Shown: positions 1 to 64,000 of the stretch, piece after piece
Layout: each line of letters opens with the position of its first letter
Numbering within the stretch: position 1 is the first letter of the stretch
Source of the DNA: Halarcobacter sp.
GTDB lineage: Bacteria; Campylobacterota; Campylobacteria; Campylobacterales; Arcobacteraceae
DNA length: 64,000 nt
Reading direction: 5' to 3'
Assembly: GCA_030145305.1 (NCBI GenBank)
Contig: JAQYVX010000009.1
Span: forward strand, 62,001 to 126,000
Notes under the pieces: generated by a model
Database searches by the model: none
The model's input: only the letters and a program-made list of their open reading frames with translations
What the model was told of the DNA's origin: nothing
Position numbers and translations under genes: made by a program

Positions 1-2070
1 AGTAGCAGGAGCTTTATTAAAAAGCTTATTTAAATCTAAACCTTTTATATGTAGTTTATCTTCTACTTTCTTTTTTAATTTATCTGCCTTTTCTTTTACT
101 TTTTTCCCATATTTACTCTTTAAGAAAGCTTTTGTATCAACTTTTACCTTAGGGTTTGAAAGGCTTCCTTTAACAGTAGTATCAAAAGTATATTTTGTAA
201 TTGTTGCTTGAATCAAAGCATTTATTGAGTTTTCATCAAGATTAATTGTACTACTTGGAACTTTTATTTTTGTATATTTACTTTGCATATCAACAAAAGC
301 ATTTATGATATTCTCTTTTATATCACTTTTTATTTCTACTTTTTTATAAACCTCTTTTGTTAAATCAAACTTTGCAAAAGCATTTATAATATCTGAGTAT
401 TCATTTTTTATAAATCTACCATCTAATAGATTTCCACCTATTTTTCCAACTTTTGAAGCTAAATTATAGTCAACATCAATATTAGATTTAGAAGTAAAAA
501 TTTCTGGATAATATAACATATTAAATAAAGATTTTATTTCAACACCATCAATTTTTGCTTTAAAGATATCGTTTAAAAGATTAAAATTAATATTTCCATC
601 AAATAATGATGTTTTACCATCAACACTCAAAGTATCAGCATTTTGTTTAATATTACCATCAACTTTTGCCGTACCTCTTAGTTTTGTTTGAGTAAGGTCA
701 TAAAGCTTTGAAAGGTCTGCTATATTTAGTACATAATCACTTATAAACTCAGCATTTGATATATCAAAAATAGCTTTTTCCATATTTAAATCACTAACAC
801 TAGTATTTAAATCAACTTTTGAAATAGCTTGTGTTTTTACTAAATCTGTAGTAACAACACCATCAAAAAGTAATGGTTTTACCAGTTTTTGGGCAAACTC
901 TTTATTTACTACTTTATTGTTAACTTTACCATCAAAAAGGCTTGTAATGATTTTTCCATTAAGGTTTTTTATATCAGCACTTTTTATTTTTGCATCAATA
1001 TTTATTAAACCATCTGCATAATTTGCTTGATTTACTAAAGTTAAAAGTGATTGAATTTTTGCTTGATTTACTAAAACATTAATATATTCAGCTTCGCTAT
1101 TTACAACTTTTATATCATATTTTGTATCACTTTCAAATATATCCGAGTTTCCATCAATTAGAATAACTCCATTATCAACACTAGCTTTTCCATTTGTAGA
1201 AAAAGAGCCATTATATTTTTGATTTATAAGAGTTTCTAATTTTGACAAATCTTTTACAAAAAGAGAATAATCTGTATTTATAAGAGATGTTTTTAAATTT
1301 ACGCTAGCTTCTTTTATATTCAAGTTTGCAATTGAACTATCAAAATCAACCTTTGTAGTTGCCATATTTGGAATTAATTTTGTATTTGTATTTGCAGAAA
1401 AACTAATTGGAGTTTCTGGATTTTGTTTTAATTCTTTATTTATAATTTTTGCGTTTAAAATACCATTTGAAATTTTTGTTGTGACGATACCATCTAAAGA
1501 AGAAATATCAGCATTTTTAATATCTGCATTAATATCTAAATTACCATTTGCATAAATTGGTTGATTTACTATATTTAAAAGTTCTTCGATTTTTGCATTT
1601 TTCATATTTAATAAAATATTACTTGGTTTAAAATCCACTAATTGTACATCATATGATGTATCACTAGAAGCTAAAGAAGTTGTTCCATTTACAAGTGCAA
1701 GTTCTTGGTTACCTTTAAGACTACCTTTTGTAGAAAAAGGACCATTTAATTTTTGTTTTGTGATATTTTCTAAAGCTGAAAGTTCTTTTATATTTATATC
1801 ATAATTTAAATCAACACTTTTTGCAAAAATATTTAAAGCTCCCGCTATATTAATAGTAGAGTTATCATCAATACTTGCATTAAAAAGGATTTCGTTTGTA
1901 GTTAATTTAAAATCATTAACTTTCATCTGAACATCTTTTTGTCCGTCATTTACTTTATTTTCAATTATTGACGCCACATAAGAATTTCCCGGACTTGTAA
2001 AAAGCAAAGCATAAATACCACCAAGAACAATTAAAATTAAAGCTGTCAAACCAAAGAATAGTTTTTTCAT
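1..2070 (-). CDS. AsmA-like repetitive envelope protein (3' end beyond window)
   Basis: An open frame of 690 codons reads leftward from an ATG at 2070 to the window edge without a stop. The start follows an AAGG-type ribosome site. The N-terminus is one hydrophobic helix (about residues 4-24, LFFGLTALILIVLGGIYALL), which fits an inner-membrane anchor with the rest in the periplasm. The body is made of repeated modules of about 170-190 residues, each with a motif like 'ELSALENITKQKLNGPFSTKG' or 'KVDFDSSIANLNIKEA', which suggests tandem beta-rich units as in AsmA/DUF748-type proteins. Such proteins are linked to outer-membrane lipid transport or assembly. The visible end is rich in lysine (KVKEKADKLKKKVEDKL), so the C-terminus is probably close. 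The family assignment rests on pattern only. Confidence 0.6.
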   Translation of the reverse strand, partial: MKKLFFGLTALILIVLGGIYALLFTSPGNSYVASIIENKVNDGQKDVQMKVNDFKLTTNEILFNASIDDNSTINIAGALNIFAKSVDLNYDINIKELSALENITKQKLNGPFSTKGSLKGNQELALVNGTTSLASSDTSYDVQLVDFKPSNILLNMKNAKIEELLNIVNQPIYANGNLDINADIKNADISSLDGIVTTKISNGILNAKIINKELKQNPETPISFSANTNTKLIPNMATTKVDFDSSIANLNIKEASVNLKTSLINTDYSLFVKDLSKLETLINQKYNGSFSTNGKASVDNGVILIDGNSDIFESDTKYDIKVVNSEAEYINVLVNQAKIQSLLTLVNQANYADGLINIDAKIKSADIKNLNGKIITSLFDGKVNNKVVNKEFAQKLVKPLLFDGVVTTDLVKTQAISKVDLNTSVSDLNMEKAIFDISNAEFISDYVLNIADLSKLYDLTQTKLRGTAKVDGNIKQNADTLSVDGKTSLFDGNINFNLLNDIFKAKIDGVEIKSLFNMLYYPEIFTSKSNIDVDYNLASKVGKIGGNLLDGRFIKNEYSDIINAFAKFDLTKEVYKKVEIKSDIKENIINAFVDMQSKYTKIKVPSSTINLDENSINALIQATITKYTFDTTVKGSLSNPKVKVDTKAFLKSKYGKKVKEKADKLKKKVEDKLHIKGLDLNKLFNKAPAT

Positions 2071-2255
2071 TATAAACCTTTCATATTTCCCTAAGAATAT
2101 TGATTATATCAAATAAAATTAAAAGTTATTTTAATTTACTTTTCTAATGCTATATTTTAACATAAAAAAGTAAATGAATAGTACAAAGGTTTTTTGTTAC
2201 AAATAGTAATCTTTCCAAAGATTTTTCTTACAACTAATAAAAATTTAAATACATT

Positions 2256-2387
2256 TGAGATATAATATCAGCCTTGAGAAGGTGTCAAGTAGGGAAATAT
2301 TTGCATTTATGTAAGTATTGCTACAGTTTCCTGTAGTTACGCTATCCGAACCCACTTCGCTCAAAAATATTTTTTAAGGATACACGA
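2256..2387 (+). promoter_or_regulatory. atpE promoter and possibly structured leader
   Basis: A TATAAT box lies near 2262-2267 in an AT-rich context, about 120 bases upstream of atpE. The predicted transcript from about 2272 to 2364 can close on itself: TTGAGAAG near 2274 pairs with CTTCGCTCAA near 2356 around a 2-base bulge. It contains two inner hairpins, TTGCA/TGTAA with a TTTA loop and CTACAG/CTGTAG with a TTTC loop. The remainder of the 2071-2387 gap is AT-rich with no gene seen. It could be a leader that tunes the high expression of the c subunit or a separate small RNA. No known family was recognised. Confidence 0.45.
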
Positions 2388-2699
2388 ATGAAAAAAATCG
2401 TTCTATTAATGCTTGCTATCGCTGGAGCTGCTTTTGCTGCTGACGGTGCTGTTGCAAACGAAACTTTAAAAGCTTACTCTGTGTTAGCTGCTGGTGTTGG
2501 TCTTGGTCTTGCTGCTCTTGGTGGAGCTATTGGTATGGGTAATACTGCTGCTGCAACTATTGCTGGTACTGCTAGAAACCCAGGTTTAGGTGGAAAATTA
2601 ATGACTACTATGTTCATTGCATTAGCGATGATCGAAGCACAAGTTATTTATGCACTTGTTATTGCAATGATTGCATTATACGCAAACCCATTCCTATAA
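2388..2699 (+). CDS. atpE: F1Fo ATP synthase subunit c
   Basis: This is the 103-residue proteolipid c subunit, which forms the rotor ring of the Fo motor. Two long glycine/alanine-rich transmembrane helices (about 30-55 and 73-98) flank the polar loop ARNPG at residues 62-66. The ion-carrying carboxylate is Glu83 in MIEAQVIYAL. The N-terminal 18 residues look like a cleavable leader, as in other Campylobacterota c subunits, so the mature form would be the usual 80-85 residues. The gene stands alone, away from the main atp operon. It has a near-perfect ribosome site (AAGGATACACG) and is followed directly by a terminator, consistent with a monocistronic, strongly expressed transcript. Confidence 0.96.
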   Translation: MKKIVLLMLAIAGAAFAADGAVANETLKAYSVLAAGVGLGLAALGGAIGMGNTAAATIAGTARNPGLGGKLMTTMFIALAMIEAQVIYALVIAMIALYANPFL

Positions 2700-2732
2700 G
2701 ATACTAGTTTAACTACGGATTTTATAAATATA

Positions 2733-2769
2733 AAAAGGTCAAGAAGTTTTTCTTCTTGGCCTTTTTTTT
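2733..2769 (+). terminator. Rho-independent terminator of atpE
   Basis: A 13-base stem AAAGGTCAAGAAG pairs with CTTCTTGGCCTTT (one G-T wobble) around a TTTT loop and is followed by a run of T. It sits 35 bases after the atpE stop. Confidence 0.9.
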
Positions 2770-2942
2770 AATCTTTTTTTCCAACTTCCTTTAAAATCAA
2801 ATATTTTTATTAAATTTATATATTAAAAAGTAACTTTTAGTTCATTTTAATTTATTAAACTGCTTCAGTAAAATATATTGTCTTTTTTATAATAAATTAT
2901 ATAAAAGATCTATTTTATATAATTTTTAAAAGGGACAGAAAC

Positions 2943-5066
2943 ATGAGAATAAATAGCATTAAAGCCAAACTTTTAGCATTAGTTATCTTTAGTACAGTAA
3001 TATCATTTTTGATATTAGGTTTTTATAATACAAGTAACAATTATAATTTACAATATAGCCTTATTAAACAAAAAGAATTAAACTTGGCAAAAAGTACCTC
3101 TAAGTTTATCAATAATTATATTCTTTCAAAAATTTCTATTGTAAAAGCAGCAGCAGAAGAGATTACTCCTTTAACATTAAGTATTAAAAATACACAAATC
3201 GTAGATAAACTCAGACTTGGTAAAAAAGCTGGTGAGTTTAAAGGCTTTTATTTAGGAATTGAAGAAAATGGGAACTTCCTTCAATTTAATGGAACTTCAA
3301 GAGAACCAGAAAAAGTAAATTACGATGCAAGAGCTAGATCTTGGTACAAAAAAGCTGTAAAATTAAATGGACCAGCTGTTAGTGAACCATATATAGATTT
3401 TACATCAAAAAGATTAGTTATCTCAGTTTCAACACCAATTCAAAGAGAAGGGAAAGTTGTCGGAGTTATAGGTGCTGACATATTTTTTGATACTATTGTT
3501 AACACTGTACTAAATGTTAATATAGATGGAAAAGGAATTGCATATCTTCTAAATGAAGAAGCAAAAATCATTATTCATAAAAATCAAAAACTTCTTAAAA
3601 AAGATGATCTTGTATATCCTCAAATTAAATCTGAACAAAAAGATGGCTTTGGGGAAATTAATTCAAATGATATTACTGAACTAGTTTCATATAGTACAAT
3701 TGAAGTAGCAGGCTGGAAAATCATTATAAAACTTGACAAAGATTCTGTTTTTGAAGATATAAAAAAACAAGTTCTTCAAGAAGTAGTTCTTTATCTTGTA
3801 CTTCTTACTATTATAATTGCTTTAATTTTATTTTCTTTAATAAAAATTTTATCACCTTTAAAAACTGTTGAAGAGGGATTAAGTTTCTTTTTTAAATATT
3901 TAAAAGGTGAAGAAAATACTATTAAGAAACTAGATATTACTAGAAATGATGAGTTCGGAAATATGGCAAAAATGATTGACAAAGAGATGGAATCTATTTC
4001 TCATAGTTTCGAGGAAGATAGAGCCTTAGTCAATAATGTAAAAGATGTTGTTGCAAAGGTCAATGAAGGAAAACTTAATAAAAAAGTTATGAATTCAACA
4101 TCTAATAAATCATTAAATGAATTAAAAGATATTTTAAATGAAATGATTCAAACTATGAGTGATAATGTTAATAGTGATATTAATCCGATTTTATTCCAAC
4201 TAAAAGAATATTCAAAACTTAATTTTGTAAATAATATTCCAAATGCAGATGGAAATATTTCAAAAGGCTTAAACGAGCTATGTAATATAATCAATCAAAT
4301 GTTACATGAAAATAAATTAAATGGATTAGAATTAGAGGATAGTTCAAAAATTTTACTTCAAAATGTAGAAATGCTTAATAAAGCCTCTAATGAAACAGCC
4401 GTTTCCTTAGAAGAAACAGCAGCTGCTCTTGAAGAAATCACAGGAACAGTAATAAGTAATACTAATAGAATATCTGAAATGTCTTGCAACTCAGAAGAAT
4501 TGTTATCATCAATAAAAAAAGGCCAAGACTTAGCAAACTCTACTGTTATCTCAATGGATGAAATCAATGAACAAACACAAGCGATTGCAGATGCAATCAC
4601 AGTTATTGACCAAATTGCATTTCAAACAAATATCTTATCTTTAAATGCAGCGGTTGAAGCTGCAACAGCAGGAGAAGCTGGAAAAGGTTTTGCAGTTGTT
4701 GCACAAGAAGTAAGAAACCTAGCAAGTAGAAGTGCGGAAGCTGCAAAAGAGATAAAAGACCTAGTGCAAAATGCAACATTAAAAACAAATAATGGAAAAC
4801 AAATAGCAGATGATATGATTACGGGGTATCAAAAACTAAATCAAAATATTAAAAAAACAACTGAAGCTATATCTGATATTTCGGAAGCCTCAGGAGAACA
4901 AAAAACAAGTATTGAACAAATCAACGACGTAATAAACAGACTTGACCAACAATCACAAAATAATGCTTCTGTAGCAACACAAGCACATGGTATTGCTACT
5001 AACACTTCTAAATTAGCTGTAAAAATACTAGAAGAAGTAAACAGTAAACAATTTAGAGATTCTTAA
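2943..5066 (+). CDS. Methyl-accepting chemotaxis protein with dCache sensor
   Basis: A chemoreceptor of 707 residues. An N-terminal transmembrane helix (about 9-27) is followed by a periplasmic double-Cache domain up to about residue 275. The stretch around '[20 protein letters not shown]' is the typical ligand-binding face for amino acids or small organic acids. A second membrane helix lies near 280-302, then a HAMP-like linker and a long cytoplasmic coiled coil. The signalling tip with [15 protein letters not shown] falls at about residues 578-592. The protein stops soon after the coiled coil and has no C-terminal CheR-docking tail. The ligand cannot be read from sequence. It is a single gene between atpE and the tRNA-Leu region. 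Confidence 0.93.
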
Positions 5067-5095
5067 AAAATATCTTCTTTAAATACTTATATCTT

Positions 5096-5127
5096 AATCT
5101 CATAAATTAAGCATAATTTATGAGATT
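5096..5127. repeat. 14-bp perfect dyad after the chemoreceptor gene
   Basis: AATCTCATAAATTA and its exact reverse complement are separated by AGCA. The dyad lies 30 bases after the chemoreceptor stop and 33 bases before the tRNA-Leu fragment. There is no T-run on either side, so it is a weak terminator candidate. It could also be a protein-binding dyad. Confidence 0.5.
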
Positions 5128-5159
5128 AAAGAGTAAAATTCTTCCCGAAATTATTAAGT

Positions 5160-5198
5160 GCGACCGTGGTGGAACGGTAGACACGCTACCTTGAGGGG
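5160..5198 (+). pseudogene. 5' half of a split tRNA-Leu gene
   Basis: GCGACCG opens a tRNA-Leu-like sequence with a normal D-arm (GGTGGAACGGTAGACAC) and runs through the anticodon loop TTGAGGG (anticodon GAG). After 5198 it no longer matches a tRNA well. The acceptor strand GCGACCG has no partner here. Its exact complement, CGGTCGC, closes the 3' half at 14762-14805. I read this as one tRNA gene opened in or near the anticodon stem by the island between. Confidence 0.75.
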
Positions 5199-5229
5199 AC
5201 TTTCAAGATTGTGGTGTTGATTTAGATAT

Positions 5230-5315
5230 GCGAATGTGGTGGAACGGTAGACACGATAGCTTGAGGGGCTATTGCCAGCATTGGTGTGGGGGTTCAAATC
5301 CCCCCATTCGCACCA
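5230..5315 (+). tRNA. tRNA-Leu (anticodon GAG)
   Basis: A full-length 86-base tRNA including encoded CCA. The acceptor stem GCGAATG pairs exactly with CATTCGC. The anticodon loop TTGAGGG gives GAG, which reads CUU/CUC. It has a long class II variable arm and the T-arm GGGGGTTCAAATCCCCC. It lies 31 bases after the broken tRNA-Leu half and has the same anticodon but a different acceptor stem. It can therefore supply the function lost by the split gene. Confidence 0.95.
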
Positions 5316-5462
5316 TTTTATGGGAGTATCTAATTTAATTAATTTTTTCTTTTTATAAGAAAATATAATTGCTGCTTGTGATTTTTATATAAAACTTTTC
5401 TATCTTTCTAAAATCAAATTATTATTTTTATTGTCATTATGTATTAATATTGTTAGCTTTAT

Positions 5463-5525
5463 TGCACACTTTACTGCACACTTTTTATTAGAATAAAGTA
5501 CTTTATAATTTTTAGTGCACACTTT
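5463..5525. repeat. Three copies of TGCACACTTT
   Basis: Identical 10-base repeats start at 5463, 5475 and 5516 in the 240-base gap between the tRNA-Leu and the end of the caspase-like gene. The first two are spaced 12 bases apart, about one helical turn. They could be protein-binding sites at the island end, but no function is known. Nothing else is seen in this gap. Confidence 0.4.
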
Positions 5526-5556
5526 TTTTAGTTAAATTTAAACTCCAACTATTGCT

Positions 5557-7011
5557 TTAAAACCATATACTTTCTTCACTACTTTTAATAAAACTAAAAT
5601 TTTTAATTTCAATATTAGTATTTATATGAATCTTGTCCTCAGGAGCTACTAAAAAGTCAGATAAACAATTTTTAAGCCCATCTATATTCAATCCACTTTG
5701 ACACACCTTACTAAAACTTTTAAGAATATCAACTTCATTTATTTTAACAGATTGTATTTCTTCATAATTTATATCTATATCAGTGAAAATTTCTTTTCTA
5801 CTTTTTTGTTCAGCAAAAATATCAATATCTATTATGGCTTCATTCCCATCTATTGGTATAAAAAACACTTCTTCTTGAAATGGTTCTAAGATTTTACCTA
5901 AAAATTCAAATGACTTTTTAAAACTATCATTATGCCTTAAAATAAATACTTCATCTATCATATTCTTTTTAATATTTTCATGTCTAAAATCACCATTACT
6001 ATTAAAATATATTTCATATAAAATACCATTTAATAAATGATTTTCTTCTCCATCAAAATATGGTTGGATTTTAGAACTTAAATCTTTAATAAAATTAGTT
6101 GCGTGTACTGCATAACCTGAACATTGATAAAGATTTCTACCCATTATAAACTTTTCATTATTTGTCATATCAGAAGCATTTACTTTAAAAAACTCTAAAA
6201 TTGCCGGATTTTGTTTATGCCAATTATATGTTTTTAGTTGTTCTATAATTTTATCAATTACTGTACCTTTATATTGATACTGTCTATCCTTAACAACATT
6301 CTCATCATATGGTAAAGTTATTGAATGAACCATTTGTCCATCATTAAAGTAAAAATCACCTACTAAGGATGTATGTTCCCAACTTGTTTGACTTCCACCT
6401 GTAAGATTAAATATAGTTCTTCTAACTTTTTTAAACAATTCTTCTACTGAAAGTCTTTCCCTACCTATATATTTTAATAATGTACCAGTGTAAATACTGT
6501 GACCATCAATACCTGCATCAGATGCAGATTCACCTGGTGAAGTTGAAAAAGCTATTATTGTTCCCTCCGGTGCATTTACATTTGTAAAATGTTGTTGAAC
6601 CCCTCGACCAACACTAACTCTACAAGCATCAATAATTATAATATTGATAGTTGTTGTTGCATTTTTTATAATATCTGTAATTTCAGCTAACATAATGCTA
6701 TGTCTTTTACACATATATTGATTAGCATTTTCAATTGGACAATCAGTTGCTGCTAAATAATTTTCACCATCAAATTGAAACCCATGACCAGCAAAATAAA
6801 ATATAGATGCATCATAATTATTAATTTTAGACTTATAATCTTCTAATAAAGTACAAATACTTTCCGTATTACAATCAAAACCTGAAATAACTTCATACCC
6901 TAACCTTTCGAAGACATTTGCTATTTCAGTTGCATCATTAACAGCATTTTCAAGCTTTGCCCTTTCTTCAATATAGTCATTGTTTCCAACAACAAAAGTT
7001 AATGTTTTCAT
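5557..7011 (-). CDS. Caspase-like (peptidase C14) protein
   Basis: This 484-residue protein has an N-terminal caspase/metacaspase fold at about residues 1-225. The catalytic pair is visible: His76 in FYFAGHGF and Cys130 in IIIIDACR, each at the end of a hydrophobic strand. An oxyanion-type segment, AFSTSPGESASD, follows. The C-terminal half (about 230-484) matches nothing I recognise and may be a sensor, a docking region or an effector. It is divergent from the restriction operon, with a 127-base shared promoter region. Bacterial caspase-like proteases occur in antiphage systems, where they cut host or partner proteins. Its position beside restriction-modification and Kiwa genes suggests a defence role, but its activator is unknown. 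Confidence 0.85.
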   Translation of the reverse strand: MKTLTFVVGNNDYIEERAKLENAVNDATEIANVFERLGYEVISGFDCNTESICTLLEDYKSKINNYDASIFYFAGHGFQFDGENYLAATDCPIENANQYMCKRHSIMLAEITDIIKNATTTINIIIIDACRVSVGRGVQQHFTNVNAPEGTIIAFSTSPGESASDAGIDGHSIYTGTLLKYIGRERLSVEELFKKVRRTIFNLTGGSQTSWEHTSLVGDFYFNDGQMVHSITLPYDENVVKDRQYQYKGTVIDKIIEQLKTYNWHKQNPAILEFFKVNASDMTNNEKFIMGRNLYQCSGYAVHATNFIKDLSSKIQPYFDGEENHLLNGILYEIYFNSNGDFRHENIKKNMIDEVFILRHNDSFKKSFEFLGKILEPFQEEVFFIPIDGNEAIIDIDIFAEQKSRKEIFTDIDINYEEIQSVKINEVDILKSFSKVCQSGLNIDGLKNCLSDFLVAPEDKIHINTNIEIKNFSFIKSSEESIWF

Positions 7012-7138
7012 ATATATCCCTAAATATTATTCTTTAATTAGCCATTATCTGAAATGACTTCTTTTTTAATGAAACATATTATTATTTTTTTGCTTTATTC
7101 TGGTAAAATACTTATTATTTTATAATAAAGTTGTAACT

Positions 7139-9520
7139 ATGAAAGAAAAAAAGTCATTATCTGAAAGAGATATTTGTACAAAATACATTACGCCTGCAAT
7201 AAAAGAAGCAGGTTGGGACATTCATTCACAAATTAGAGAAGAAGTTTCTTTTACTGATGGTAGAATATTTGTTAAAGGTAATAAAACAAAAAGAAATAAG
7301 GGTAAAAGAGCCGATTATATTCTTTATTACAAACCTAATATTCCAATTGCAATTATTGAAGCTAAAAAAAATACTTTTCCTATTACAGAGGGGATTCAAC
7401 AAGGTATAGAATATTCAGAAATTTTAGATATTCCTTTTGTATATAGTAGTAATGGTGACGGTTTTTATGAACATGATAAAACACTTTCAAATGGAACAAT
7501 TGAACAAGAATTAACACTTGAAGAATTCCCTACTCCACAAGAACTTTGGAATAGATATAAAAAGTATAAAAACATAGAAGATGATATACAAGACAAAATC
7601 ATATCACAAGACTATTATATAGATGGAACAAGTAGAAGTCCAAGATACTATCAACAAATTGCTATTAATAGAACAATTGAAGCTATTGCCAAAGAACAAA
7701 AAAGAATTCTACTTGTAATGGCAACAGGAACAGGTAAAACATATACTGCATTTCAAATAATTCATAGACTTTGGAAAAGCGGAGCTAAAAAAAGAATACT
7801 ATTCTTAGCAGATAGAAATGCACTAATCGACCAAACAAAAAGAGGTGATTTTAGACATTTCAAAGATAAAATGACTGTTATTAGAAAAAAACAAATTGAT
7901 AAATCATATGAAATATATTTGGCTCTTTACCAAGGGCTAACAAACTATGATGAAGATAAAGATGCATATAGAGAATTTAGCCCTGACTTTTTTGATTTAA
8001 TTGTTATTGACGAATCTCATAGAGGAAGTGCATCAGAAGATAGTGCTTGGAGAGAAATTTTAGATTATTTTTCTAATGCTACTCATATTGGATTAACAGC
8101 AACTCCCAAAGAAACAAAAGAAGTTTCTAATATAGAATACTTTGGAGAGCCTGTATATACATACTCTTTAAAACAAGGGATTGAAGATGGTTTCTTAGCT
8201 CCTTATAAAGTTCTAAAAGTTGGACTTGATATTGATTTAGAAGGTTGGAGACCTGAAAAAGATAAAAAAGATATCAAGGGACACTCTATTGAAGATAGAA
8301 ACTACAATAGAAAAGACTATGATAAAAACCTCGTTATCTATGAAAGAAGTGAGATTGTTGCGAAAAAGGTTACTGAATATCTAAAAAAACACAATAGGTT
8401 TGATAAAACTATTGTATTTTGTATTGATATTGAACATGCCCAAAGAATGAGAAGTGCATTAGCAAAGGAAAACTCTGATTTAATGGCTGAAAACCCAAAA
8501 TATGTTATGCAAATCACAGGTGATAATGATGAAGGGAAAAGAGAATTAGATAATTTTATTAACCCAGAAGAAAAGTACCCCGTAATAGCCACTACTTCAA
8601 AACTTATGACAACAGGAGTTGATGCTCAAACTTGTAAATTAATTGTATTAGATAGTAATATTGCTTCAATGACAGAATTCAAACAAATTATTGGACGAGG
8701 TACTAGAATCAATGAAGAATATGGAAAAACTTATTTTACAATTATGGATTTTAGAAATGTAACTGATTTATTTGCTGACCCTGATTTCGATGGAGAAGCT
8801 GTAAAAGTTAAAGAAGTTGGAGAAGATGACGAATTTGAGTCACCTGAGGAAGAAGAACAATCAGAAGAAAATCCAATTGATGAAGAAGGTAATGAAGTAG
8901 AATTTGAACCTGAACCTCCAATTATTACTGACCCTGAACCTCCACGTGAGCCAAGAGAAAAAATATTTGTAAATAATGTGAATGTATCAATATTAAATGT
9001 AAGAATACAATATTTAGATGCAAATGGAAAATTAATAACAGGTAGTTTAAAAGATTATACAAAACAACAAGTAAGTAAAGAGTTCTCGTCTATTGATGAG
9101 TTTTTAAACAAATGGCATAGTGCTGATAAAAAACAAGTTCTAATTGAAGAATTAGAAGAAAAAGGTATTATCTTTGACAATTTTAAAGAAGAAGTTGGTA
9201 AAGATATGGACTTGTTTGATATGATTTGTCATTGTGCATTTGATATGCCTCCACTTACAAGAAGTGAGAGAGCAAATAATGTTAAAAAGAAAAATTACTT
9301 TACTAAATATGGTGATAAAGCAGTTGAAATTATAAATACTTTACTTGATAAATATGCAGATGAAGGAATTGAAAATATTGAAACAATTCAAGTTTTACAA
9401 TTACCTGATTTTAAACAGTTTGGTTCTCCTGTTGAAATAATAAAAGAGTTTGGTGGTAAAAGTAATTATCTTCACGTAATTACAGAAATAGAACAGCAAA
9501 TTTATAGTAATGTTGCGTAA
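7139..9520 (+). CDS. hsdR: Type I restriction enzyme, R subunit
   Basis: A 793-residue motor and nuclease subunit of the EcoEI class. The N-terminal nuclease core shows Asp59 and Glu74-x-Lys76 (ADYILYY...IIEAKK). The SF2 translocase follows, with Walker A MATGTGKT near 194-201, DESH at 291-294, and a helicase C-domain motif (QIIGRGTR). An acidic linker (about 560-610) leads to the EcoEI-type C-terminal domain that docks on HsdM. It is the first gene of hsdRMS-kwaAB. A TATAAT-like box lies about 20 bases upstream, and no strong Shine-Dalgarno is visible. All key residues are intact, so it should be active. Confidence 0.95.
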   Translation: MKEKKSLSERDICTKYITPAIKEAGWDIHSQIREEVSFTDGRIFVKGNKTKRNKGKRADYILYYKPNIPIAIIEAKKNTFPITEGIQQGIEYSEILDIPFVYSSNGDGFYEHDKTLSNGTIEQELTLEEFPTPQELWNRYKKYKNIEDDIQDKIISQDYYIDGTSRSPRYYQQIAINRTIEAIAKEQKRILLVMATGTGKTYTAFQIIHRLWKSGAKKRILFLADRNALIDQTKRGDFRHFKDKMTVIRKKQIDKSYEIYLALYQGLTNYDEDKDAYREFSPDFFDLIVIDESHRGSASEDSAWREILDYFSNATHIGLTATPKETKEVSNIEYFGEPVYTYSLKQGIEDGFLAPYKVLKVGLDIDLEGWRPEKDKKDIKGHSIEDRNYNRKDYDKNLVIYERSEIVAKKVTEYLKKHNRFDKTIVFCIDIEHAQRMRSALAKENSDLMAENPKYVMQITGDNDEGKRELDNFINPEEKYPVIATTSKLMTTGVDAQTCKLIVLDSNIASMTEFKQIIGRGTRINEEYGKTYFTIMDFRNVTDLFADPDFDGEAVKVKEVGEDDEFESPEEEEQSEENPIDEEGNEVEFEPEPPIITDPEPPREPREKIFVNNVNVSILNVRIQYLDANGKLITGSLKDYTKQQVSKEFSSIDEFLNKWHSADKKQVLIEELEEKGIIFDNFKEEVGKDMDLFDMICHCAFDMPPLTRSERANNVKKKNYFTKYGDKAVEIINTLLDKYADEGIENIETIQVLQLPDFKQFGSPVEIIKEFGGKSNYLHVITEIEQQIYSNVA

Positions 9521-9550
9521 ATAATAAATTTTGGAGAATAATATAATTTA

Positions 9551-10978
9551 ATGGCAAATATCGGTGGAATAATTAAAACAATACAAAATATTATGAGAAA
9601 AGACAAAGGTCTTAATGGTGATGCACAAAGAATAGAACAATTAGGTTGGATGATATTTTTAAAAATCTTTGACGATAAAGATATTGAAATGGAACTTTTA
9701 AATGATGATTATCTATCACCAATTCCAAATGAATTACAATGGAGAAATTGGGCAACTGACGATGAAGGTATAACAGGAGATAAATTATTAGACTTTGTTG
9801 ATAATAAATTGTTTGCTGATTTAAAAGCTTTACCAAGTGCTGCAACAAATAAAAGAGCGCTACTTATCAAAGAGGTTTTTGAAGGTAATAACAACTATAT
9901 GAAATCTGGAACATTGATTAGACAAGTAATCAATAAACTAAATGAAATTGATTTTAATAGTAGTGATGATAGGCATTTATTTGGTGATATTTATGAAACA
10001 ATATTAAAAGAACTTCAGAGTGCAGGTAACAGTGGAGAGTTTTATACACCAAGAGCAATCACACAATTTATAACTCAAATGGTTAATCCAAAACTTGGAG
10101 AAATTGTATTCGACCCTGCTTGTGGAACAGGTGGTTTCCTAACTAATGCTATTGAACATATTAGAGCTAATGAAGTTCATAATATAGAAGATAGAATAAC
10201 ACTACAAAAAACTATTAAAGGAAGTGAGTTAAAGCCTCTTCCTCATATGTTAGCGCTTACAAATCTAATTTTACATGATGTTGAAGTTCCAAATATAGTT
10301 TATGATGATGCACTTTCAAAAGAATTAACTTCTATAACACAGAAAGATAGAGTTGATTGTATTTTAGCTAATCCACCATTTGGAGGAACAGTATCAGATG
10401 GTATGGAAACAAACTTTCCTTCTAATTTTAGAACAAAAGAGAGTGCTGATTTATTTTTAATCTTAATGATACAATATCTTAAAGATGGAGGAAGAGCAGG
10501 AATTGTATTACCTGATGGTAGTTTAACAGGTGATGGTGTAAAACAAAGAATAAGACAAAAACTACTTGAAGATTGTAATCTTCATACAATAGTAAGACTT
10601 CCAAACTCTGTATTCCAACCTTATGCAAGTGTTGCTACGAACTTATTATTCTTTACAAAAGGAACTCCTACAAAAGAAGTTTGGTATTATGAACACAAAC
10701 TTCCAGAGACTCAAAAATCTTATAGCAAAACAAAACCTATTCAAATAAGTGAATTTGACAATTTAAAATATTGGTGGGAAAATAGAGAGAAAAATGAAAT
10801 TGCATGGAAAATAGATATTGAAACTATTAAAAACAATGGATATAATCTTGATATAAAAAATCCACATAAAAAGGAAGAGGAAGAAATACATACTTCAAGT
10901 GAATTACTTGAAATGCTTCATAATTCATTTGCTAAAAGTGATGAGCTTTTAACTACATTAAAAAGAGAGTTATCTTAA
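9551..10978 (+). CDS. hsdM: Type I DNA methyltransferase, M subunit
   Basis: A 475-residue N6-adenine methyltransferase. An N-terminal helical HsdM domain (about 1-145) precedes the Rossmann methylase. The AdoMet-binding motif FDPACGTGGF is at 187-196 and the catalytic NPPF at 274-277. It modifies the target recognised by HsdS and is the core of the M2S and R2M2S complexes. GGAG lies about 15 bases before the start, which is a long spacing. Its stop codon overlaps the hsdS start by one base (TAATG), so the two are translationally coupled. Confidence 0.97.
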   Translation: MANIGGIIKTIQNIMRKDKGLNGDAQRIEQLGWMIFLKIFDDKDIEMELLNDDYLSPIPNELQWRNWATDDEGITGDKLLDFVDNKLFADLKALPSAATNKRALLIKEVFEGNNNYMKSGTLIRQVINKLNEIDFNSSDDRHLFGDIYETILKELQSAGNSGEFYTPRAITQFITQMVNPKLGEIVFDPACGTGGFLTNAIEHIRANEVHNIEDRITLQKTIKGSELKPLPHMLALTNLILHDVEVPNIVYDDALSKELTSITQKDRVDCILANPPFGGTVSDGMETNFPSNFRTKESADLFLILMIQYLKDGGRAGIVLPDGSLTGDGVKQRIRQKLLEDCNLHTIVRLPNSVFQPYASVATNLLFFTKGTPTKEVWYYEHKLPETQKSYSKTKPIQISEFDNLKYWWENREKNEIAWKIDIETIKNNGYNLDIKNPHKKEEEEIHTSSELLEMLHNSFAKSDELLTTLKRELS

Positions 10979-12303
10979 TGGATAAAGTACTGTTAGGAGA
11001 CTATATAGAGAGAGTATCTATTAAAGCATTGGATTTAGATGACTATTCTAAATTAGAAGCATTAGGAGTATCTAATGTAGATGGAATTACAAAAACAGGT
11101 CATGTTAAATCTGCTGATTTAGGTAAATATTTATATATAGAAGAAAACTATTTTGCATACAATCCATATAGAATAAATGTTGGTTCAATTGGTTTAACAC
11201 CAAAAGATGCAAAAGGTTTAGTAAGTCCAGCATACATTGTATTTAAAACAAAAAAAACATTAAAACCAGAATTACTATTTGATTTTTTAAAATCTTTTGA
11301 TGGAATTCAACAGATAAATAAACTTGCAAAAGGAACTGTTAGAAAAACATTAAGTTTTGATAATTTATCAAAAATTGAACTTTTTGTTCCAAGTATTGAT
11401 AAACAACAGATAATATTGGATTTAAAAATAAAAACACAGTCTATTCATTCAGAGTTAGTAAATGAAATTGACAACCAACAAAACCTGCTAACTAAATTAA
11501 AACAATCAATACTTCAAGAAGCAATTGAAGGAAAATTAACTTCTAAATGGAGAGAACAAAATCAAGGTATTGAATCTGCATCTATTTTACTTGAAAAAAT
11601 TAAAATAGAAAAAGAAAACCTAATAAGAGAAAAAAAAATCAAAAGAACAAAACCATTATTAGCGGTTAATGAAGATAATATATCTTTAAGTATTCCTAAT
11701 AATTGGAAATGGTGTAGGATTAATGAATTAATCACAAGTATTCAATATGGTACATCAAAAAAGTGTTCAGAAACTAATATATCAGAAAGTCCTATTTTAA
11801 GAATACCAAATATATCAAAGGGTTATATTAATACAAACTGTTTAAAATATACTGTTTTAACAAAAAAAGAAAAAGAACAGTACTCTTTAAAAATAAATGA
11901 CATTTTAGTTATACGTTCAAATGGGAGTAGAGAACTAGTTGGGAAATCAGCAATAATCTCAAATAATATGTGTAACTTTGGCTATGCCGGATACCTAATA
12001 CGTTTAAGATTTTCTAATCAATTTTTAAATGCAAGATATATACATTATTGTTTAAACTCTGCCTTTTTAAGAGAACAAATAGAAACTCCATTAAGAACAA
12101 CCGTAGGTATAAATAATATAAACAGTACGGAACTAGTTAGTTTAATAATTCCATTACCTCCAATTGAAGAACAAGAAGCAATAGTGAATAAAATAGAAAA
12201 ACTTTTTGCTATTTGTGATGAACTTGAAGAACAAATAAATAGTTCAAAACAAAATACACAAACACTTATGCAATCAGTTTTAAAAGAGGCATTTGAAAAT
12301 TAA
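10978..12303 (+). CDS. hsdS: Type I restriction specificity subunit
   Basis: A 441-residue specificity subunit with the normal two-domain layout. The first target-recognition domain covers about residues 1-145. A conserved coiled coil follows (about 150-190, ending QEAIEGKLTSKWR), then a second recognition domain introduced by PNNWKWCRINELI at about 238-250, and a second coiled coil at the C-terminus (LPPIEEQEAIVNKIEKLF...). The recognised DNA sequence cannot be predicted. The 5' end overlaps hsdM by one base. The 3' end runs into kwaA, with an 11-base overlap if the TTG start is used. Confidence 0.95.
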   Translation: MDKVLLGDYIERVSIKALDLDDYSKLEALGVSNVDGITKTGHVKSADLGKYLYIEENYFAYNPYRINVGSIGLTPKDAKGLVSPAYIVFKTKKTLKPELLFDFLKSFDGIQQINKLAKGTVRKTLSFDNLSKIELFVPSIDKQQIILDLKIKTQSIHSELVNEIDNQQNLLTKLKQSILQEAIEGKLTSKWREQNQGIESASILLEKIKIEKENLIREKKIKRTKPLLAVNEDNISLSIPNNWKWCRINELITSIQYGTSKKCSETNISESPILRIPNISKGYINTNCLKYTVLTKKEKEQYSLKINDILVIRSNGSRELVGKSAIISNNMCNFGYAGYLIRLRFSNQFLNARYIHYCLNSAFLREQIETPLRTTVGINNINSTELVSLIIPLPPIEEQEAIVNKIEKLFAICDELEEQINSSKQNTQTLMQSVLKEAFEN

Positions 12304-12892
12304 CATGAGAATATTACTATACAAATTAAACCTTTATAACTTATCGCTAATACCTCTTTATATTATTTTTATAATGCAATATATAAATATTGACTCTTTT
12401 TCCAAATGGGAGTGTTTTGAGAATAAAAAAGATTACTTTATTAACATATTTCAAAATAATTATCAAGTATCTTTTTTTATTGCATTAATAATTTTTGCTT
12501 TTTTATCTTATTTTTTATTTCAAAAGAATAATACATATGGAATTAAAAATAGTAAGAATTTTACAGATATTACCCCAATAGATTTTGACCATTTAACATT
12601 TTTATCAACATATATAATTCCACTTATTACATTCAATTTAAATGATATTAGAAGTTTTATTATTGTTATATTTTTGTTATTAATGATAGGAATAATTTAT
12701 TTAAAATCAAATCTTTATTACTTGAACCCTACTCTATTATTATTTGGGTATAAAATTTATAAATCAAAAGCAAATAACAAAAGTATAGTTTTAATTTCAC
12801 GAAAACCAATTTTAACAATGGAACATAGTTCTAAATATGTTGATTTAGGGAATAACATATATTTTATAAAGGATAAATATGGAAGTAAGTAG
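12293..12892 (+). CDS. kwaA: KwaA-like membrane protein of a Kiwa system
   Basis: A 199-residue protein with four predicted membrane helices (about 15-31, 58-76, 102-116, 120-138) and a C-terminal tail. Length, topology and position directly before a DUF4868-like gene fit KwaA of the two-gene Kiwa antiphage system, in which KwaA sits in the inner membrane and partners KwaB. Possible starts are TTG at 12293, inside hsdS, or ATG at 12305, just after the hsdS stop. Neither has an ideal ribosome site, which suggests coupling to hsdS translation. The last 14 bases overlap kwaB. The assignment rests on topology and context, so it should be read as probable. Confidence 0.7.
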   Translation: MKINMRILLYKLNLYNLSLIPLYIIFIMQYINIDSFSKWECFENKKDYFINIFQNNYQVSFFIALIIFAFLSYFLFQKNNTYGIKNSKNFTDITPIDFDHLTFLSTYIIPLITFNLNDIRSFIIVIFLLLMIGIIYLKSNLYYLNPTLLLFGYKIYKSKANNKSIVLISRKPILTMEHSSKYVDLGNNIYFIKDKYGSK

Positions 12893-13820
12893 TTTTAAAG
12901 AAGAGTTAAATGAGATATTATCTTCTGAGGAAGTAAGCTTAGAGTTATATCTAATTTCAAAACAAAGTGAAATAAAGTTTGCTTCAATATCAGAAGACTC
13001 TTCTGATAATTTATTAGAACTTTTTAAACAAAATATCAATTCTATTTTTTTGGATGATAACAACGAGTTTAAATTGAAGTCTATTAACAATGTAAATACA
13101 GAAGATGCAGATACTTATTACTATTTTGATAGTGAAAATGTATATGATAAAATTGAACACTTGACTAAATTTGATGGAGAAGGACTTGAAACATTTTCAT
13201 TTAATGATTCTCAGTTTTCTGATATTGATACATTTCTAATTAAAATAGGTACAAGTGAAAAACATATTGTTCTTTATAAAAAGAATTATCCTATTAACTT
13301 ATTAAGAAGAGGTAAAACATTATTCTTTAAAAAAAGTGCAGAAAATATTGATGAGTTAAAAGATGACATCCTTAAAATTGATAGAAATTTTCAGTTTCTT
13401 GTATTAAATGAACATGTCTTAGTAGTAAATTTAAATATGCTTGAAACTCAATTAGGTTATGAAAGTGTAATTGTAAAGAAAGCAGAAGAAGCATTGATTT
13501 CAATTGGAGCAATAGATTTCCTAGATGATATTTCAAAATTAGAAGAAATGGTAAAATCAAAGAAAATAGCTAAAAAAGTTAATCTAGTAAAAGATTCTCC
13601 TGTTATTAAAATAATAAATGACAATCAACCCAAAGTAGTAAGTTTTATTGAAGGACACCCTGAACTTAAAAAAAGTCTAAAATTTAATGACGAAGGAAAA
13701 TTAGAACTAAAAAGTAAAGTAAGTGTTGAAAAATTCCTTAAATTACTTGACGATGCTTATTTAAAATCTGAGTTAACTGATTTACTTTATGATAGTTTGA
13801 ATAAGGATAAAGTAGATTAA
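12879..13820 (+). CDS. kwaB: KwaB-like protein (DUF4868) of a Kiwa system
   Basis: A soluble protein of 313 residues with the features of DUF4868/KwaB. It has an acidic N-terminal half, a central stretch with LIKIGTSEKHIVLYKKNYPIN and LLRRGKTLFFKK at about 120-155, the segment FLVLNEHVLVVNLNMLE near 172-190, and a helical C-terminus. In Kiwa, KwaB is the cytoplasmic, DNA-associated partner of membrane KwaA. It starts with ATG after AAGGATAAAT and overlaps kwaA by 14 bases. The pair would therefore be made in fixed ratio from the hsd promoter. It ends convergently with the next gene, overlapping it by 4 bases. Confidence 0.75.
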   Translation: MEVSSFKEELNEILSSEEVSLELYLISKQSEIKFASISEDSSDNLLELFKQNINSIFLDDNNEFKLKSINNVNTEDADTYYYFDSENVYDKIEHLTKFDGEGLETFSFNDSQFSDIDTFLIKIGTSEKHIVLYKKNYPINLLRRGKTLFFKKSAENIDELKDDILKIDRNFQFLVLNEHVLVVNLNMLETQLGYESVIVKKAEEALISIGAIDFLDDISKLEEMVKSKKIAKKVNLVKDSPVIKIINDNQPKVVSFIEGHPELKKSLKFNDEGKLELKSKVSVEKFLKLLDDAYLKSELTDLLYDSLNKDKVD

Positions 13821-14734
13821 AATAACTTATAATTTTTTATCTTATAGGAAGAATTTAATAGATTATTATCAATTAATTCTTCCATATAGTTTTCAAACCC
13901 TATTTTTCCAATCCCATAATGCAGATACTCTAAATACCCTACCCATAAATCAGAATCTAATTTTTTTAAATAAAAATCCCTTCTCCCATATTGTTTAATA
14001 AACTCACCTCTAGTTTTAATATTTCTTATTTCCATATCTTTATAAAAAGTTTGTATTTTTCTATCAAATCTACTTAAAAAATCTTTTCCCCTAGATAAAC
14101 ACGTATTATTTGATTCATCCTCTAAAAAACCCTCTTTTTCGTATGATTTTAGGTTTAAAAGCTCAATCCATTTATCTCTTTTTATAAAATATATAAACTT
14201 TACATATTCATTATTCTCATACCTTAAAATATGTTTTTTAAATAAGTTTGCCGTGTAATAAATAAAACTTTTAGTATCTTCTTTTGTTGGAGTTAAATTT
14301 AATTGTTTAATCTGTTTAGATTTTGATTTAAACATAGAAAAAAGTTTATTGGTAGTTCTATATAAAATATGTTTATTTACATTTTGAATATTAAAAAAGT
14401 TTTTTGAAAATTGTTTAATTCTTATCTTGTTTCTATTGCATATTAAATGTCGTGTTGAAGGGGATTTATCATATCGTTCAGTTAATACATTTTTATAAAA
14501 ATATTTAATCATTTTTAAGATTGATTTTTCATCATCTTTTAATGCCTTAAAATAGATACCTTTAACTAACTTATTATCTAATCCTTTTATATAAAATTTA
14601 TTCCCAATTTGCTTTAAACATAATTTTCTATATCTATTTTTAACTCTTATACTAAAATCTTCAAATAGCTTTTTTATATACTCTAAAACATTTTTAGTAA
14701 CTAATAATTCAGTTCTTGATGTCTGTTTTAAATT
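13817..14734 (-). pseudogene. 5'-truncated gene of unknown function at the island edge
   Basis: The longest reading with a start is 231 residues from an ATG at 14512. The same frame stays open for 74 more codons upstream to 14734, and these codons look protein-like (QTSRTELLVTKNVLEYIKKLF...), with no ATG. The frame then meets a stop about 27 bases before the tRNA-Leu 3' half. I infer that the island junction removed the true 5' end. The product is basic and rich in Lys, Asn and Tyr, with no membrane segment, signal peptide or motif I recognise. The 231-residue piece may still be translated. Confidence 0.55.
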
Positions 14735-14761
14735 CTAAGTATGAATTAGTGTAGCCGGATC

Positions 14762-14805
14762 AGTGCCCTACGGGTGTGAGAGTTCAAATCTCTTCGGTCG
14801 CACCA
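14762..14805 (+). pseudogene. 3' half of the split tRNA-Leu gene with CCA
   Basis: This fragment contains a class II variable arm (TGCCC-TAC-GGGTG), a T-arm with GTTCAAATC, and the acceptor strand CGGTCGC followed by A and CCA. The acceptor is the exact complement of GCGACCG at 5160-5166, about 9.6 kb upstream. No 5' half is present locally, since the sequence just upstream (AGTGTAGCCGGATC) does not form a D-arm or an anticodon arm. Confidence 0.8.
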
Positions 14806-14979
14806 AAATACATTTTTATATAATTCTCTTTCCCCTACTCAAAAAATATTTCCTATTACAAGATATTTATTCATTTATACTAGCTTACTTTTACAAAAAA
14901 ATATTCTTTTTATTCTTCTTGTCATGAATATAATATAAGTTATTCATAATTAAGTAAATTTTAGAAATAATCACAACAT

Positions 14980-15000
14980 TGATTTTAATAATAATTATCA
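14980..15000. promoter_or_regulatory. Fur-box-like site before the siderophore receptor
   Basis: TTTTAATAATAATTATC lies directly upstream of the receptor ribosome site and resembles the GATAATGATAATCATTATC Fur consensus. It fits iron-repressed control of the TonB-dependent receptor. Confidence 0.6.
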
Positions 15001-15014
15001 CAACAAGGAATAAA

Positions 15015-17132
15015 ATGAATCAACCTATTAAAAAAATAATCGGTTTATCTTTATGTACTGTATTTTTACTACACACAAATTTACTTGCAGAAAATAAAAA
15101 TAAAAATGAATCACTTGGAAAAGTAGATGTAATAGCTACGGATTTAAATATTACTGAAGGCACGAACTCATATACAACTCCTTCAATGAAGACATCCACG
15201 AAGTTAAATCTTTCTATAAAAGAAACTCCTCAATCAATTAGTGTTTTTACAACTAAGAAATTGAAAGACTTAGGAATTTCCTCATATCAAAATATGCTAA
15301 ATTATGTAACTGGTGTTACCCTTAATAGATGGGATGAAAGACTAAACTCTAGTGCTAGAGGTTTTGTTATTGATTATTACAAAATTGATGGAATGCCAAC
15401 ATATACTAGTTACAATGCAAGAGATATTGATCTTTCAATGTATGATAGAGTTGAAGTTGTACGAGGAGCAAATGGACTTACTACAGGAGCTGGGAATCCT
15501 GGTATTAGTATTAATCTTGTTAGAAAAAGAGCAAATAGCGAAGAATTAACTGGAACTTTAAGTGTAGAAGCTGGTTCGTGGAATTCTTATAACGCAAGTG
15601 CTGATATTAGTTCAAAAATAACAGAAGATGGAAGTATAAGAGGAAGAATTGTTGCAAAACATGAAAAAGCAGATTCTTATATGGATGGTTATGAAAAACA
15701 AAATGACTTATTTTATGGAGTTATAGATGCTGACTTAAGTGATACTACTTATTTATCAACAGGTATTTCTTATCATAACTTAGAAAGAAAAGGTGTGCGA
15801 TGGGGAGGTCTTCCTGCTTTTTACTCTGATGGAACTCAAACTGATTTTGGCTCAGATAAAATAGTATCGGAAGATTGGACATACTGGAATGTTGAAACAA
15901 AATCTTTTTTTACAAACTTAGAACAATTTATATATAAAGATATTTCATTAAATACTTCATATTCTTATGACGAAATAAAGTCTGAATCTGCTTTATTATA
16001 TTTTGCGGGTGCTGTTAATAAAACAAATGGAAGTGGCTTAAATTCTATGGATTGGCAAGATGAGAAAGAAAAAAAAGAACATAACCTTGACTTGAATGTA
16101 AATATTCCTTTTGATTTAGGAAGATTATCTCAAGAAGTTATAATTGGAGCTACATATAATTTATCAAAACAAACTAAAAGTATTGGACGTTATCCTGCTG
16201 GGGCATACGAGGCGGTAAGTAACTTCTACAATTATGATATAAAACTACCCTCTTCTTCTAGTTCAGATATTCCATATATTGTAGAACCAGAAGAAATTGA
16301 ACAAAAAGCTCTTTATCTTGCAGGTAATTTTTCCTTAACTGATGAATTAAAATTAATCGCAGGAGCAAGACTCTCTACTTGGAAATATACAAGTGAAAAT
16401 TCATCACTTGACACAAGAGAATTTGATAATGAACTTACACCATATTTAGGTTTAGTTTATGATTTAGATAAGAACCATTCTATTTATACAAGTTACACAA
16501 GTATATTTAACCCTCAAGATAAAAAGAATAAAAATGGTAATTACTTAGATCCTATTGAAGGTAAGAGTTATGAAGCAGGAATCAAAGGAGAGTATTTTGA
16601 TGGAGCTTTAAATGCTTCGTTATCAATATTTAAAATTGAGCAAGATAACGTGGCATCAGCTATTGATGGCGTATTTGTAATAGGATCTAGTAATCAAGCT
16701 TATGAATCATCAGAAGGAGTTGTAAGTAAAGGTTTTGAAATTGATATAGCAGGACGAATAACTGACAATTTAAATGTGGATTTTGGTATTGCTAACTTTA
16801 GAGCAAAAGATGCAGATGGAGAAAAATATGATACTAAAGCTTCAAGAACAACTGCAAATGTTTTTCTAAGTTATCTAATTGATGATTTTACTCTTGGTGG
16901 AGGATTACAGTATAAAAGTAAATATTATACTGAAACTAATTATGGAAAAATCAATCAAAAAGCATACACAATTGCAAATGCAATGTTAGGATACAAAATA
17001 GACAAAAATTCAACACTTCAACTAAATGTAAATAATGTTTTTGATAAAACATATTATCAAGGAGTGGGAACAAATAGTATGGTCTATGGTGACCCTAGAA
17101 ATTTCACTTTAAATTATAAATATTCATTCTAA
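15015..17132 (+). CDS. TonB-dependent siderophore receptor
   Basis: An outer-membrane siderophore receptor of 705 residues, using the ATG at 15015 behind AAGGAAT. A TTG 36 bases upstream is also in frame but lies inside the Fur-like site and is unlikely to be the start. A signal peptide (LSLCTVFLLHTNLLA) is followed by a plug domain with the siderophore-receptor motif IKETPQSISVFT near 64-75 and YDRVEVVRGANGLTTGAGNPG near 130-150. The 22-strand barrel ends in a terminal aromatic residue (NYKYSF). The closest group by motif is the FhuE/FpvA ferric-siderophore class, but the ligand cannot be read. It starts the iron-uptake block. Confidence 0.93.
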   Translation: MNQPIKKIIGLSLCTVFLLHTNLLAENKNKNESLGKVDVIATDLNITEGTNSYTTPSMKTSTKLNLSIKETPQSISVFTTKKLKDLGISSYQNMLNYVTGVTLNRWDERLNSSARGFVIDYYKIDGMPTYTSYNARDIDLSMYDRVEVVRGANGLTTGAGNPGISINLVRKRANSEELTGTLSVEAGSWNSYNASADISSKITEDGSIRGRIVAKHEKADSYMDGYEKQNDLFYGVIDADLSDTTYLSTGISYHNLERKGVRWGGLPAFYSDGTQTDFGSDKIVSEDWTYWNVETKSFFTNLEQFIYKDISLNTSYSYDEIKSESALLYFAGAVNKTNGSGLNSMDWQDEKEKKEHNLDLNVNIPFDLGRLSQEVIIGATYNLSKQTKSIGRYPAGAYEAVSNFYNYDIKLPSSSSSDIPYIVEPEEIEQKALYLAGNFSLTDELKLIAGARLSTWKYTSENSSLDTREFDNELTPYLGLVYDLDKNHSIYTSYTSIFNPQDKKNKNGNYLDPIEGKSYEAGIKGEYFDGALNASLSIFKIEQDNVASAIDGVFVIGSSNQAYESSEGVVSKGFEIDIAGRITDNLNVDFGIANFRAKDADGEKYDTKASRTTANVFLSYLIDDFTLGGGLQYKSKYYTETNYGKINQKAYTIANAMLGYKIDKNSTLQLNVNNVFDKTYYQGVGTNSMVYGDPRNFTLNYKYSF

Positions 17133-17137
17133 TTTAA

Positions 17138-17168
17138 AAGATAAGGTAATTTATTTACCTTATCTTAT
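17138..17168 (+). terminator. Hairpin terminator after the receptor gene
   Basis: A perfect 12-base stem AAGATAAGGTAA/TTACCTTATCTT has a 5-base loop and sits 5 bases after the stop. The T-tract is short, so termination may be partial, allowing some read-through into the kinase gene. Confidence 0.7.
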
Positions 17169-17210
17169 TATTGATTATCAAAATTAATTAAATTTTATGT
17201 ACAATAAATT

Positions 17211-18926
17211 ATGATATACCTTATTATTCTTTTTACATTTCTATTTACAAATTTATATTCTGCTGATGTAAATAAATATAATAATATAAATAGCTTTCTA
17301 ATATCTAGTGAAGGTGGAAGTTATAAACAAACCACTTATGAAGAATACAAAACTAATAAACTAAAAAATTTTAAGATAAAAATGGGTATTGATAAAAAAA
17401 CATTAAAAAATAAACCCTATTATCTTACAATCATAGATAAAGATGATTCCCTTAAATATACCAATGCAAAATATGAAATATATGATCATATGAAAGTAAT
17501 AAAATTAGATGAATCTATTGAAAAAGACTTATATTTTGAATACTCATATAAAACTGCTCAAAGAATCGCTTTTAGATTTAATGTAATATCAGATTTTGAA
17601 TATAAGTACATACTCCCTTTTGAAGGAATTTTATATGGCTTAGCTTATGGCATAATATTCTCAGCTTTTCTTTATTACCTAATAATCTATTCTTCAACTA
17701 GAAGAATTTACTTTTTATACTATTCAATAATGCAATTATTTGTTCTTCTTTCATTAATAGGATTTGTCTATTTTAGTTTCAAACCTTATCCTAATGAGTT
17801 AGGACAAACAATAGTTGATATTTTTGAAACATCTGGTTTTATTTTTACAATTCTTTTTGCTAAAGAAGTATTAAATACAAAAAAAGTAATGCCATATATG
17901 AATTATATTTTAAACTTCTTTTTATTTATAAATATATTAGATATTTTTGCAATTTTTATTTTCAAACAATCTATTTTTTATGAATACATGCCTTTTTATC
18001 TTAGCTTTTTATTGCCTTTTATTGCAGGTATTATATCAATTATAAAAGGCAATAAAATATCAGTCTTTTATACATTAGGTTGGTTTATGGTTTTTCTTGT
18101 GGTCTATTTATATGAGAAAGATATGATTCCATTAAGTGGTATATATACAATTCATTTAACTTTACCATTAGAGTCTTTGATATTTAGTTTTGCTCTTACT
18201 ATTACTTTAAGAGAACTAGTTCAAAAGCAAAATGAAAAAGAAAAACTACTTATTCATAAAAGCAAACTAGCTTCTATGGGAGAGATGATTGATAATATTG
18301 CACATCAATGGAGGCAACCATTAATGCATCTAGGATATATTAATATGAATTTGGAGATGTCAAGCCAAAGTGATAAATTTGAAAAAGAATATTTTATAAA
18401 AAAAATAAAAGAGTCAAATACTCAAATAAAATTTATGTCAAAAACAATTGATGACTTTAGTGACTTCTACAAAATAGAAAAAGAAAAACAAGAATTTCTA
18501 ATTTCAAATGCTTGCAAATTAGCAATAAATATTATCAATCCTACATTAAAAAAGAAAAATATTAATTTGAATCTAACTATAAAAAAAGATTCTTTTATTA
18601 AAGGTTATGAAAATGAATATGCGCAAGTTATACTTAACTTCTTTACAAATAGTATTGAGATTTTTGAAACTAGAAAAATTGAAAATCCTATGATTAATAT
18701 TTTAATAGAAACTATTAATAATAAATCTATTACAAAAGTTTTTGATAATGGTAAAGGAATTAAAAACAATAGTTTGGAAGAAATATTTGATGCCTATGTT
18801 AGCACTAAAAAGAAAGGTTCAGGTATAGGTTTATATATGTCTAGAGTAATTATCCAATCACATTTTGATGGCAATATTTATGCCTCTAATAATAAAGAAG
18901 GTGCTTGTTTTACTATTGAGGTTTAA
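17211..18926 (+). CDS. 7TMR-DISM-type membrane histidine kinase
   Basis: A sensor kinase of 571 residues. It has a signal peptide or first helix (1-17), a short extracytoplasmic domain (to about 130), then a block of seven membrane helices (about 138-335) of the 7TMR-DISM type, a coiled coil, and a kinase core with the H-box around His365 (NIAHQWRQPL). N, G1 and G2 boxes follow (VFDNGKGI, GSGIGLYMS). The H-box belongs to the HQWRQPL class common in Campylobacterota. The nearby response regulator at 19646 is the likely partner. The position after a siderophore receptor suggests an iron- or siderophore-linked signal. Confidence 0.9.
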   Translation: MIYLIILFTFLFTNLYSADVNKYNNINSFLISSEGGSYKQTTYEEYKTNKLKNFKIKMGIDKKTLKNKPYYLTIIDKDDSLKYTNAKYEIYDHMKVIKLDESIEKDLYFEYSYKTAQRIAFRFNVISDFEYKYILPFEGILYGLAYGIIFSAFLYYLIIYSSTRRIYFLYYSIMQLFVLLSLIGFVYFSFKPYPNELGQTIVDIFETSGFIFTILFAKEVLNTKKVMPYMNYILNFFLFINILDIFAIFIFKQSIFYEYMPFYLSFLLPFIAGIISIIKGNKISVFYTLGWFMVFLVVYLYEKDMIPLSGIYTIHLTLPLESLIFSFALTITLRELVQKQNEKEKLLIHKSKLASMGEMIDNIAHQWRQPLMHLGYINMNLEMSSQSDKFEKEYFIKKIKESNTQIKFMSKTIDDFSDFYKIEKEKQEFLISNACKLAINIINPTLKKKNINLNLTIKKDSFIKGYENEYAQVILNFFTNSIEIFETRKIENPMINILIETINNKSITKVFDNGKGIKNNSLEEIFDAYVSTKKKGSGIGLYMSRVIIQSHFDGNIYASNNKEGACFTIEV

Positions 18927-19540
18927 TTTTTTATAAAACTTAACATAATCTTTTGATATATCATTTCAGAAGGTGAATTAAATCTTATTTGAGATTCTTT
19001 AAGATAAAAAAATAGTTTTTCTTTACTTATTCCTCTAAATTGCTTCAATCTAGTTTGAAGATAGTCTTCAAAAGAATCATCTTCATCTTTTAAAAATCCA
19101 GATAAAAGAAAAGTTTGATTATCTTTACATAATAATACCCTAGCACAATTTGCTCTTTTATGTTTAGTAAGGGGATTTTTTAAAGAGCTTTGAAGAAAAT
19201 TACTCAATTTATTTTCATAAGAGTTTAACTCATCTAAAATTAAAATCTTATTTTTATACTTTATATAAAAAATATCTGTCTTATATACATTTATATATTT
19301 TATGTGCAATAACTTTGTTTCCAAGATTTCTTTTAAAATTATTTCATCAATATAATTAAATTCTTCAGTAATTTTAGTTCTTAACAATTTATAATAATTA
19401 TTTACTGTTTGCCTACTAATCCCTGTTTTTTGGGCTGTTTGTATTGCGGTATAATCTTGACTAAAATAAGAACATATCTTCTCTAGATTTTTAACTTTAG
19501 AATATTTAATTTTTATTGTTACATTTTCATTTCTTGACAT
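18923..19540 (-). CDS. IS1595-like transposase-derived HTH protein
   Basis: The likely start is the ATG at 19540 (MSRNENVT), giving about 205 residues. Upstream in-frame codons read as a hydrophobic non-coding stretch. An HTH is visible (TAIQTAQKTGISRQTVNNYY). The C-terminal part resembles the end of IS1595/ISXO2 transposases: FRGISKEKLFFYLKESQIRFN matches the usual 'F-G-x-K-x-x-F-x-x-L-K-E-x-E-x-R-F-N' signature. The DDE acidic residues are not in their normal contexts and no terminal repeats are seen. It is probably a domesticated transposase, perhaps a regulator, sitting between a kinase and its response regulator and convergent with the kinase gene (4-base overlap). Confidence 0.6.
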   Translation of the reverse strand: MSRNENVTIKIKYSKVKNLEKICSYFSQDYTAIQTAQKTGISRQTVNNYYKLLRTKITEEFNYIDEIILKEILETKLLHIKYINVYKTDIFYIKYKNKILILDELNSYENKLSNFLQSSLKNPLTKHKRANCARVLLCKDNQTFLLSGFLKDEDDSFEDYLQTRLKQFRGISKEKLFFYLKESQIRFNSPSEMIYQKIMLSFIKN

Positions 19541-19596
19541 AAAGAAATTATATATAAAAAAAGTGAGAAAAATATGTGTAAAAGCCATATTTATAA

Positions 19597-19614
19597 AAAT
19601 GATTCTCATAATTG
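19597..19614. promoter_or_regulatory. Fur-box-like site between divergent regulators
   Basis: AAATGATTCTCATAATTG (reverse complement CAATTATGAGAATCATTT) resembles a Fur operator. It lies between the transposase-derived gene and the response-regulator gene, so it could control both. Confidence 0.55.
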
Positions 19615-19645
19615 AATTAATCTATTAAAAATAGTATACTTTCAT

Positions 19646-20332
19646 ATGTTTAGTAAAAAATATAGAAATATAAAAGTATTATGTGTAGAGAATGAAGAGC
19701 TAATAAGAGAAAATCAAGTAGATTATTTAAAGCATTTTTATAACACAATTTTAGAAGCTTCTCATGCAAAAGAAGCACTTGAAATAATAGAAAAACAAAA
19801 ACCCCAATTAGTAATAACAGATATTGAAATGTCAGATATGAATGGTTTAGAAATGATAAGACAAATCAGGAAAAGAGATAAAAAAACAAAAATTATTGTC
19901 TTATCTGCATTTTCAAATAAAGAGTATCTTCTTGATGCAATTGATTTAGGTCTAGTAAAATATCTTATCAAACCCATTGACCATGAAACTTTTTATCCCA
20001 TACTTTTACAATCTTCTAAAGAAATTATTGAAGAAGAGAGTCCATTATTAAATCTTGCAAATGATTGTATCTTCGATAGTAAGACTTCTCAAATAAGATT
20101 TAAGGATAAGAATTATAATCTTTCAAAATATGAAGCAGATTTTCTTATGCTTTTATATAATCAAAGACCAAATGTAGTAACTTATGAACAAATACAATAT
20201 AAGGTTTGGGTTAATAATATCATGACAGATAACTCTTTGAGAACTTTAGTAAAAAGTCTAAGAAAAAAGTTACCCAAAGATATAATAACTAACCTCTCAA
20301 AAGTTGGCTATAAAATGGAAGAAATTCCTTAA
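19646..20332 (+). CDS. OmpR-family response regulator
   Basis: A response regulator of 228 residues. The receiver domain (about 8-122) has the phosphoacceptor Asp59 in VITDIEMSDMNG and the conserved Lys in LIKPID near 111-116. A winged-helix DNA-binding domain follows (about 145-225, with TDNSLRTLVKSLRKKLP as recognition helix). It is probably the partner of the 7TM kinase at 17211-18926. The transposase-derived gene lies between the two. A Fur-like site lies in its upstream region. Confidence 0.93.
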   Translation: MFSKKYRNIKVLCVENEELIRENQVDYLKHFYNTILEASHAKEALEIIEKQKPQLVITDIEMSDMNGLEMIRQIRKRDKKTKIIVLSAFSNKEYLLDAIDLGLVKYLIKPIDHETFYPILLQSSKEIIEEESPLLNLANDCIFDSKTSQIRFKDKNYNLSKYEADFLMLLYNQRPNVVTYEQIQYKVWVNNIMTDNSLRTLVKSLRKKLPKDIITNLSKVGYKMEEIP

Positions 20333-20355
20333 ACATTCTTCAAATATACCATTTC

Positions 20356-20856
20356 TTATTTTCTTTCTTGAAGCTCCCTTATTAATTTATTTGTATTTTT
20401 AATACTTATAAAAATAGTTATAAAAAGTAAGATAAAAGCCACAACAATAGATATTATCATTTCAAAAGGTAACTCTTGCATAGAATTTCTTGACTTTGAT
20501 AACTTAACTTCTTTGCTCTCTTTATTTAATTCTTCTAAGAATCCACCTTCTGGTTCTATTCCATCTTTCACAACTTGATGTCCAGGACCTCCATCAAGTA
20601 CAACTTGATAAGGTACTTTTGGGATATTGATAGTTAATTCACTCTCATCTGGAAGTCTTTTTTTGTATAATACTTCTCCTGTAACTAATGATTCCATTCG
20701 AATTTCAGCTCCTGGAGCTAATTGTCCTGTATTAAATACACCCTCAACTGTTATAGTTCCATCTTCATTATCGTCAATATTTAAAATTAACGAATGAGAA
20801 AATAAGAATGATGGAATCAAACATAAAAACACTATATTAATAATTTTTTTACCCAT
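20356..20856 (-). CDS. Signal-peptide protein with a C-terminal membrane helix
   Basis: The start is taken as the ATG at 20856 (MGKKIINIVFLC), giving 166 residues. A longer in-frame reading to 20898 would overlap the PepSY gene much more. A signal peptide (about 1-22) precedes a beta-rich extracytoplasmic domain (ILNIDDNEDGTITVEGVFNTGQLAPG) with an overall look of nickel/cobalt- or iron-associated periplasmic domains. One membrane helix (about 128-150) is followed by a short basic tail. It overlaps the PepSY gene by 8 bases and is last in that operon. The function is not known, but a role in metal uptake at the membrane is inferred from context. Confidence 0.6.
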   Translation of the reverse strand: MGKKIINIVFLCLIPSFLFSHSLILNIDDNEDGTITVEGVFNTGQLAPGAEIRMESLVTGEVLYKKRLPDESELTINIPKVPYQVVLDGGPGHQVVKDGIEPEGGFLEELNKESKEVKLSKSRNSMQELPFEMIISIVVAFILLFITIFISIKNTNKLIRELQERK

Positions 20857-22429
20857 TGTTATACCTTTTTTGATTTTTATTCCAAAATGATTTTGCATCT
20901 AATCTATCTTTTGGTAACTTCTTTGCAACTACTAATAATATTGTTCCAGTTAAAAATAGTCCTATATCTACACTCAATATATTTACCATGCCACTTGTAG
21001 CAAGCGTTATTGGAGAGAATCCAGAATTTATAAAATGAAGAATTGGAGCTGTTATAAATAAAGTTCCACCCAAATATATAAACTCTTTTGCTGCTTGATA
21101 AGAATTTGTTCTATAAAAAGCCCAAGTCAAAGTTGCTAACCAAAAATTGAAGAATATTGCTTTTTGAATAAAAACCCTATTCTCTAAGTCAAAAGATAAT
21201 ATCCATTGTAAATTAAATAAAAGTGCCGTAGAAGGGATTACTCCAATCATAACTGAAAGAGATAATTTCCCCAACCAATGATAAAAATTAATTTTTTTGT
21301 CAAATTTCTTTGCTTTTTTTTCAAGCCAAAGCATAACACCAAAGCCAATTCCAAAACAAGATAGTAACATTAAAAAAGATATGAAAAGTCTAGTAAAAAT
21401 ATCAACACCAAAAAGTAAATGTAAAAAATAAAGAGAATCAGTTACTAAGATACTCCAAGGTCTATCCATCACTTTTATATGTTTAATTAGTTTTCCATCA
21501 ACTGCATTTAGTATTATTTTTGGCTTATTAATTACTCCATTCAAAAAAGGTTTATATGGGTTGTAGCCAATTAATTCAACTCTTGCAGTTTTATCTTTCC
21601 AATTAATAAGCTTTAGTTGTTGAAATTCAATTTGAGGATTAATTTCTTGAGCTTTTTTAATTAGTTTTCCAATAGGCAGCATAGGAACTTCTTCATTAAG
21701 TCTTTTAACTATTGCTTGGGTTGGTGTAAGAACAGGCCCAATAAGCGATAAAATATCACTTTTCTCTCCTTTAGTTGTAAGATAAGTCATAGGACCAGCT
21801 CCTGCATACCCTATACACATTAACGCTCCTGTTAATGTAATAATTATAAAAGGAGGGAATACCCAAGTAAAAATCTTTCTATGCCATTTTGAAAATGTTG
21901 ATTGTTGATTCTTACCATTGTTTTGAAATTTTAGAATATATACTAAAAATAAACCTCCAATAATTAAAAACATAACACCTACCGCCATAAAACCAAAAAT
22001 TGTATAACCCACAGTTTTTAGAGGTTCTCCATAATGCATTCCATTTAAAAAACTTGCAAGTTGAGATTTTAATCCCTCTTGATTGATTGCTTCCCTTGAT
22101 TCAGGATTAAAAAGCTTTGGCTCTGTAAACTTATGAGTAATATGAAGAGCAGGATCATTTTTATACCCTGGAAGTTTTATAATAATATTATTATTTGGAA
22201 AATCAGGATTTGAAATAACAGGATCTATCATTTCAGAATAATCGATTTTTGTAATATCTGCTACTTTAAAGTGTCTAGAGGGTTTTTCCCAAACTTGTAT
22301 ATAAGGTAAAAGAATAGCAAATATTCCGAAAAAAACTGCAATATACATCAATAATGAGAATGTTATTCCAGAACTTACATGTAATCTATATAATCTTTGT
22401 TTTAATAGTTTTGATTTTGATATTGACAT
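20849..22429 (-). CDS. PepSY-associated membrane protein
   Basis: This protein has 526 residues and several membrane helices: one near 20-42, one near 145-167, a pair near 185-215, and a cluster from about 340 to 510. Two extracytoplasmic loops carry PepSY-like folds (DPALHITHKF; LIGYNPYKPF...IILNAVDGKLIKHI). Such proteins occur beside TonB receptors and are thought to act as ferric-siderophore reductases or to help iron release at the inner membrane. Its operon has a Fur-like site upstream, and it lies between the siderophore receptor and the TonB system. This supports a role in iron use, though the substrate is unknown. Confidence 0.85.
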   Translation of the reverse strand: MSISKSKLLKQRLYRLHVSSGITFSLLMYIAVFFGIFAILLPYIQVWEKPSRHFKVADITKIDYSEMIDPVISNPDFPNNNIIIKLPGYKNDPALHITHKFTEPKLFNPESREAINQEGLKSQLASFLNGMHYGEPLKTVGYTIFGFMAVGVMFLIIGGLFLVYILKFQNNGKNQQSTFSKWHRKIFTWVFPPFIIITLTGALMCIGYAGAGPMTYLTTKGEKSDILSLIGPVLTPTQAIVKRLNEEVPMLPIGKLIKKAQEINPQIEFQQLKLINWKDKTARVELIGYNPYKPFLNGVINKPKIILNAVDGKLIKHIKVMDRPWSILVTDSLYFLHLLFGVDIFTRLFISFLMLLSCFGIGFGVMLWLEKKAKKFDKKINFYHWLGKLSLSVMIGVIPSTALLFNLQWILSFDLENRVFIQKAIFFNFWLATLTWAFYRTNSYQAAKEFIYLGGTLFITAPILHFINSGFSPITLATSGMVNILSVDIGLFLTGTILLVVAKKLPKDRLDAKSFWNKNQKRYNNG

Positions 22430-22438
22430 TTTTTATCT

Positions 22439-22747
22439 TTAGTATGAAATATAAATTAAATAAGAAAATACAATAGATGGTACTAAGACTCTAAGTAATG
22501 CTTGCATTTTTGTATGAGAAACCGATATCCACAATGCCATACAAGCCCAAGCTAAGGTATTGAATAAAAGTGGAATCATTATCGCATTTTCGACTTTATC
22601 AGGAATTATTGAAGTAATAAAAGTCATTCCTAAATAAGCAACAACTAATCCTCCAAAAATTGCACATAAACCTCTAAATAAACCTATTTTTTTTCCACTT
22701 TGTTCAGGTGTAATTAAATTTTGATATATTCTTCTAAGTGAAAACAT
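22439..22747 (-). CDS. Small three-helix membrane protein (DUF3649-like)
   Basis: A 102-residue protein with three hydrophobic helices (about 25-47, 55-72, 82-101). It is the first gene of the PepSY operon. Size, topology and position match the small DUF3649-type proteins that accompany PepSY iron-uptake membrane proteins, but I see no decisive motif. It is preceded within 20-40 bases by a Fur-like operator. Confidence 0.6.
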   Translation of the reverse strand: MFSLRRIYQNLITPEQSGKKIGLFRGLCAIFGGLVVAYLGMTFITSIIPDKVENAIMIPLLFNTLAWACMALWISVSHTKMQALLRVLVPSIVFSYLIYISY

Positions 22748-22766
22748 TGACTTCCTTATTAATTTT

Positions 22767-22786
22767 GATAATTATAATTATTTATC
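22767..22786. promoter_or_regulatory. Fur-box-like site of the PepSY operon
   Basis: GATAATTATAATTATTTATC lies 20 bases before the first gene of the PepSY operon and matches the Fur consensus well. Confidence 0.65.
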
Positions 22787-22848
22787 TATAAACAAACTCT
22801 TAAACTGAAGATACTCAGGACAAGAAGAATTGAATATGTCCAAAAGAA

Positions 22849-24015
22849 TTAGATGTTATAACCTAAATCTTTTGCGATTGAATAAGCTCGTTTTTTTTCA
22901 AAAGCATTTAACACTGCTTTTTTAAGATATTCTTTTGAAGAGTTTTCATTATTTAACTCATAAAAGGAAAGGGCTAACATTATATATTTTTGCCCCTTAT
23001 CCTTTGAGCCTTTTTTAAACTTATAGCTGTTTAAAATATCAATAGTTTTTTTATACTCTTCTTTATTGTAGTAAATATTTGCAAGTAGTATTTTGTATTT
23101 AGAAGAGTTTCCATAAGCAGAGACTTTTAATTTGGGGATAAGCTTTTTATAATTTTTTGCATTCAAATAGCAAGAAACCATAATCTCAAAATTTTTGCTT
23201 GTATTTTTTATAATCTTTTTACTAATACCTGTTTCTATATATTCAGCAGCTTTGTTATATACCTCATTTTGTACCAAGATATTTACTAAATACATCAAGT
23301 TTTTACTTTTACTTATGGCCTCTTTTTTATATGCTAATTCTAATGTTGCTAGAGATTTTTTATATTTTTTCTGGCTTTGATATATTGAAATCAATTGTAT
23401 CCAATACTCTTCTTTTTCATAATTTTTTGTCATAAATTTTAAAGTTTTTATTGCACCTTTATAGTTTTTTGTCTCAATATAAGAAGAATAAAGCATTCTA
23501 TACCATTCTTCTTTTTTTGTTTTAAAATTTATAACCTTTTTAATATATGGAGTGCTTTTTTTATATTGAGAATCATGATAATAAGCAATAGCAAGATTTT
23601 CATATAATTCTAACTTTTTTGTTGTATCGCTAGTTAAAAGTTCCAAAGAGTAGTTAATACTTTTTTTATACATTGATTCACTTAAATATATTTGAGATAG
23701 TGAAAATTTTATTTTATTAACTTCTTTTTCTTCTAAAGTATTTAAGCTAAGAATTCTTTCATAACTTTTTGCAACTTCTTTATAGCTATTTTGATTAATA
23801 TAAATATTTGATAAAGACTGCAAAGAATAAGTAAGTTCCATCTTATTTTCTGAAGATTTTATAATAGTAAATAAAATACTTTTTGCATTTTCGTATTGTT
23901 TTTTTTCAATCATACTTTGAACTTTTTGCAATTTATTATATACCTCTTTTGAGATGCTATTCTTTGCAAATAATAAACTTGATAATACTAAAAATAGAAT
24001 TAATAATTTTCTCAT
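22849..24015 (-). CDS. TPR protein of the TonB system
   Basis: A 388-residue protein with a signal peptide (MRKLLILFLVLSSLLFA) and tetratricopeptide-like helical repeats over its whole length (repeats of YKKSINYSLELL or YKGAIKTLKFMTKNYE type about every 33-36 residues). It overlaps the tonB gene by 4 bases (ATGA) and is last in the six-gene cluster. In Vibrio TonB2-type clusters a TPR protein occupies the same last place. It is probably a periplasmic scaffold for the TonB machinery. Confidence 0.8.
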   Translation of the reverse strand: MRKLLILFLVLSSLLFAKNSISKEVYNKLQKVQSMIEKKQYENAKSILFTIIKSSENKMELTYSLQSLSNIYINQNSYKEVAKSYERILSLNTLEEKEVNKIKFSLSQIYLSESMYKKSINYSLELLTSDTTKKLELYENLAIAYYHDSQYKKSTPYIKKVINFKTKKEEWYRMLYSSYIETKNYKGAIKTLKFMTKNYEKEEYWIQLISIYQSQKKYKKSLATLELAYKKEAISKSKNLMYLVNILVQNEVYNKAAEYIETGISKKIIKNTSKNFEIMVSCYLNAKNYKKLIPKLKVSAYGNSSKYKILLANIYYNKEEYKKTIDILNSYKFKKGSKDKGQKYIMLALSFYELNNENSSKEYLKKAVLNAFEKKRAYSIAKDLGYNI

Positions 24016-24647
24016 TTTGCCAACCTAAAATTAAATGTTATTGTTGCATTTTTTTCTTCATTACTTTGTTTAAACTTCCACTTTTTTATTGCACTTATTG
24101 CCGATTTATCAAAGGTATTTTTGGGATTGGAATCATTAATAATTACATTTGAAACTTCACCATTTTTACTAATTAAAAATGAAAGTTGCACAAAGCCACT
24201 TTGTTTTTTTAACATAGCCCGTCTAGGATACCTTGGATTTACTTTTCTTAATACTTGTAATGAATTTGCGTCATATATTGTGGCTTGTAAGATTGTTGAA
24301 GAGTCAACTTGCGCACCACTTAAAGATGAAATTGCCGAAATATCAATATTTTTTGGACTTATACTAGTATGTAAAGGTTTTACTCTTACATTTTGATTTA
24401 TCTTTGGAGTAATATTTGTTTTTATAATCTTTAATTTTTTTATAGGTTCTTTTTTAGGTATTTTTTTAGGTTTAAGCCTTTTTTTCTTTTCAATATTTGT
24501 TTCTTGTTTATCTCTCAAATAAACTAAATGAGGAGTTTTTTTATTTTCTTTTACATAATTATCATCACTACTAATCATCATATGCATTCCAAAAAACAAT
24601 CCAATACTAATAAAAATACCAGAAACTAAAGCAAAAACTATTCTCAT
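24012..24647 (-). CDS. tonB: TonB energy transducer
   Basis: A 211-residue TonB. The N-terminal anchor helix (4-24) is followed by a short Lys/Pro-rich linker (KKRLKPKKIPKKEPIKK, about 57-73) and a C-terminal TonB domain with NPRYPRRAMLKKQSGFVQLSF near 137-158 and AISAIKKWKFKQ near 184-195. It links proton-driven ExbB/ExbD to outer-membrane receptors such as the one at 15 kb. The linker is short compared with E. coli TonB, as is typical of the TonB2 type. One base separates it from exbD. Confidence 0.92.
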   Translation of the reverse strand: MRIVFALVSGIFISIGLFFGMHMMISSDDNYVKENKKTPHLVYLRDKQETNIEKKKRLKPKKIPKKEPIKKLKIIKTNITPKINQNVRVKPLHTSISPKNIDISAISSLSGAQVDSSTILQATIYDANSLQVLRKVNPRYPRRAMLKKQSGFVQLSFLISKNGEVSNVIINDSNPKNTFDKSAISAIKKWKFKQSNEEKNATITFNFRLAK

Positions 24648-24648
24648 C

Positions 24649-25059
24649 TTAATTCTCTTTTAATGTAGAAATAGAAATATTAAAAATACCTGCAAGTCTT
24701 ACTTGATCCATAACTTTTACTAAAACACCTGTTTTAGATTCAGAATCAGATTGTATTACAACAGAACCTTCTGTATTATTTTCAGCCTTTAATCTTTCAA
24801 TATTAGCTCTAACTGATTTTATGTCTACCATTCTTTTATCTATCCAAATTTCATTGTTATTTTTAATTGCTATTAAAATATTTGCTTTTGATTTTTGTTC
24901 TGCAGATTTTGCACTAGGACGATTTACTTCTATACCTGTTTCTTTTACAAAAGATGTTGTTACAATAAAAAATATCAACATAATAAAAACAACATCAAGC
25001 ATTGGTGTTAGATTTATTTCTGTTTCTTCTTTTGATTTTTTTTGTGAAAATCTTCTCAT
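24649..25059 (-). CDS. exbD: ExbD-type biopolymer transport protein
   Basis: A protein of 136 residues with one membrane helix (about 20-40) that contains the essential proton-carrying Asp22 in NLTPMLDVVFIMLIFF. The periplasmic domain follows. It forms the proton channel with the upstream ExbB and energises TonB. Tight packing (0-1 base gaps) on both sides indicates a single operon. Confidence 0.95.
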   Translation of the reverse strand: MRRFSQKKSKEETEINLTPMLDVVFIMLIFFIVTTSFVKETGIEVNRPSAKSAEQKSKANILIAIKNNNEIWIDKRMVDIKSVRANIERLKAENNTEGSVVIQSDSESKTGVLVKVMDQVRLAGIFNISISTLKEN

Positions 25060-25578
25060 CTATAAAGCCTTTGAAATTTCTAATTCAAGTTTTTGTTTTT
25101 TGTGTTTAATTGTAAGTTCTAATTTTTTTTCAAAAAGTATTCCACTTAATGCAACAACCATCCCTGCCATGGTAGGAATAGTCGCCATAGAAACACCATT
25201 TGCCATAGATTTTACATTGCTTGTTCCTGTTATTGCCATTACATCAAATACTTCTATCATTCCTGTGACTGTTCCTAAAAGTCCAACTAAAGGGCATACA
25301 ATAATTAAAGTTTTTATAAAATCTAATCCAAAACCTAGTCTTGTAGAACTTTTTTCAATCAAGTATCTTTTTATCTCATCTTTAAATTTGTTTCGTGCAT
25401 TTACTAATTTTAATTCTTTGAATAACTCTTTTTTGTGGCTTTTATATGTAAAATTAATATAAATATACCTCTCAATTAAAAGAGTCCACAAAAAAAGTGC
25501 TATTGCAAATACTAAATAAAGTACAAAGCCTCCTTTTTCAAAAAAGCTTAATAAGTCGTCTAAATATAATTCAATCAT
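25060..25578 (-). CDS. exbB: ExbB-type proton channel subunit
   Basis: A MotA/TolQ/ExbB protein of 172 residues with three membrane helices (about 17-36, 88-112, 131-153). The conserved segment CPLVGLLGTVTGMIEVFDVM is at about 93-112. It is short, as ExbB2 proteins of TonB2 systems are. It lies between the TtpC-like gene and exbD with no spacing. Confidence 0.93.
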   Translation of the reverse strand: MIELYLDDLLSFFEKGGFVLYLVFAIALFLWTLLIERYIYINFTYKSHKKELFKELKLVNARNKFKDEIKRYLIEKSSTRLGFGLDFIKTLIIVCPLVGLLGTVTGMIEVFDVMAITGTSNVKSMANGVSMATIPTMAGMVVALSGILFEKKLELTIKHKKQKLELEISKAL

Positions 25579-25579
25579 T

Positions 25580-26893
25580 TTACTTCAATGTTTTTGCTAA
25601 TAAACCTATACTTTGTTCTTCTAAAATTGAGATTAAAGAATCTGCTTTTGAAGAAATATATGTATAAGCAAAAAGTAAAGGAATTGCTGTAACTAAACCT
25701 AATACAGTTGTAATAAGCGCAGTTGAAATCCCACCTGCCATAAGTTTTGGATCACCTGTACCAAATAAAGTAATAGCTTGAAAAGTTGCAATCATCCCAG
25801 TAACTGTTCCTAAAAGTCCAAGTAAAGGAGTAACTGCTGCAAGAAGTTTTACAAAACTTTGACCTTTTTTTATTTTATTAGTTTCTGTAATTATTGCTTC
25901 GCTAACTTTTATTTCCAAATCATTAATCGAAGCATCTACATTTTCATAAAAAATATTAGCAATTTTTCCTAATGAGTTATTATCTTTAGGCTCACTAATG
26001 TTTTTTATCTGATTTTTTATTTTTATAGAAGATATATTTAAAATTAACATTTTAAATAAGGCAAGTAATAATCCAAATATTCCCAATGAAATTATTATAT
26101 ATCCAACTATTCCACCTTGATTAATTCTATCTAAGATAGTAGGATTGTTTTCAAGCATTTTAAGCAAGGTTCCTCTTGTTGGATCAATTGTCATATTTTT
26201 TATGCCCTTACTTTTTTCAAAAACTTCTGCTTCATTTAAAACAGATTTACTAGGTTGAACAGCTAGCTCAACTAAAGATTTCATATCATTAGAATATGTA
26301 AGATATTTTCCATTTGACACAGCTGCAAATAACCCAATCCTTGTTACTTGTTTAGAAGATTTTTCACCAGAGTTAAGAATCACATCCGCTTCGTATTGTG
26401 ATACATTACCTGACTTTAAAATTTCATCAAGCATTGAATGCCAAAAAGTTGTTAATTCATTTAAATTTGGTAATTTTTTAGAATTTGCAAATTCTAAAAG
26501 AATTTTTTCTTTTTTAGAATCTTCTGATGCAGTTAATGAATTTTGAAAATTTATTAAGAAGTCTGCTGATGTTTGTCGTACACTACCAAACATTTCACCA
26601 AGACTTGCAGCTTTAGTTTCAAGTTCAGCCTCTTTTTGTTCTAATAAAATTTCGTTTTCATCAATGAGTTTTTTTAACTCATCACTTTTTGATTCTAGTA
26701 CAGATAAATTAGCTTTTGCTTTTTTAAATAAAAAGGCTTGTTCATTTTTGTTATCTATAAACTCTTGAAGTCTTTGCTTTTCAAAAGAAATTTCTTTTTT
26801 AGAATCTTCTTTTACACTTTGTAATAAACCTTCTAAATTTAAAGCAAAAGACAAAGAAGTAAATAGTGAAATTGTAAATAAATATTTAATCAT
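25580..26893 (-). CDS. TtpC-like MotA/TolQ/ExbB protein with periplasmic coiled coil
   Basis: A protein of 437 residues. A signal peptide (1-17) is followed by a coiled-coil region (about 25-115) and a periplasmic domain. A first membrane helix lies near 262-285. A C-terminal ExbB-like channel domain contains AVTPLLGLLGTVTGMIATFQ and ALITTVLGLVTAIPLLFAYTYI. This architecture, a second ExbB-like subunit with a large N-terminal periplasmic part, is that of TtpC from the Vibrio TonB2 system, where it is required for uptake. Its 5' end overlaps the DUF3450 gene by 4 bases. Confidence 0.85.
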   Translation of the reverse strand: MIKYLFTISLFTSLSFALNLEGLLQSVKEDSKKEISFEKQRLQEFIDNKNEQAFLFKKAKANLSVLESKSDELKKLIDENEILLEQKEAELETKAASLGEMFGSVRQTSADFLINFQNSLTASEDSKKEKILLEFANSKKLPNLNELTTFWHSMLDEILKSGNVSQYEADVILNSGEKSSKQVTRIGLFAAVSNGKYLTYSNDMKSLVELAVQPSKSVLNEAEVFEKSKGIKNMTIDPTRGTLLKMLENNPTILDRINQGGIVGYIIISLGIFGLLLALFKMLILNISSIKIKNQIKNISEPKDNNSLGKIANIFYENVDASINDLEIKVSEAIITETNKIKKGQSFVKLLAAVTPLLGLLGTVTGMIATFQAITLFGTGDPKLMAGGISTALITTVLGLVTAIPLLFAYTYISSKADSLISILEEQSIGLLAKTLK

Positions 26894-27639
26894 TTTGATT
26901 CCTTATTTGCAAGAAAGGGAAGATTTAATAATGTTACATTTTGTTGCTTTCTAGCAATTTTTATAGCTTTTCTTATATTAGATTTAGCACTTATATCTGA
27001 AATATTTTCCCATGTTCTAGTGTCTTTTCTAAAATATCCATACTCTTTTAAATCCAAACTTTGATAATACAATGCAGTTCTTCCAAGTCTTAAAAAGTTA
27101 TATGTTCTATCTCCAATTTTATCTTGATAAGATTCGAGTGATTTAGCATAATCATATTCTATTTTAAAAGCCTCTAAAATAATTCTATACTTTTCATGAG
27201 TTTGGATATTTGCTTTATTTAGAGTGTTTTCAAGTCTTTCTACCCTTTCTAATCTTTCACTTAATAAAAAAGGTGTATCTTGTTTTATTAATGATTTTAA
27301 AGATTTAATCATATCTATCATAAGAGGAAGAATATTTTTTTGTGTCTCTTCTATCTCAATTAACTGTTGTTCTAAACTAGAAATTTCACCTTCTTGAGAT
27401 TTTATAATTTTTACAAGTTGATTATTATATATATTCGTACTTTTTATATTTGCATTTATATATTTATATTTATTAAAATAGTCTTCTCTCTGTTCTTCAT
27501 TAGAATTAATTTTATGCTGAAATGATTTTAATTTTGTATTTGTTTTTTCAATCACTTTGATAGATTTATCAATAGGATTTGCAAATAAGGGTCCTTGTAA
27601 AAGAGATAAAACAATGGATATTTTACAAAGTTTATTCAT
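26890..27639 (-). CDS. DUF3450-like periplasmic coiled-coil protein
   Basis: A protein of 249 residues with a signal peptide (about 1-20) and long coiled coils (about 25-120) followed by a helical domain containing LGRTALYYQSLDLKEYGYF. The last part matches the DUF3450 family, which occurs as the first gene of TtpC-type TonB clusters. It probably contacts the periplasmic part of the TtpC-like protein. Its upstream region contains a Fur-like site. Confidence 0.8.
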   Translation of the reverse strand: MNKLCKISIVLSLLQGPLFANPIDKSIKVIEKTNTKLKSFQHKINSNEEQREDYFNKYKYINANIKSTNIYNNQLVKIIKSQEGEISSLEQQLIEIEETQKNILPLMIDMIKSLKSLIKQDTPFLLSERLERVERLENTLNKANIQTHEKYRIILEAFKIEYDYAKSLESYQDKIGDRTYNFLRLGRTALYYQSLDLKEYGYFRKDTRTWENISDISAKSNIRKAIKIARKQQNVTLLNLPFLANKESK

Positions 27640-27674
27640 TTTTTTCCTTTTTTAATATGTCAATTAACTAACAA

Positions 27675-27695
27675 TTTTAATAATCATAATCAATC
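27675..27695. promoter_or_regulatory. Fur-box-like site of the TonB cluster
   Basis: TTTTAATAATCATAATC lies 36 bases upstream of the first gene and resembles a Fur operator. The six-gene cluster is therefore likely iron-repressed. Confidence 0.55.
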
Positions 27696-27831
27696 TTAGC
27701 TAAATATTCTCTTATCCATTTGTCAAACAAGACAAGTAAGCTCTTCTATTTTTTATGCACAATAATCTATAGTATAAAGATTATTTGGATATTATTTATT
27801 GATAATTAAGATATAACTAAAAGAAGACCTT

Positions 27832-29538
27832 ATGAGATTAATAATATTGTTTTTGTCACTTCTTTCATTTTTACAAGCCCAAGCTACAATAAATATCAAT
27901 TCAAATAATTCTAACATCAAAGATTTTGAAGTTAGTTATTTTGTTGATACTTCAAATAAATTAGAATTTAAAGATATAAAATCAATGAACTTTATAAAGG
28001 GGAAGAATAAAGACTCTTTAGGTGTAAAAGTTACAAATGCTTGGATAAAAATAAAAATATCAAACACAAGTAAAGAAAAGCAAACTCTTTTTCTACATCA
28101 AAGCTTAGCATATAAATACACAAGCTTAGAATATTTTGAAGTAGATAAAAATGAAAGCCTTATAAGAAAACAAATAATATCTCCAAATGCTATTTTAGAA
28201 AAAAACCAATTAAACGGTGCCGACGCTATTTTTAAATTTTCTCTTGATTCAAATGAATTCAAAACTATATATGTACGGCAAAAAACACCAGCTTATTTTT
28301 TCTACGATTTTTCGATATTTTCTCAAAAAGAATCTACAAAATATTTAATTTATGAAAAAGTAGATGCTGTTTTAATCTCTGGATTATTATTAGCGCTAGC
28401 TTTATACAATTTTTTAATATTTATATCTTCAAGGTATAAAGAGTATTTATATTACTCACTATATCTCACTTCCTCTGCTTTATGGATATTTTATGTTTAT
28501 GGTTCTATGGCTCACTATTTTGAAATATATGGAGCTATTCCATTAAGATTTAATTTTGGAATAATGATAGCTCCTATTTTTTTATCACTCTTTATTCAAA
28601 CTATTTTCAAAACAGAAATATATTATATAAAAGAACATAAGTTACTAAATAGCGTTATGCTAGTAGCTTTTATAAACTTTATTTATGGACTAATAGATTT
28701 TACTAGTGCTTTAAAAATTATGCCTTTGGCTCTTAATTATGCCCTTATTATTTTTATGTGGATTAGTATTAGTATTTATTTAAAAAATGACAAACTAATA
28801 AAAATATTTTTATTTGCACATACCTTTTATTTGATTTTTAGTATTTATGCTCTTTTTTATTATATAGGTTGGGTAGATGTTAATTATGTCTCTTCACATG
28901 GTACAAGTATAGGTCTTATTTTGGAAGCTTTTCTTCTTTCTTATTTAGTTTCATATAAATTTAAAATCATGGAACAAGAAAAAGAAGAAGATAGAATCAA
29001 GCAAATAGAATTAAAACTTTTAGCTTCAACTGATCCTATGACAAAATTATACAATAGAAGATATTTTAGTGAGTTGTCTGAGAAGATATTATCTCTTTCA
29101 AAAAGAGAAAAAAAAGATTTGTCAATTATAATTCTTGATATTGATAAATTTAAAAAAGTAAATGATACTTATGGTCATCAATTTGGGGATAAAGTTTTAA
29201 TTACTTTATCAAATAAGCTAATAGAATACCAAAGAAAAAGTGACATAATTTGTAGATACGGAGGAGAAGAGTTTGTAATCCTTCTGCCAAATAGTTCTAT
29301 TGAAAATGCTACTATAGTAGCCCAAAATGTTAGAAAGTTAATAGAAAGCTCAAGATTAATTCTTCCTTCAAATAAAGAGTTTAAATTTACAATAAGTTTA
29401 GGTGTAGCACAAATAGATATTGACAAAGAATATAATATTGAAAGTGCACTAAAACGAGCTGATAAAGCTTTATATAGAGCTAAAACTAATGGCAGGAATC
29501 GAGTCTGTTTTGAAAAAAGAGGTAATAACAGACACTAA
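27832..29538 (+). CDS. 7TMR-DISM diguanylate cyclase (GGDEF)
   Basis: A protein of 568 residues. A signal peptide (1-17) precedes an extracytoplasmic 7TMR-DISMED2-like sensor domain (to about 170). Seven membrane helices follow (about 178-375), then a coiled coil and a GGDEF domain from about 398. The active-site signature is GGEEF in RYGGEEFVILLP, so c-di-GMP synthesis is expected. No EAL domain is present. The sensor type is the same as that of the kinase at 17.2 kb. It is monocistronic between the TonB cluster and lemA. Confidence 0.93.
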   Translation: MRLIILFLSLLSFLQAQATININSNNSNIKDFEVSYFVDTSNKLEFKDIKSMNFIKGKNKDSLGVKVTNAWIKIKISNTSKEKQTLFLHQSLAYKYTSLEYFEVDKNESLIRKQIISPNAILEKNQLNGADAIFKFSLDSNEFKTIYVRQKTPAYFFYDFSIFSQKESTKYLIYEKVDAVLISGLLLALALYNFLIFISSRYKEYLYYSLYLTSSALWIFYVYGSMAHYFEIYGAIPLRFNFGIMIAPIFLSLFIQTIFKTEIYYIKEHKLLNSVMLVAFINFIYGLIDFTSALKIMPLALNYALIIFMWISISIYLKNDKLIKIFLFAHTFYLIFSIYALFYYIGWVDVNYVSSHGTSIGLILEAFLLSYLVSYKFKIMEQEKEEDRIKQIELKLLASTDPMTKLYNRRYFSELSEKILSLSKREKKDLSIIILDIDKFKKVNDTYGHQFGDKVLITLSNKLIEYQRKSDIICRYGGEEFVILLPNSSIENATIVAQNVRKLIESSRLILPSNKEFKFTISLGVAQIDIDKEYNIESALKRADKALYRAKTNGRNRVCFEKRGNNRH

Positions 29539-29659
29539 AAAGTGAAACTTATTACAATTATGAACTATAAAACACTTGTTTTACTAGTAAAATTAGGAAA
29601 ATAATATTTTTTTAAGATTTCTCATTCTATAATCTGTCTATTAAAATAAGGGAATATTT

Positions 29660-30217
29660 ATGACAACAACTTTAATTTTACTTGCTATTTTAGTTTTAAT
29701 ACTTGTGTTAATGTACAATTCACTAGTAAATAAAAAAAATCAAGTAGAAAATATCTTTGCTTCTGTTGATACACAACTGAAAAAAAGACACGATTTAATA
29801 CCAAATTTAATTGCTAGTGTAAAGCAATATATGGCTCACGAAAAATCACTTTTAGAAAGTGTTACTTCTTTACGTACAAAATCTATTAAGCATAACCTTG
29901 ATGAAAGAGAAGTAATCTCTTTAGATGATAAGATGTCATCTGCTCTTGGCTCTTTAATGATTGCTGTAGAAGCTTATCCTGAATTAAAAGCAAATGAAAA
30001 CATTATGCAATTACAATCTTCTTTAAATGAAGTAGAAGAACAAATACAAGCTTCAAGACGAGCATATAATCAAGTTGTTACAGATTATAATAATACTTTA
30101 GAAATGATTCCTACAAATTTTATAGCAAAAGCTATGTCTTATGAAAAAAAGTCTTTATTTGAAATAAAAGAGAGTCAAAAAGAAAATATAAATGTAAAAG
30201 AATTATTTGATAACTAA
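29660..30217 (+). CDS. lemA: LemA family membrane protein
   Basis: A protein of 185 residues. One N-terminal membrane helix (about 4-22) is followed by the conserved LemA core: YNSLVNKKNQVENIFASVDTQLKKRHDLIPNL near 24-55 and SRRAYNQVVTDYNNTLEMIP near 138-157. LemA proteins are inner-membrane helical-bundle proteins of uncertain function, often found with membrane-remodelling or stress genes. The stop overlaps the next start by one base (TAATG), which indicates coupling. Confidence 0.93.
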   Translation: MTTTLILLAILVLILVLMYNSLVNKKNQVENIFASVDTQLKKRHDLIPNLIASVKQYMAHEKSLLESVTSLRTKSIKHNLDEREVISLDDKMSSALGSLMIAVEAYPELKANENIMQLQSSLNEVEEQIQASRRAYNQVVTDYNNTLEMIPTNFIAKAMSYEKKSLFEIKESQKENINVKELFDN

Positions 30218-31194
30218 TGAAAACTGTTGAAGAGTTAACAAGTTTTTATTATTCAAGTTTATATAAAAGTTTAGAAAAATTTGAAGAAAAAAGAAAAAAA
30301 CTTCGTTTTAAAATAATATTTGTTCTTTTTATTATTTTTTGGAACATGGTAATAGTTTATTTCTTTTTCTTTTACAATAAAGCTAATAATACAGATTTTT
30401 TAACTTTCTTTCTTGTAGCTTTTTTTATTTTGAGTTCATTTTTATTTAAATATTTTAAACGTGATTATAGAAATGAATTTAAAGAAAAGATTATAAAGCC
30501 TCTAATAAAAGAGTTAGACCCAAACTTGAATTACTCAGCAAATCTTCATATTCAAAAAAAAGATTTTATTAATTCACTACTTTTTGAAAAACCTGATAAA
30601 TTTAATGGAAATGATTTTATTCTTGGACAAATTGATTCTACAAAGATACAATTCTCTGATGTTCATGCACAAAAAAGATATAAAGATTCAAAGGGAAGAA
30701 CAAAATATCTTACTCTATTTCAAGGTCTTTTTATAATTGCTGATTTTAATAAAAATTTTCAAGGAAGAACAATAATCTTACCTGATTTTGCACAAAATGC
30801 TTTTGGTGATTTTATTGGTTCTTGGTTGCAATCAAAAAATCAAGCAAGAGAAGAACTCGTAAAAATGGATAATCCAGATTTTGAAAAAGAGTTTGTTGTT
30901 TATTCCAATGATCAAATAGAAGCTAGATATATTTTAAGTCATTCTCTTATGGAAAACTTGTTAAAGTTTAAGAAAAAAACAAAGCACGATATATCAATAT
31001 CTTTTGTACAAAATAATATTTATTTAGCAATAAACTATGACAAAGACTTATTCGAGCCAACAGTTTTTAAGTCCTTATTAAATGAGGAAATTACAAAAGA
31101 GTATATAGAAACACTTGTTTTAGCTCTTAGTATTGTAGAACAATTGAAACTAAATGAAAGATTATGGTCTAGAAAAGAGCCTATAAATAGTTAA
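30217..31194 (+). CDS. DUF3137-like membrane protein
   Basis: A protein of 325 residues with two close membrane helices (about 30-50 and 56-76) and a large soluble C-terminal domain beginning near 95. The stretch SDVHAQKRYKDSKGRTKYLTLFQGLFIIADFNK is typical of DUF3137 proteins, which are commonly paired with LemA. The biochemical role is unknown. It is coupled to lemA by a one-base overlap and forms a two-gene unit. Confidence 0.85.
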   Translation: MKTVEELTSFYYSSLYKSLEKFEEKRKKLRFKIIFVLFIIFWNMVIVYFFFFYNKANNTDFLTFFLVAFFILSSFLFKYFKRDYRNEFKEKIIKPLIKELDPNLNYSANLHIQKKDFINSLLFEKPDKFNGNDFILGQIDSTKIQFSDVHAQKRYKDSKGRTKYLTLFQGLFIIADFNKNFQGRTIILPDFAQNAFGDFIGSWLQSKNQAREELVKMDNPDFEKEFVVYSNDQIEARYILSHSLMENLLKFKKKTKHDISISFVQNNIYLAINYDKDLFEPTVFKSLLNEEITKEYIETLVLALSIVEQLKLNERLWSRKEPINS

Positions 31195-31196
31195 GA

Positions 31197-32585
31197 TTAA
31201 AAGCTTTTATTCTCTTTATTTATAGAGGCTAAAGTTGTAAACTCTTCTTTAACAGAGAAGTTTAATTTTTGAATTTTATCATATCCATAAACATCTTTAT
31301 AAAATCCAAGTTCACCATTTTTCTTGATAAACGAAGTTAAATAAGTGATATGAACAGGTACTTTTTTACTTAAGTCTACTGTTCTCATTTGGTTTCTTAA
31401 ATAGCTTTTTCTAATATCTTTGTAAGTTTTAGGCGTATAATTTATTGTTAAATGCTTTAAAAAACTAATTGGATGTTCTAATCTTACACACCCATGACTT
31501 ACAAATCTAATTTTTTCTTTATTACTTTTAAATCTCCAAGACCCAATTGTATCGTGCATATAAACCGCATGTTCATTTGGAAACATAAACTTAACTCTGC
31601 CCATTCCATTTGCTTGCGATGGCAATTGAATAAATTTATATGGAATATACTTAACTTGTTTTTTTAGATATTTTTTCCAATTTATATCTTTAAAATTATA
31701 TTTTTTAGAATCTAAATTATAATTCTTTCGGATAACTATATTTTTACTTTTTAAGTAGTTTTTATTTTTTAAAGCTCTTGGAATAATAGTCTCTTTTGCA
31801 ATTGAATCTGGAATATTCCAAGCAGGATTTATAATAAAATGTGACATTTTACTTGATAAAATTGGAGTTTGACTCATCTCTTCACCAACAATCGTTCCAA
31901 ATTTTCTTTCAACTTCTCCATTTTCATAAAATGTAAAATTATATGAAGGAACATTTAGTTGTACAAAACTATCATTATTATAATCTTTAATAAGCTTTAA
32001 TCTTTCAATATTTAATCTTAGCTTATTGTATTGTTTTATTGAAAGCTTATTTAAATCAAGTTTAGAAACAAGCTTAAAAAAGTCAGGATGCTTAGGTTCA
32101 TATCTTGATAATATATTTTCCACAGTATAAGTATTTGAATCAAATTTTTCTAATAAAGAAACTTTATCTATTTTTGTATTGTATATTTCATAATACTGAT
32201 TTCTTTTTTTATATTTCTTTTCTTTTAGAGTATTTTCAAAACTTATTTGATCAATACAAGAGTTTGTCAAATTATTTGTATATTCATAAAAAAGTTCTCT
32301 TACTAAATTTGATTTCTTTGGACTATCTTCCATATTTGTAATAGTTAGATATTTATCTTGGCTAGAACATAAAGAAGCATATTTATCATCTTTTAAAATT
32401 TTTAAAAAATCTTTTTCATTTTTACTTACTTTATTTGAGGGAGTTTTTTCATCTATTTTTTTACTTATATTTATATTATTATTTGTATTATTTATGATTG
32501 AAACTTTGTCCCAAGGAACTTGCTTTGTACAGCCTAAAATTAGGATAAGGCATGATGAAATGAAGATGATTTTTATAATTTGCAT
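31197..32585 (-). CDS. Murein L,D-transpeptidase (YkuD family), lipoprotein
   Basis: A protein of 462 residues. The signal ends in a lipobox (LILGC, Cys about 19), so it is probably lipid-anchored. The C-terminal YkuD domain has the catalytic signature SHGCVRLEHP and the upstream histidine in YMHDT. Such enzymes make 3-3 crosslinks or attach proteins to peptidoglycan. The long N-terminal region is of the YcbB type. It is downstream of the porin gene on the same strand but separated by a hairpin terminator. Confidence 0.92.
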   Translation of the reverse strand: MQIIKIIFISSCLILILGCTKQVPWDKVSIINNTNNNINISKKIDEKTPSNKVSKNEKDFLKILKDDKYASLCSSQDKYLTITNMEDSPKKSNLVRELFYEYTNNLTNSCIDQISFENTLKEKKYKKRNQYYEIYNTKIDKVSLLEKFDSNTYTVENILSRYEPKHPDFFKLVSKLDLNKLSIKQYNKLRLNIERLKLIKDYNNDSFVQLNVPSYNFTFYENGEVERKFGTIVGEEMSQTPILSSKMSHFIINPAWNIPDSIAKETIIPRALKNKNYLKSKNIVIRKNYNLDSKKYNFKDINWKKYLKKQVKYIPYKFIQLPSQANGMGRVKFMFPNEHAVYMHDTIGSWRFKSNKEKIRFVSHGCVRLEHPISFLKHLTINYTPKTYKDIRKSYLRNQMRTVDLSKKVPVHITYLTSFIKKNGELGFYKDVYGYDKIQKLNFSVKEEFTTLASINKENKSF

Positions 32586-32652
32586 TATTCTCCCAATATT
32601 TTTTTAAATAATACGGAATCTTATCTAAAAAAAGTGAAAAAAGAAAGTTCTA

Positions 32653-32700
32653 CCAAGAAAGCCCTAAAAGATGAGTTTTGAATGCTTTCTTGGCAAGTTA
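32653..32700 (-). terminator. Hairpin terminator of the porin gene
   Basis: CCAAGAAAGC and GCTTTCTTGG form a perfect 10-base stem across a 21-base loop, just after the porin stop on the minus strand. They are followed on that strand by a T-rich tract. The loop is longer than usual. Confidence 0.6.
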
Positions 32701-32716
32701 ATATTTTAATTTTTGA

Positions 32717-33805
32717 CTAAAAAGAGTATTCTAATGTTAAAGCGATTTTATTATAATCATCATCAGAATCTTCAGCATCAACATCAACAAATAAAGCTCC
32801 AATAGCTAAATTATCAGTAATCCCATAATCAACCATTAAATTTAATTCATTTTCTTTATCACCTGAATATTTTGTTTGACCATAAAGAGCGCCTAATTCT
32901 ACGCCAGAAATTTCATATGATAATCCAAAGTATGTAGTATCTGCGTCTACTTCATATACTTGATTTCCATCTTCTAAAGGATTGATATTATCTCCTAATT
33001 CTTCCATGCTTCCAGCACCACCGTCATTGTCAGTTGAGATATAACCTAAGTTTAATCCTAATCCTGCAAAGTTTGTTCGTCCTTCAAAATGTAAGATTTG
33101 ACCATCTTCTGTTCCTCTTACATCTTCATTACTTTTAGCTCCATGAGTTGTAATTCCAAACATTTCAGCATCATAATCAAGTTTTAAACCATACCATTTA
33201 GCTAAATTATCAGCTTTGTAATAGTAAGGATTTACTAATAAACCTTTTACTCCTTCATATTTTATATCAAGAACTGCTGCGTAATCCACATCTTCACCAA
33301 AATCATGAAAATCTTCTAAAGGCGCATCAGCATCAGCTACGGCAATTCTTTGTGTAAGTCCCAATACTACAGTTGTATCAGGAATTGCAGTAATACCTAA
33401 AATCCCTGCTTCATGGAAATCACCTAACCATTCTAAATCAATTTCTTGTCTACCAAGAGTAAAGTTTGCATACTCATTTGCATATGAAATATTTGCTGTA
33501 TGGAAGATTGTTTTAGTTGTTTCATCATTTGAGTAATCTCCATCTTCTTCTTCAGAGAAGTCATGATTCCCTCTAAAACCAACAGCTGCTTTAAAACCAT
33601 TTAAAGAACCTGTTTCAAAGTTAACTCCAATTGAACCTGAAGTAAATCCTGCATCTTTATTTGATCCACTATTATTTTGTTTTTCACCATAAAGTGTTAC
33701 ATCACCACTTACTGTTCCTGCTTTTATTGCACTAGCAATGCTATCATCTGCACTTAAATTACTAGCTAATAGTAAAGAAGCAACGATTATACTAACTTTT
33801 TTCAT
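32717..33805 (-). CDS. Major outer-membrane porin
   Basis: A protein of 362 residues with a signal peptide (MKKVSIIVASLLLASNLSA) and a beta-barrel pattern of alternating residues ending in a terminal Phe (IALTLEYSF). The mature start DDSIASAIKAGTVSGDVTLYGE is typical of Campylobacterota porins of the Opr/MOMP type. It is very acidic (many Asp/Glu in loops), which would favour cation passage. This is probably an abundant porin. It has its own promoter region and a terminator. Confidence 0.88.
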   Translation of the reverse strand: MKKVSIIVASLLLASNLSADDSIASAIKAGTVSGDVTLYGEKQNNSGSNKDAGFTSGSIGVNFETGSLNGFKAAVGFRGNHDFSEEEDGDYSNDETTKTIFHTANISYANEYANFTLGRQEIDLEWLGDFHEAGILGITAIPDTTVVLGLTQRIAVADADAPLEDFHDFGEDVDYAAVLDIKYEGVKGLLVNPYYYKADNLAKWYGLKLDYDAEMFGITTHGAKSNEDVRGTEDGQILHFEGRTNFAGLGLNLGYISTDNDGGAGSMEELGDNINPLEDGNQVYEVDADTTYFGLSYEISGVELGALYGQTKYSGDKENELNLMVDYGITDNLAIGALFVDVDAEDSDDDYNKIALTLEYSF

Positions 33806-33908
33806 TAATTATTTCCTTTGTGTGTTTTGAAATGATAATCCATATCAATTAAAAATGGATTATAGAGTATTTCTTCTTAAAGTTTTATAATATCAATAAC
33901 AATTATTA

Positions 33909-34400
33909 CTATTGTATATTTGAAATCTCTTTGCACCAATTCTCAATTCTTGAATCTGTAAGTTCAGCTTGATTATCTTCATCAATTACTAATCCTACAA
34001 ATTCATCATTTATTTCTGCTTTTGACTGATCATAATCATAACCAGAAGTAGAAGTTTGCCCATAAATTTGAGCTCCATTTTCTTTTACTACTTCATATAT
34101 AATTCCCATAGCATCTACAAAAGTATCTTCATATCCATATTGATCACCCAAACCAAAAATAGCTAGTTTTTTTCCAGTAAAATCAATCTCTTTTAAATCC
34201 TCAAAACAATCTTCCCAATCATCCATCAAATCCCCATCTCCCCAAGTAGAAACACCCATAATTACAGATTCACAATCATTGATTTTTTTTACTCCATCGC
34301 TAGAAATATCAATTAACTCAAAATCATCTAATTTTTCTTTTATTTTATTTGCAATCAACTCTGTATTTCCTGTACTTGTTGCATAGAAAATTGCTTTCAT
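33909..34400 (-). CDS. fldA: Flavodoxin
   Basis: A long-chain flavodoxin of 163 residues that binds FMN and replaces ferredoxin in low-iron conditions. The phosphate-binding loop is YATSTGNTELIA (7-18). The isoalloxazine-binding segments are GVSTWGDGDLMDDW near 49-62 and FGLGDQYGYEDTF near 83-95. It is the last gene of a four-gene operon with a Fur-like site in front, consistent with iron-starvation induction. Confidence 0.96.
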   Translation of the reverse strand: MKAIFYATSTGNTELIANKIKEKLDDFELIDISSDGVKKINDCESVIMGVSTWGDGDLMDDWEDCFEDLKEIDFTGKKLAIFGLGDQYGYEDTFVDAMGIIYEVVKENGAQIYGQTSTSGYDYDQSKAEINDEFVGLVIDEDNQAELTDSRIENWCKEISNIQ

Positions 34401-34410
34401 TATCTTCCTT

Positions 34411-35172
34411 TTATCTTAATGTTGAACGTAGGGAATATGGAATAAGTTTTATTTGATATTCCCCTACTTTTATTTCTTCTGTTTTAACTTGAACATGCTT
34501 ATTAAATTTTGCATTTTTTGGATACACAAGATAAACTTGTTTAAACTCACTTGTATTTATACAATCAACTGCTTTTTTTATATGCTCATCTATTTTCAAA
34601 TTACTCATATCTAATAGTTTCCAAAAAGTAAATATTTTTGTTTTAAAATTGTTTTCATTTGAAATAACATCAATTGAATCTTTATGTACATAAACTTCTC
34701 TACTATTATCAGATCTTAGAACTTTATGTGATACAAAATTTTTAAATATTTTCTCTCCATCTAAAAACATAGAATAATTACAATCTTCCAAAATATCTAT
34801 TAGTTTTACTGCTAAATTAACATTTGATTCTTCTAAACTATTTAAAAAAGAAAAACTGTTTCGTTTTAATTTTTTATTTTTGTTCGTTTTAGATAAAAAG
34901 CTATTTATCTTGTTTGTTTTTTCTATATCTATATTTTTAATAGAAGAATAAACATAATTATCAAAACTGATATTTTTTATTATCTTTTTTGCAAAAATAT
35001 CAAAAAGGGACTCTTCTTTACAAATAGCCAATTCCTCTTTTGTAAAACGCATATCAGAAGACACTTCTTGATTAAAAAATTTTAAAAACATCAATCTTTG
35101 ATTTGAAGGAGAATCAAACTTATCAAAACTTGGAAGAAACTCTTTATTAATATCAAAACCTATATTTCCCAT
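34411..35172 (-). CDS. Hypothetical protein of the flavodoxin operon
   Basis: A soluble protein of 253 residues with no signal peptide or membrane helix. I recognise no family. Visible features are a lysine/serine-rich middle (KTNKNKKLKRNSFSFLN), the segment KNFVSHKVLRSDNSREVYVHKDSID, and a C-terminal strand-rich part (VQVKTEEIKVGEYQIKLIPYSLRSTLR). It lies 10 bases upstream of the flavodoxin gene and 10 bases after the 66-residue gene, so it is co-transcribed and likely iron-regulated. Confidence 0.75.
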   Translation of the reverse strand: MGNIGFDINKEFLPSFDKFDSPSNQRLMFLKFFNQEVSSDMRFTKEELAICKEESLFDIFAKKIIKNISFDNYVYSSIKNIDIEKTNKINSFLSKTNKNKKLKRNSFSFLNSLEESNVNLAVKLIDILEDCNYSMFLDGEKIFKNFVSHKVLRSDNSREVYVHKDSIDVISNENNFKTKIFTFWKLLDMSNLKIDEHIKKAVDCINTSEFKQVYLVYPKNAKFNKHVQVKTEEIKVGEYQIKLIPYSLRSTLR

Positions 35173-35181
35173 CTTGCACTC

Positions 35182-35382
35182 TTACTTTTTACCAAGAATT
35201 CTAATATCAATATTAGTAGTAAACTTATATTTAATACGATTTGTATCTAACAAATGAGCTATTTGTAAAAATTCATCCAAATCTGCATTTGAGATGCCTT
35301 TTAAATTTACAACCCTATTTGTATCAGCTTCATATCTATAGTTATTAAAACTTGATAATTCATTTACAATCATCTCACTCAT
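35182..35382 (-). CDS. Small hypothetical protein of the flavodoxin operon
   Basis: A protein of 66 residues with no motif I know. The pattern (helix, VNLKGISNADLDEFLQIAHLLD, strand KYKFTTNIDIRIL) suggests a small alpha/beta fold. It lies 3 bases after the DUF2325 gene, so it belongs to the same transcript. Confidence 0.7.
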   Translation of the reverse strand: MSEMIVNELSSFNNYRYEADTNRVVNLKGISNADLDEFLQIAHLLDTNRIKYKFTTNIDIRILGKK

Positions 35383-35385
35383 TAT

Positions 35386-35688
35386 TTATCCTTCACATTT
35401 ATTAATTTTTAAAAATTTACATACTTCACAATGAACTGAACTAGCACTTCTTTTGCTACAGATTAAAGGAATATTTTTCTTTTTCGCTTCTTTTCTATAT
35501 TTATACATTGCATTATGATTTATAAAATCCGTTAGCATCAAAACATAATCTGTATTTAATGGAATATCTTTTCGACATGCACTTGATTTTTTTCTAGTAT
35601 CCCAATGAGTTATAGAAAAATCTCCAAACTCTTCTAATATATTTTTAATTGTATTTATTTTATCTCCACCAATTATTAAAATTGACAT
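35386..35688 (-). CDS. DUF2325 family protein
   Basis: The start is taken as the ATG at 35688 (MSILIIGGDKI) behind AAAGGATTTAAA, giving 100 residues. A longer in-frame reading would run into the Fur-like site. The DUF2325 fold is visible as a Rossmann-like strand at the start (SILIIGG), then HWDTRKKSS, a strand YVLMLTDFINHNAMYKYRKEAKK, and PLICSKRSASS. Two C-terminal cysteines (CEVCKFLKINKC) may bind metal. It is the first gene of the flavodoxin operon. Its function is unknown, but DUF2325 proteins recur beside iron- or haem-linked genes. Confidence 0.8.
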   Translation of the reverse strand: MSILIIGGDKINTIKNILEEFGDFSITHWDTRKKSSACRKDIPLNTDYVLMLTDFINHNAMYKYRKEAKKKNIPLICSKRSASSVHCEVCKFLKINKCEG

Positions 35689-35702
35689 TTTTAAATCCTT
35701 TA

Positions 35703-35722
35703 TGATAATGAATATCATAATC
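35703..35722. promoter_or_regulatory. Fur-box-like site of the flavodoxin operon
   Basis: TGATAATGAATATCATAATC lies 15 bases upstream of the DUF2325 start and is one of the closest matches to a Fur operator in the window. It also lies about 110 bases upstream of the divergent MscS gene. Confidence 0.7.
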
Positions 35723-35831
35723 TTAGCAAAGTGAAACTTAATGTTTCCTAATTATGAGAACTATTATCATAAAACAGAAAATAAGCTCTTTTTTTATATA
35801 CTTTTACTTATATTTAATCTATGGAGTTTTA

Positions 35832-37757
35832 ATGAAACTATCTTTTTTCAAAATAATTTTTTTATTGTTTGTTATCCCTATTTATCTCTTTTGTGCAGCA
35901 GAGCAAGAAGCCTCTACAAATACTAATACCTCGGAAGTTCAAACAAGTGTAGAAGATAAAGATATTGTAGAAGAAAAACTAGCAAAACAAGAAAAGATTG
36001 CTCAAGAAGTTGTTGAAAACATAAATAATGAGACTTACTTAAAAAAAGAGACTGATCAAAAAAAATATAATAGAGAAATTTCTTATTTAACAAATAGAAT
36101 TAAAATAAATAAAAAAGAAAATAATGATATTGCAGTAAAAAGAGATGAAATTAAACTTATAGAATTAAAAGAATTAAGAATGTATGAAAATACCTTAATT
36201 GATATTATTTACGCAAAAAGATCATTCAAAGAAAAAAGTTTTTTTGTAAATATTCTTTCAAATAATATAAAAGTTTTACAAAATGATTTGTCCTTAGAAT
36301 ATAAAGATATTTATACTCAAGAATTAAAAAATGATAATAAAATAGCAAAAGACCTTGTAGAAAACTATGAAAAACTTGTTGAACAAAATGAAACACAGCT
36401 ATATACCTTGCAGTATTTATTAGATAATATAAATTTATATAGAAAAACAAATTTTTTTATTGATGAATTTAATTTACAATATTTTATAAAAAAAATTGAT
36501 TCACTTCCTTTTTTATCCCCTGTTTCGGAATTGGTTATTTATCATTTTAATTTTTCAATTGGAGAACTACTTTTAGTAATTATGATAATAATATTTTTTA
36601 GACTTTTAAATACTAGAATTATTACAGTTTTAACTTCTATTTTAAGTAGACTATTCGAAAATACAAAAAAACAAAAAGATAAAGATATAGATGAAGAAGA
36701 TATTGAAGATAGTGAAGATGAAAGTAATATTCATATATATCTAAAAGAATCTACAGAAAAACCCCTAGTTATGGCTTTATATATTCTAGCTTTTCATATT
36801 TCAATATATATTCTTGTAAAAGACCCTTTATTAATAAGTAAAATTATTCCTTGGTTAAATACACTTTACATGGGTCTTGTAACTTGGGTAATTTATAGTT
36901 TGTTATCTAATTTTATTTCTAATTTTGCACAAGATTTAATTGAAAAGTATCCTAATGTTAGAAGAGAGATGATTGTTTTTATTCTAAGAATTATAAAAAT
37001 TATTTTGGTTTTACTTGTAATTTTATTTTTATTTACACAATTAGGTATTGATATAAAAGCAATTGCAGCATCACTTGGAGTTGGGGGTATTGCTATTGCC
37101 TTAGCTTCAAAAGATACACTTGCAAACTTCTTTGGTTCTTTAAATATTATGACTGACAACTCTTTATCACAAGGTGATTGGATTGTTACTAATGATGTAG
37201 AAGGAACTGTTGTAGATATTAGAATGAGAACTACAAGAATTAGGACTTTTGATAATGCAATGATTACTATTCCAAATTCTCAACTTGCGAATGATCATAT
37301 TAAAAACTACTCTAAAAGAAGAATTGGTAGACGAATAAAGATGACTTTAAATATAACATATGAAAGTAAGATGAGTGATATAGTTAATCTAAAAAGTGAC
37401 ATCCTAAATATGCTTGAAAATCATCCTGACATAGCTACAGGGAAAAATGCACGTTCTAGTATTACAAAGAAGTTTGAAGCTATTAAAAGAGAAGATTTAC
37501 AAGGTGTAAAAAGAACTCTTTTAGTTTTTGTAGATGAGTATGCTAGTAGTTCTATAAATATTTTAGTTTATTGTTTTACTAGAAGTCCTGCTTGGGAAAA
37601 TTGGCTAGGAGTTAAAGAAGATGTTATTGTAAAAATAAATGATTTAGTTAAAAAGAATAATTGTGACTTTGCTTATCCTTCACAAACTTTATTTATAAAA
37701 AAAGAAAAAGAAGAAGAAATAAAAGAAGAGCCATTAGAAGAAAATAAAGAGGAGTAA
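35832..37757 (+). CDS. MscS-family mechanosensitive channel
   Basis: The start is taken as the ATG at 35832 (MKLSFFKIIFLL) behind GGAG, giving 641 residues with a signal peptide. A longer in-frame reading adds an unlikely hydrophobic leader. A periplasmic coiled-coil region (about 50-230) is followed by membrane helices near 245-265, 318-338, 360-382 and 400-425. The pore helix VGGIAIALASKDTLANFFGS and the MscS beta domain (WIVTNDVEGTVVDIRMRTTRIRTFDN) come next, then an acidic C-terminal tail. This is a large MscS-type channel that releases solutes on osmotic downshift. Confidence 0.92.
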   Translation: MKLSFFKIIFLLFVIPIYLFCAAEQEASTNTNTSEVQTSVEDKDIVEEKLAKQEKIAQEVVENINNETYLKKETDQKKYNREISYLTNRIKINKKENNDIAVKRDEIKLIELKELRMYENTLIDIIYAKRSFKEKSFFVNILSNNIKVLQNDLSLEYKDIYTQELKNDNKIAKDLVENYEKLVEQNETQLYTLQYLLDNINLYRKTNFFIDEFNLQYFIKKIDSLPFLSPVSELVIYHFNFSIGELLLVIMIIIFFRLLNTRIITVLTSILSRLFENTKKQKDKDIDEEDIEDSEDESNIHIYLKESTEKPLVMALYILAFHISIYILVKDPLLISKIIPWLNTLYMGLVTWVIYSLLSNFISNFAQDLIEKYPNVRREMIVFILRIIKIILVLLVILFLFTQLGIDIKAIAASLGVGGIAIALASKDTLANFFGSLNIMTDNSLSQGDWIVTNDVEGTVVDIRMRTTRIRTFDNAMITIPNSQLANDHIKNYSKRRIGRRIKMTLNITYESKMSDIVNLKSDILNMLENHPDIATGKNARSSITKKFEAIKREDLQGVKRTLLVFVDEYASSSINILVYCFTRSPAWENWLGVKEDVIVKINDLVKKNNCDFAYPSQTLFIKKEKEEEIKEEPLEENKEE

Positions 37758-37763
37758 AACTCT

Positions 37764-39050
37764 TTATTTATTGAGTTTTTTTTCTTCTAATTCTGAGGCA
37801 TTTTTTATTATATCTATTCCAAATTTATCTCTTAAACCTTGAATTTTATTACTAAGTTCTCTTTTTTTCAAATCATTTTCATACTCAAAAAGATTATAAG
37901 TAAACTCTCTAGGTTTTGTAAAATTTGATACAGTTATATTTAATTGAACAATTCCATGGCTTTTATGATTATCGTTTTTTATAAAAAGTTTTTTCATATT
38001 AAATTTAAAATCCTCTTCATTAAAAATACGATTTACATTTACATAATCTTTGGATTTTATATTTGATTCATACTTAATTTTTATTGCATAAGTTAGTGGA
38101 TTAACATCAGCTTTTTTAACCAAAAAACAAAGATATCTACTTAAGATTATTACTCTTCTTTGAATCTCATTTCTATCATATATTTTGTCAAAAGTTCGCC
38201 CTATTCCTATTGATTTTTTATCTCTATGTTGTATTATTTGATTGTCATTTATTCCACAAACTCGATTATATAATTCAATACCAGGCTTTTTCCAAGAATA
38301 AAAAAGTTCTCTTTTCTTTTCTATATCACCTAAAGTTCTTATTCCATAACCTTTAAGTCTTATTTGATATGCTTTTCCAATTCCAGGGAATTCTTCAATA
38401 GGAATATCTCTTGTGAAATTTTTTATATCTTCTTTTTTTACATACTTAACCCCATCAGGTTTTGCGTACTCTGTAATTAATTTTGATAAAAACTTTGTAT
38501 TTGCAATACCAATAGAAATTGGTAAACCAAGTTCATTTGCTATTTTTTGTTTTAAATTGTATGCAAAATCCACAACTTCTGAATCTTCTATATAACCACT
38601 TAAATCTCCAAAAAATTCATCTATTGAAAACTGCTCTACTAAAGGAATTTCATGTTCTAAAAGTTTAAAAAGTTTTTGAGAAAGCTCGTGATATAAAGGA
38701 TAGTTAGGTGGAACCATTTTAAGCTTTGGACAAAGTGTTAAAGCTTCATTTACACTCATAGCAGTTCTAACCCCATAAGCTCTAGCTTCATAAGAAGAAG
38801 TTGTGATTATTCCTCTGATTTTTCCATTTTCATCTACAAAATAATCTTGAAAAGATTTTTGACCTTCATTAGTTAAAATAGTACTTACAAAAGCACCACT
38901 ATTTTCACTAATCTTTCGAACTTCTTTTTTAGTTGAGAAAATATTTAAGTTACTTCTCCCTCCAACAGCTGCAGGAATATTTTCTAAACTTTTATCAATA
39001 GTTCTGTGAGCAGATATAAAAAAACAATCAATATCAAGATGGATAAACAT
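37764..39050 (-). CDS. dinB: Y-family DNA polymerase IV
   Basis: A protein of 428 residues. The palm carboxylates are visible as HLDIDCFF (4-11) and FSIDEFFGDLSG (about 142-153). The finger segment with SYEARAYGVRTAMS follows the N-terminal motif, and a helix-hairpin-helix thumb shows FPGIGKAYQIRLKGYGIRTLGDI. It is a translesion polymerase. The start is the ATG at 39050 with AGGAG about 11 bases upstream. This 5' end is exactly where the second island is inserted, so its present leader and promoter are island DNA. A 12-codon dinB-like remnant remains at 49725-49760. Confidence 0.93.
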   Translation of the reverse strand: MFIHLDIDCFFISAHRTIDKSLENIPAAVGGRSNLNIFSTKKEVRKISENSGAFVSTILTNEGQKSFQDYFVDENGKIRGIITTSSYEARAYGVRTAMSVNEALTLCPKLKMVPPNYPLYHELSQKLFKLLEHEIPLVEQFSIDEFFGDLSGYIEDSEVVDFAYNLKQKIANELGLPISIGIANTKFLSKLITEYAKPDGVKYVKKEDIKNFTRDIPIEEFPGIGKAYQIRLKGYGIRTLGDIEKKRELFYSWKKPGIELYNRVCGINDNQIIQHRDKKSIGIGRTFDKIYDRNEIQRRVIILSRYLCFLVKKADVNPLTYAIKIKYESNIKSKDYVNVNRIFNEEDFKFNMKKLFIKNDNHKSHGIVQLNITVSNFTKPREFTYNLFEYENDLKKRELSNKIQGLRDKFGIDIIKNASELEEKKLNK

Positions 39051-39054
39051 AAAG
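39015..39054. repeat. Left attachment site (5' end of dinB)
   Basis: The first 12 codons of dinB plus the 4 bases before them match 49725-49764 in the same orientation. The core ATAAACATAAAG is identical, and the rest agrees at about 75-80%, with differences mainly at third codon positions. This marks the left island junction. Confidence 0.75.
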
Positions 39055-39100
39055 ACAAACTCCTATATAAAGGGATTTGTATAAGTATTTTAAAATAGTG

Positions 39101-39119
39101 ATACCGCACTTAGTACCGT
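39101..39119 (+). repeat. Left integrase arm-type site
   Basis: ATACCG-CACTT-AGTACCGT is 50 bases inside the left junction. The same 14 fixed bases with the same 5-base spacer length occur at 49589-49607 in the same orientation. This layout suggests binding sites for the integrase arm domain or a directionality factor. Confidence 0.55.
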
Positions 39120-40056
39120 TATAACTTTTCCCTTACACGGTATTATTATAATATATTGTAAGGGCGATATATAAGAAATATTGCATTTTGCAATATAAAA
39201 AGACATTGAGAGTCTTTGTGAGTTCTTAATACATAAGAGATATTATCGTTTTATTTGATAATTAGAGCTTAGTTAAGTATTAAAATGGGACTTTAGCTAT
39301 TGACGGGTGTTAAATACTTATCAAAAATGGGACTTTAGCTATTGGTATATCATAGGGTATTACTTTATTAATCTTCAATGCTATTAAATGCCTTTATTAT
39401 GGGCTTTATTCAAAATGGGACTTTAGCTATTGACAATATGGTCATACAAAAAGGTTAAAGAAATATAATCCCTTAATATCTTATTCCTCTCATGTATATA
39501 AAAAAGGATTTTTTTGTTAATTCTATATACTCACTTGAAAAAATTTCTTCTCTTGCAAATAAATAGTCTCTAAAGAATCTTAATAAATTAAATAGAAATA
39601 TTATATTGAAGATAACAAATGTTACTTACCTTTACAAAAAAGAACGTCAAACAATACTAAAAATATTAACCAAATTGGACCTTTATGTCAGCTAGGTAAA
39701 AAAGGCTTTACAATAACCAATTATAGGACTCTTGTAACAATTTATAAACATAAAAAAGTTAAAAAATATAAGTTTATACCCTATATAAAAAATATAATCT
39801 TCTGTAACAATACGATTATAAAAAGTAGAAAAAAGGTTATAAAAAACAAGTCTTATTAATTAATAGGTACCTAAAAAACATTGAAATAACTTTTTTTAAA
39901 CCATGAGCTTGAAAGCTTATGAAACTTAATGATTTTTATTGAGATTAACTGAATTATAAAATGAAAGTCTTAATTTTTTACTTCTAGGGTCTCTTTAAAA
40001 AAAGTCTACTTTTTTGCAAAAATAAAACAATAAAAAAAGAAATAAGGTAATAAACA
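39120..40056. other. Non-coding left end of the island
   Basis: Nearly 940 bases without a convincing gene. It holds a CCCTTAC/GTAAGGG inverted repeat (39132-39166), an ATATTGCA/TGCAATAT dyad near 39178-39197, the three direct repeats at 39282-39432, and a possible degenerate fourth copy near 39672. The rest is AT-rich. It could contain a replication or transfer origin or a regulatory region for the HTH gene. Confidence 0.5.
39282..39432 (+). repeat. Three direct repeats of a 21-bp unit
   Basis: Identical copies containing AAATGGGACTTTAGCTATTG begin at 39282, 39324 and 39412. Starts are 42 and 88 bases apart. The flanks are unique. A weaker look-alike (TTGGACC...CAGCTAGG) lies near 39676. 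The pattern fits iterons or regulator-binding sites better than a CRISPR array. Confidence 0.7.
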
Positions 40057-40308
40057 ATGAAATTCACAAATGAGAAAATTGAAATCATATATAGAGATTT
40101 AAAATCAAAGTATGACAAATCAACATTAGATATAAAAGAAGTTGCTAACGAAATTTCTTGCTCTGTATCAACTATAAACTTTTATTTAGCTCGTGGAGGA
40201 ATTGGAATACCTAAACATAAAAAAATTGGTACTTCAAAAAAGGCAAGAGTTGTTTTTAGCATTGTTGATGTTGCTGAATATTTAGCAAATACAAGTGAAA
40301 CGGCTTAA
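40057..40308 (+). CDS. Small HTH protein
   Basis: A protein of 83 residues with a helix-turn-helix at about 24-47 (DIKEVANEISCSVSTINFYLARGG) and a C-terminal helix (SIVDVAEYLANTS). It looks like an excisionase or a small MerR/AlpA-type regulator. It is preceded by AAGGTAATAAACA and followed 2 bases later by the SprT-like gene, so it is first in an operon. It could bind the repeats upstream. Confidence 0.6.
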   Translation: MKFTNEKIEIIYRDLKSKYDKSTLDIKEVANEISCSVSTINFYLARGGIGIPKHKKIGTSKKARVVFSIVDVAEYLANTSETA

Positions 40309-40310
40309 CC

Positions 40311-41168
40311 ATGATTGATGTTAATGAATATTTAGAGCAAACAAAACAAGATTGTTGTGAATTATTAAATATAAATCATGATGATGTACTTTTAACAGTT
40401 GGAGAGAGTTTAAATGGAACATTAGGAACATACAGTCCATCACATTTCTATCAAAATAAAAAAGACATAGGACTAATTGCAATAAATCCTATTTTGTTTC
40501 AAAAAGAATATCAACTTCTTTTGTTTTTTGTTATTTTGCATGAATTGGTACATCATAAGTTAAAAGAGTTCGAATGGCTTATTGATGAATTATATGACCC
40601 TCATGGAATACTTTTTAAAAAAGAGTTTGAAAATATTGGCGTTATTGTTGATGATATAGGCTATTTAATTAAATATTCTGAAAATAGTGATTTTCACAAA
40701 AGATATTTAGACTTTCTTAATTTATCAATGCCAATTACAATCAATACAGAAGAAAAAATTATCAATGAAAAAAATGTCTCAATTATAGGGCATGCAAAAT
40801 GTCCGAAATGTAAACTTAGTGTAACGACCAACCGTAATCATGAGCTTATATGTAAAAAGTGTAGTGTTGAATTGATAAACGATTACAACAAACTATTGCT
40901 TGCAGAATATAAAGAAAGAAAAGAGTTATTGAGTAAATCGGTTAAGCATTTTGAATATTTATGCTTTTATCACCCAATTAAAAAAATACAAAAAAACCAA
41001 AATATAAAGGAGGCTTTAAATGAAGTAACCAACTTAACCGTCTTTGACGCGATTTATGATGGAGATATTACAGAAAAAGGAAAAAAAGACCTTTTTATTG
41101 GTGCTAACAATGTAATTGTAGCTAGAAAAAATGTAAATAAAATCGAGGAGATTTTAAATGGAAAATAA
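40311..41168 (+). CDS. SprT-like zinc metalloprotein with zinc ribbon
   Basis: A protein of 285 residues. The metal site HELVH has His77, Glu78 and His81, with a third ligand at His98 in DPHGILFKKEFENIG. This order (HExxH then HGxxF) is that of SprT/Spartan-type proteins. A zinc ribbon follows (CPKC...CKKC, about 163-186). Spartan-type proteases remove DNA-protein crosslinks, but the role in island biology is unknown. It overlaps the next gene by 11 bases. Confidence 0.75.
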   Translation: MIDVNEYLEQTKQDCCELLNINHDDVLLTVGESLNGTLGTYSPSHFYQNKKDIGLIAINPILFQKEYQLLLFFVILHELVHHKLKEFEWLIDELYDPHGILFKKEFENIGVIVDDIGYLIKYSENSDFHKRYLDFLNLSMPITINTEEKIINEKNVSIIGHAKCPKCKLSVTTNRNHELICKKCSVELINDYNKLLLAEYKERKELLSKSVKHFEYLCFYHPIKKIQKNQNIKEALNEVTNLTVFDAIYDGDITEKGKKDLFIGANNVIVARKNVNKIEEILNGK

Positions 41169-41781
41169 AATTTTTGCAGAATTTAATGAAATGGAAACTT
41201 TGTTAATTAATGATGAGCTAACTATTCAAACAGCTTTAAAACCTAATCCAAAACTTGGAGGAGATATATTCATTTTATGGCTAGACCATAATAAATATAT
41301 TTCAAGAATACTTACTGCTTTTATGAGCGAACAAAGTGAAGATTACAAAAAAACATATCTTGACGCTTTAAGGTTTAACAATAATATTGAATTACAACTG
41401 TCAAATCCATTTTATAAGAAATTTCAAGATGGGAAAGTAAGAATATTAACAGAAACTCTTGAGACTATACAAAGTGACTTTATAAAGTGGTGCAACAACT
41501 ATTTAATTGAGCAAAATGAGAAGAAAGAATTAAAAGTTAAATTAGATAAACAAATTGGTGATGTATTCACTCAAGCTATTTCTATCTATCAAGAAGCAGA
41601 AAAAAAGATTCAAACTCTTTTATCTGATAAAACACTAATTAGACAAGCCCATAAACAAGGTTTAAGAGTTGTAGATACAGAGTTAACTGAATATAAAAAT
41701 TTTGTTAAAACTTTAAAAAGTCAAGATAATCATTTGGTGCAATATGTAAACAAGATGATTACAAAAGAGATGTTTAGATGA
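41158..41781 (+). CDS. Hypothetical helical protein of the island
   Basis: A protein of 207 residues, mostly helical, with coiled-coil-like segments (SDFIKWCNNYLIEQNEKKELKVKLDK, about 121-146) and no membrane segment or known motif. It starts inside the SprT-like gene (11-base overlap, behind GAGGAG), so it is translated with it. The partnership with the SprT-like protein is inferred from the overlap. Confidence 0.7.
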   Translation: MENKIFAEFNEMETLLINDELTIQTALKPNPKLGGDIFILWLDHNKYISRILTAFMSEQSEDYKKTYLDALRFNNNIELQLSNPFYKKFQDGKVRILTETLETIQSDFIKWCNNYLIEQNEKKELKVKLDKQIGDVFTQAISIYQEAEKKIQTLLSDKTLIRQAHKQGLRVVDTELTEYKNFVKTLKSQDNHLVQYVNKMITKEMFR

Positions 41782-41852
41782 TGGTTTAAAAGAGGTTGTA
41801 AAAACAATCTTTTTAAATCTTGGTGAACAATAAGCAAACCTCCTTATTTATA

Positions 41853-41896
41853 GGGGTACTCACAAGTAGTTTGTACTTTAGTCTTGTGAGTAACCC
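41853..41896. repeat. 14-bp inverted repeat before the recombinase gene
   Basis: GGGGTACTCACAAG pairs with CTTGTGAGTAACCC (one mismatch) around a 16-base loop, 32 bases upstream of the recombinase start. No T-run follows, so this is not a normal terminator. It may be a binding site for the recombinase, an attenuator or a crossover site. Confidence 0.6.
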
Positions 41897-41928
41897 AAAG
41901 GTATGTACAAAAAAAAGAAAGGAAACAA

Positions 41929-43011
41929 GTGAGAAATTCAAAAAAATTTGGAACAAGAGTAAGGCTTTACGACTTAAAAGACGGTGATATTTCATTTTAT
42001 ATAACTTATAAGGTCAAAGGTAAACTCAAACAACTTAAAATTGGTAAAAAAAGCGAGGGAATCAATGAATTAATATGTATAGAACATAGAAATTCCATTC
42101 TAAGCAATTTAAGACATGGTATTGACATAACAAAGAAATCATCAAATAACAATGTTCTTTTTAAAGAGTTAGCCGATAAGTACCTTGATTATGCAACAAT
42201 TCACGTAAAATCAAATAAGAAATATTTTGCACTTTATAAAAAGCATATTTTACCAATAATTGGGGATAAAATAGTATCGGATATGAACGATAATGATATA
42301 TTAAGAGTTCAAAGAATTTTAAGAAATAAGGAATTAAGTGACGCAACAAATAATCTTGTTGTAAAATTAATTAAGCGTATAGTGAGATTTGCACTTGAAA
42401 CCTCACATTTTGATTATATGCCTTTTAAAAACACTAAACTTTTTAAACTAAACAACTCAAGAGATAGATACTTAACAACACGAGAAATAAATAAACTATT
42501 TCACTATGTTACAGATGAACAAACAAAACTCTTTTTACACTTAGCCTTAACTACGGGAGCAAGAGCAAGTGCAATTTTAGAAATTAAAAAACAAGATATT
42601 GATATAGAAAATAAAACTATTTTATTAAAAGATGATAAGAGAAATTCAACTTATACGAGCTTTGTCCACGATGATGTTATGAATTTTATTAGCCCATTTT
42701 TTTATAAACTAGATACAAGAGACAACATCATTACTCAAAAGAAAAAGCCATTAAAAATAAATACATTGAGATATAGATTAAAAGAGGCTTTTGATATTTT
42801 AAATGAGGGAATTGATAACAATGATAGAAAGAATAAAGTTGTTATTCATACTCTACGTCATACTTTTGCAAGTCATCTTGCAATTAATGGTACAAGTATT
42901 CCCATTATTCAAAAACTTTTAAATCATTCAGATATTAAGCAAACTATGCGTTATGCGAAACTTTTACCCGAAAGTGGAAAGTTTGACTTAGAAACTTTAT
43001 ATCAAGGTTAA
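41929..43011 (+). CDS. Tyrosine recombinase (integrase), intact
   Basis: A protein of 360 residues starting with GTG behind GGAAACAA. An N-terminal arm-binding-like domain (about 1-65), a SAM-like core domain (75-165) and a catalytic domain are present. The residues are complete: Arg212 in GARASAILEI, His307-x-x-Arg310 in HTLRHTF, His333 in LLNHSD, and nucleophile Tyr342 in TMRYAK. It differs from the P4-type enzyme at the island end in length and N-terminus. It may mobilise an inner module or act as a helper. Its own attachment site is not evident. Confidence 0.92.
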   Translation: MRNSKKFGTRVRLYDLKDGDISFYITYKVKGKLKQLKIGKKSEGINELICIEHRNSILSNLRHGIDITKKSSNNNVLFKELADKYLDYATIHVKSNKKYFALYKKHILPIIGDKIVSDMNDNDILRVQRILRNKELSDATNNLVVKLIKRIVRFALETSHFDYMPFKNTKLFKLNNSRDRYLTTREINKLFHYVTDEQTKLFLHLALTTGARASAILEIKKQDIDIENKTILLKDDKRNSTYTSFVHDDVMNFISPFFYKLDTRDNIITQKKKPLKINTLRYRLKEAFDILNEGIDNNDRKNKVVIHTLRHTFASHLAINGTSIPIIQKLLNHSDIKQTMRYAKLLPESGKFDLETLYQG

Positions 43012-43019
43012 TAGAAACT

Positions 43020-43865
43020 ATGCACTATCAAGTTACTAAGCCATTTATTGGAATGTTAATGCAAAAAGACGACTTTAACAAAGTGATAAATCTTTTGCCG
43101 ACTCCAACTTATATCACTCATAGAACAAGTATCTATGAATCTAAAATATTAATTGTATATGAATTAAAATATCACTTAACAAGTCCTAAATCTTATAAGT
43201 GGTTTAGTGATATAAAAATCAATTTTAAAAAACATACTTTAGTTGATTTTGAGTTAATTGATAGTGAGTTTTATGTAAATGATAACACAATTTGCAATGG
43301 TGCAATATATACTCTTAATGAGCTTAGTAAAGTTTATGTAAACACAAATTTTATTAAATATCCAAGTATTTTATTTCCTCAATCACCTAAAGAACTTTAT
43401 CAAAAGTTATCTTGGTATGGTGCAAAACTCTATTATTACGAAAAACTTAATAAAGATATATTGATGAGTGTTGCTTTACAAATGAATAACGTGTTTAATA
43501 GTAATGAAAAATTACAATATAAAGAGTTATTTAAAAAAGTCATACAAGTATATGAATTTATAATAGAAAATCAAGATAATTATAAAAAGAAATTAACTCC
43601 GAATAATTTAAAGAAATCTTTGCAAAAAGGCGGACAAATAAGAGCAAATCAAAATAAAGAAAAAGCAAAAGCAAATGAAAAAAATATCAAAGAGCTTTTA
43701 AAAGACCCTAATTTTAAAAAACAAAGCGGGAAACCGAAAATAAATGAAATAGCAATAAGTTTAAATCTAAATAGAAAAACTGTTTCTAGAGTTATCTCAA
43801 AATTATCATTTGTTTTACTATATGCCTTTATTGGGTGTACTTTTAGCCAAATTACATCGATTTAA
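43020..43865 (+). CDS. Hypothetical protein with C-terminal HTH
   Basis: A protein of 281 residues lying 8 bases after the recombinase. Residues 1-200 have no family I know. A basic stretch (about 205-235, RANQNKEKAKANEKN) leads to a helix-turn-helix (INEIAISLNLNRKTVSRVISKL, about 241-262). The last 19 residues (SFVLLYAFIGCTFSQITSI) are hydrophobic and unlike the rest. They may reflect fusion to foreign sequence or loss of the natural stop just after ISKL. It is likely a DNA-binding partner of the recombinase. Confidence 0.65.
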   Translation: MHYQVTKPFIGMLMQKDDFNKVINLLPTPTYITHRTSIYESKILIVYELKYHLTSPKSYKWFSDIKINFKKHTLVDFELIDSEFYVNDNTICNGAIYTLNELSKVYVNTNFIKYPSILFPQSPKELYQKLSWYGAKLYYYEKLNKDILMSVALQMNNVFNSNEKLQYKELFKKVIQVYEFIIENQDNYKKKLTPNNLKKSLQKGGQIRANQNKEKAKANEKNIKELLKDPNFKKQSGKPKINEIAISLNLNRKTVSRVISKLSFVLLYAFIGCTFSQITSI

Positions 43866-43969
43866 AAAGAGGTGCAACAAATTTATTGATGACGTAATCT
43901 ATGACGCCTTGAGTTAGCTCGGAAGATTAAGAGAGTAAATTAAAAATTTTATTTCTCTGAAAAAATCAA

Positions 43970-44034
43970 AGGTACTTCTAGAGATTAAATCATTACGGGT
44001 ATTAGCAAGCCCGAAAAAATTCTAGAGACAAAGA
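43970..44034. repeat. Hairpin region between two island genes
   Basis: TTCTAGAGA occurs twice (near 43977 and 44022) and contains the palindrome TCTAGA, so the two copies can pair. They enclose a CGGG/CCCG hairpin (GGGTATTAGCAAGCCC). This may be a transcript structure in the 246-base gap before the HEPN-motif gene. Confidence 0.4.
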
Positions 44035-44111
44035 TTTTGAACTTGGTGAACTTTCATATGATATATAATGATAGGGTGCTATAATTATTCAAATTATATA
44101 AAAGGAATAGA

Positions 44112-44912
44112 ATGGATTTTGATACCTTTACAGAAAAAATTAAATTTGATTTTATAGGAAAAGAATTTGAGTATTTAAATACTACAATTGACACGCTTGT
44201 TAGAAATTATCAACAAGACTTTCAAGAAGAAGATGACAAATATACTCAAGCTATTAAAGAACTAAAAGAATCAGGCGAATATGATGAGCCTCTAGATGAA
44301 GAACATGCTCCCGATGTAACTTATGGTCAAATGATGGAGCACAACTTAAGTGAGCCTTTTTTTGAACTAGAAAGCTTTTCAAGTATAATCATAGAATCCT
44401 TAGTAATAAAACACTTGGCATATATTGAAGAAATTTTAATTAATATATCATTTATGATTCAAAAAAAGGAAAAAGAAATAATTCCTCCCAATTATAATGT
44501 TACAGGAGCATTTACAGATATGATTAAAGCCGTTAATTATATTAAACTTGTTACAAATGAAGAAATCAATATAAAAAGTACCGGAAATTGGAAAGTAATT
44601 ACTCATTTAAGAACTCTTAGACATCAACTAGCTCATGGAAAAAGAACTTTTGTTTTAAAAGAGGGAATTATTGACGATATTAATAGAGAATTACAATTAA
44701 TTGACAAAGGAACGATAATTTTAAAAGATTATGACTCATCAAATGGACTTGCACAGTATGGATATGAAGCTAGTCAACAGCCAAAGAATCCAAAAAATGA
44801 GTGGAATTGTTCAATTTGTTCAGACATAACCGTATTAAAAAAGTTAAATGAAATTTGTACAGATTTTATAAAAGAGGTAAAAGATATTTATAATGCTAAA
44901 TATCATACCTAA
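44112..44912 (+). CDS. HEPN-motif protein
   Basis: A protein of 266 residues, helical and acidic in the first 90. The segment THLRTLRHQLAHGKRTF contains Arg170-x4-His175, the HEPN RNase-type motif R-x4-6-H, in a helix followed by a turn. It has no membrane segment. HEPN proteins occur in toxin and antiphage systems, usually as RNA cutters. No antitoxin is adjacent on the same strand. It is convergent with the TIR-like operon, and the two share a bidirectional terminator. A link to that operon is possible but unproved. Confidence 0.6.
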   Translation: MDFDTFTEKIKFDFIGKEFEYLNTTIDTLVRNYQQDFQEEDDKYTQAIKELKESGEYDEPLDEEHAPDVTYGQMMEHNLSEPFFELESFSSIIIESLVIKHLAYIEEILINISFMIQKKEKEIIPPNYNVTGAFTDMIKAVNYIKLVTNEEINIKSTGNWKVITHLRTLRHQLAHGKRTFVLKEGIIDDINRELQLIDKGTIILKDYDSSNGLAQYGYEASQQPKNPKNEWNCSICSDITVLKKLNEICTDFIKEVKDIYNAKYHT

Positions 44913-44915
44913 TAA

Positions 44916-44945
44916 AGCGATATAGTTTAAGTATATTGCTCTTTT
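44916..44945. terminator. Bidirectional terminator between HEPN and TIR-like genes
   Basis: AGCGATATA and TATATTGCT pair (one G-T) around GTTTAAG. T-rich sequence follows on the plus strand, and A-rich sequence (T-rich on the other strand) precedes. It lies between two convergent genes. Confidence 0.65.
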
Positions 44946-44948
44946 AAT

Positions 44949-45443
44949 TTAATCTAATTTCCTATTTGTCCAATCATAGTTTCTACTACTTGGAGCTTTT
45001 TTCTTATCGCGATGGTATTCTGATGGAAAGTTATCTAATGCATACTTAATTTTTTTAGTCTCATAAGGAACTGAAACAAAATAAGCATTTTGTTTTAAAA
45101 TAGGTGGAGTATTTTTATGAGCAGTATTTGCATTATTTAAATTTACGGCAACAATAGGTATATCCATATCAATTGCAATTTCAATTTCCCATCTAACAAA
45201 CTTATAAAGAAACTTTGTTTTATCTCCAACTAAAACAATGGCTTGTTTTGAATTTCTCATTCTTTCTCTCAATTTTCTTTTTATTGTTTCCTCAGATGAA
45301 CCATCTCTTAAGTTATTTAAGTCATGTGCATTATTAAAATTAAAATCTATATTTGAATTTGCTTTAAGTGCTGTAAAAAACCTATAATGACTCATATCAT
45401 TATCTGCATCGAAAATTATATATGTTTGGTTTTTGTAACTCAT
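44949..45443 (-). CDS. Thoeris ThsB-like TIR protein (MTH538 type)
   Basis: A protein of 164 residues with a flavodoxin-like TIR fold. The pattern resembles ThsB/MTH538 TIR-like proteins: a first strand TYIIFDADND (7-16) and helix; AIVLVGDKTKFLYKFVRWEIEIAIDMDIPIVAVNL with Trp85-Glu86 as the putative active-site Glu context; and the later strand YFVSVPY. In Thoeris, ThsB senses infection and makes a signal from NAD+. It is coupled by an ATGA overlap to the channel-like gene upstream. No ThsA is present, so the channel may be the effector. It has a good ribosome site (AAGGAGAAAAACA). Confidence 0.75.
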   Translation of the reverse strand: MSYKNQTYIIFDADNDMSHYRFFTALKANSNIDFNFNNAHDLNNLRDGSSEETIKRKLRERMRNSKQAIVLVGDKTKFLYKFVRWEIEIAIDMDIPIVAVNLNNANTAHKNTPPILKQNAYFVSVPYETKKIKYALDNFPSEYHRDKKKAPSSRNYDWTNRKLD

Positions 45444-46102
45444 TGTTTTTCTCCTTGTTTATAAACTGTTGGTACAGAGTTTGTAATAATTATTGTAAAA
45501 AATAGAAAAGTATTAATCAACTGAGTTAAAAAGACAATCCTAATTTCTTGAGTCAATGGCTGAATACCACTATAAGTTAATGTAAATGCAGTTGATACAC
45601 TCAAGTAAATCGCATTAATGTAATCCAATGTACTAATATCAAATAATTCTTCATTGACTTTTAACATTTCTACATAATGAACTTGGTATAGATAAGCATA
45701 ACAAGCCAAATAATAAGCAATTGCAAGAAGATAGTTAATAAAATTTCTTTTTAATGCTTCTGCATCATTTCTTTGCGTAAATTTACTGCCCCATGAATGA
45801 TAATAAAAGTAAGTAAATAGATTACTATAAATTAAGTAAAAAATTAAGTATTTTGATATTTCGCTATTTATATTATTAACCCATAAATATATTAATAGAA
45901 ACCACTTAGAAAGAATAAAAATATCAATAGCAATTGTACTACATTTTCTTTTATAATTATTTACTTCAATTTCTGTTTGACTCGAGCACGAAATAAAGTT
46001 ACAAAGAAGTCTTGCAAATATCTTTACATATTCAACAATATTTGTGTAGTATAAAACATAGTCAATTAATATTTTGAAAAAAGGATATATAAAACTATTC
46101 AA
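45440..46102 (-). CDS. Four-helix ion-channel-like membrane protein
   Basis: A protein of 220 residues, with a TTG start behind AAAGGAAATAA. Membrane helices lie at about 53-74, 80-101, 120-143 and 188-212. Between the last two is a pore-loop-like segment, STAFTLTYSGIQPL (about 169-182). It lines up with the potassium-channel filter region T-V-G-Y-G-D-I-Y-P as T-L-T-Y-S-G-I-Q-P. Tyr, Ile and Pro are kept, but both filter glycines and the Asp are changed. I infer a cation channel of altered selectivity, acting as effector of the TIR-like protein. Confidence 0.7.
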   Translation of the reverse strand: MNSFIYPFFKILIDYVLYYTNIVEYVKIFARLLCNFISCSSQTEIEVNNYKRKCSTIAIDIFILSKWFLLIYLWVNNINSEISKYLIFYLIYSNLFTYFYYHSWGSKFTQRNDAEALKRNFINYLLAIAYYLACYAYLYQVHYVEMLKVNEELFDISTLDYINAIYLSVSTAFTLTYSGIQPLTQEIRIVFLTQLINTFLFFTIIITNSVPTVYKQGEKQ

Positions 46103-46165
46103 TTATTTCCTTTAAATTAATGTGTATAATTATTATATTTTATCAAAAAAAGTTAATTAATTTAA

Positions 46166-46396
46166 TTAATTACAAGCTCCACTTTCTTTAATAGCCTTTT
46201 TTAATTTTTCAAACTTTTGCTTTTCAATATACAAAGTTAACCATGACTCAACCCAATAAGGTATTTCTCTATCACTTGTTCCCCAATTAGTTACAGTACC
46301 CGCAGTAGTACCAAGTATTACAGAAAATTCTTTTTTTGTTAAGTCTGCTTTTTTTAACAGTTCATTAAATTTATTTTTATTCATTTTATCCGCCAA
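46166..46396 (-). CDS. Small HTH regulator (Cro/XRE-like)
   Basis: A protein of 76 residues with an HTH at about 14-40 (ADLTKKEFSVILGTTAGTVTNWGTSD) of the phage repressor/Cro type. It is upstream of, and on the same strand as, the TIR-like/channel operon (63-base gap). It is divergent from the small genes at 46515, with an operator-like inverted repeat between. It probably controls both directions. Confidence 0.75.
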   Translation of the reverse strand: MADKMNKNKFNELLKKADLTKKEFSVILGTTAGTVTNWGTSDREIPYWVESWLTLYIEKQKFEKLKKAIKESGACN

Positions 46397-46432
46397 GATA
46401 TTTATTTGATTAGGATTATATCATAATTATTA

Positions 46433-46481
46433 ATCATTTGAGTGTGTTCCTCTTGACATTATAATCAAATGATGTTACTAT
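46433..46481. promoter_or_regulatory. Divergent promoter with operator-like inverted repeat
   Basis: TTGACA (46453-46458), 17 bases, then TACTAT (46476-46481) form a good sigma70 promoter for the rightward small genes. ATCATTTGA (46433-46441) and TCAAATGAT (46465-46473) are exact inverted copies flanking the -35 box, which suits binding by the HTH regulator. A TATAAT box for the leftward gene lies near 46416-46421. Confidence 0.65.
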
Positions 46482-46514
46482 TTCACTATAAACAAACAAA
46501 TGAGGAGTATTAAA

Positions 46515-46742
46515 ATGAATAAAAAAATTATTGGTGCAAATAAAATCGTACATATTGAAGATAATATTAAAGGAGTAATGGTTTTACTTGATGGTTTAGC
46601 TCATGCGGAAGAAACAGGAGCACACCCATTTCAAAAAGACGCATATTACACATTACATTATGCACTTGAAAAAGCTTTAAAAGATTTATCAACAATAAAA
46701 GATTCTGTTAGTTATATGCAAAACACACTACAAAAAAACTAA
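46515..46742 (+). CDS. Small hypothetical protein
   Basis: The start is taken as the ATG at 46515 (MNKKIIGANK), because the alternative ATG at 46500 overlaps the ribosome site GAGGAG. It has 75 residues and a helical C-terminal half (TLHYALEKALKDLSTIKDSV). No known family. It is first in a run of three small genes under the strong divergent promoter. Confidence 0.65.
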   Translation: MNKKIIGANKIVHIEDNIKGVMVLLDGLAHAEETGAHPFQKDAYYTLHYALEKALKDLSTIKDSVSYMQNTLQKN

Positions 46743-46763
46743 AAAACATAAAAGGGGTATAAT

Positions 46764-47030
46764 ATGAAAAAAGAAATTAAAGGTTTTACAAATGAACAAG
46801 AAAAAGAAATCAATGAAGTAAGTGAATTGCATTATGATAACATTTCTCAAGGTCTTGCTATTCTTAAAATGTACAAAGAATACTTAAAAGGAAGTGACGA
46901 CAAAACGCAAGAACTATTTAGTATTGAAATGGAAAAAGTTTTAGAGGTTGCAATTGAAAAAATTGAGCCTACAAGTTGCTTATTGTGTGAAACAAGTGTT
47001 AATAGTGACTATTTAATAAACCCATGTTAA
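46764..47030 (+). CDS. Small hypothetical protein
   Basis: A protein of 88 residues, acidic and mostly helical (EQEKEINEVSELHYDNISQGLAILKMYKEYLKG). A C-terminal CLLC and a terminal Cys might bind metal. It lies 21 bases after the previous gene and is followed by the ribbon-helix-helix gene. I recognise no family. Confidence 0.65.
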   Translation: MKKEIKGFTNEQEKEINEVSELHYDNISQGLAILKMYKEYLKGSDDKTQELFSIEMEKVLEVAIEKIEPTSCLLCETSVNSDYLINPC

Positions 47031-47065
47031 ATAACCTCTTTTATAAAATTTAATGGAGTATTTTA

Positions 47066-47272
47066 ATGGAAATCAATTCTTTATGTTGGAGAGATGACAA
47101 AAGAGGTCGTCCAATAGTGAAAGATAAAAAAATCAATGTACCAAGAGTCGTTGTTAAAGAAAGTATTCTAGTTGAGATTGAAAAACTAGCTATTGAATTA
47201 AATATTTCAAGAAGTGAAGTTTTTCAACGGGCACTTGAGGCTTTTATAATTATTCAAAGAGGTAATCAATAA
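47066..47272 (+). CDS. Ribbon-helix-helix DNA-binding protein
   Basis: A protein of 68 residues. The pattern of a beta strand (PRVVVKESILVEIEKLAIELNISRSEVFQRALEAFI, about 28-63) is that of the ribbon-helix-helix class of small repressors and plasmid/phage regulators. It is last in the small-gene run. No toxin gene is adjacent, so an antitoxin role is not supported. Confidence 0.7.
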   Translation: MEINSLCWRDDKRGRPIVKDKKINVPRVVVKESILVEIEKLAIELNISRSEVFQRALEAFIIIQRGNQ

Positions 47273-47397
47273 TTTAGATTTAATATAAAGCCCTATAAGG
47301 TCATTTTAGTGTATTGTAGTCCATCTTAACAGTAAAAAGACCGTATAGAGCAAATATAAGAGTAAAATATTTAAAGTATTCTCATTTTAAATAAATA

Positions 47398-47426
47398 TTG
47401 ACATGAAAAACTATTTTAGATATAAT
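47398..47426 (+). promoter_or_regulatory. Consensus sigma70 promoter of an orphan RNA
   Basis: TTGACA (47398-47403), an exact 17-base spacer, and TATAAT (47421-47426). Both boxes and the spacing are perfect, which is rare in this AT-rich window. The expected start is near 47433. Confidence 0.8.
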
Positions 47427-47432
47427 CCCCGC

Positions 47433-47662
47433 CATAAAATTAATGTTACAAAATAATAATTAGTTAGATTAATTCAAAAAATACTTAATTAAAATTAAGT
47501 TTATTTAAGAATTATGTGTTAGAATGAATGTATACAAAAGGTAATTGCGAAACGATTAAGGAGTTATAAGATGAATTTAAGAGGATTTACAGATAGATAA
47601 ACTATCTAAATAATAAAGACTAAAAAGGGGAGTGAGTTTAAAAACTTACTCCCCTTTTTTTT
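47433..47662 (+). ncRNA. Candidate short RNA with two mini-ORFs
   Basis: A transcript of about 230 bases is bounded by a consensus promoter and a strong terminator, with no full-size gene. It contains two tiny frames: 47528-47569 (13 codons, MYTKGNCETIKEL) and, one base later, 47571-47600 (9 codons, MNLRGFTDR) behind AAGGAG at a 7-base spacing. A small hairpin AGATAG/CTATCT follows. It could be a regulatory RNA, a leader-peptide relic or an mRNA for mini-proteins. Confidence 0.6.
47623..47662 (+). terminator. Strong Rho-independent terminator
   Basis: AAAAGGGGAGTGAGTTT and AAACTTACTCCCCTTTT pair over about 17 bases (one G-T) with a tiny loop, followed by TTTT. It ends the orphan RNA just before the convergent membrane-protein gene. 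Confidence 0.9.
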
Positions 47663-47663
47663 A

Positions 47664-48353
47664 CTAGTCTCTAGTTGTACCATTTTTCTTTTTTTCTGTC
47701 CATCTATCGACTAACCATTCAAAATTTACTGCAAAGTCTGGACTTTCTGTATCTCTTATGTGCTTTATATAATTTGAAAAAGACGTATAAGAGTCGATTG
47801 CCATTGCGTCCATACCGTCCTTAATTATCTGCTCATCAAAAGCACTATTTAAAATCCCAATTGCAAGATATTCATAATCATTTATTATTGCTCTTATATG
47901 GTTTTTGATTTTTTTACCATTTTCAGTGAGCTCATATTGTCCTGATTCACCTATATAATTATTATTTACAGTTTTACAAATCCATTCATGTATATCTTGA
48001 TAAGGTATAGAGTGACCTTTTTGCATTTCTTGAGAATAATCCATTTCAGTAAACTCCTCAAGCTTCTGTCTTTTTTCCCTTAACTCTTTTAATATTCTTA
48101 TTGACTCTGTCATTGATAACTGCCGTCTTGATAAATCAGTATTTGAAACTATCTGCTTATAAGCTATTAAAAGACCTATACTCATAATTGCAGTAACATA
48201 AATTACATATTTATCTTTTGCAACAATAGCTACATCACAATATGTTTTATATACTACATATCCCACAAAAAGCAATGCACCATAAACTAGACAGCGAACT
48301 ACACATTTTAAAAATTTATTAAACCAAAAGCCAAATTGTCTTTTTTTATCCAT
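47664..48353 (-). CDS. DUF4760-like membrane protein
   Basis: A protein of 229 residues. Two membrane helices (about 18-36 and 48-68) are followed by a cytoplasmic domain. The features (long helix with RRQLSMTESIRILKELREKRQKL near 76-98, then IRAIINDYEYLAIGILNSAFDEQIIKDGM) fit DUF4760-type proteins. The function is unknown. It is the last cargo gene before the integrase remnant. Confidence 0.65.
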   Translation of the reverse strand: MDKKRQFGFWFNKFLKCVVRCLVYGALLFVGYVVYKTYCDVAIVAKDKYVIYVTAIMSIGLLIAYKQIVSNTDLSRRQLSMTESIRILKELREKRQKLEEFTEMDYSQEMQKGHSIPYQDIHEWICKTVNNNYIGESGQYELTENGKKIKNHIRAIINDYEYLAIGILNSAFDEQIIKDGMDAMAIDSYTSFSNYIKHIRDTESPDFAVNFEWLVDRWTEKKKNGTTRD

Positions 48354-48440
48354 ACATACCCTTTAATTTGGTGAATTATATCTAAATTATTTATAAAAAT
48401 AAGTAACTTAATGATTATTTTAATTCTACTAATTATTAAT

Positions 48441-49563
48441 TTAAAGTCCGTCGATATAATCTGCGTACCATTGTATCAAGCCTCTTTTTTGATTGATATA
48501 TTTATTTAAAGTCTCTCTATTATACGCACTTCTTACCTTATTTCTGTCCGCGTGAGATAAACAAGCCTCGATTATAAATCCACTATAACCGTGATTCTCC
48601 TCATTTTCATAAGCTGTTGTTGAAAATGTACTCCTAAACCCATGCAAAGTCATTTGACCATCAAAACCAAGCTCAAGTTTTAAATAACGGCTTGTCGTTG
48701 CCCTACTCAAGTGTTTATTTGGATTATTATGAGCGGAGTGAAATATATATTTACTTTTAATCTTTGACTCCTCAAGGCACTCGTTTAAATCAAGTAGTAA
48801 ATCAAAGACTTGTTGCGGTATTGGATAAAGATAATCTTTTCTCGTCTTTGTATTCTCTGCGGGTATTAACCAAGTACGATTTTCAAAGTCAATATGCTTC
48901 CATTCTGATTTTAAAAGACTAGATATTCTTACAAACATATAAGGCAATATTTTAAGAGAATAAACCGCCGAATAATGATAATACTCTTTATCGTCCAATT
49001 TGAGACCGTGTATCTTTTTTATAAGCTCTTTGATGTCGTCCGTTTCTGTAAGTGCCTTATGATTTGTAATTTGCTCTCTCGGAAATAAATCCGTCACTTG
49101 AAAATCGACGGGATTATGCTTTAAATTGTAATTAACGACCGCAAAAGAGAAAATCCTTGATAAGTACCGATAAATCCTTTTAAGAGTGCTTGAGTGCTTT
49201 TTAAGCCTATTTAATAGATTTACAATATCAATTCGTTTTATACTGTTTATTTCAACCGCTCCAAGATGAGAATAAACATTTTTTTGGAGTGTTCCTCTAT
49301 AATTATAAGCCGTTGTCTCGTCAAGACGATGAGAGATTGAGTCAAGCCATTTTTCACCAACAAACTCAAGAGTCAAAAACTCTTGCTCTTTTTCAACCTT
49401 TTTTTGGTTTATTGGATTGATATTATTTTGTATTTGATTTCTTGCCTCATTTCGTTTATCTCTTGCCTCTTTAAGTGAGACCGTCGGATAATTTAAAATC
49501 TTTATCTTTTGGCTTTGCCTTTTTGATTTCTGTATCTGTAAGACCTTTTACAACTCTTGCCAT
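48441..49563 (-). pseudogene. P4-type integrase, broken by an internal deletion
   Basis: The frame begins at the ATG at 49563 with the DUF4102 arm domain (MARVVKGLTDTEIKKAKPKD...FKLSDG) and stops after 29 residues. The next frame continues with YPTVSLKEARDKRNEAR and the whole core and catalytic domains to 48441. Catalytic residues are visible there: Arg in FVRISSLLKSEW, HGFR, and LSHADRNKVRSAYNR. About 35-40 residues of the arm domain are missing. The junction base string TATCCGACGGT fits both flanks, so a microhomology deletion is likely. A TTG-started fragment of 311 residues (49376 down) may still be made but lacks the arm domain. Confidence 0.85.
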
Positions 49564-49588
49564 ATTATACCCCTAAAATATGTAGTTA

Positions 49589-49607
49589 ATACCGTTAATA
49601 GTACCGT
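49589..49607 (+). repeat. Right integrase arm-type site
   Basis: ATACCG-TTAAT-AGTACCGT lies 26 bases upstream of the integrase start and about 120 bases inside the right junction. It matches the left copy at 39101-39119 in all 14 non-spacer bases and in orientation. Confidence 0.55.
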
Positions 49608-49724
49608 GATTAATTCGCGTTTTCCTGATTTTTTATGATACACAATGAGTCTTTAAAAGTTCATTAAAGACCATAATTTAGAGTCTTATTGATATTTTGT
49701 GATTTTCTTAGATTTTTAATGATT

Positions 49725-49764
49725 TTATAAAAAATAATCTAAATCTAGGTGAATAAACATAAAG
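49725..49764. repeat. Right attachment site with dinB remnant
   Basis: On the minus strand, an ATG at 49760 begins MFIHLDLDYFL and a stop, compared with MFIHLDIDCFF at the start of dinB. The match includes ATAAACATAAAG exactly. It is the right copy of the island target. The remnant is a nonfunctional 11-codon frame. Confidence 0.75.
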
Positions 49765-49780
49765 GTATTTTATCTAAATA

Positions 49781-49815
49781 TGTTACATATTGCAAGAAGA
49801 TTACAATATGTAACA
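49781..49815. repeat. 12-bp perfect inverted repeat outside the right junction
   Basis: TGTTACATATTG and CAATATGTAACA surround 11 bases, between the chemoreceptor stop and the former dinB promoter region. It may be the chemoreceptor terminator (minus strand) or an operator of the old dinB promoter. Confidence 0.5.
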
Positions 49816-49834
49816 AATATAAAGTTTTTATAGT

Positions 49835-52222
49835 TTAAAAACTTTCCCATTCATCATCATCTTTTGAATTTTCAGCTTTTATGATTTTTGGATCTCTCTT
49901 TTGTATACTTTTTGTTTCATTTTTTTTATTATAGAAATTGTCATTTACTTTCTCTTTTGTTGTACTTTTAGTATTTTCATAAGAAGGAAGTTCTTTCTTT
50001 TCACTTTTTTCTATTTTTTCCACTTTTCTAATTGTAACACTATCTTTACCAATGAAATTCTTTTCATTTGCATCTGATACAATTAATTTAGCAATAGTAT
50101 CAGTCTCTACTGCAATATCACTAGTTTCTGAAGCAATACTTGCATTCTCTTGTGTTTTTCTATCTAAAGAGGCTACAGCATCATTTATTTGCTCTATTCC
50201 TAGAAGTTGTTCTTTAGTTGCATTTTCAACATGTGCAATTAAATCTACTGTTTTACTAATATTTTCATTTAAACCAGCATAACCGTTTATCATTTTATCA
50301 GCAATTTGTTTACCATCATTTGCTTTTGTATTAGCACTTTCAACTAAATTTTTAATTTCTTTTGCAGCTTCTGCACTTCTTGAAGCTAAGTTTCTTACCT
50401 CTTGAGCAACAACAGCAAAACCTTTTCCTGCTTCCCCAGCAGTTGCAGCTTCAACCGCAGCATTTAAACTTAAAATATTTGTTTGAAAAGCAATTTTATC
50501 AATAATTGTAATTGCTTCATTAATTGCAGATACTTGATTATTAATATCATCCATAGCTTCAGTTGTTTGAGTTGCTAAAGATTGTCCATCTTTTGCCGAT
50601 TCATTTAGTTGGTTCGTAAATTCAGCCATTTTAACTACATTTTGAGTATTTTGAGAAACATTTCCTGTAATTTGTTCCAAGGCAGCTGATGTTTCTTCTA
50701 AAGAAGCCGCTGCTTCATTTGAATTTATGTTTAACAAGTTTACATTTTCAAGTAAAATATTACTACTTTTATCTAATGTCATACCATTAGTTTTATTTTC
50801 AACTAACATACTATTAATTATTTCAGCAAGTGAATTTAACCCTTTTGAAGTCTCACCTGTTGGATTAGCTAATCTATGTGTAAAATCTAATTTTTGATAA
50901 TTTGTTAATGCTTTTTCAATAGTGTTAATATCATTATCAACTTTTTTGCTAATAGTGTCAAGCATTTCATTAAAAATTCGTTTTAATTCTTCTAAACTTT
51001 CATTTGTTGTTGAAACACTAATTATTTGACGTATTTTTCCTTGATTAACTAATTCAACTACTCTTTTTACATCATTAATTAATAACTCATCATCTTCAAT
51101 AAGTTTTTTAGTTTTTATAATATTATCATTAACAATTTTTGCCATTGTTCCTATTTCATCAGTACTATCAATATCAATAGGTTTTGCAATATCACTCTCT
51201 TTATTTAAAAATCTAAAGAAACCTAAAACTCCTTCTTGAAATACATTGATTTTAGAAGAAATCTGTTTTGGTATAATAATTCCACATAAAATCACTAAAA
51301 GAAGAACAATACTTGCAATAATTAAAGATGTGTTTACAATACTTTGATTAAGTTCTGCAACAGCAAGACCAATAATATCTTGATCTTTTTTTATAGATAA
51401 CTTAACATCTTCTGCTAATTTTGCAATATTTGGTCCAATTTTATTAAGTTGGTTATGAACAATATCATTTCTTTCTTTTATAATTTCAACAATTTCATAT
51501 ACACCTTTGTTATAAATAGAAATAAGTTCCATAGACTCTTTTAATTGTTCTATTCTTTGAGGATTTTGAATCTCTTTTTGTATATCAACAAGTTGATTTT
51601 TTAAAATATCAAACTCTTTTTTTGATCTAATAGCATCTTCTTCTCTGTTTGATTTAAGATATTTTTCTGTATATAGTCTTGCTAAAAGAACTGTTCTTAC
51701 AGCTTGTGCAACTGTAATTGCAGCATCTTTATCTCCATCATTGTTAGCACTTTGCATTACAGTTGATAAAAGTTCTTCAATCTTTTTTCCATTAATATTT
51801 AGATTATTATCTACAATGTCATTTCGTTTATCCATATCTTTTATAACTCTATAAAAAGATTCTTTATAAACAACTAACTCTTCAGACATCTTTTTAACCT
51901 GAGGTGCTCTACTTGATTTTTTTATCTCTTTTAATGCTTCATCTACAAAATCTGTCGTTGTTTTATAATAAAGGTCAAATTCATCAATTTCTTTTTGTAC
52001 TGGTTTAGCTAAATAATCTTTAACATTCATACGTAGCATCAACATATTTGATTGAACTCCACTTGCTAAGACACTATCTCTTGCCATTTCTCTATAATTA
52101 GAAAAACCCTCAGATGTCTTAGACACACCATAATTACTATACCCTGCTAACACTGCTACTAATATTGCAATTAGTAAAAATGCTCCAATCAACTTTAACT
52201 TTATTGATAAATTATTTAACAT
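49835..52222 (-). CDS. Methyl-accepting chemotaxis protein
   Basis: The start is taken as the ATG at 52222 behind AAAGGGAACGTT, giving 795 residues. A first membrane helix (about 12-29) is followed by a long four-helix-bundle-type periplasmic domain (to about 310) and a second helix (about 313-335). A HAMP-like segment and a signalling domain with [15 protein letters not shown] come next. The C-terminal tail (about 735-795) is Lys/Glu-rich and ends DDDEWESF, a possible tether for adaptation enzymes. The ligand is unknown. It is single, beside the second island. Confidence 0.93.
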   Translation of the reverse strand: MLNNLSIKLKLIGAFLLIAILVAVLAGYSNYGVSKTSEGFSNYREMARDSVLASGVQSNMLMLRMNVKDYLAKPVQKEIDEFDLYYKTTTDFVDEALKEIKKSSRAPQVKKMSEELVVYKESFYRVIKDMDKRNDIVDNNLNINGKKIEELLSTVMQSANNDGDKDAAITVAQAVRTVLLARLYTEKYLKSNREEDAIRSKKEFDILKNQLVDIQKEIQNPQRIEQLKESMELISIYNKGVYEIVEIIKERNDIVHNQLNKIGPNIAKLAEDVKLSIKKDQDIIGLAVAELNQSIVNTSLIIASIVLLLVILCGIIIPKQISSKINVFQEGVLGFFRFLNKESDIAKPIDIDSTDEIGTMAKIVNDNIIKTKKLIEDDELLINDVKRVVELVNQGKIRQIISVSTTNESLEELKRIFNEMLDTISKKVDNDINTIEKALTNYQKLDFTHRLANPTGETSKGLNSLAEIINSMLVENKTNGMTLDKSSNILLENVNLLNINSNEAAASLEETSAALEQITGNVSQNTQNVVKMAEFTNQLNESAKDGQSLATQTTEAMDDINNQVSAINEAITIIDKIAFQTNILSLNAAVEAATAGEAGKGFAVVAQEVRNLASRSAEAAKEIKNLVESANTKANDGKQIADKMINGYAGLNENISKTVDLIAHVENATKEQLLGIEQINDAVASLDRKTQENASIASETSDIAVETDTIAKLIVSDANEKNFIGKDSVTIRKVEKIEKSEKKELPSYENTKSTTKEKVNDNFYNKKNETKSIQKRDPKIIKAENSKDDDEWESF

Positions 52223-52400
52223 AACGTTCCCTTTATTTGTCACTAATACGTCATTATTTCATAATTATTATAAATTTATATTTAAAAAATCAAGATAAAA
52301 AATTATAATATAATTTATTGCTTTATTAATTATATTATCTATCTTGAGCTAAAGTTAACTTCTAGTTTTTTAGTGATATTATTTCATTTTTAAAGGATTT

Positions 52401-52571
52401 ATTATCAACTTAGAACCATGTAGAATGTGTAAAGCAGAAATTCAGTCAAAAATAGGACGATGCCCTTACTGTGGGACTTTAAATCCAACAGTAAAGTTAA
52501 AAGAGATATTTATTGGAATCGCAGGAGTATTACTGTTTATGTCTATTGTGACATATTTTGTAAATAATTAA
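52401..52571 (+). CDS. Zinc-ribbon mini-protein with a C-terminal helix; no AUG start
   Basis: A frame of about 55-56 codons reads INLEPCRMCKAEIQSKIGRC...YCGTLNP and then a membrane helix (about 36-53, EIFIGIAGVLLFMSIVTYFV). Two CxxC pairs (CRMC, CPYC) make a zinc ribbon. An AAAGGA ribosome site precedes ATT at 52401 and ATC at 52404, but no ATG, GTG or TTG occurs before the first cysteine. The only ATG would remove one Cys. Start at ATT or ATC is inferred. It ends 2 bases before the convergent rhomboid gene. Confidence 0.6.
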   Translation: MINLEPCRMCKAEIQSKIGRCPYCGTLNPTVKLKEIFIGIAGVLLFMSIVTYFVNN

Positions 52572-52573
52572 AG

Positions 52574-53107
52574 CTATTTATTTCTCATAACCCCTAAAAG
52601 AAGACCTATCCCTAATCCAATAAAGTGAGCATACCAAGCAATTGGAAGACCTATAAGTAGTGGTGCTACTGAGATAATTAATATCCAAGTAATTATTCCT
52701 TTTCTTTGATGTTTATCAAAATATGCATAAAATCCCATAAGTACGCAAATCGCACCAGAAGCTCCCACTAAATTAACTTGGCTATCTAAAAAGTAAATAT
52801 ATGCAAAACTTAAAAGAGAAGTTAATAATCCACCTATTAAATATACTATTGTAAAACCTTTTTTTCCAAAGATTTTTTCAATAGGATTTCCAAACTGATA
52901 AAGAACAAACATATTCATTCCAAGATGTCCTAAGCCACCATGAGCGAACATTGAGCTTAATGGTTGCCAAAAGAATCCACCTTCAATAAAATACATATTA
53001 AGGCCTAAATAAAGGCTACCATAGCTTATATTTGTTTGAAACAAGTACATAAGAACAGTTAAACCAATTGTAATATTTGTGAGTGTAAAATCTTTACTTT
53101 TGAACAT
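52574..53107 (-). CDS. Rhomboid-family intramembrane serine protease
   Basis: A protein of 177 residues with six membrane helices. The catalytic dyad is Ser117 in GASGAICVL and His161 in WYAHFIGLGIG. The Asn of the oxyanion hole (HLGMNMFVL, Asn65) is also present. It cuts membrane proteins within the bilayer. It is short, with no cytoplasmic domain. It overlaps the next upstream gene by 14 bases, so the two are co-transcribed. Confidence 0.94.
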   Translation of the reverse strand: MFKSKDFTLTNITIGLTVLMYLFQTNISYGSLYLGLNMYFIEGGFFWQPLSSMFAHGGLGHLGMNMFVLYQFGNPIEKIFGKKGFTIVYLIGGLLTSLLSFAYIYFLDSQVNLVGASGAICVLMGFYAYFDKHQRKGIITWILIISVAPLLIGLPIAWYAHFIGLGIGLLLGVMRNK

Positions 53108-53681
53108 TATTTTTAAATACCTTTATTGAGCAATCAACTCTTTGTTTTATCGCATTTTTATACATAAATGTAAAATCTGTATAAATCCTAAATATCTCTT
53201 TTGAATTAACTAAAAAAGAAGTCTTTAAAGACCCTGCTTTTAACTTGCACTCTTCATTTTTTTTATTTGGATTCTTCTTATCATTTTCAATAATCTCATA
53301 TTGAATTTTTACAAATTTTTTAATATCTTTTTTAGCTTCACTTCCAATTGAATCTACAAAAAACTTATCAACTTCTTTCAAAGTTATAAAAGTTTTTATA
53401 TTTGATTTCATATATTCTGCTGGTAAAAATGCACCATCTAAAATATAATAACCTTTTTCTAAAGCATTTATAGAACTATTTAAAAGTTTTTGATTAAAAA
53501 TCTTTGAATAAGTGTATTCATCTTTTTCACATTGTAGTTTAACAATCTCATTTTTAGAGTTTTTACTCTCATCTTTTCTAATATATTTTGTATATAAAAC
53601 TAAAACAATAGAGATTATTATAATTGTAGCAAGAGAAAAGAAGTTATTTACAACTTGACTATCTCTTGCTCCACGTTTCAT
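53094..53681 (-). CDS. Hypothetical membrane-anchored protein
   Basis: A protein of 195 residues with one N-terminal helix (about 12-29) and an extracytoplasmic domain. Two features stand out: EKGYYILDGAFLPAEYMKSN near 75-95 and a C-terminal strand-rich part with conserved Cys (KEIFRIYTDFTFMYKNAIKQRVDCSIKVF). It lies between lon and the rhomboid gene and overlaps the latter. Family not recognised. Confidence 0.7.
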   Translation of the reverse strand: MKRGARDSQVVNNFFSLATIIIISIVLVLYTKYIRKDESKNSKNEIVKLQCEKDEYTYSKIFNQKLLNSSINALEKGYYILDGAFLPAEYMKSNIKTFITLKEVDKFFVDSIGSEAKKDIKKFVKIQYEIIENDKKNPNKKNEECKLKAGSLKTSFLVNSKEIFRIYTDFTFMYKNAIKQRVDCSIKVFKNNVQK

Positions 53682-53703
53682 TTTTTTTATTTTTTCATCT
53701 TAA

Positions 53704-56121
53704 TTAAACTAAAGCTTCTTTTAATACATCTTCTATAGTATCAACAGCTTTTATTTGCATTGCATCTTTAACTTCTTGTGGAATTTCATCTAAATCTCTT
53801 AAAAAGTTCTTTCTTGGAATTAAAGCAAGTTTCATTTTTGCTTTAAAAGCAGCTATTAATTTCTCTTTTAATCCACCTATTGGTAAAACTTTTCCTGTTA
53901 AAGTTAACTCACCTGTCATAGCAACATCAGACCTAACTTCTTTTTGTGATAATATTGAAGCAATAGTTGTAGCCATTGCAATACCAGCACTTGGACCATC
54001 TTTTGGAGTTGCACCTTCAGGAACATGTAAATGAATATCATATCTTTTATAGATTTCACTTGCATCTGATTTAGTGTTTTCCTCTTCTTCTTTAGAAGTT
54101 TTTGGAATAAGGTTTTTATTTATTTTTACTTTTCCATCGTCAATTAGAAGTTTTACTACTGAATATGAAATTCTTGATGATTCTTTCATTACATCACCTA
54201 AGTTTCCTGTAACTTGAAGTAAACCTTTTCCTCTAATTTTAACAGCTTCAATTTTTAGAACATCACCACCAACTGATGTCCAAGCTAAACCATTTGTAAG
54301 TCCAATTGAATTTTTCTTATCAGCTGGGTCAATTTCAAAAATTGGATTATCTAAATATTCATGAATATTTTTTGTATTAATTGAAACTTTTTTAAGTTCT
54401 TCATCTTTTAAAAGTTTTTTAACTGCTTTTCTAAATAATTTTGCAAAAACTCGTCTTAGATTTCTAACTCCTGCTTCTCTTGTATATTTAGCAATAATAG
54501 TTTCAATTGTAACTTTTGATAAAGTAATTTCGCTTTGTTTTAATCCATGTCTTTCTAACTCTTGAGGAATTAAATAATCCTTTGCAATATGATATTTTTC
54601 ATTTGGAGTATATGAAGACATTTCAATAAATTCCATTCTATCTCTTAATGCAGGAGGAATTCGTCTAGCATCATTTGCTGTTGCTACAAAAATACATTGT
54701 GATAAATCAATTGCAAAATTTAAATATAAATCTCTAAACTCATGATTTTGTTCAGGGTCTAAAACTTCAAGCATAACAGCAGTTGGATCACCTCTATTAT
54801 TTGCTCCTATTTTATCAATTTCATCTAGTACAATTACAGGATTCATTTTCTTAGCATCAACTAAGCCTTTTACAATTCGTCCTGGCATTGCTCCTACGTA
54901 GGTTCTTCTATGTCCTCTTAATTCATTTACATCTTCCATTCCACCAAGTGCAATTCTTACAAGTGGTCTTTTAAGTGCTTTTGAAATAGAGTTTGCTAAA
55001 GAAGTTTTACCAACACCTGGAGGTCCTACAAAACATAAAACTGTTCCTTTAGACTTTAGATTTTTTATATTTCTTTGTTCTAAAAGCTCTTTAACTGCAA
55101 AATACTCAGAAATTCTCTCTTTTGGTTTTTCTAAAGAGTAATGATCTACATTTAGTTGATCATCAACACTATCAACTGATATTTTTACATCAGAATATTC
55201 TCCAAAAGGAACTTCTAATACATTTTCAATATATGTTTGTAAAAGTGCTGAATCAGGAGAATCTTGATGCATTCTTGATAATTTTTCAATCTGCTTTTTA
55301 GTCTCTTTATAACCATCTTCTGGCATATGTTTTTTTAATTTTTTTAATTTTTTAGAGTAGCCTTTTATTTCTACATCTTTTTGATTATCTCCGCCTAATT
55401 CTTTTTGAATAGCTTTAATTTGCTCTTTTAAGAAATAATCTTTATGAGTTTTTTCAATTTTAGAATTTACTTTTTGAGTAATCTCTTTTTGTATTTTAAA
55501 ACTCTCAATCTCTTTTTTAATAGTTTCAATAATTTCTAATAATCTTTTTTCAATATTTGTTTGTGAAAAGAGTACAAATGCTTCATCTTTTTTAACTCTT
55601 AAAACTGAAGAGATAAGGTCAGCAATTCTTGTTGCATCGTCATTTTCTTCTATTGTTTTAATCAAATCAGCTGGAAATTTTGAATTTATTCTTGAAAGTT
55701 TTTTAACCTGCTCTCTTAAAACACTGATTATAGAATTAACACTCTCTTTTGAATACTCTTCATCTTCTAATTTTGATACTTCAACAAAAGTAGGATTTTC
55801 TGTATTATAATCATTGATTATACCTTTTGCCAAACCTTGGAAAAGCACTTTTATCTTTCCATCAGGAAGACTTACTTTTCTCATAATATTTCCAATAACT
55901 CCTACGTTATAGAAGCTATCCTTTTCTCTTTTTCCCTCAAACCCAGGTTTACTTACAGTTACTATAACTAATTTATTCTCTTCAATTGCGTGTTCAACTG
56001 CTTTAATATTTTCATCACTATTTAAAAAAAGTGGCGCAATCATAAACGGGTATAAAAATACATCATCTTCAATAATTAATGGTATTTCCTGAGGAAAAGA
56101 ATCATAATTCTCTAATTCCAT
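53704..56121 (-). CDS. lon: ATP-dependent Lon protease
   Basis: A protein of 805 residues, a normal Lon length. The order is an N-terminal substrate-binding domain (1-200), a long coiled coil, the AAA+ module with Walker A GPPGVGKT at 366-373 and Walker B VIVLDEIDKI, then a C-terminal serine protease domain with the catalytic Ser in KDGPSAGIAMATT and Lys about 40 residues later in the Lon dyad. It degrades misfolded and regulatory proteins. It is downstream of bamD on the same strand (40-base gap), so the two probably share a transcript. Confidence 0.97.
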   Translation of the reverse strand: MELENYDSFPQEIPLIIEDDVFLYPFMIAPLFLNSDENIKAVEHAIEENKLVIVTVSKPGFEGKREKDSFYNVGVIGNIMRKVSLPDGKIKVLFQGLAKGIINDYNTENPTFVEVSKLEDEEYSKESVNSIISVLREQVKKLSRINSKFPADLIKTIEENDDATRIADLISSVLRVKKDEAFVLFSQTNIEKRLLEIIETIKKEIESFKIQKEITQKVNSKIEKTHKDYFLKEQIKAIQKELGGDNQKDVEIKGYSKKLKKLKKHMPEDGYKETKKQIEKLSRMHQDSPDSALLQTYIENVLEVPFGEYSDVKISVDSVDDQLNVDHYSLEKPKERISEYFAVKELLEQRNIKNLKSKGTVLCFVGPPGVGKTSLANSISKALKRPLVRIALGGMEDVNELRGHRRTYVGAMPGRIVKGLVDAKKMNPVIVLDEIDKIGANNRGDPTAVMLEVLDPEQNHEFRDLYLNFAIDLSQCIFVATANDARRIPPALRDRMEFIEMSSYTPNEKYHIAKDYLIPQELERHGLKQSEITLSKVTIETIIAKYTREAGVRNLRRVFAKLFRKAVKKLLKDEELKKVSINTKNIHEYLDNPIFEIDPADKKNSIGLTNGLAWTSVGGDVLKIEAVKIRGKGLLQVTGNLGDVMKESSRISYSVVKLLIDDGKVKINKNLIPKTSKEEEENTKSDASEIYKRYDIHLHVPEGATPKDGPSAGIAMATTIASILSQKEVRSDVAMTGELTLTGKVLPIGGLKEKLIAAFKAKMKLALIPRKNFLRDLDEIPQEVKDAMQIKAVDTIEDVLKEALV

Positions 56122-56161
56122 AAATATAAACTCCTAAAAATTTGTTTTATTTTTTAATATT

Positions 56162-56821
56162 TTATTCAAATATAGATCGGTATAAAGGAACATCAACATC
56201 TTTAATTTCTGTTGGTTCAACCCAAGTTTCTTTTACTTTTTCATTATAAAATTCTGCAGCTTTTGGTTTATTAACTCTTTTATAAAGTTCGGCAATCTCT
56301 TTATCTAAAGTAGCTTTTGCCATAAACAATCTTGCACTCATAGTATTTACTAAAGGCATATAAGGAGATCTTGAAAACTGAGTTTTAAACTCTTCAATCT
56401 CTTTTATAGTATCTTCAATAAGTTGTTGATCTCTTAAATCATAAGAAAAACCTAGAAAATTTGCTTTAATTTTTAAATATCTTACATAATCAATATTTTT
56501 ACTAAGCGCATATCTTTTTATATACTCATCTAAATAAAAGTTTGCAAGTTGATACTCTTCTTCATCAATATGTCCATTTGCTAAAATAAGTAAAGCAGTT
56601 GGAAGTAAGGGAGTATTTCTATGTTCACTTTCTAAAGAAGTATAAGTATCATCAGCTTCTTCTAAATAGCCCGTACTAACTTGTTTTATCATTTTATTAT
56701 ACCAATACAGCGCTGGCTTATCATACTCTTGCGTACCTTCTTTTTTAGAAGAACAAGAAGCTAGTAAAAACCCTAAAGAGACTAGTAGCAGTAAATTTCT
56801 AAATTTTAAATTCTTAATCAT
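56162..56821 (-). CDS. bamD: Outer-membrane assembly lipoprotein BamD
   Basis: A protein of 219 residues with a lipoprotein signal ending in LLASCSS (Cys about 23). TPR-type helices follow, typical of BamD: YWYNKMIKQVSTGYLEEADDTYTSLESE and YQLANFYLDEYIKRYA. It is part of the Bam complex that inserts beta-barrel proteins such as the porin and the siderophore receptor here. The start is preceded by a weak ribosome site. It is upstream of lon. Confidence 0.88.
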   Translation of the reverse strand: MIKNLKFRNLLLLVSLGFLLASCSSKKEGTQEYDKPALYWYNKMIKQVSTGYLEEADDTYTSLESEHRNTPLLPTALLILANGHIDEEEYQLANFYLDEYIKRYALSKNIDYVRYLKIKANFLGFSYDLRDQQLIEDTIKEIEEFKTQFSRSPYMPLVNTMSARLFMAKATLDKEIAELYKRVNKPKAAEFYNEKVKETWVEPTEIKDVDVPLYRSIFE

Positions 56822-56953
56822 TTGAATAATCCTTTTTTCAAAATTCAGATATTTTATCCTTTTTATCCTTGCTATTTTCTTACTTTTTTTTGACTATTTT
56901 GCTATTATAAATAATTAGATACAATTAAATAAAAAAAGCTAGGAAGGTAAAAC

Positions 56954-57718
56954 ATGAAATTAACGCTTATAGGAAATGGATTTATGGCACAAGCCCTTGC
57001 TCGTGGCCTTACAAATAGCTTTGAGCTTGAGATAATTGGCAGAGACATAAAGAAATTACAAGAGATTAAAAATCAACTCCCTGAAATAGAAATAAAAGTA
57101 CTTTCTGATTCAGAAGATATTTCTGCTAAAAATATAATATTTTGTGTAAAACCTTATGCCTTACAAAGTGTTGCAGCAAGATTACAAGGAGAAGCAAATA
57201 TTGTTTTTTCAATCCTAGCGGGAACAACACTTGATACAATAAAGAAACAAATAAAAGCAAAATTTTATATTAGAACTATGCCAAATGTAGCTGCATCAGT
57301 TTCTAAATCCACTACAACAATTACAGGAGATAAAGAGGCTAAAAACCTTGCACTTGAACTTTTTAATCATGTAGGAAAAACTGTTTGGGTAGAAACAGAA
57401 GCCCAGCTTGATATTGCAACAGCTGTGGCAGGAAGTGGCCCAGCATTTTTATGTTTAATTGCTGAGAGTTTAAGTGATGGAGCGGTTAAAGCTGGACTTC
57501 AAAGAAGTATCAGTCAAGAACTAGTACAAGGACTTTTTGAAGGTTTTGCTGAACTTTTAAATACAAATCATCCTGCAATAATCAAAGATTCAGTTATGAG
57601 TCCTGGTGGAACAACAGCAGCTGGAGTAGGAAAACTAGAAGAAGGTTCAGTTAGAGATTCTATGATAAAAGCTATCGAAGCTTCACATAATAAAGCAATA
57701 GAGATTGGAAAAAAATAG
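56954..57718 (+). CDS. proC: Pyrroline-5-carboxylate reductase
   Basis: A protein of 254 residues that makes proline from pyrroline-5-carboxylate using NAD(P)H. The N-terminal Rossmann motif is LIGNGFMAQALARGL (4-18). The C-terminal dimer domain has the conserved DSVMSPGGTTAAGVGKLEEG. It is slightly shorter than the usual 265-275. Its 3' end overlaps the first prepilin-like gene by 14 bases, which uses a TTG start. Confidence 0.96.
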   Translation: MKLTLIGNGFMAQALARGLTNSFELEIIGRDIKKLQEIKNQLPEIEIKVLSDSEDISAKNIIFCVKPYALQSVAARLQGEANIVFSILAGTTLDTIKKQIKAKFYIRTMPNVAASVSKSTTTITGDKEAKNLALELFNHVGKTVWVETEAQLDIATAVAGSGPAFLCLIAESLSDGAVKAGLQRSISQELVQGLFEGFAELLNTNHPAIIKDSVMSPGGTTAAGVGKLEEGSVRDSMIKAIEASHNKAIEIGKK

Positions 57719-58001
57719 TTTTACTCTCTTTGAAACTTTAATTAGCATAGCTTTGCTAAGCTTTATAATAGTAGGATTTTCACAAAACTCCTACTATGAA
57801 AACTTTGATAAACAATTTCAGCTCTTAAACGACATAGAAAACTCTTTTAATACAAATACTTACAACAAAAATTTTACAAACTCTTTTGAAAATATATTAA
57901 TTATAAAAAATGATTCAGAAGCAGAAGATATTTTAGTAAAGAAAATAGAATATCAAGATAAAAAAATAAAACTTGTAAAATATGAAATTAAGAAAAAATG
58001 A
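57705..58001 (+). CDS. Prepilin-like protein with N-terminal methylation motif
   Basis: A protein of 98 residues (TTG start within proC). The class III-type leader MEKNSFTLFETLISIALLSFI has the cleavage/methylation pattern (S/F)TLFE with a hydrophobic helix. A short pseudopilin or type II secretion minor component is likely. It is the first of three overlapping prepilin-like genes. Confidence 0.75.
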   Translation: MEKNSFTLFETLISIALLSFIIVGFSQNSYYENFDKQFQLLNDIENSFNTNTYNKNFTNSFENILIIKNDSEAEDILVKKIEYQDKKIKLVKYEIKKK

Positions 58002-58351
58002 AAAATAGAAAAATAGCATTTACTCTTTTTGAACTAATTTTAGTAGTTTTAATTTCTTCAATAGTTTTGATTTATACATTTAATTTCCAAAAAGAACTTT
58101 ATGAAACACAAATTATAAATCAAAAAATAGCTATTTTAAAAATTGATTTAAACTCAACAAAAATAATTATAGAAAAAAACCTTCCAAAAATAGAAAATAA
58201 ATTAATATATGATGGTTCAACACTTTTTTATGAAAATAATATCTTACTTAAAAATGTTACTTTTTTTAATATGTCAAAAGCCTCAAATATATTAACAATA
58301 GATATAACATTAGATGGTGAAATATCACAAATTTGGAAATTTAAATTATGA
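57998..58351 (+). CDS. Prepilin-like protein
   Basis: A protein of 117 residues starting MKNRKIAFTLFELILVVLISS, a clear FTLFE prepilin motif with a helix. The C-terminal part is short and beta-rich. It overlaps the previous gene by 4 bases and the next by 4 bases, so the three are coupled. It probably acts as a minor pseudopilin. Confidence 0.8.
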   Translation: MKNRKIAFTLFELILVVLISSIVLIYTFNFQKELYETQIINQKIAILKIDLNSTKIIIEKNLPKIENKLIYDGSTLFYENNILLKNVTFFNMSKASNILTIDITLDGEISQIWKFKL

Positions 58352-58686
58352 AAAAAAAAGCATTTACTCTATTTTCAACTTTGATTTTAATATTTATATT
58401 CTCTATCTTAATAATAAAAATTTTAGAAGTAAAAAGTATAAACTCTATCAATATCTTAAATCAATATAGATATATTCAAGCAAAAAACCATCTTCTTTTT
58501 TTAGAAGAGTATCTTAACTCTTTAGAAGCTTTAAAGACGCTAGAATCAATAGATAAAATACAAATAGAGAATGAAGATTATGATATTTTTGCTTTTATTA
58601 AAAAAAAGGAAAATAATTACCAAATAGAATTAATCGTGGAAGATTTAGATTTTAATATAAGAGTTTATAAAAAAATCATTAAATAG
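58348..58686 (+). CDS. Prepilin-like protein
   Basis: A protein of 112 residues starting MKKKAFTLFSTLILIFIFSIL. The motif reads FTLFS, so the usual Glu5 that aids pilin assembly is replaced. This feature is known in minor pseudopilins at a filament tip. It is last of the three-gene unit and ends 2 bases before the convergent kinase gene. Confidence 0.75.
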   Translation: MKKKAFTLFSTLILIFIFSILIIKILEVKSINSINILNQYRYIQAKNHLLFLEEYLNSLEALKTLESIDKIQIENEDYDIFAFIKKKENNYQIELIVEDLDFNIRVYKKIIK

Positions 58687-58688
58687 TT

Positions 58689-60321
58689 TTAAGAAAAATC
58701 CAATGGTATTTTTATTTTAAATTGTGCACCTACAAAATCTTTACCTTTTGCAGAATATTTTTCATTTGTAACAAAAATAGAACCTTTAAATTGTTTTGTA
58801 ATAATTTGATTTGTCATATATAATCCAATTCCTGTTCCAACTGATTTGTGTTTTGTTGTGAAATATGGCTCAAAAACTTTTTCAATGATATTATCAGGTA
58901 TTCCTTTTCCATTATCTTTGATTGTAATTACATAATCATTAGCTTCTTTTTTGGCTTCCACATAAAAAAGTTTTTCATCAAAGCCGTTATTCACTAAGGC
59001 ATCTTTTGCATTATTATAAATATTTATAAGTGCTTGAATTAAAATATTTTCATTTCCTTTTAACTTGCATTCTTCTATAGAAGCATTGTATTCAATAAAA
59101 TTATTATTAAAAGTATCTTTTGTAAGATTTTTTACATTTTCTAATGTATTTTTTACTTCAAATTCATTAATATCATTTGTATTGCCTTTAAAGAAACTTC
59201 TAAAATCATCAATAGTTTTTGATAAATGCTGAGCTTGATTATTTATATTATCCATAATATTTATTAACTCTTTTTTTGACAACTCTTTTTCAAACTCTAA
59301 AGACAACTTTATGCCTGTAACTTGTGCGGTAATAACACTTAAAGGTTGTCTCCATTGATGAGCAATATTTCCAATCATTTCGCCTATTGCTGCGACTTTT
59401 GATTGTTGCAAGATAATTTTTTCATTTTGTTTATCTTTTATTGAGTTTTTAATTTCTTCGCTAAGTTTAATATTTTTATTATTTAATAAGATTAAATAAT
59501 ATAAAACAATTAATATTGGTATTGCTAAAAAAGTTAAAGAAAAACTAAACCATTTGGAGAAAAAAGACTCATACTCTCGCTCATTTACTTTTCCATAAAG
59601 AGAGAAAGGAGTATTGGATATTGAAACTTCTATATACTTTTTATTTTCTAATATAGACTTTGAACTTAGATCAGATTTTGTTAATAATATATCTTCACTT
59701 ACTAAAATAAATTGATTTGTTTTAGTAATCAAATTATTAAATATATTTTCTAAATCAATTAAGAAGACCAGAGTACCAAGAACTTTTTCATTTACAAATA
59801 CATTTTTTAAAATATAAATATCTTTTCTATTTTTGGCTATTTTAATATAAGGATTATCTGCCTTTGATATATCTAAATTTTCTAGAGTTTTCAAATCTTG
59901 TAAAGCGATTTTATATTCAGAAGAAATTATATTTTTCTTTAAATCAATTAATATAATATCTTTAAAAATAGGATTGTCTTTAATACGCTCTGAGATAATA
60001 ACTTCACCTAAAAATCTATTTATTTTATTTATATTTACCTCTAGCCCATATTCCATTGACATACCTAAGGCTTTGTTTAAGAAATATGTGGACAGACTTT
60101 TATTCTGGGAAACATTTGAAATATCTTTTTTTAAAACATCAAAAAAATACTCTAAATCGCCAGCTTTACTTTCAATATAAGAATTAATCTCTTTTTTTTG
60201 AAAATCTTGAATTTGTTTTTGATCAATAAATGTAATTATAATTAAAGTAAATAAATAAATAAGATACTAAAATTAATCCAGCAAAGAAAATATATAAATT
60301 TTTACCAATAAAATTAATCAT
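58689..60321 (-). pseudogene. Histidine kinase, frameshifted at a tetranucleotide repeat
   Basis: A start at 60321 (MINFIGKNLYIFFAGLILV) reads 33 codons and stops. A second frame continues from just after with LIIITFIDQKQIQDFQKKE through a sensor domain, a membrane helix, an H-box with HQWRQPL and a complete ATPase domain (NGKGIPDNII, GTGIGLYM) to 58689. The break lies in TTTA-type repeats (plus strand TAAA x3 at 60248-60259). Removing one 4-base unit restores a single frame of 542 residues. The remaining open frame (from ATG 60062) lacks the first membrane helix. It overlaps the binding-protein gene upstream by 8 bases, so the two form an operon. Confidence 0.75.
60248..60263 (+). repeat. 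Tetranucleotide repeat in the kinase gene
   Basis: TAAATAAATAAATAAG contains three exact TAAA units. Loss of one unit rejoins the two kinase frames, so the tract could act as a slippage switch. It is short compared with known phase-variable repeats. Confidence 0.6.
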
Positions 60322-61201
60322 CTTGTTTAAAAAAATCTCTATAATACTGAAATACATCAGGATAATATTTTAGAACTAGTTTATTATAAGTCCCATCCTC
60401 TTTTATTTTTTTAAAATACTTATTAAATTCATTCAAAAGTAAAGGAGAGGTCTTTCTAAAAGCAACTCCCATTAATTGGTTTTCAGAAATTGGACCTATT
60501 ACTTTTATCTCACCTGGCCATTTATTAATAGCAATTAAGGCATCAGGAACATCAAGTAAGATTGTTTCTGCTTCATTTTTTATAATTGCTGGAATTAATT
60601 CTATAATATCTGGATTTTTGTTATCTAGTAATTTAATAGTTACATTACTTGTATTATTTATATCATATAGTTTTGGATTTAAGCCTGTCTTTTTAAGAGC
60701 TAATACACTTCTCCCTGAAAGCTTTCTTTTTACCAAAGATATATCATTTTCTATAGAATTAGTTGGTTTAATTGGAGTCAAAGTTGAATCAGCTCTAGCT
60801 ATTAACCAAACGCCTGAGGGAAAAGTTGGATTTGAGAAATTTAGTATTTCTTTTCTCCAATTTAAAATAGTCATACCATTAGCAATAAGATCACCTTTGG
60901 GATTAGTTTTATTTAACAAAGTCGCGTCTTTACTATTTTTTTGCTCTTGACCTATTAGATAATCATATAAATCTATCCAAGAGCAAGGAACATAGCGATA
61001 TTTAAGACCTAAGTGTTTTGCAAAGCCTTTTATTAATTCAACGTCTAATCCATCACCTAAACCAGTAACAAAATTAGCGTAAGGAACCCCAATATGTCGA
61101 AGTTCACCTCTTTTTTTAATTTCATCTAAATCGTTTGAGTATAATATGGAAGTAAAAATAGTTAAAAGTAATAATTTACACAATAAAAATTTCTTCTTCA
61201 T
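60314..61201 (-). CDS. Family-3 extracellular solute-binding protein
   Basis: A protein of 295 residues with a signal peptide (about 1-22). The family-3 pattern is visible: DLDEIKKRGELRHIGVPYANFV, GLDVELIKGFAKHLGLKYRYVP, and ANGMTILNWRKEILNFSNPTF. It lacks a lipobox and has no permease or ATPase gene nearby. The next gene is a histidine kinase with an 8-base overlap. I infer that it acts as a ligand sensor for that kinase rather than in transport. Confidence 0.85.
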   Translation of the reverse strand: MKKKFLLCKLLLLTIFTSILYSNDLDEIKKRGELRHIGVPYANFVTGLGDGLDVELIKGFAKHLGLKYRYVPCSWIDLYDYLIGQEQKNSKDATLLNKTNPKGDLIANGMTILNWRKEILNFSNPTFPSGVWLIARADSTLTPIKPTNSIENDISLVKRKLSGRSVLALKKTGLNPKLYDINNTSNVTIKLLDNKNPDIIELIPAIIKNEAETILLDVPDALIAINKWPGEIKVIGPISENQLMGVAFRKTSPLLLNEFNKYFKKIKEDGTYNKLVLKYYPDVFQYYRDFFKQDD

Positions 61202-61346
61202 AAAACTCCTTTAAAATAGAAACTAAGCAAATTATAGCCAAATAAATTGCAACTAAGTAGCTAAATTATTAGTATTATTATTATTTAATGATTTATGATT
61301 AAGAAATATTAAGAAATTGATAAAAGAATTGAAACTTTGAACTTTG

Positions 61347-61949
61347 TTATAAAATCACCTCTAAAACTTTTTTAGCTAATTTTAAAGCTTGACTTCTATG
61401 TGAAAATTCTTTCTTAACTTCATGAGGAAGTTCACCTAAAGTTTTATCAAATCCTTTTGGAATAAACATAGGATCATATCCAAAACCTTGGCTTCCTACT
61501 TCCTTATTGATAACTTCTCCATGCATCCAACCATGAACGGTATAGGTTTCATTTTTATATACAATTGCTATACAAGCTGTATAATATGCTTCTGTTTTTT
61601 CTAAGTTTTTTTCATTTAATTTTAAGATTAGTTTTTTAATATTATCTTTGTCATTTGCCTCAACTCCTGCATATCTTGCAGAATATATTCCAGGTTCATT
61701 ATTTATTTTTGGAACAGTTATACCGCTATCATCAGAGATTACTAGAATCTCTTCATTTAAATTTAGAGAGATTAATTTTTTATAAATCTCTTGGGCTTTT
61801 TTTATTGCATTTCCTTGAAAAGTCTCTTTATCTTCTTCTACTTCATATTCACCAATTAGTTCTTTAAATGCAATAACTTCATCATTTGGCATTAGTTTTT
61901 TAAATTCAGAAATTTTTCCTTTATTTCCTGTAGCTAAAACTATTTTCAT
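61347..61949 (-). CDS. rdgB: XTP/dITP pyrophosphatase
   Basis: A protein of 200 residues of the HAM1 family. The nucleotide-binding N-terminus is [18 protein letters not shown], the metal site is SDDSGITVP near 71-79, and the C-terminal signature is [12 protein letters not shown] and [10 protein letters not shown]. It hydrolyses non-canonical purine triphosphates and prevents their use in DNA. It is single, with a leader after AAGGAAAATTT. Confidence 0.96.
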
Positions 61950-61997
61950 AAATTTTCCTTAATATTTTTTATCTGTGCATTGAGCAAAGTAATTGGA

Positions 61998-64000
61998 TTA
62001 TTGAGGGACATCAATAATAAAACATGCTCCTGTGTACTCTACATTTTCATATATATATTTTTCATTTTTTACGCTTAATATTCCATTCATATGATTTTTA
62101 ATTATCTCTTCACTCATATATAGTCCAATTCCTGTACCAATTGATTGATGTTTTGTTGTAAAATATGGTTCAAAAATTCTATCTATTATTAAAGGTGGAA
62201 CTCCACCAGCATTATCTTTAATCTTAATATATACATGTTTGTTTTCTTTATATGCTTCTATAAATATATTCTTTGAAATAATTTTCTTTCCTTTTAATTC
62301 ATCTTTTGCATTATTTATAATATTAATCAAAACTTGAATAAATTCATTTTTAATTCCACATATTTCAATATCTTTTAAATCAAGAACTAAATTTATTTCA
62401 TTACTATTTACTTTTATTCCTGAGTGAGATATTGCTTTTTCAATAGCTTCACTTACTTTAAATAAATATAACTTGGTATCATGTTTTAAATAATTTCTAA
62501 AATCATCAATTGTTTTAGATAAATACTGACTATATTCATTTATTACTGTTAAAGATTCCTTTTCATTCTCTTCAGTTGATAGATTCAACTCTTTTTGTAA
62601 TAAAATACCTGTTGCAGAACTTGATATAGCAGATAAGGGTTGTCTCCATTGATGGGCAATATTTTCAATCATTTCTCCCATTGAAGCCATTTTACTTTGT
62701 TGATAAAGTAGCTTATTATTTTCACTCATTAATTTTTCTTTTAGTTTTTGCTCGGTTATATCACTAAATACTCCAATATAATTTATAATTTCACCCTTTT
62801 CATCAAATATAGTATTTATAGTCAGCCATTCTGTATATTCTTTTCCACTTTTGTTTATATTAGTGATTTCACCTTCCCAGTATCCATCTATAAAAATACA
62901 ATCCCATATGTTTTTGTGAAAATCCTCACTATGTATCTTTGATTTTAAAATATTTATTTTTTTATTAATTACTTCATCTTTTTTATAACCAGTTATTTTT
63001 TCAAAGGCTTGGTTTACATCAATTAATTTAGTGGTGTTATCAGTAATAATAATTCCATCTCTTGTATTACTAAAGACGGTATATGCTTGTTTAAGCTTTT
63101 TCTCGCCCTCTTTCCTTTTTGTTATATCTAATCCCATAGCAAGCAGAATTTTTTCATCTTCAAATTCAACGGAAGACAAAGAGAAATCTATTATTTTTTC
63201 TTTTTTATCTTTATTTATTGCACAAAATTCATAGTCTAATCTATCACTAGTATAATTTTTTATTAATTTTTTTATTTTACTTCTATTCTCTTCTGGCCAG
63301 CACTCTAATTCCCAAAAGTTTTTTCCTTTTACAGACTCTTGTGTCTCTCCTATAAAATTTAAAGCAGGAATATTCATTTCAACTATTTCACCTAAACTAT
63401 TCATTACAGTACTTAAAAAATATGAATTTTGAAAAAGTATTTTGAATTTTTCATGTTCTTGTACTTGAAGTTTTTGCCACTTTATTTCTTCTTCTCTTTT
63501 TTTATTATATAAAAAGAAAAAAATAAGAGCTATTAAAATACTAATAATTACAATAATTGTTGTAATTATAAAAAAGTTATATTGTTTTTTATTCCAAGTT
63601 AGTAGATTTTTTTCATAATCTAATCTTACAACTAAACTTATAGGATAATTATCAGTTATGATATGTGTGACAATATATTTTTTACCATCAATTATTTCAA
63701 TATCAGTAATTTGATTATTTTCAATAGTTCTTTCTAATAAATTTTTCATCTCATGTATTTTGCCAACTTTTTTCAATTTTTCAGTACTTAATAATAAAAT
63801 CCCATCAAGTCTAATTAATTCAAAAATTATATTATTGTCTTTAATGTGATTTTGAAATCTATTTATAAAATAATCACTATTTAAATTTACAATAACATTA
63901 TATTCACCTCTTTTTGAAATTATTTTTTTTGAAATAGGAATGAAAGAAGATTCTTTATAATTAATTTTTTTTTGGTAAGTTGATATTTGATTACCACTAA
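61998..64000 (-). CDS. PAS histidine kinase (5' end beyond window)
   Basis: The frame is open across the right edge of the window. The visible 667 residues include a periplasmic Cache-like domain (RLDGILLLSTEKLKK), a membrane helix (FFIITTIIVIISILIALIFFFLY), two PAS domains with a PAC segment (TEWLTINTIFDEKGEIINYIG), the H-box MASMGEMIENIAHQWRQPL, and an ATPase domain ending VDVPQ. A TTG at 63776 could begin a shorter form, but upstream codons continue the sensor domain without a break, so the true start lies outside. The H-box type is the same as the other two kinases in the window. Confidence 0.9.
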   Translation of the reverse strand, partial: SGNQISTYQKKINYKESSFIPISKKIISKRGEYNVIVNLNSDYFINRFQNHIKDNNIIFELIRLDGILLLSTEKLKKVGKIHEMKNLLERTIENNQITDIEIIDGKKYIVTHIITDNYPISLVVRLDYEKNLLTWNKKQYNFFIITTIIVIISILIALIFFFLYNKKREEEIKWQKLQVQEHEKFKILFQNSYFLSTVMNSLGEIVEMNIPALNFIGETQESVKGKNFWELECWPEENRSKIKKLIKNYTSDRLDYEFCAINKDKKEKIIDFSLSSVEFEDEKILLAMGLDITKRKEGEKKLKQAYTVFSNTRDGIIITDNTTKLIDVNQAFEKITGYKKDEVINKKINILKSKIHSEDFHKNIWDCIFIDGYWEGEITNINKSGKEYTEWLTINTIFDEKGEIINYIGVFSDITEQKLKEKLMSENNKLLYQQSKMASMGEMIENIAHQWRQPLSAISSSATGILLQKELNLSTEENEKESLTVINEYSQYLSKTIDDFRNYLKHDTKLYLFKVSEAIEKAISHSGIKVNSNEINLVLDLKDIEICGIKNEFIQVLINIINNAKDELKGKKIISKNIFIEAYKENKHVYIKIKDNAGGVPPLIIDRIFEPYFTTKHQSIGTGIGLYMSEEIIKNHMNGILSVKNEKYIYENVEYTGACFIIDVPQ

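What the first reader, a model, noticed from the sequence alone, without database searches (positions are those of the whole stretch)
47398..47662. Perfect orphan promoter driving a 230-base RNA with two mini-ORFs
TTGACA-N17-TATAAT is followed by a strong terminator 200 bases on, and no normal gene lies between. Two tiny frames (13 and 9 codons) are arranged with one base between them, the second with AAGGAG at an ideal distance. Such a unit in an island between a regulator gene and a membrane-protein gene could be a toxin-peptide mRNA, an anti-defence or silencing RNA, or a counter-transcript control element.
Basis: partly seen in the sequence, partly recalled or inferred. Interest (0 to 1): 0.6.

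Follow-up and report, generated by a model that had tools for sequence, protein, structure and literature searches.

The report
Orphan short transcript in integrative element
A real-looking strong promoter inside a partly decayed mobile DNA element of a Campylobacterales bacterium appears to drive a short RNA with no recognisable gene and no known relative; it is most likely an orphaned gene leader or a private regulatory RNA rather than a toxin peptide.

Summary
The letters are as described: TTGACA-N17-TATAAT at 47398-47426, tiny frames of 13 and 9 codons one base apart, AAGGAG 7 bases before the second, and a strong hairpin terminator at 47622-47659. The promoter is probably real. This genome has 24 perfect TTGACA-N16-18-TATAAT sites against 4 in a control. 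Of the other 23, 14 precede protein frames, 4 precede tRNAs, 4 are identical copies near contig ends (rRNA-like, inferred), and one is inside a gene. Ours alone has nothing recognisable downstream. The rest is weaker. The terminator is bidirectional and sits 4 bases past the stop of the convergent DUF4760 gene. The RNA without the terminator folds no better than shuffles (z -0.26). The 13-codon frame has no ribosome site; both peptides are hydrophilic. No relative of the RNA or the 9-aa peptide was found in about 400 genomes each, nor of the tested stretches in phage, plasmid or viral sets. The unit lies in a 10.7-kb integrative element inserted at the start of dinB, whose neighbouring integrase lost part of its N-terminal domain. 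Best reading: a short transcript, probably the orphaned promoter, leader and start codon of a lost cargo gene; an element-specific sRNA is the close rival. A type I toxin is not supported.

The parts
47398..47426 (+). sigma-70-type promoter TTGACA-N17-TATAAT with C-rich discriminator CCCCGCC (47427-47433)
   Evidence: genome-wide comparison
47433..47662 (+). predicted short RNA, about 230 nt (transcription start inferred 6-8 nt after the -10 box)
   Evidence: sequence; fold z -4.48 with the terminator, -0.26 without it
47528..47569 (+). 13-codon frame MYTKGNCETIKEL, no ribosome-binding site; probably not translated
   Evidence: tandem arrangement in 9% of shuffles
47558..47563 (+). AAGGAG ribosome-binding site, 7 nt before ATG 47571
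47571..47600 (+). 9-codon frame MNLRGFTDR
   Evidence: unique among 397 genomes of the class, absent from viral contigs
47622..47659 (.). bidirectional intrinsic terminator shared with the convergent DUF4760 gene
   Evidence: I2; minus-strand reading; similar hairpins beside pckA in this genome and in G008
47290..47351 (.). imperfect inverted repeat, 23-nt arms with 4 mismatches, 16-nt loop, between the RHH gene and the promoter; possible operator or structured 3' end
   Evidence: z -3.96 for 47273-47400; one of three such repeats in the window and the most GC-rich
47066..47272 (+). ribbon-helix-helix regulator, last gene of the small operon 46500-47272
   Evidence: Pfam RHH_1 E 0.00066, just under the curated cut-off
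47664..48353 (-). DUF4760 protein with a hydrophobic N-terminus, convergent to the RNA
   Evidence: Pfam PF15956 E 1.9e-20
48441..49563 (-). tyrosine integrase, broken: part of the N-terminal arm-binding domain is missing with a frame break near 49480
39043..49764 (.). integrative element inserted at the 5' end of dinB; 12-bp exact core ATAAACATAAAG at 39043 and 49753
   Evidence: relatives run from dinB straight into sequence matching window 49729 onward

Best explanation
It is a genuine short sigma-70 transcription unit of a strain-specific, partly decayed integrative element. RNA polymerase starts near 47433 and stops at the bidirectional terminator about 230 nt on (inferred, no expression data). 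The only credible translation start, at 47571, gives a 9-residue hydrophilic peptide. The arrangement (strong promoter, unstructured AT-rich leader, AAGGAG, ATG, almost immediate stop, then the convergent neighbour's terminator) is best read as the orphaned expression leader of a cargo gene whose body was lost, still transcribed but without a selected peptide product. Shown by sequence: the promoter, the second ribosome site and start, the shared terminator, the element boundaries, the broken integrase nearby. Inferred: the transcription, the former gene and its loss.
For: Perfect promoters are enriched in this genome (24 against 4). Of the other 23, 14 precede a protein frame, 4 precede tRNAs, 4 are identical rRNA-like copies near contig ends, 1 is inside a gene; ours is the only intergenic one without a recognisable product. 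The AAGGAG-ATG pair is unlikely by chance (0.3% of shuffles), and the motif AAGGAGTTATAA(A/G)ATG heads ordinary genes elsewhere (L100, L106). No RNA structure besides the terminator (z -0.26). No conserved peptide or RNA in 397-399 genomes. The unit sits in a mobile element absent from the same site in sister genomes, and its integrase has already suffered a coding deletion.
Against: No remnant of a former gene body is detectable: only about 20 nt lie between the mini-ORF stop and the terminator, and the 25-residue frame around ATG 47571 had no hit in Pfam or phages. The promoter is intact and has a C-rich discriminator like the tRNA, rRNA-like and S10-like promoters here, which could mean a selected RNA product. 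Without homologues, decay and selection cannot be told apart.
Confidence: 0.42

Rival explanations
1. An element-encoded regulatory small RNA (possibly also translating the 9-aa peptide) that acts by base pairing, for example on the element's own genes, with transcription perhaps controlled by the adjacent RHH protein through the 47290-47351 inverted repeat.
For: Perfect-consensus promoter with a C-rich discriminator resembling stable-RNA promoters here and a strong terminator; no gene downstream; GC-rich inverted repeat just upstream next to an RHH regulator.
Against: No structure besides the terminator; no Rfam family; no notable pairing with 23 gene starts (best z about -2, not remarkable among 23 tests); no antisense match beyond AT-rich chance; no homologue.
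Confidence: 0.33
2. A control or insulation unit for the convergent DUF4760 gene: transcription from 47398 meets DUF4760 transcription at the shared terminator, and read-through makes antisense RNA to DUF4760.
For: Convergent genes share one bidirectional terminator 4 bases past the DUF4760 stop.
Against: A strong terminator should limit read-through; convergent units sharing such terminators are ordinary here (a similar hairpin lies between pckA and its convergent neighbour).
Confidence: 0.1
3. A toxin-peptide mRNA of a type I toxin-antitoxin kind.
For: Short ORF with a good ribosome site on a short, strongly promoted RNA in a mobile element near a defence gene.
Against: Peptides are 9 and 13 residues and hydrophilic; no antisense promoter in 47433-47662; no conservation.
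Confidence: 0.04
4. No transcript: a chance consensus promoter next to the DUF4760 terminator.
For: 14 of 100 shuffles of the window hold at least one perfect site, and the terminator is explained by DUF4760.
Against: Genome-wide, perfect sites are six-fold over the control and nearly all head genes or stable RNAs; an exact ribosome site and ATG lie downstream.
Confidence: 0.11

Closest known systems
Orphaned leader or vestigial gene start in a decaying integrative element
   Same: Promoter, leader, ribosome site and ATG with almost no coding sequence, in an element with a broken integrase
   Different: No detectable remnant of the former gene
Intergenic sRNA with Rho-independent terminator
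   Same: Own promoter, about 230 nt, terminator hairpin, no long ORF
   Different: No second structure, no family, no target found; terminator shared with a convergent gene
Type I toxin mRNA such as AapA of Helicobacter pylori (PMC8108984 found; family traits from own knowledge)
   Same: Short ORF on a short RNA in the same bacterial order
   Different: No hydrophobic peptide, no antisense antitoxin promoter
Leader-peptide attenuator
   Same: Short ORF with a good ribosome site before a terminator
   Different: No downstream gene on the same strand to control

Membership tests
Type I toxin-antitoxin | short hydrophobic membrane peptide | tested here: not met
   mean hydropathy -0.67 and -0.96
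Type I toxin-antitoxin | antisense or adjacent antitoxin RNA with its own promoter | tested here: not met
   no minus-strand promoter with 9 or more of 12 in 47400-47760; unusual promoters are not covered
Leader-peptide attenuator | regulated gene downstream on the same strand | tested here: not met
   the next gene is convergent DUF4760
Known sRNA family (Rfam 15) | match at gathering score | tested here: not met
   GibS, the highest-scoring, has 27 bits against gathering 115
Intergenic trans-acting sRNA | own promoter and intrinsic terminator | tested here: met
Intergenic trans-acting sRNA | base-pairs with target mRNAs | tested here: inconclusive
   23 gene starts of the window tested by duplex energy, none notable; whole transcriptome not tested
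Intergenic trans-acting sRNA | RNA is made | not testable with these tools
   needs RNA-seq or Northern blot
Vestigial gene leader | recognisable remnant of, or intact relative with, a full gene at this start | tested here: inconclusive
   no hit for the 25-residue frame, but no related element was found in which the site could be compared
Integrative element | occupied and empty sites with duplicated core, and an integrase | tested here: met
   the integrase is broken

The most novel reading that the evidence does not exclude
An element-specific RNA, made from a stable-RNA-like promoter and controlled by the neighbouring ribbon-helix-helix protein through the 62-bp imperfect inverted repeat, that regulates the element or its defence cargo and also encodes a 9-residue peptide.
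Probability: 0.1. Interest if true: 0.5.

Novelty: new member of a known kind. Interest (0 to 1): 0.22.

Why it matters
If transcribed, it is the only perfect-consensus promoter in this genome (outside a gene body) with no recognisable product, a good case for asking whether orphan transcripts in integrative elements are relics or regulators. As it stands the finding is modest: one genome, no homologue, no structure.

Tried and rejected
DNA homology to own genome, genus (16) and order (399): only terminator hairpins, AT-rich chance matches and generic AAGGAG-ATG gene starts (an arginase-like 322-aa frame and others). Flanking proteins as bait for related islands: the 88-aa protein and DUF4760 occur only in the own genome of 104 in the family; the RHH protein has one weak relative in the genus with unrelated surroundings; viral contigs gave nothing; the integrase gave only distant relatives. 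DNA search of 46400-47700 against phages and plasmids: none; plasmids by protein gave only one distant DUF4760. HTH-like reading of the frame NECIQKVIAKRLRSYKMNLRGFTDR: no Pfam match and no phage match. Rfam relaxed search: chance-level matches driven by the terminator. Upstream inverted repeat: no copies in the window or family beyond AT-rich chance. RNA-RNA pairing: no signal.

Full report
Observation. A perfect promoter is expected 0.15 times per shuffled window, and 14 of 100 shuffles have at least one. The exact ribosome site with an ORF of at least 8 codons is found in 0.3% of shuffles; the tandem pair of tiny frames in 9%. The first frame has no ribosome site of its own.

Is the promoter real? 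The genome holds 24 perfect TTGACA-N16-18-TATAAT sites against 4 for the reversed pattern. Reading the DNA downstream of each: 14 lead within 230 bases to a protein frame of at least 50 residues, 4 lead to tRNA genes, 4 are identical copies near contig ends (probably rRNA operons; this is inferred), and 1 lies inside a 424-codon frame. The remaining one is the site of the finding, with no frame of 50 codons within 600 bases. So a perfect site in this genome is nearly always placed like a working promoter. The bases after the -10 box are C-rich (CCCCGCC), as at several tRNA, rRNA-like and S10-like promoters (TCCGTCC, TCCCGTCC, CCGCGTCC). In C. jejuni sigma-70 promoters lack a -35 sequence, and those of H. 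pylori are very similar (PMC3847290), so the consensus -35 is notable for the order, but the enrichment shows that this genome uses it. That the genome belongs to Campylobacterales is inferred from the kin found by the searches and from the proteins; no name was given.

The terminator is not independent evidence. Its minus-strand reading is also a terminator (GGGGAGT...ACTCCCC then TTTTT), 4 bases after the stop codon of the convergent DUF4760 gene. Closely similar hairpins lie between pckA and a convergent gene elsewhere in this genome and in a sister species, so this is a house style of the genus.

Structure. The full 230-nt RNA folds better than shuffles (z -4.48), but without the terminator it does not (z -0.26). 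No Rfam family matches at its gathering score in this region. Just upstream, between the RHH gene and the promoter, lies a 23-nt imperfect inverted repeat (47290-47312 / 47329-47351, 4 mismatches; z -3.96 for the stretch), one of only three such repeats in 64 kb and the most GC-rich. It may be an operator for the RHH protein or a structured end of the operon; no related copy was found.

Context. Sister genomes run directly from dinB (window 37764-39050) into sequence matching window 49729 onward, and a 12-bp core ATAAACATAAAG is exact at 39043 and 49753. Thus 39043-49764 is an integrative element of about 10.7 kb inserted at the 5' end of dinB. It carries an excisionase-like HTH gene, two tyrosine integrases, a Thoeris ThsB-type TIR protein, small regulators, and DUF4760. 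The integrase next to the finding has lost part of its N-terminal domain, with a frame break, so the element is decaying.

Relatives. None of the unit: not in 399 genomes of the order by DNA (hits were gene starts or AT-rich chance), not the 9-aa peptide in 397 genomes of the class or in viral contigs. A 20-base core was absent from viral contigs. The surrounding 46400-47700 had no DNA match in phage or plasmid records. The 88-residue protein and DUF4760 occur in none of the other 103 family genomes at the thresholds used. Covariation and codon-level tests are therefore impossible at present.

Mechanism. The evidence supports a real promoter and a short transcript whose only plausible product by translation is a 9-residue hydrophilic peptide. 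I judge an orphaned gene leader most likely (0.42): a cargo gene lost behind its start codon, with the convergent gene's terminator now closing the unit. A private sRNA is close behind (0.33). The stable-RNA-like discriminator favours the sRNA; the lack of structure, targets and conservation, together with the decay of the element, favours the relic. A type I toxin is unlikely because the peptides are hydrophilic and no antisense promoter was found. An attenuator lacks a gene to control.

Noticed in passing
window 39043-49764: A 10.7-kb integrative element inserted exactly at the start of dinB (DNA polymerase IV), with empty sites in sister genomes.
   Followed up: partly
window 48441-49563 (-): Integrase with part of the arm-binding domain deleted and a frame break; the element may be immobile unless the second integrase (41929-43011) serves it.
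   Followed up: yes
window 44949-46102 (-): Thoeris ThsB-type TIR protein adjacent to a predicted membrane protein without any family match; no ThsA match among the ten element proteins scanned; possibly a variant defence pair.
   Followed up: no
window 39276-39432: Three direct repeats of AATGGGACTTTAGCTATTG near the left end of the element, absent elsewhere in the window; possible integrase or excisionase arm sites.
   Followed up: no
window 47290-47351: Imperfect inverted repeat with evenly spaced mismatches between the RHH gene and the orphan promoter.
   Followed up: partly
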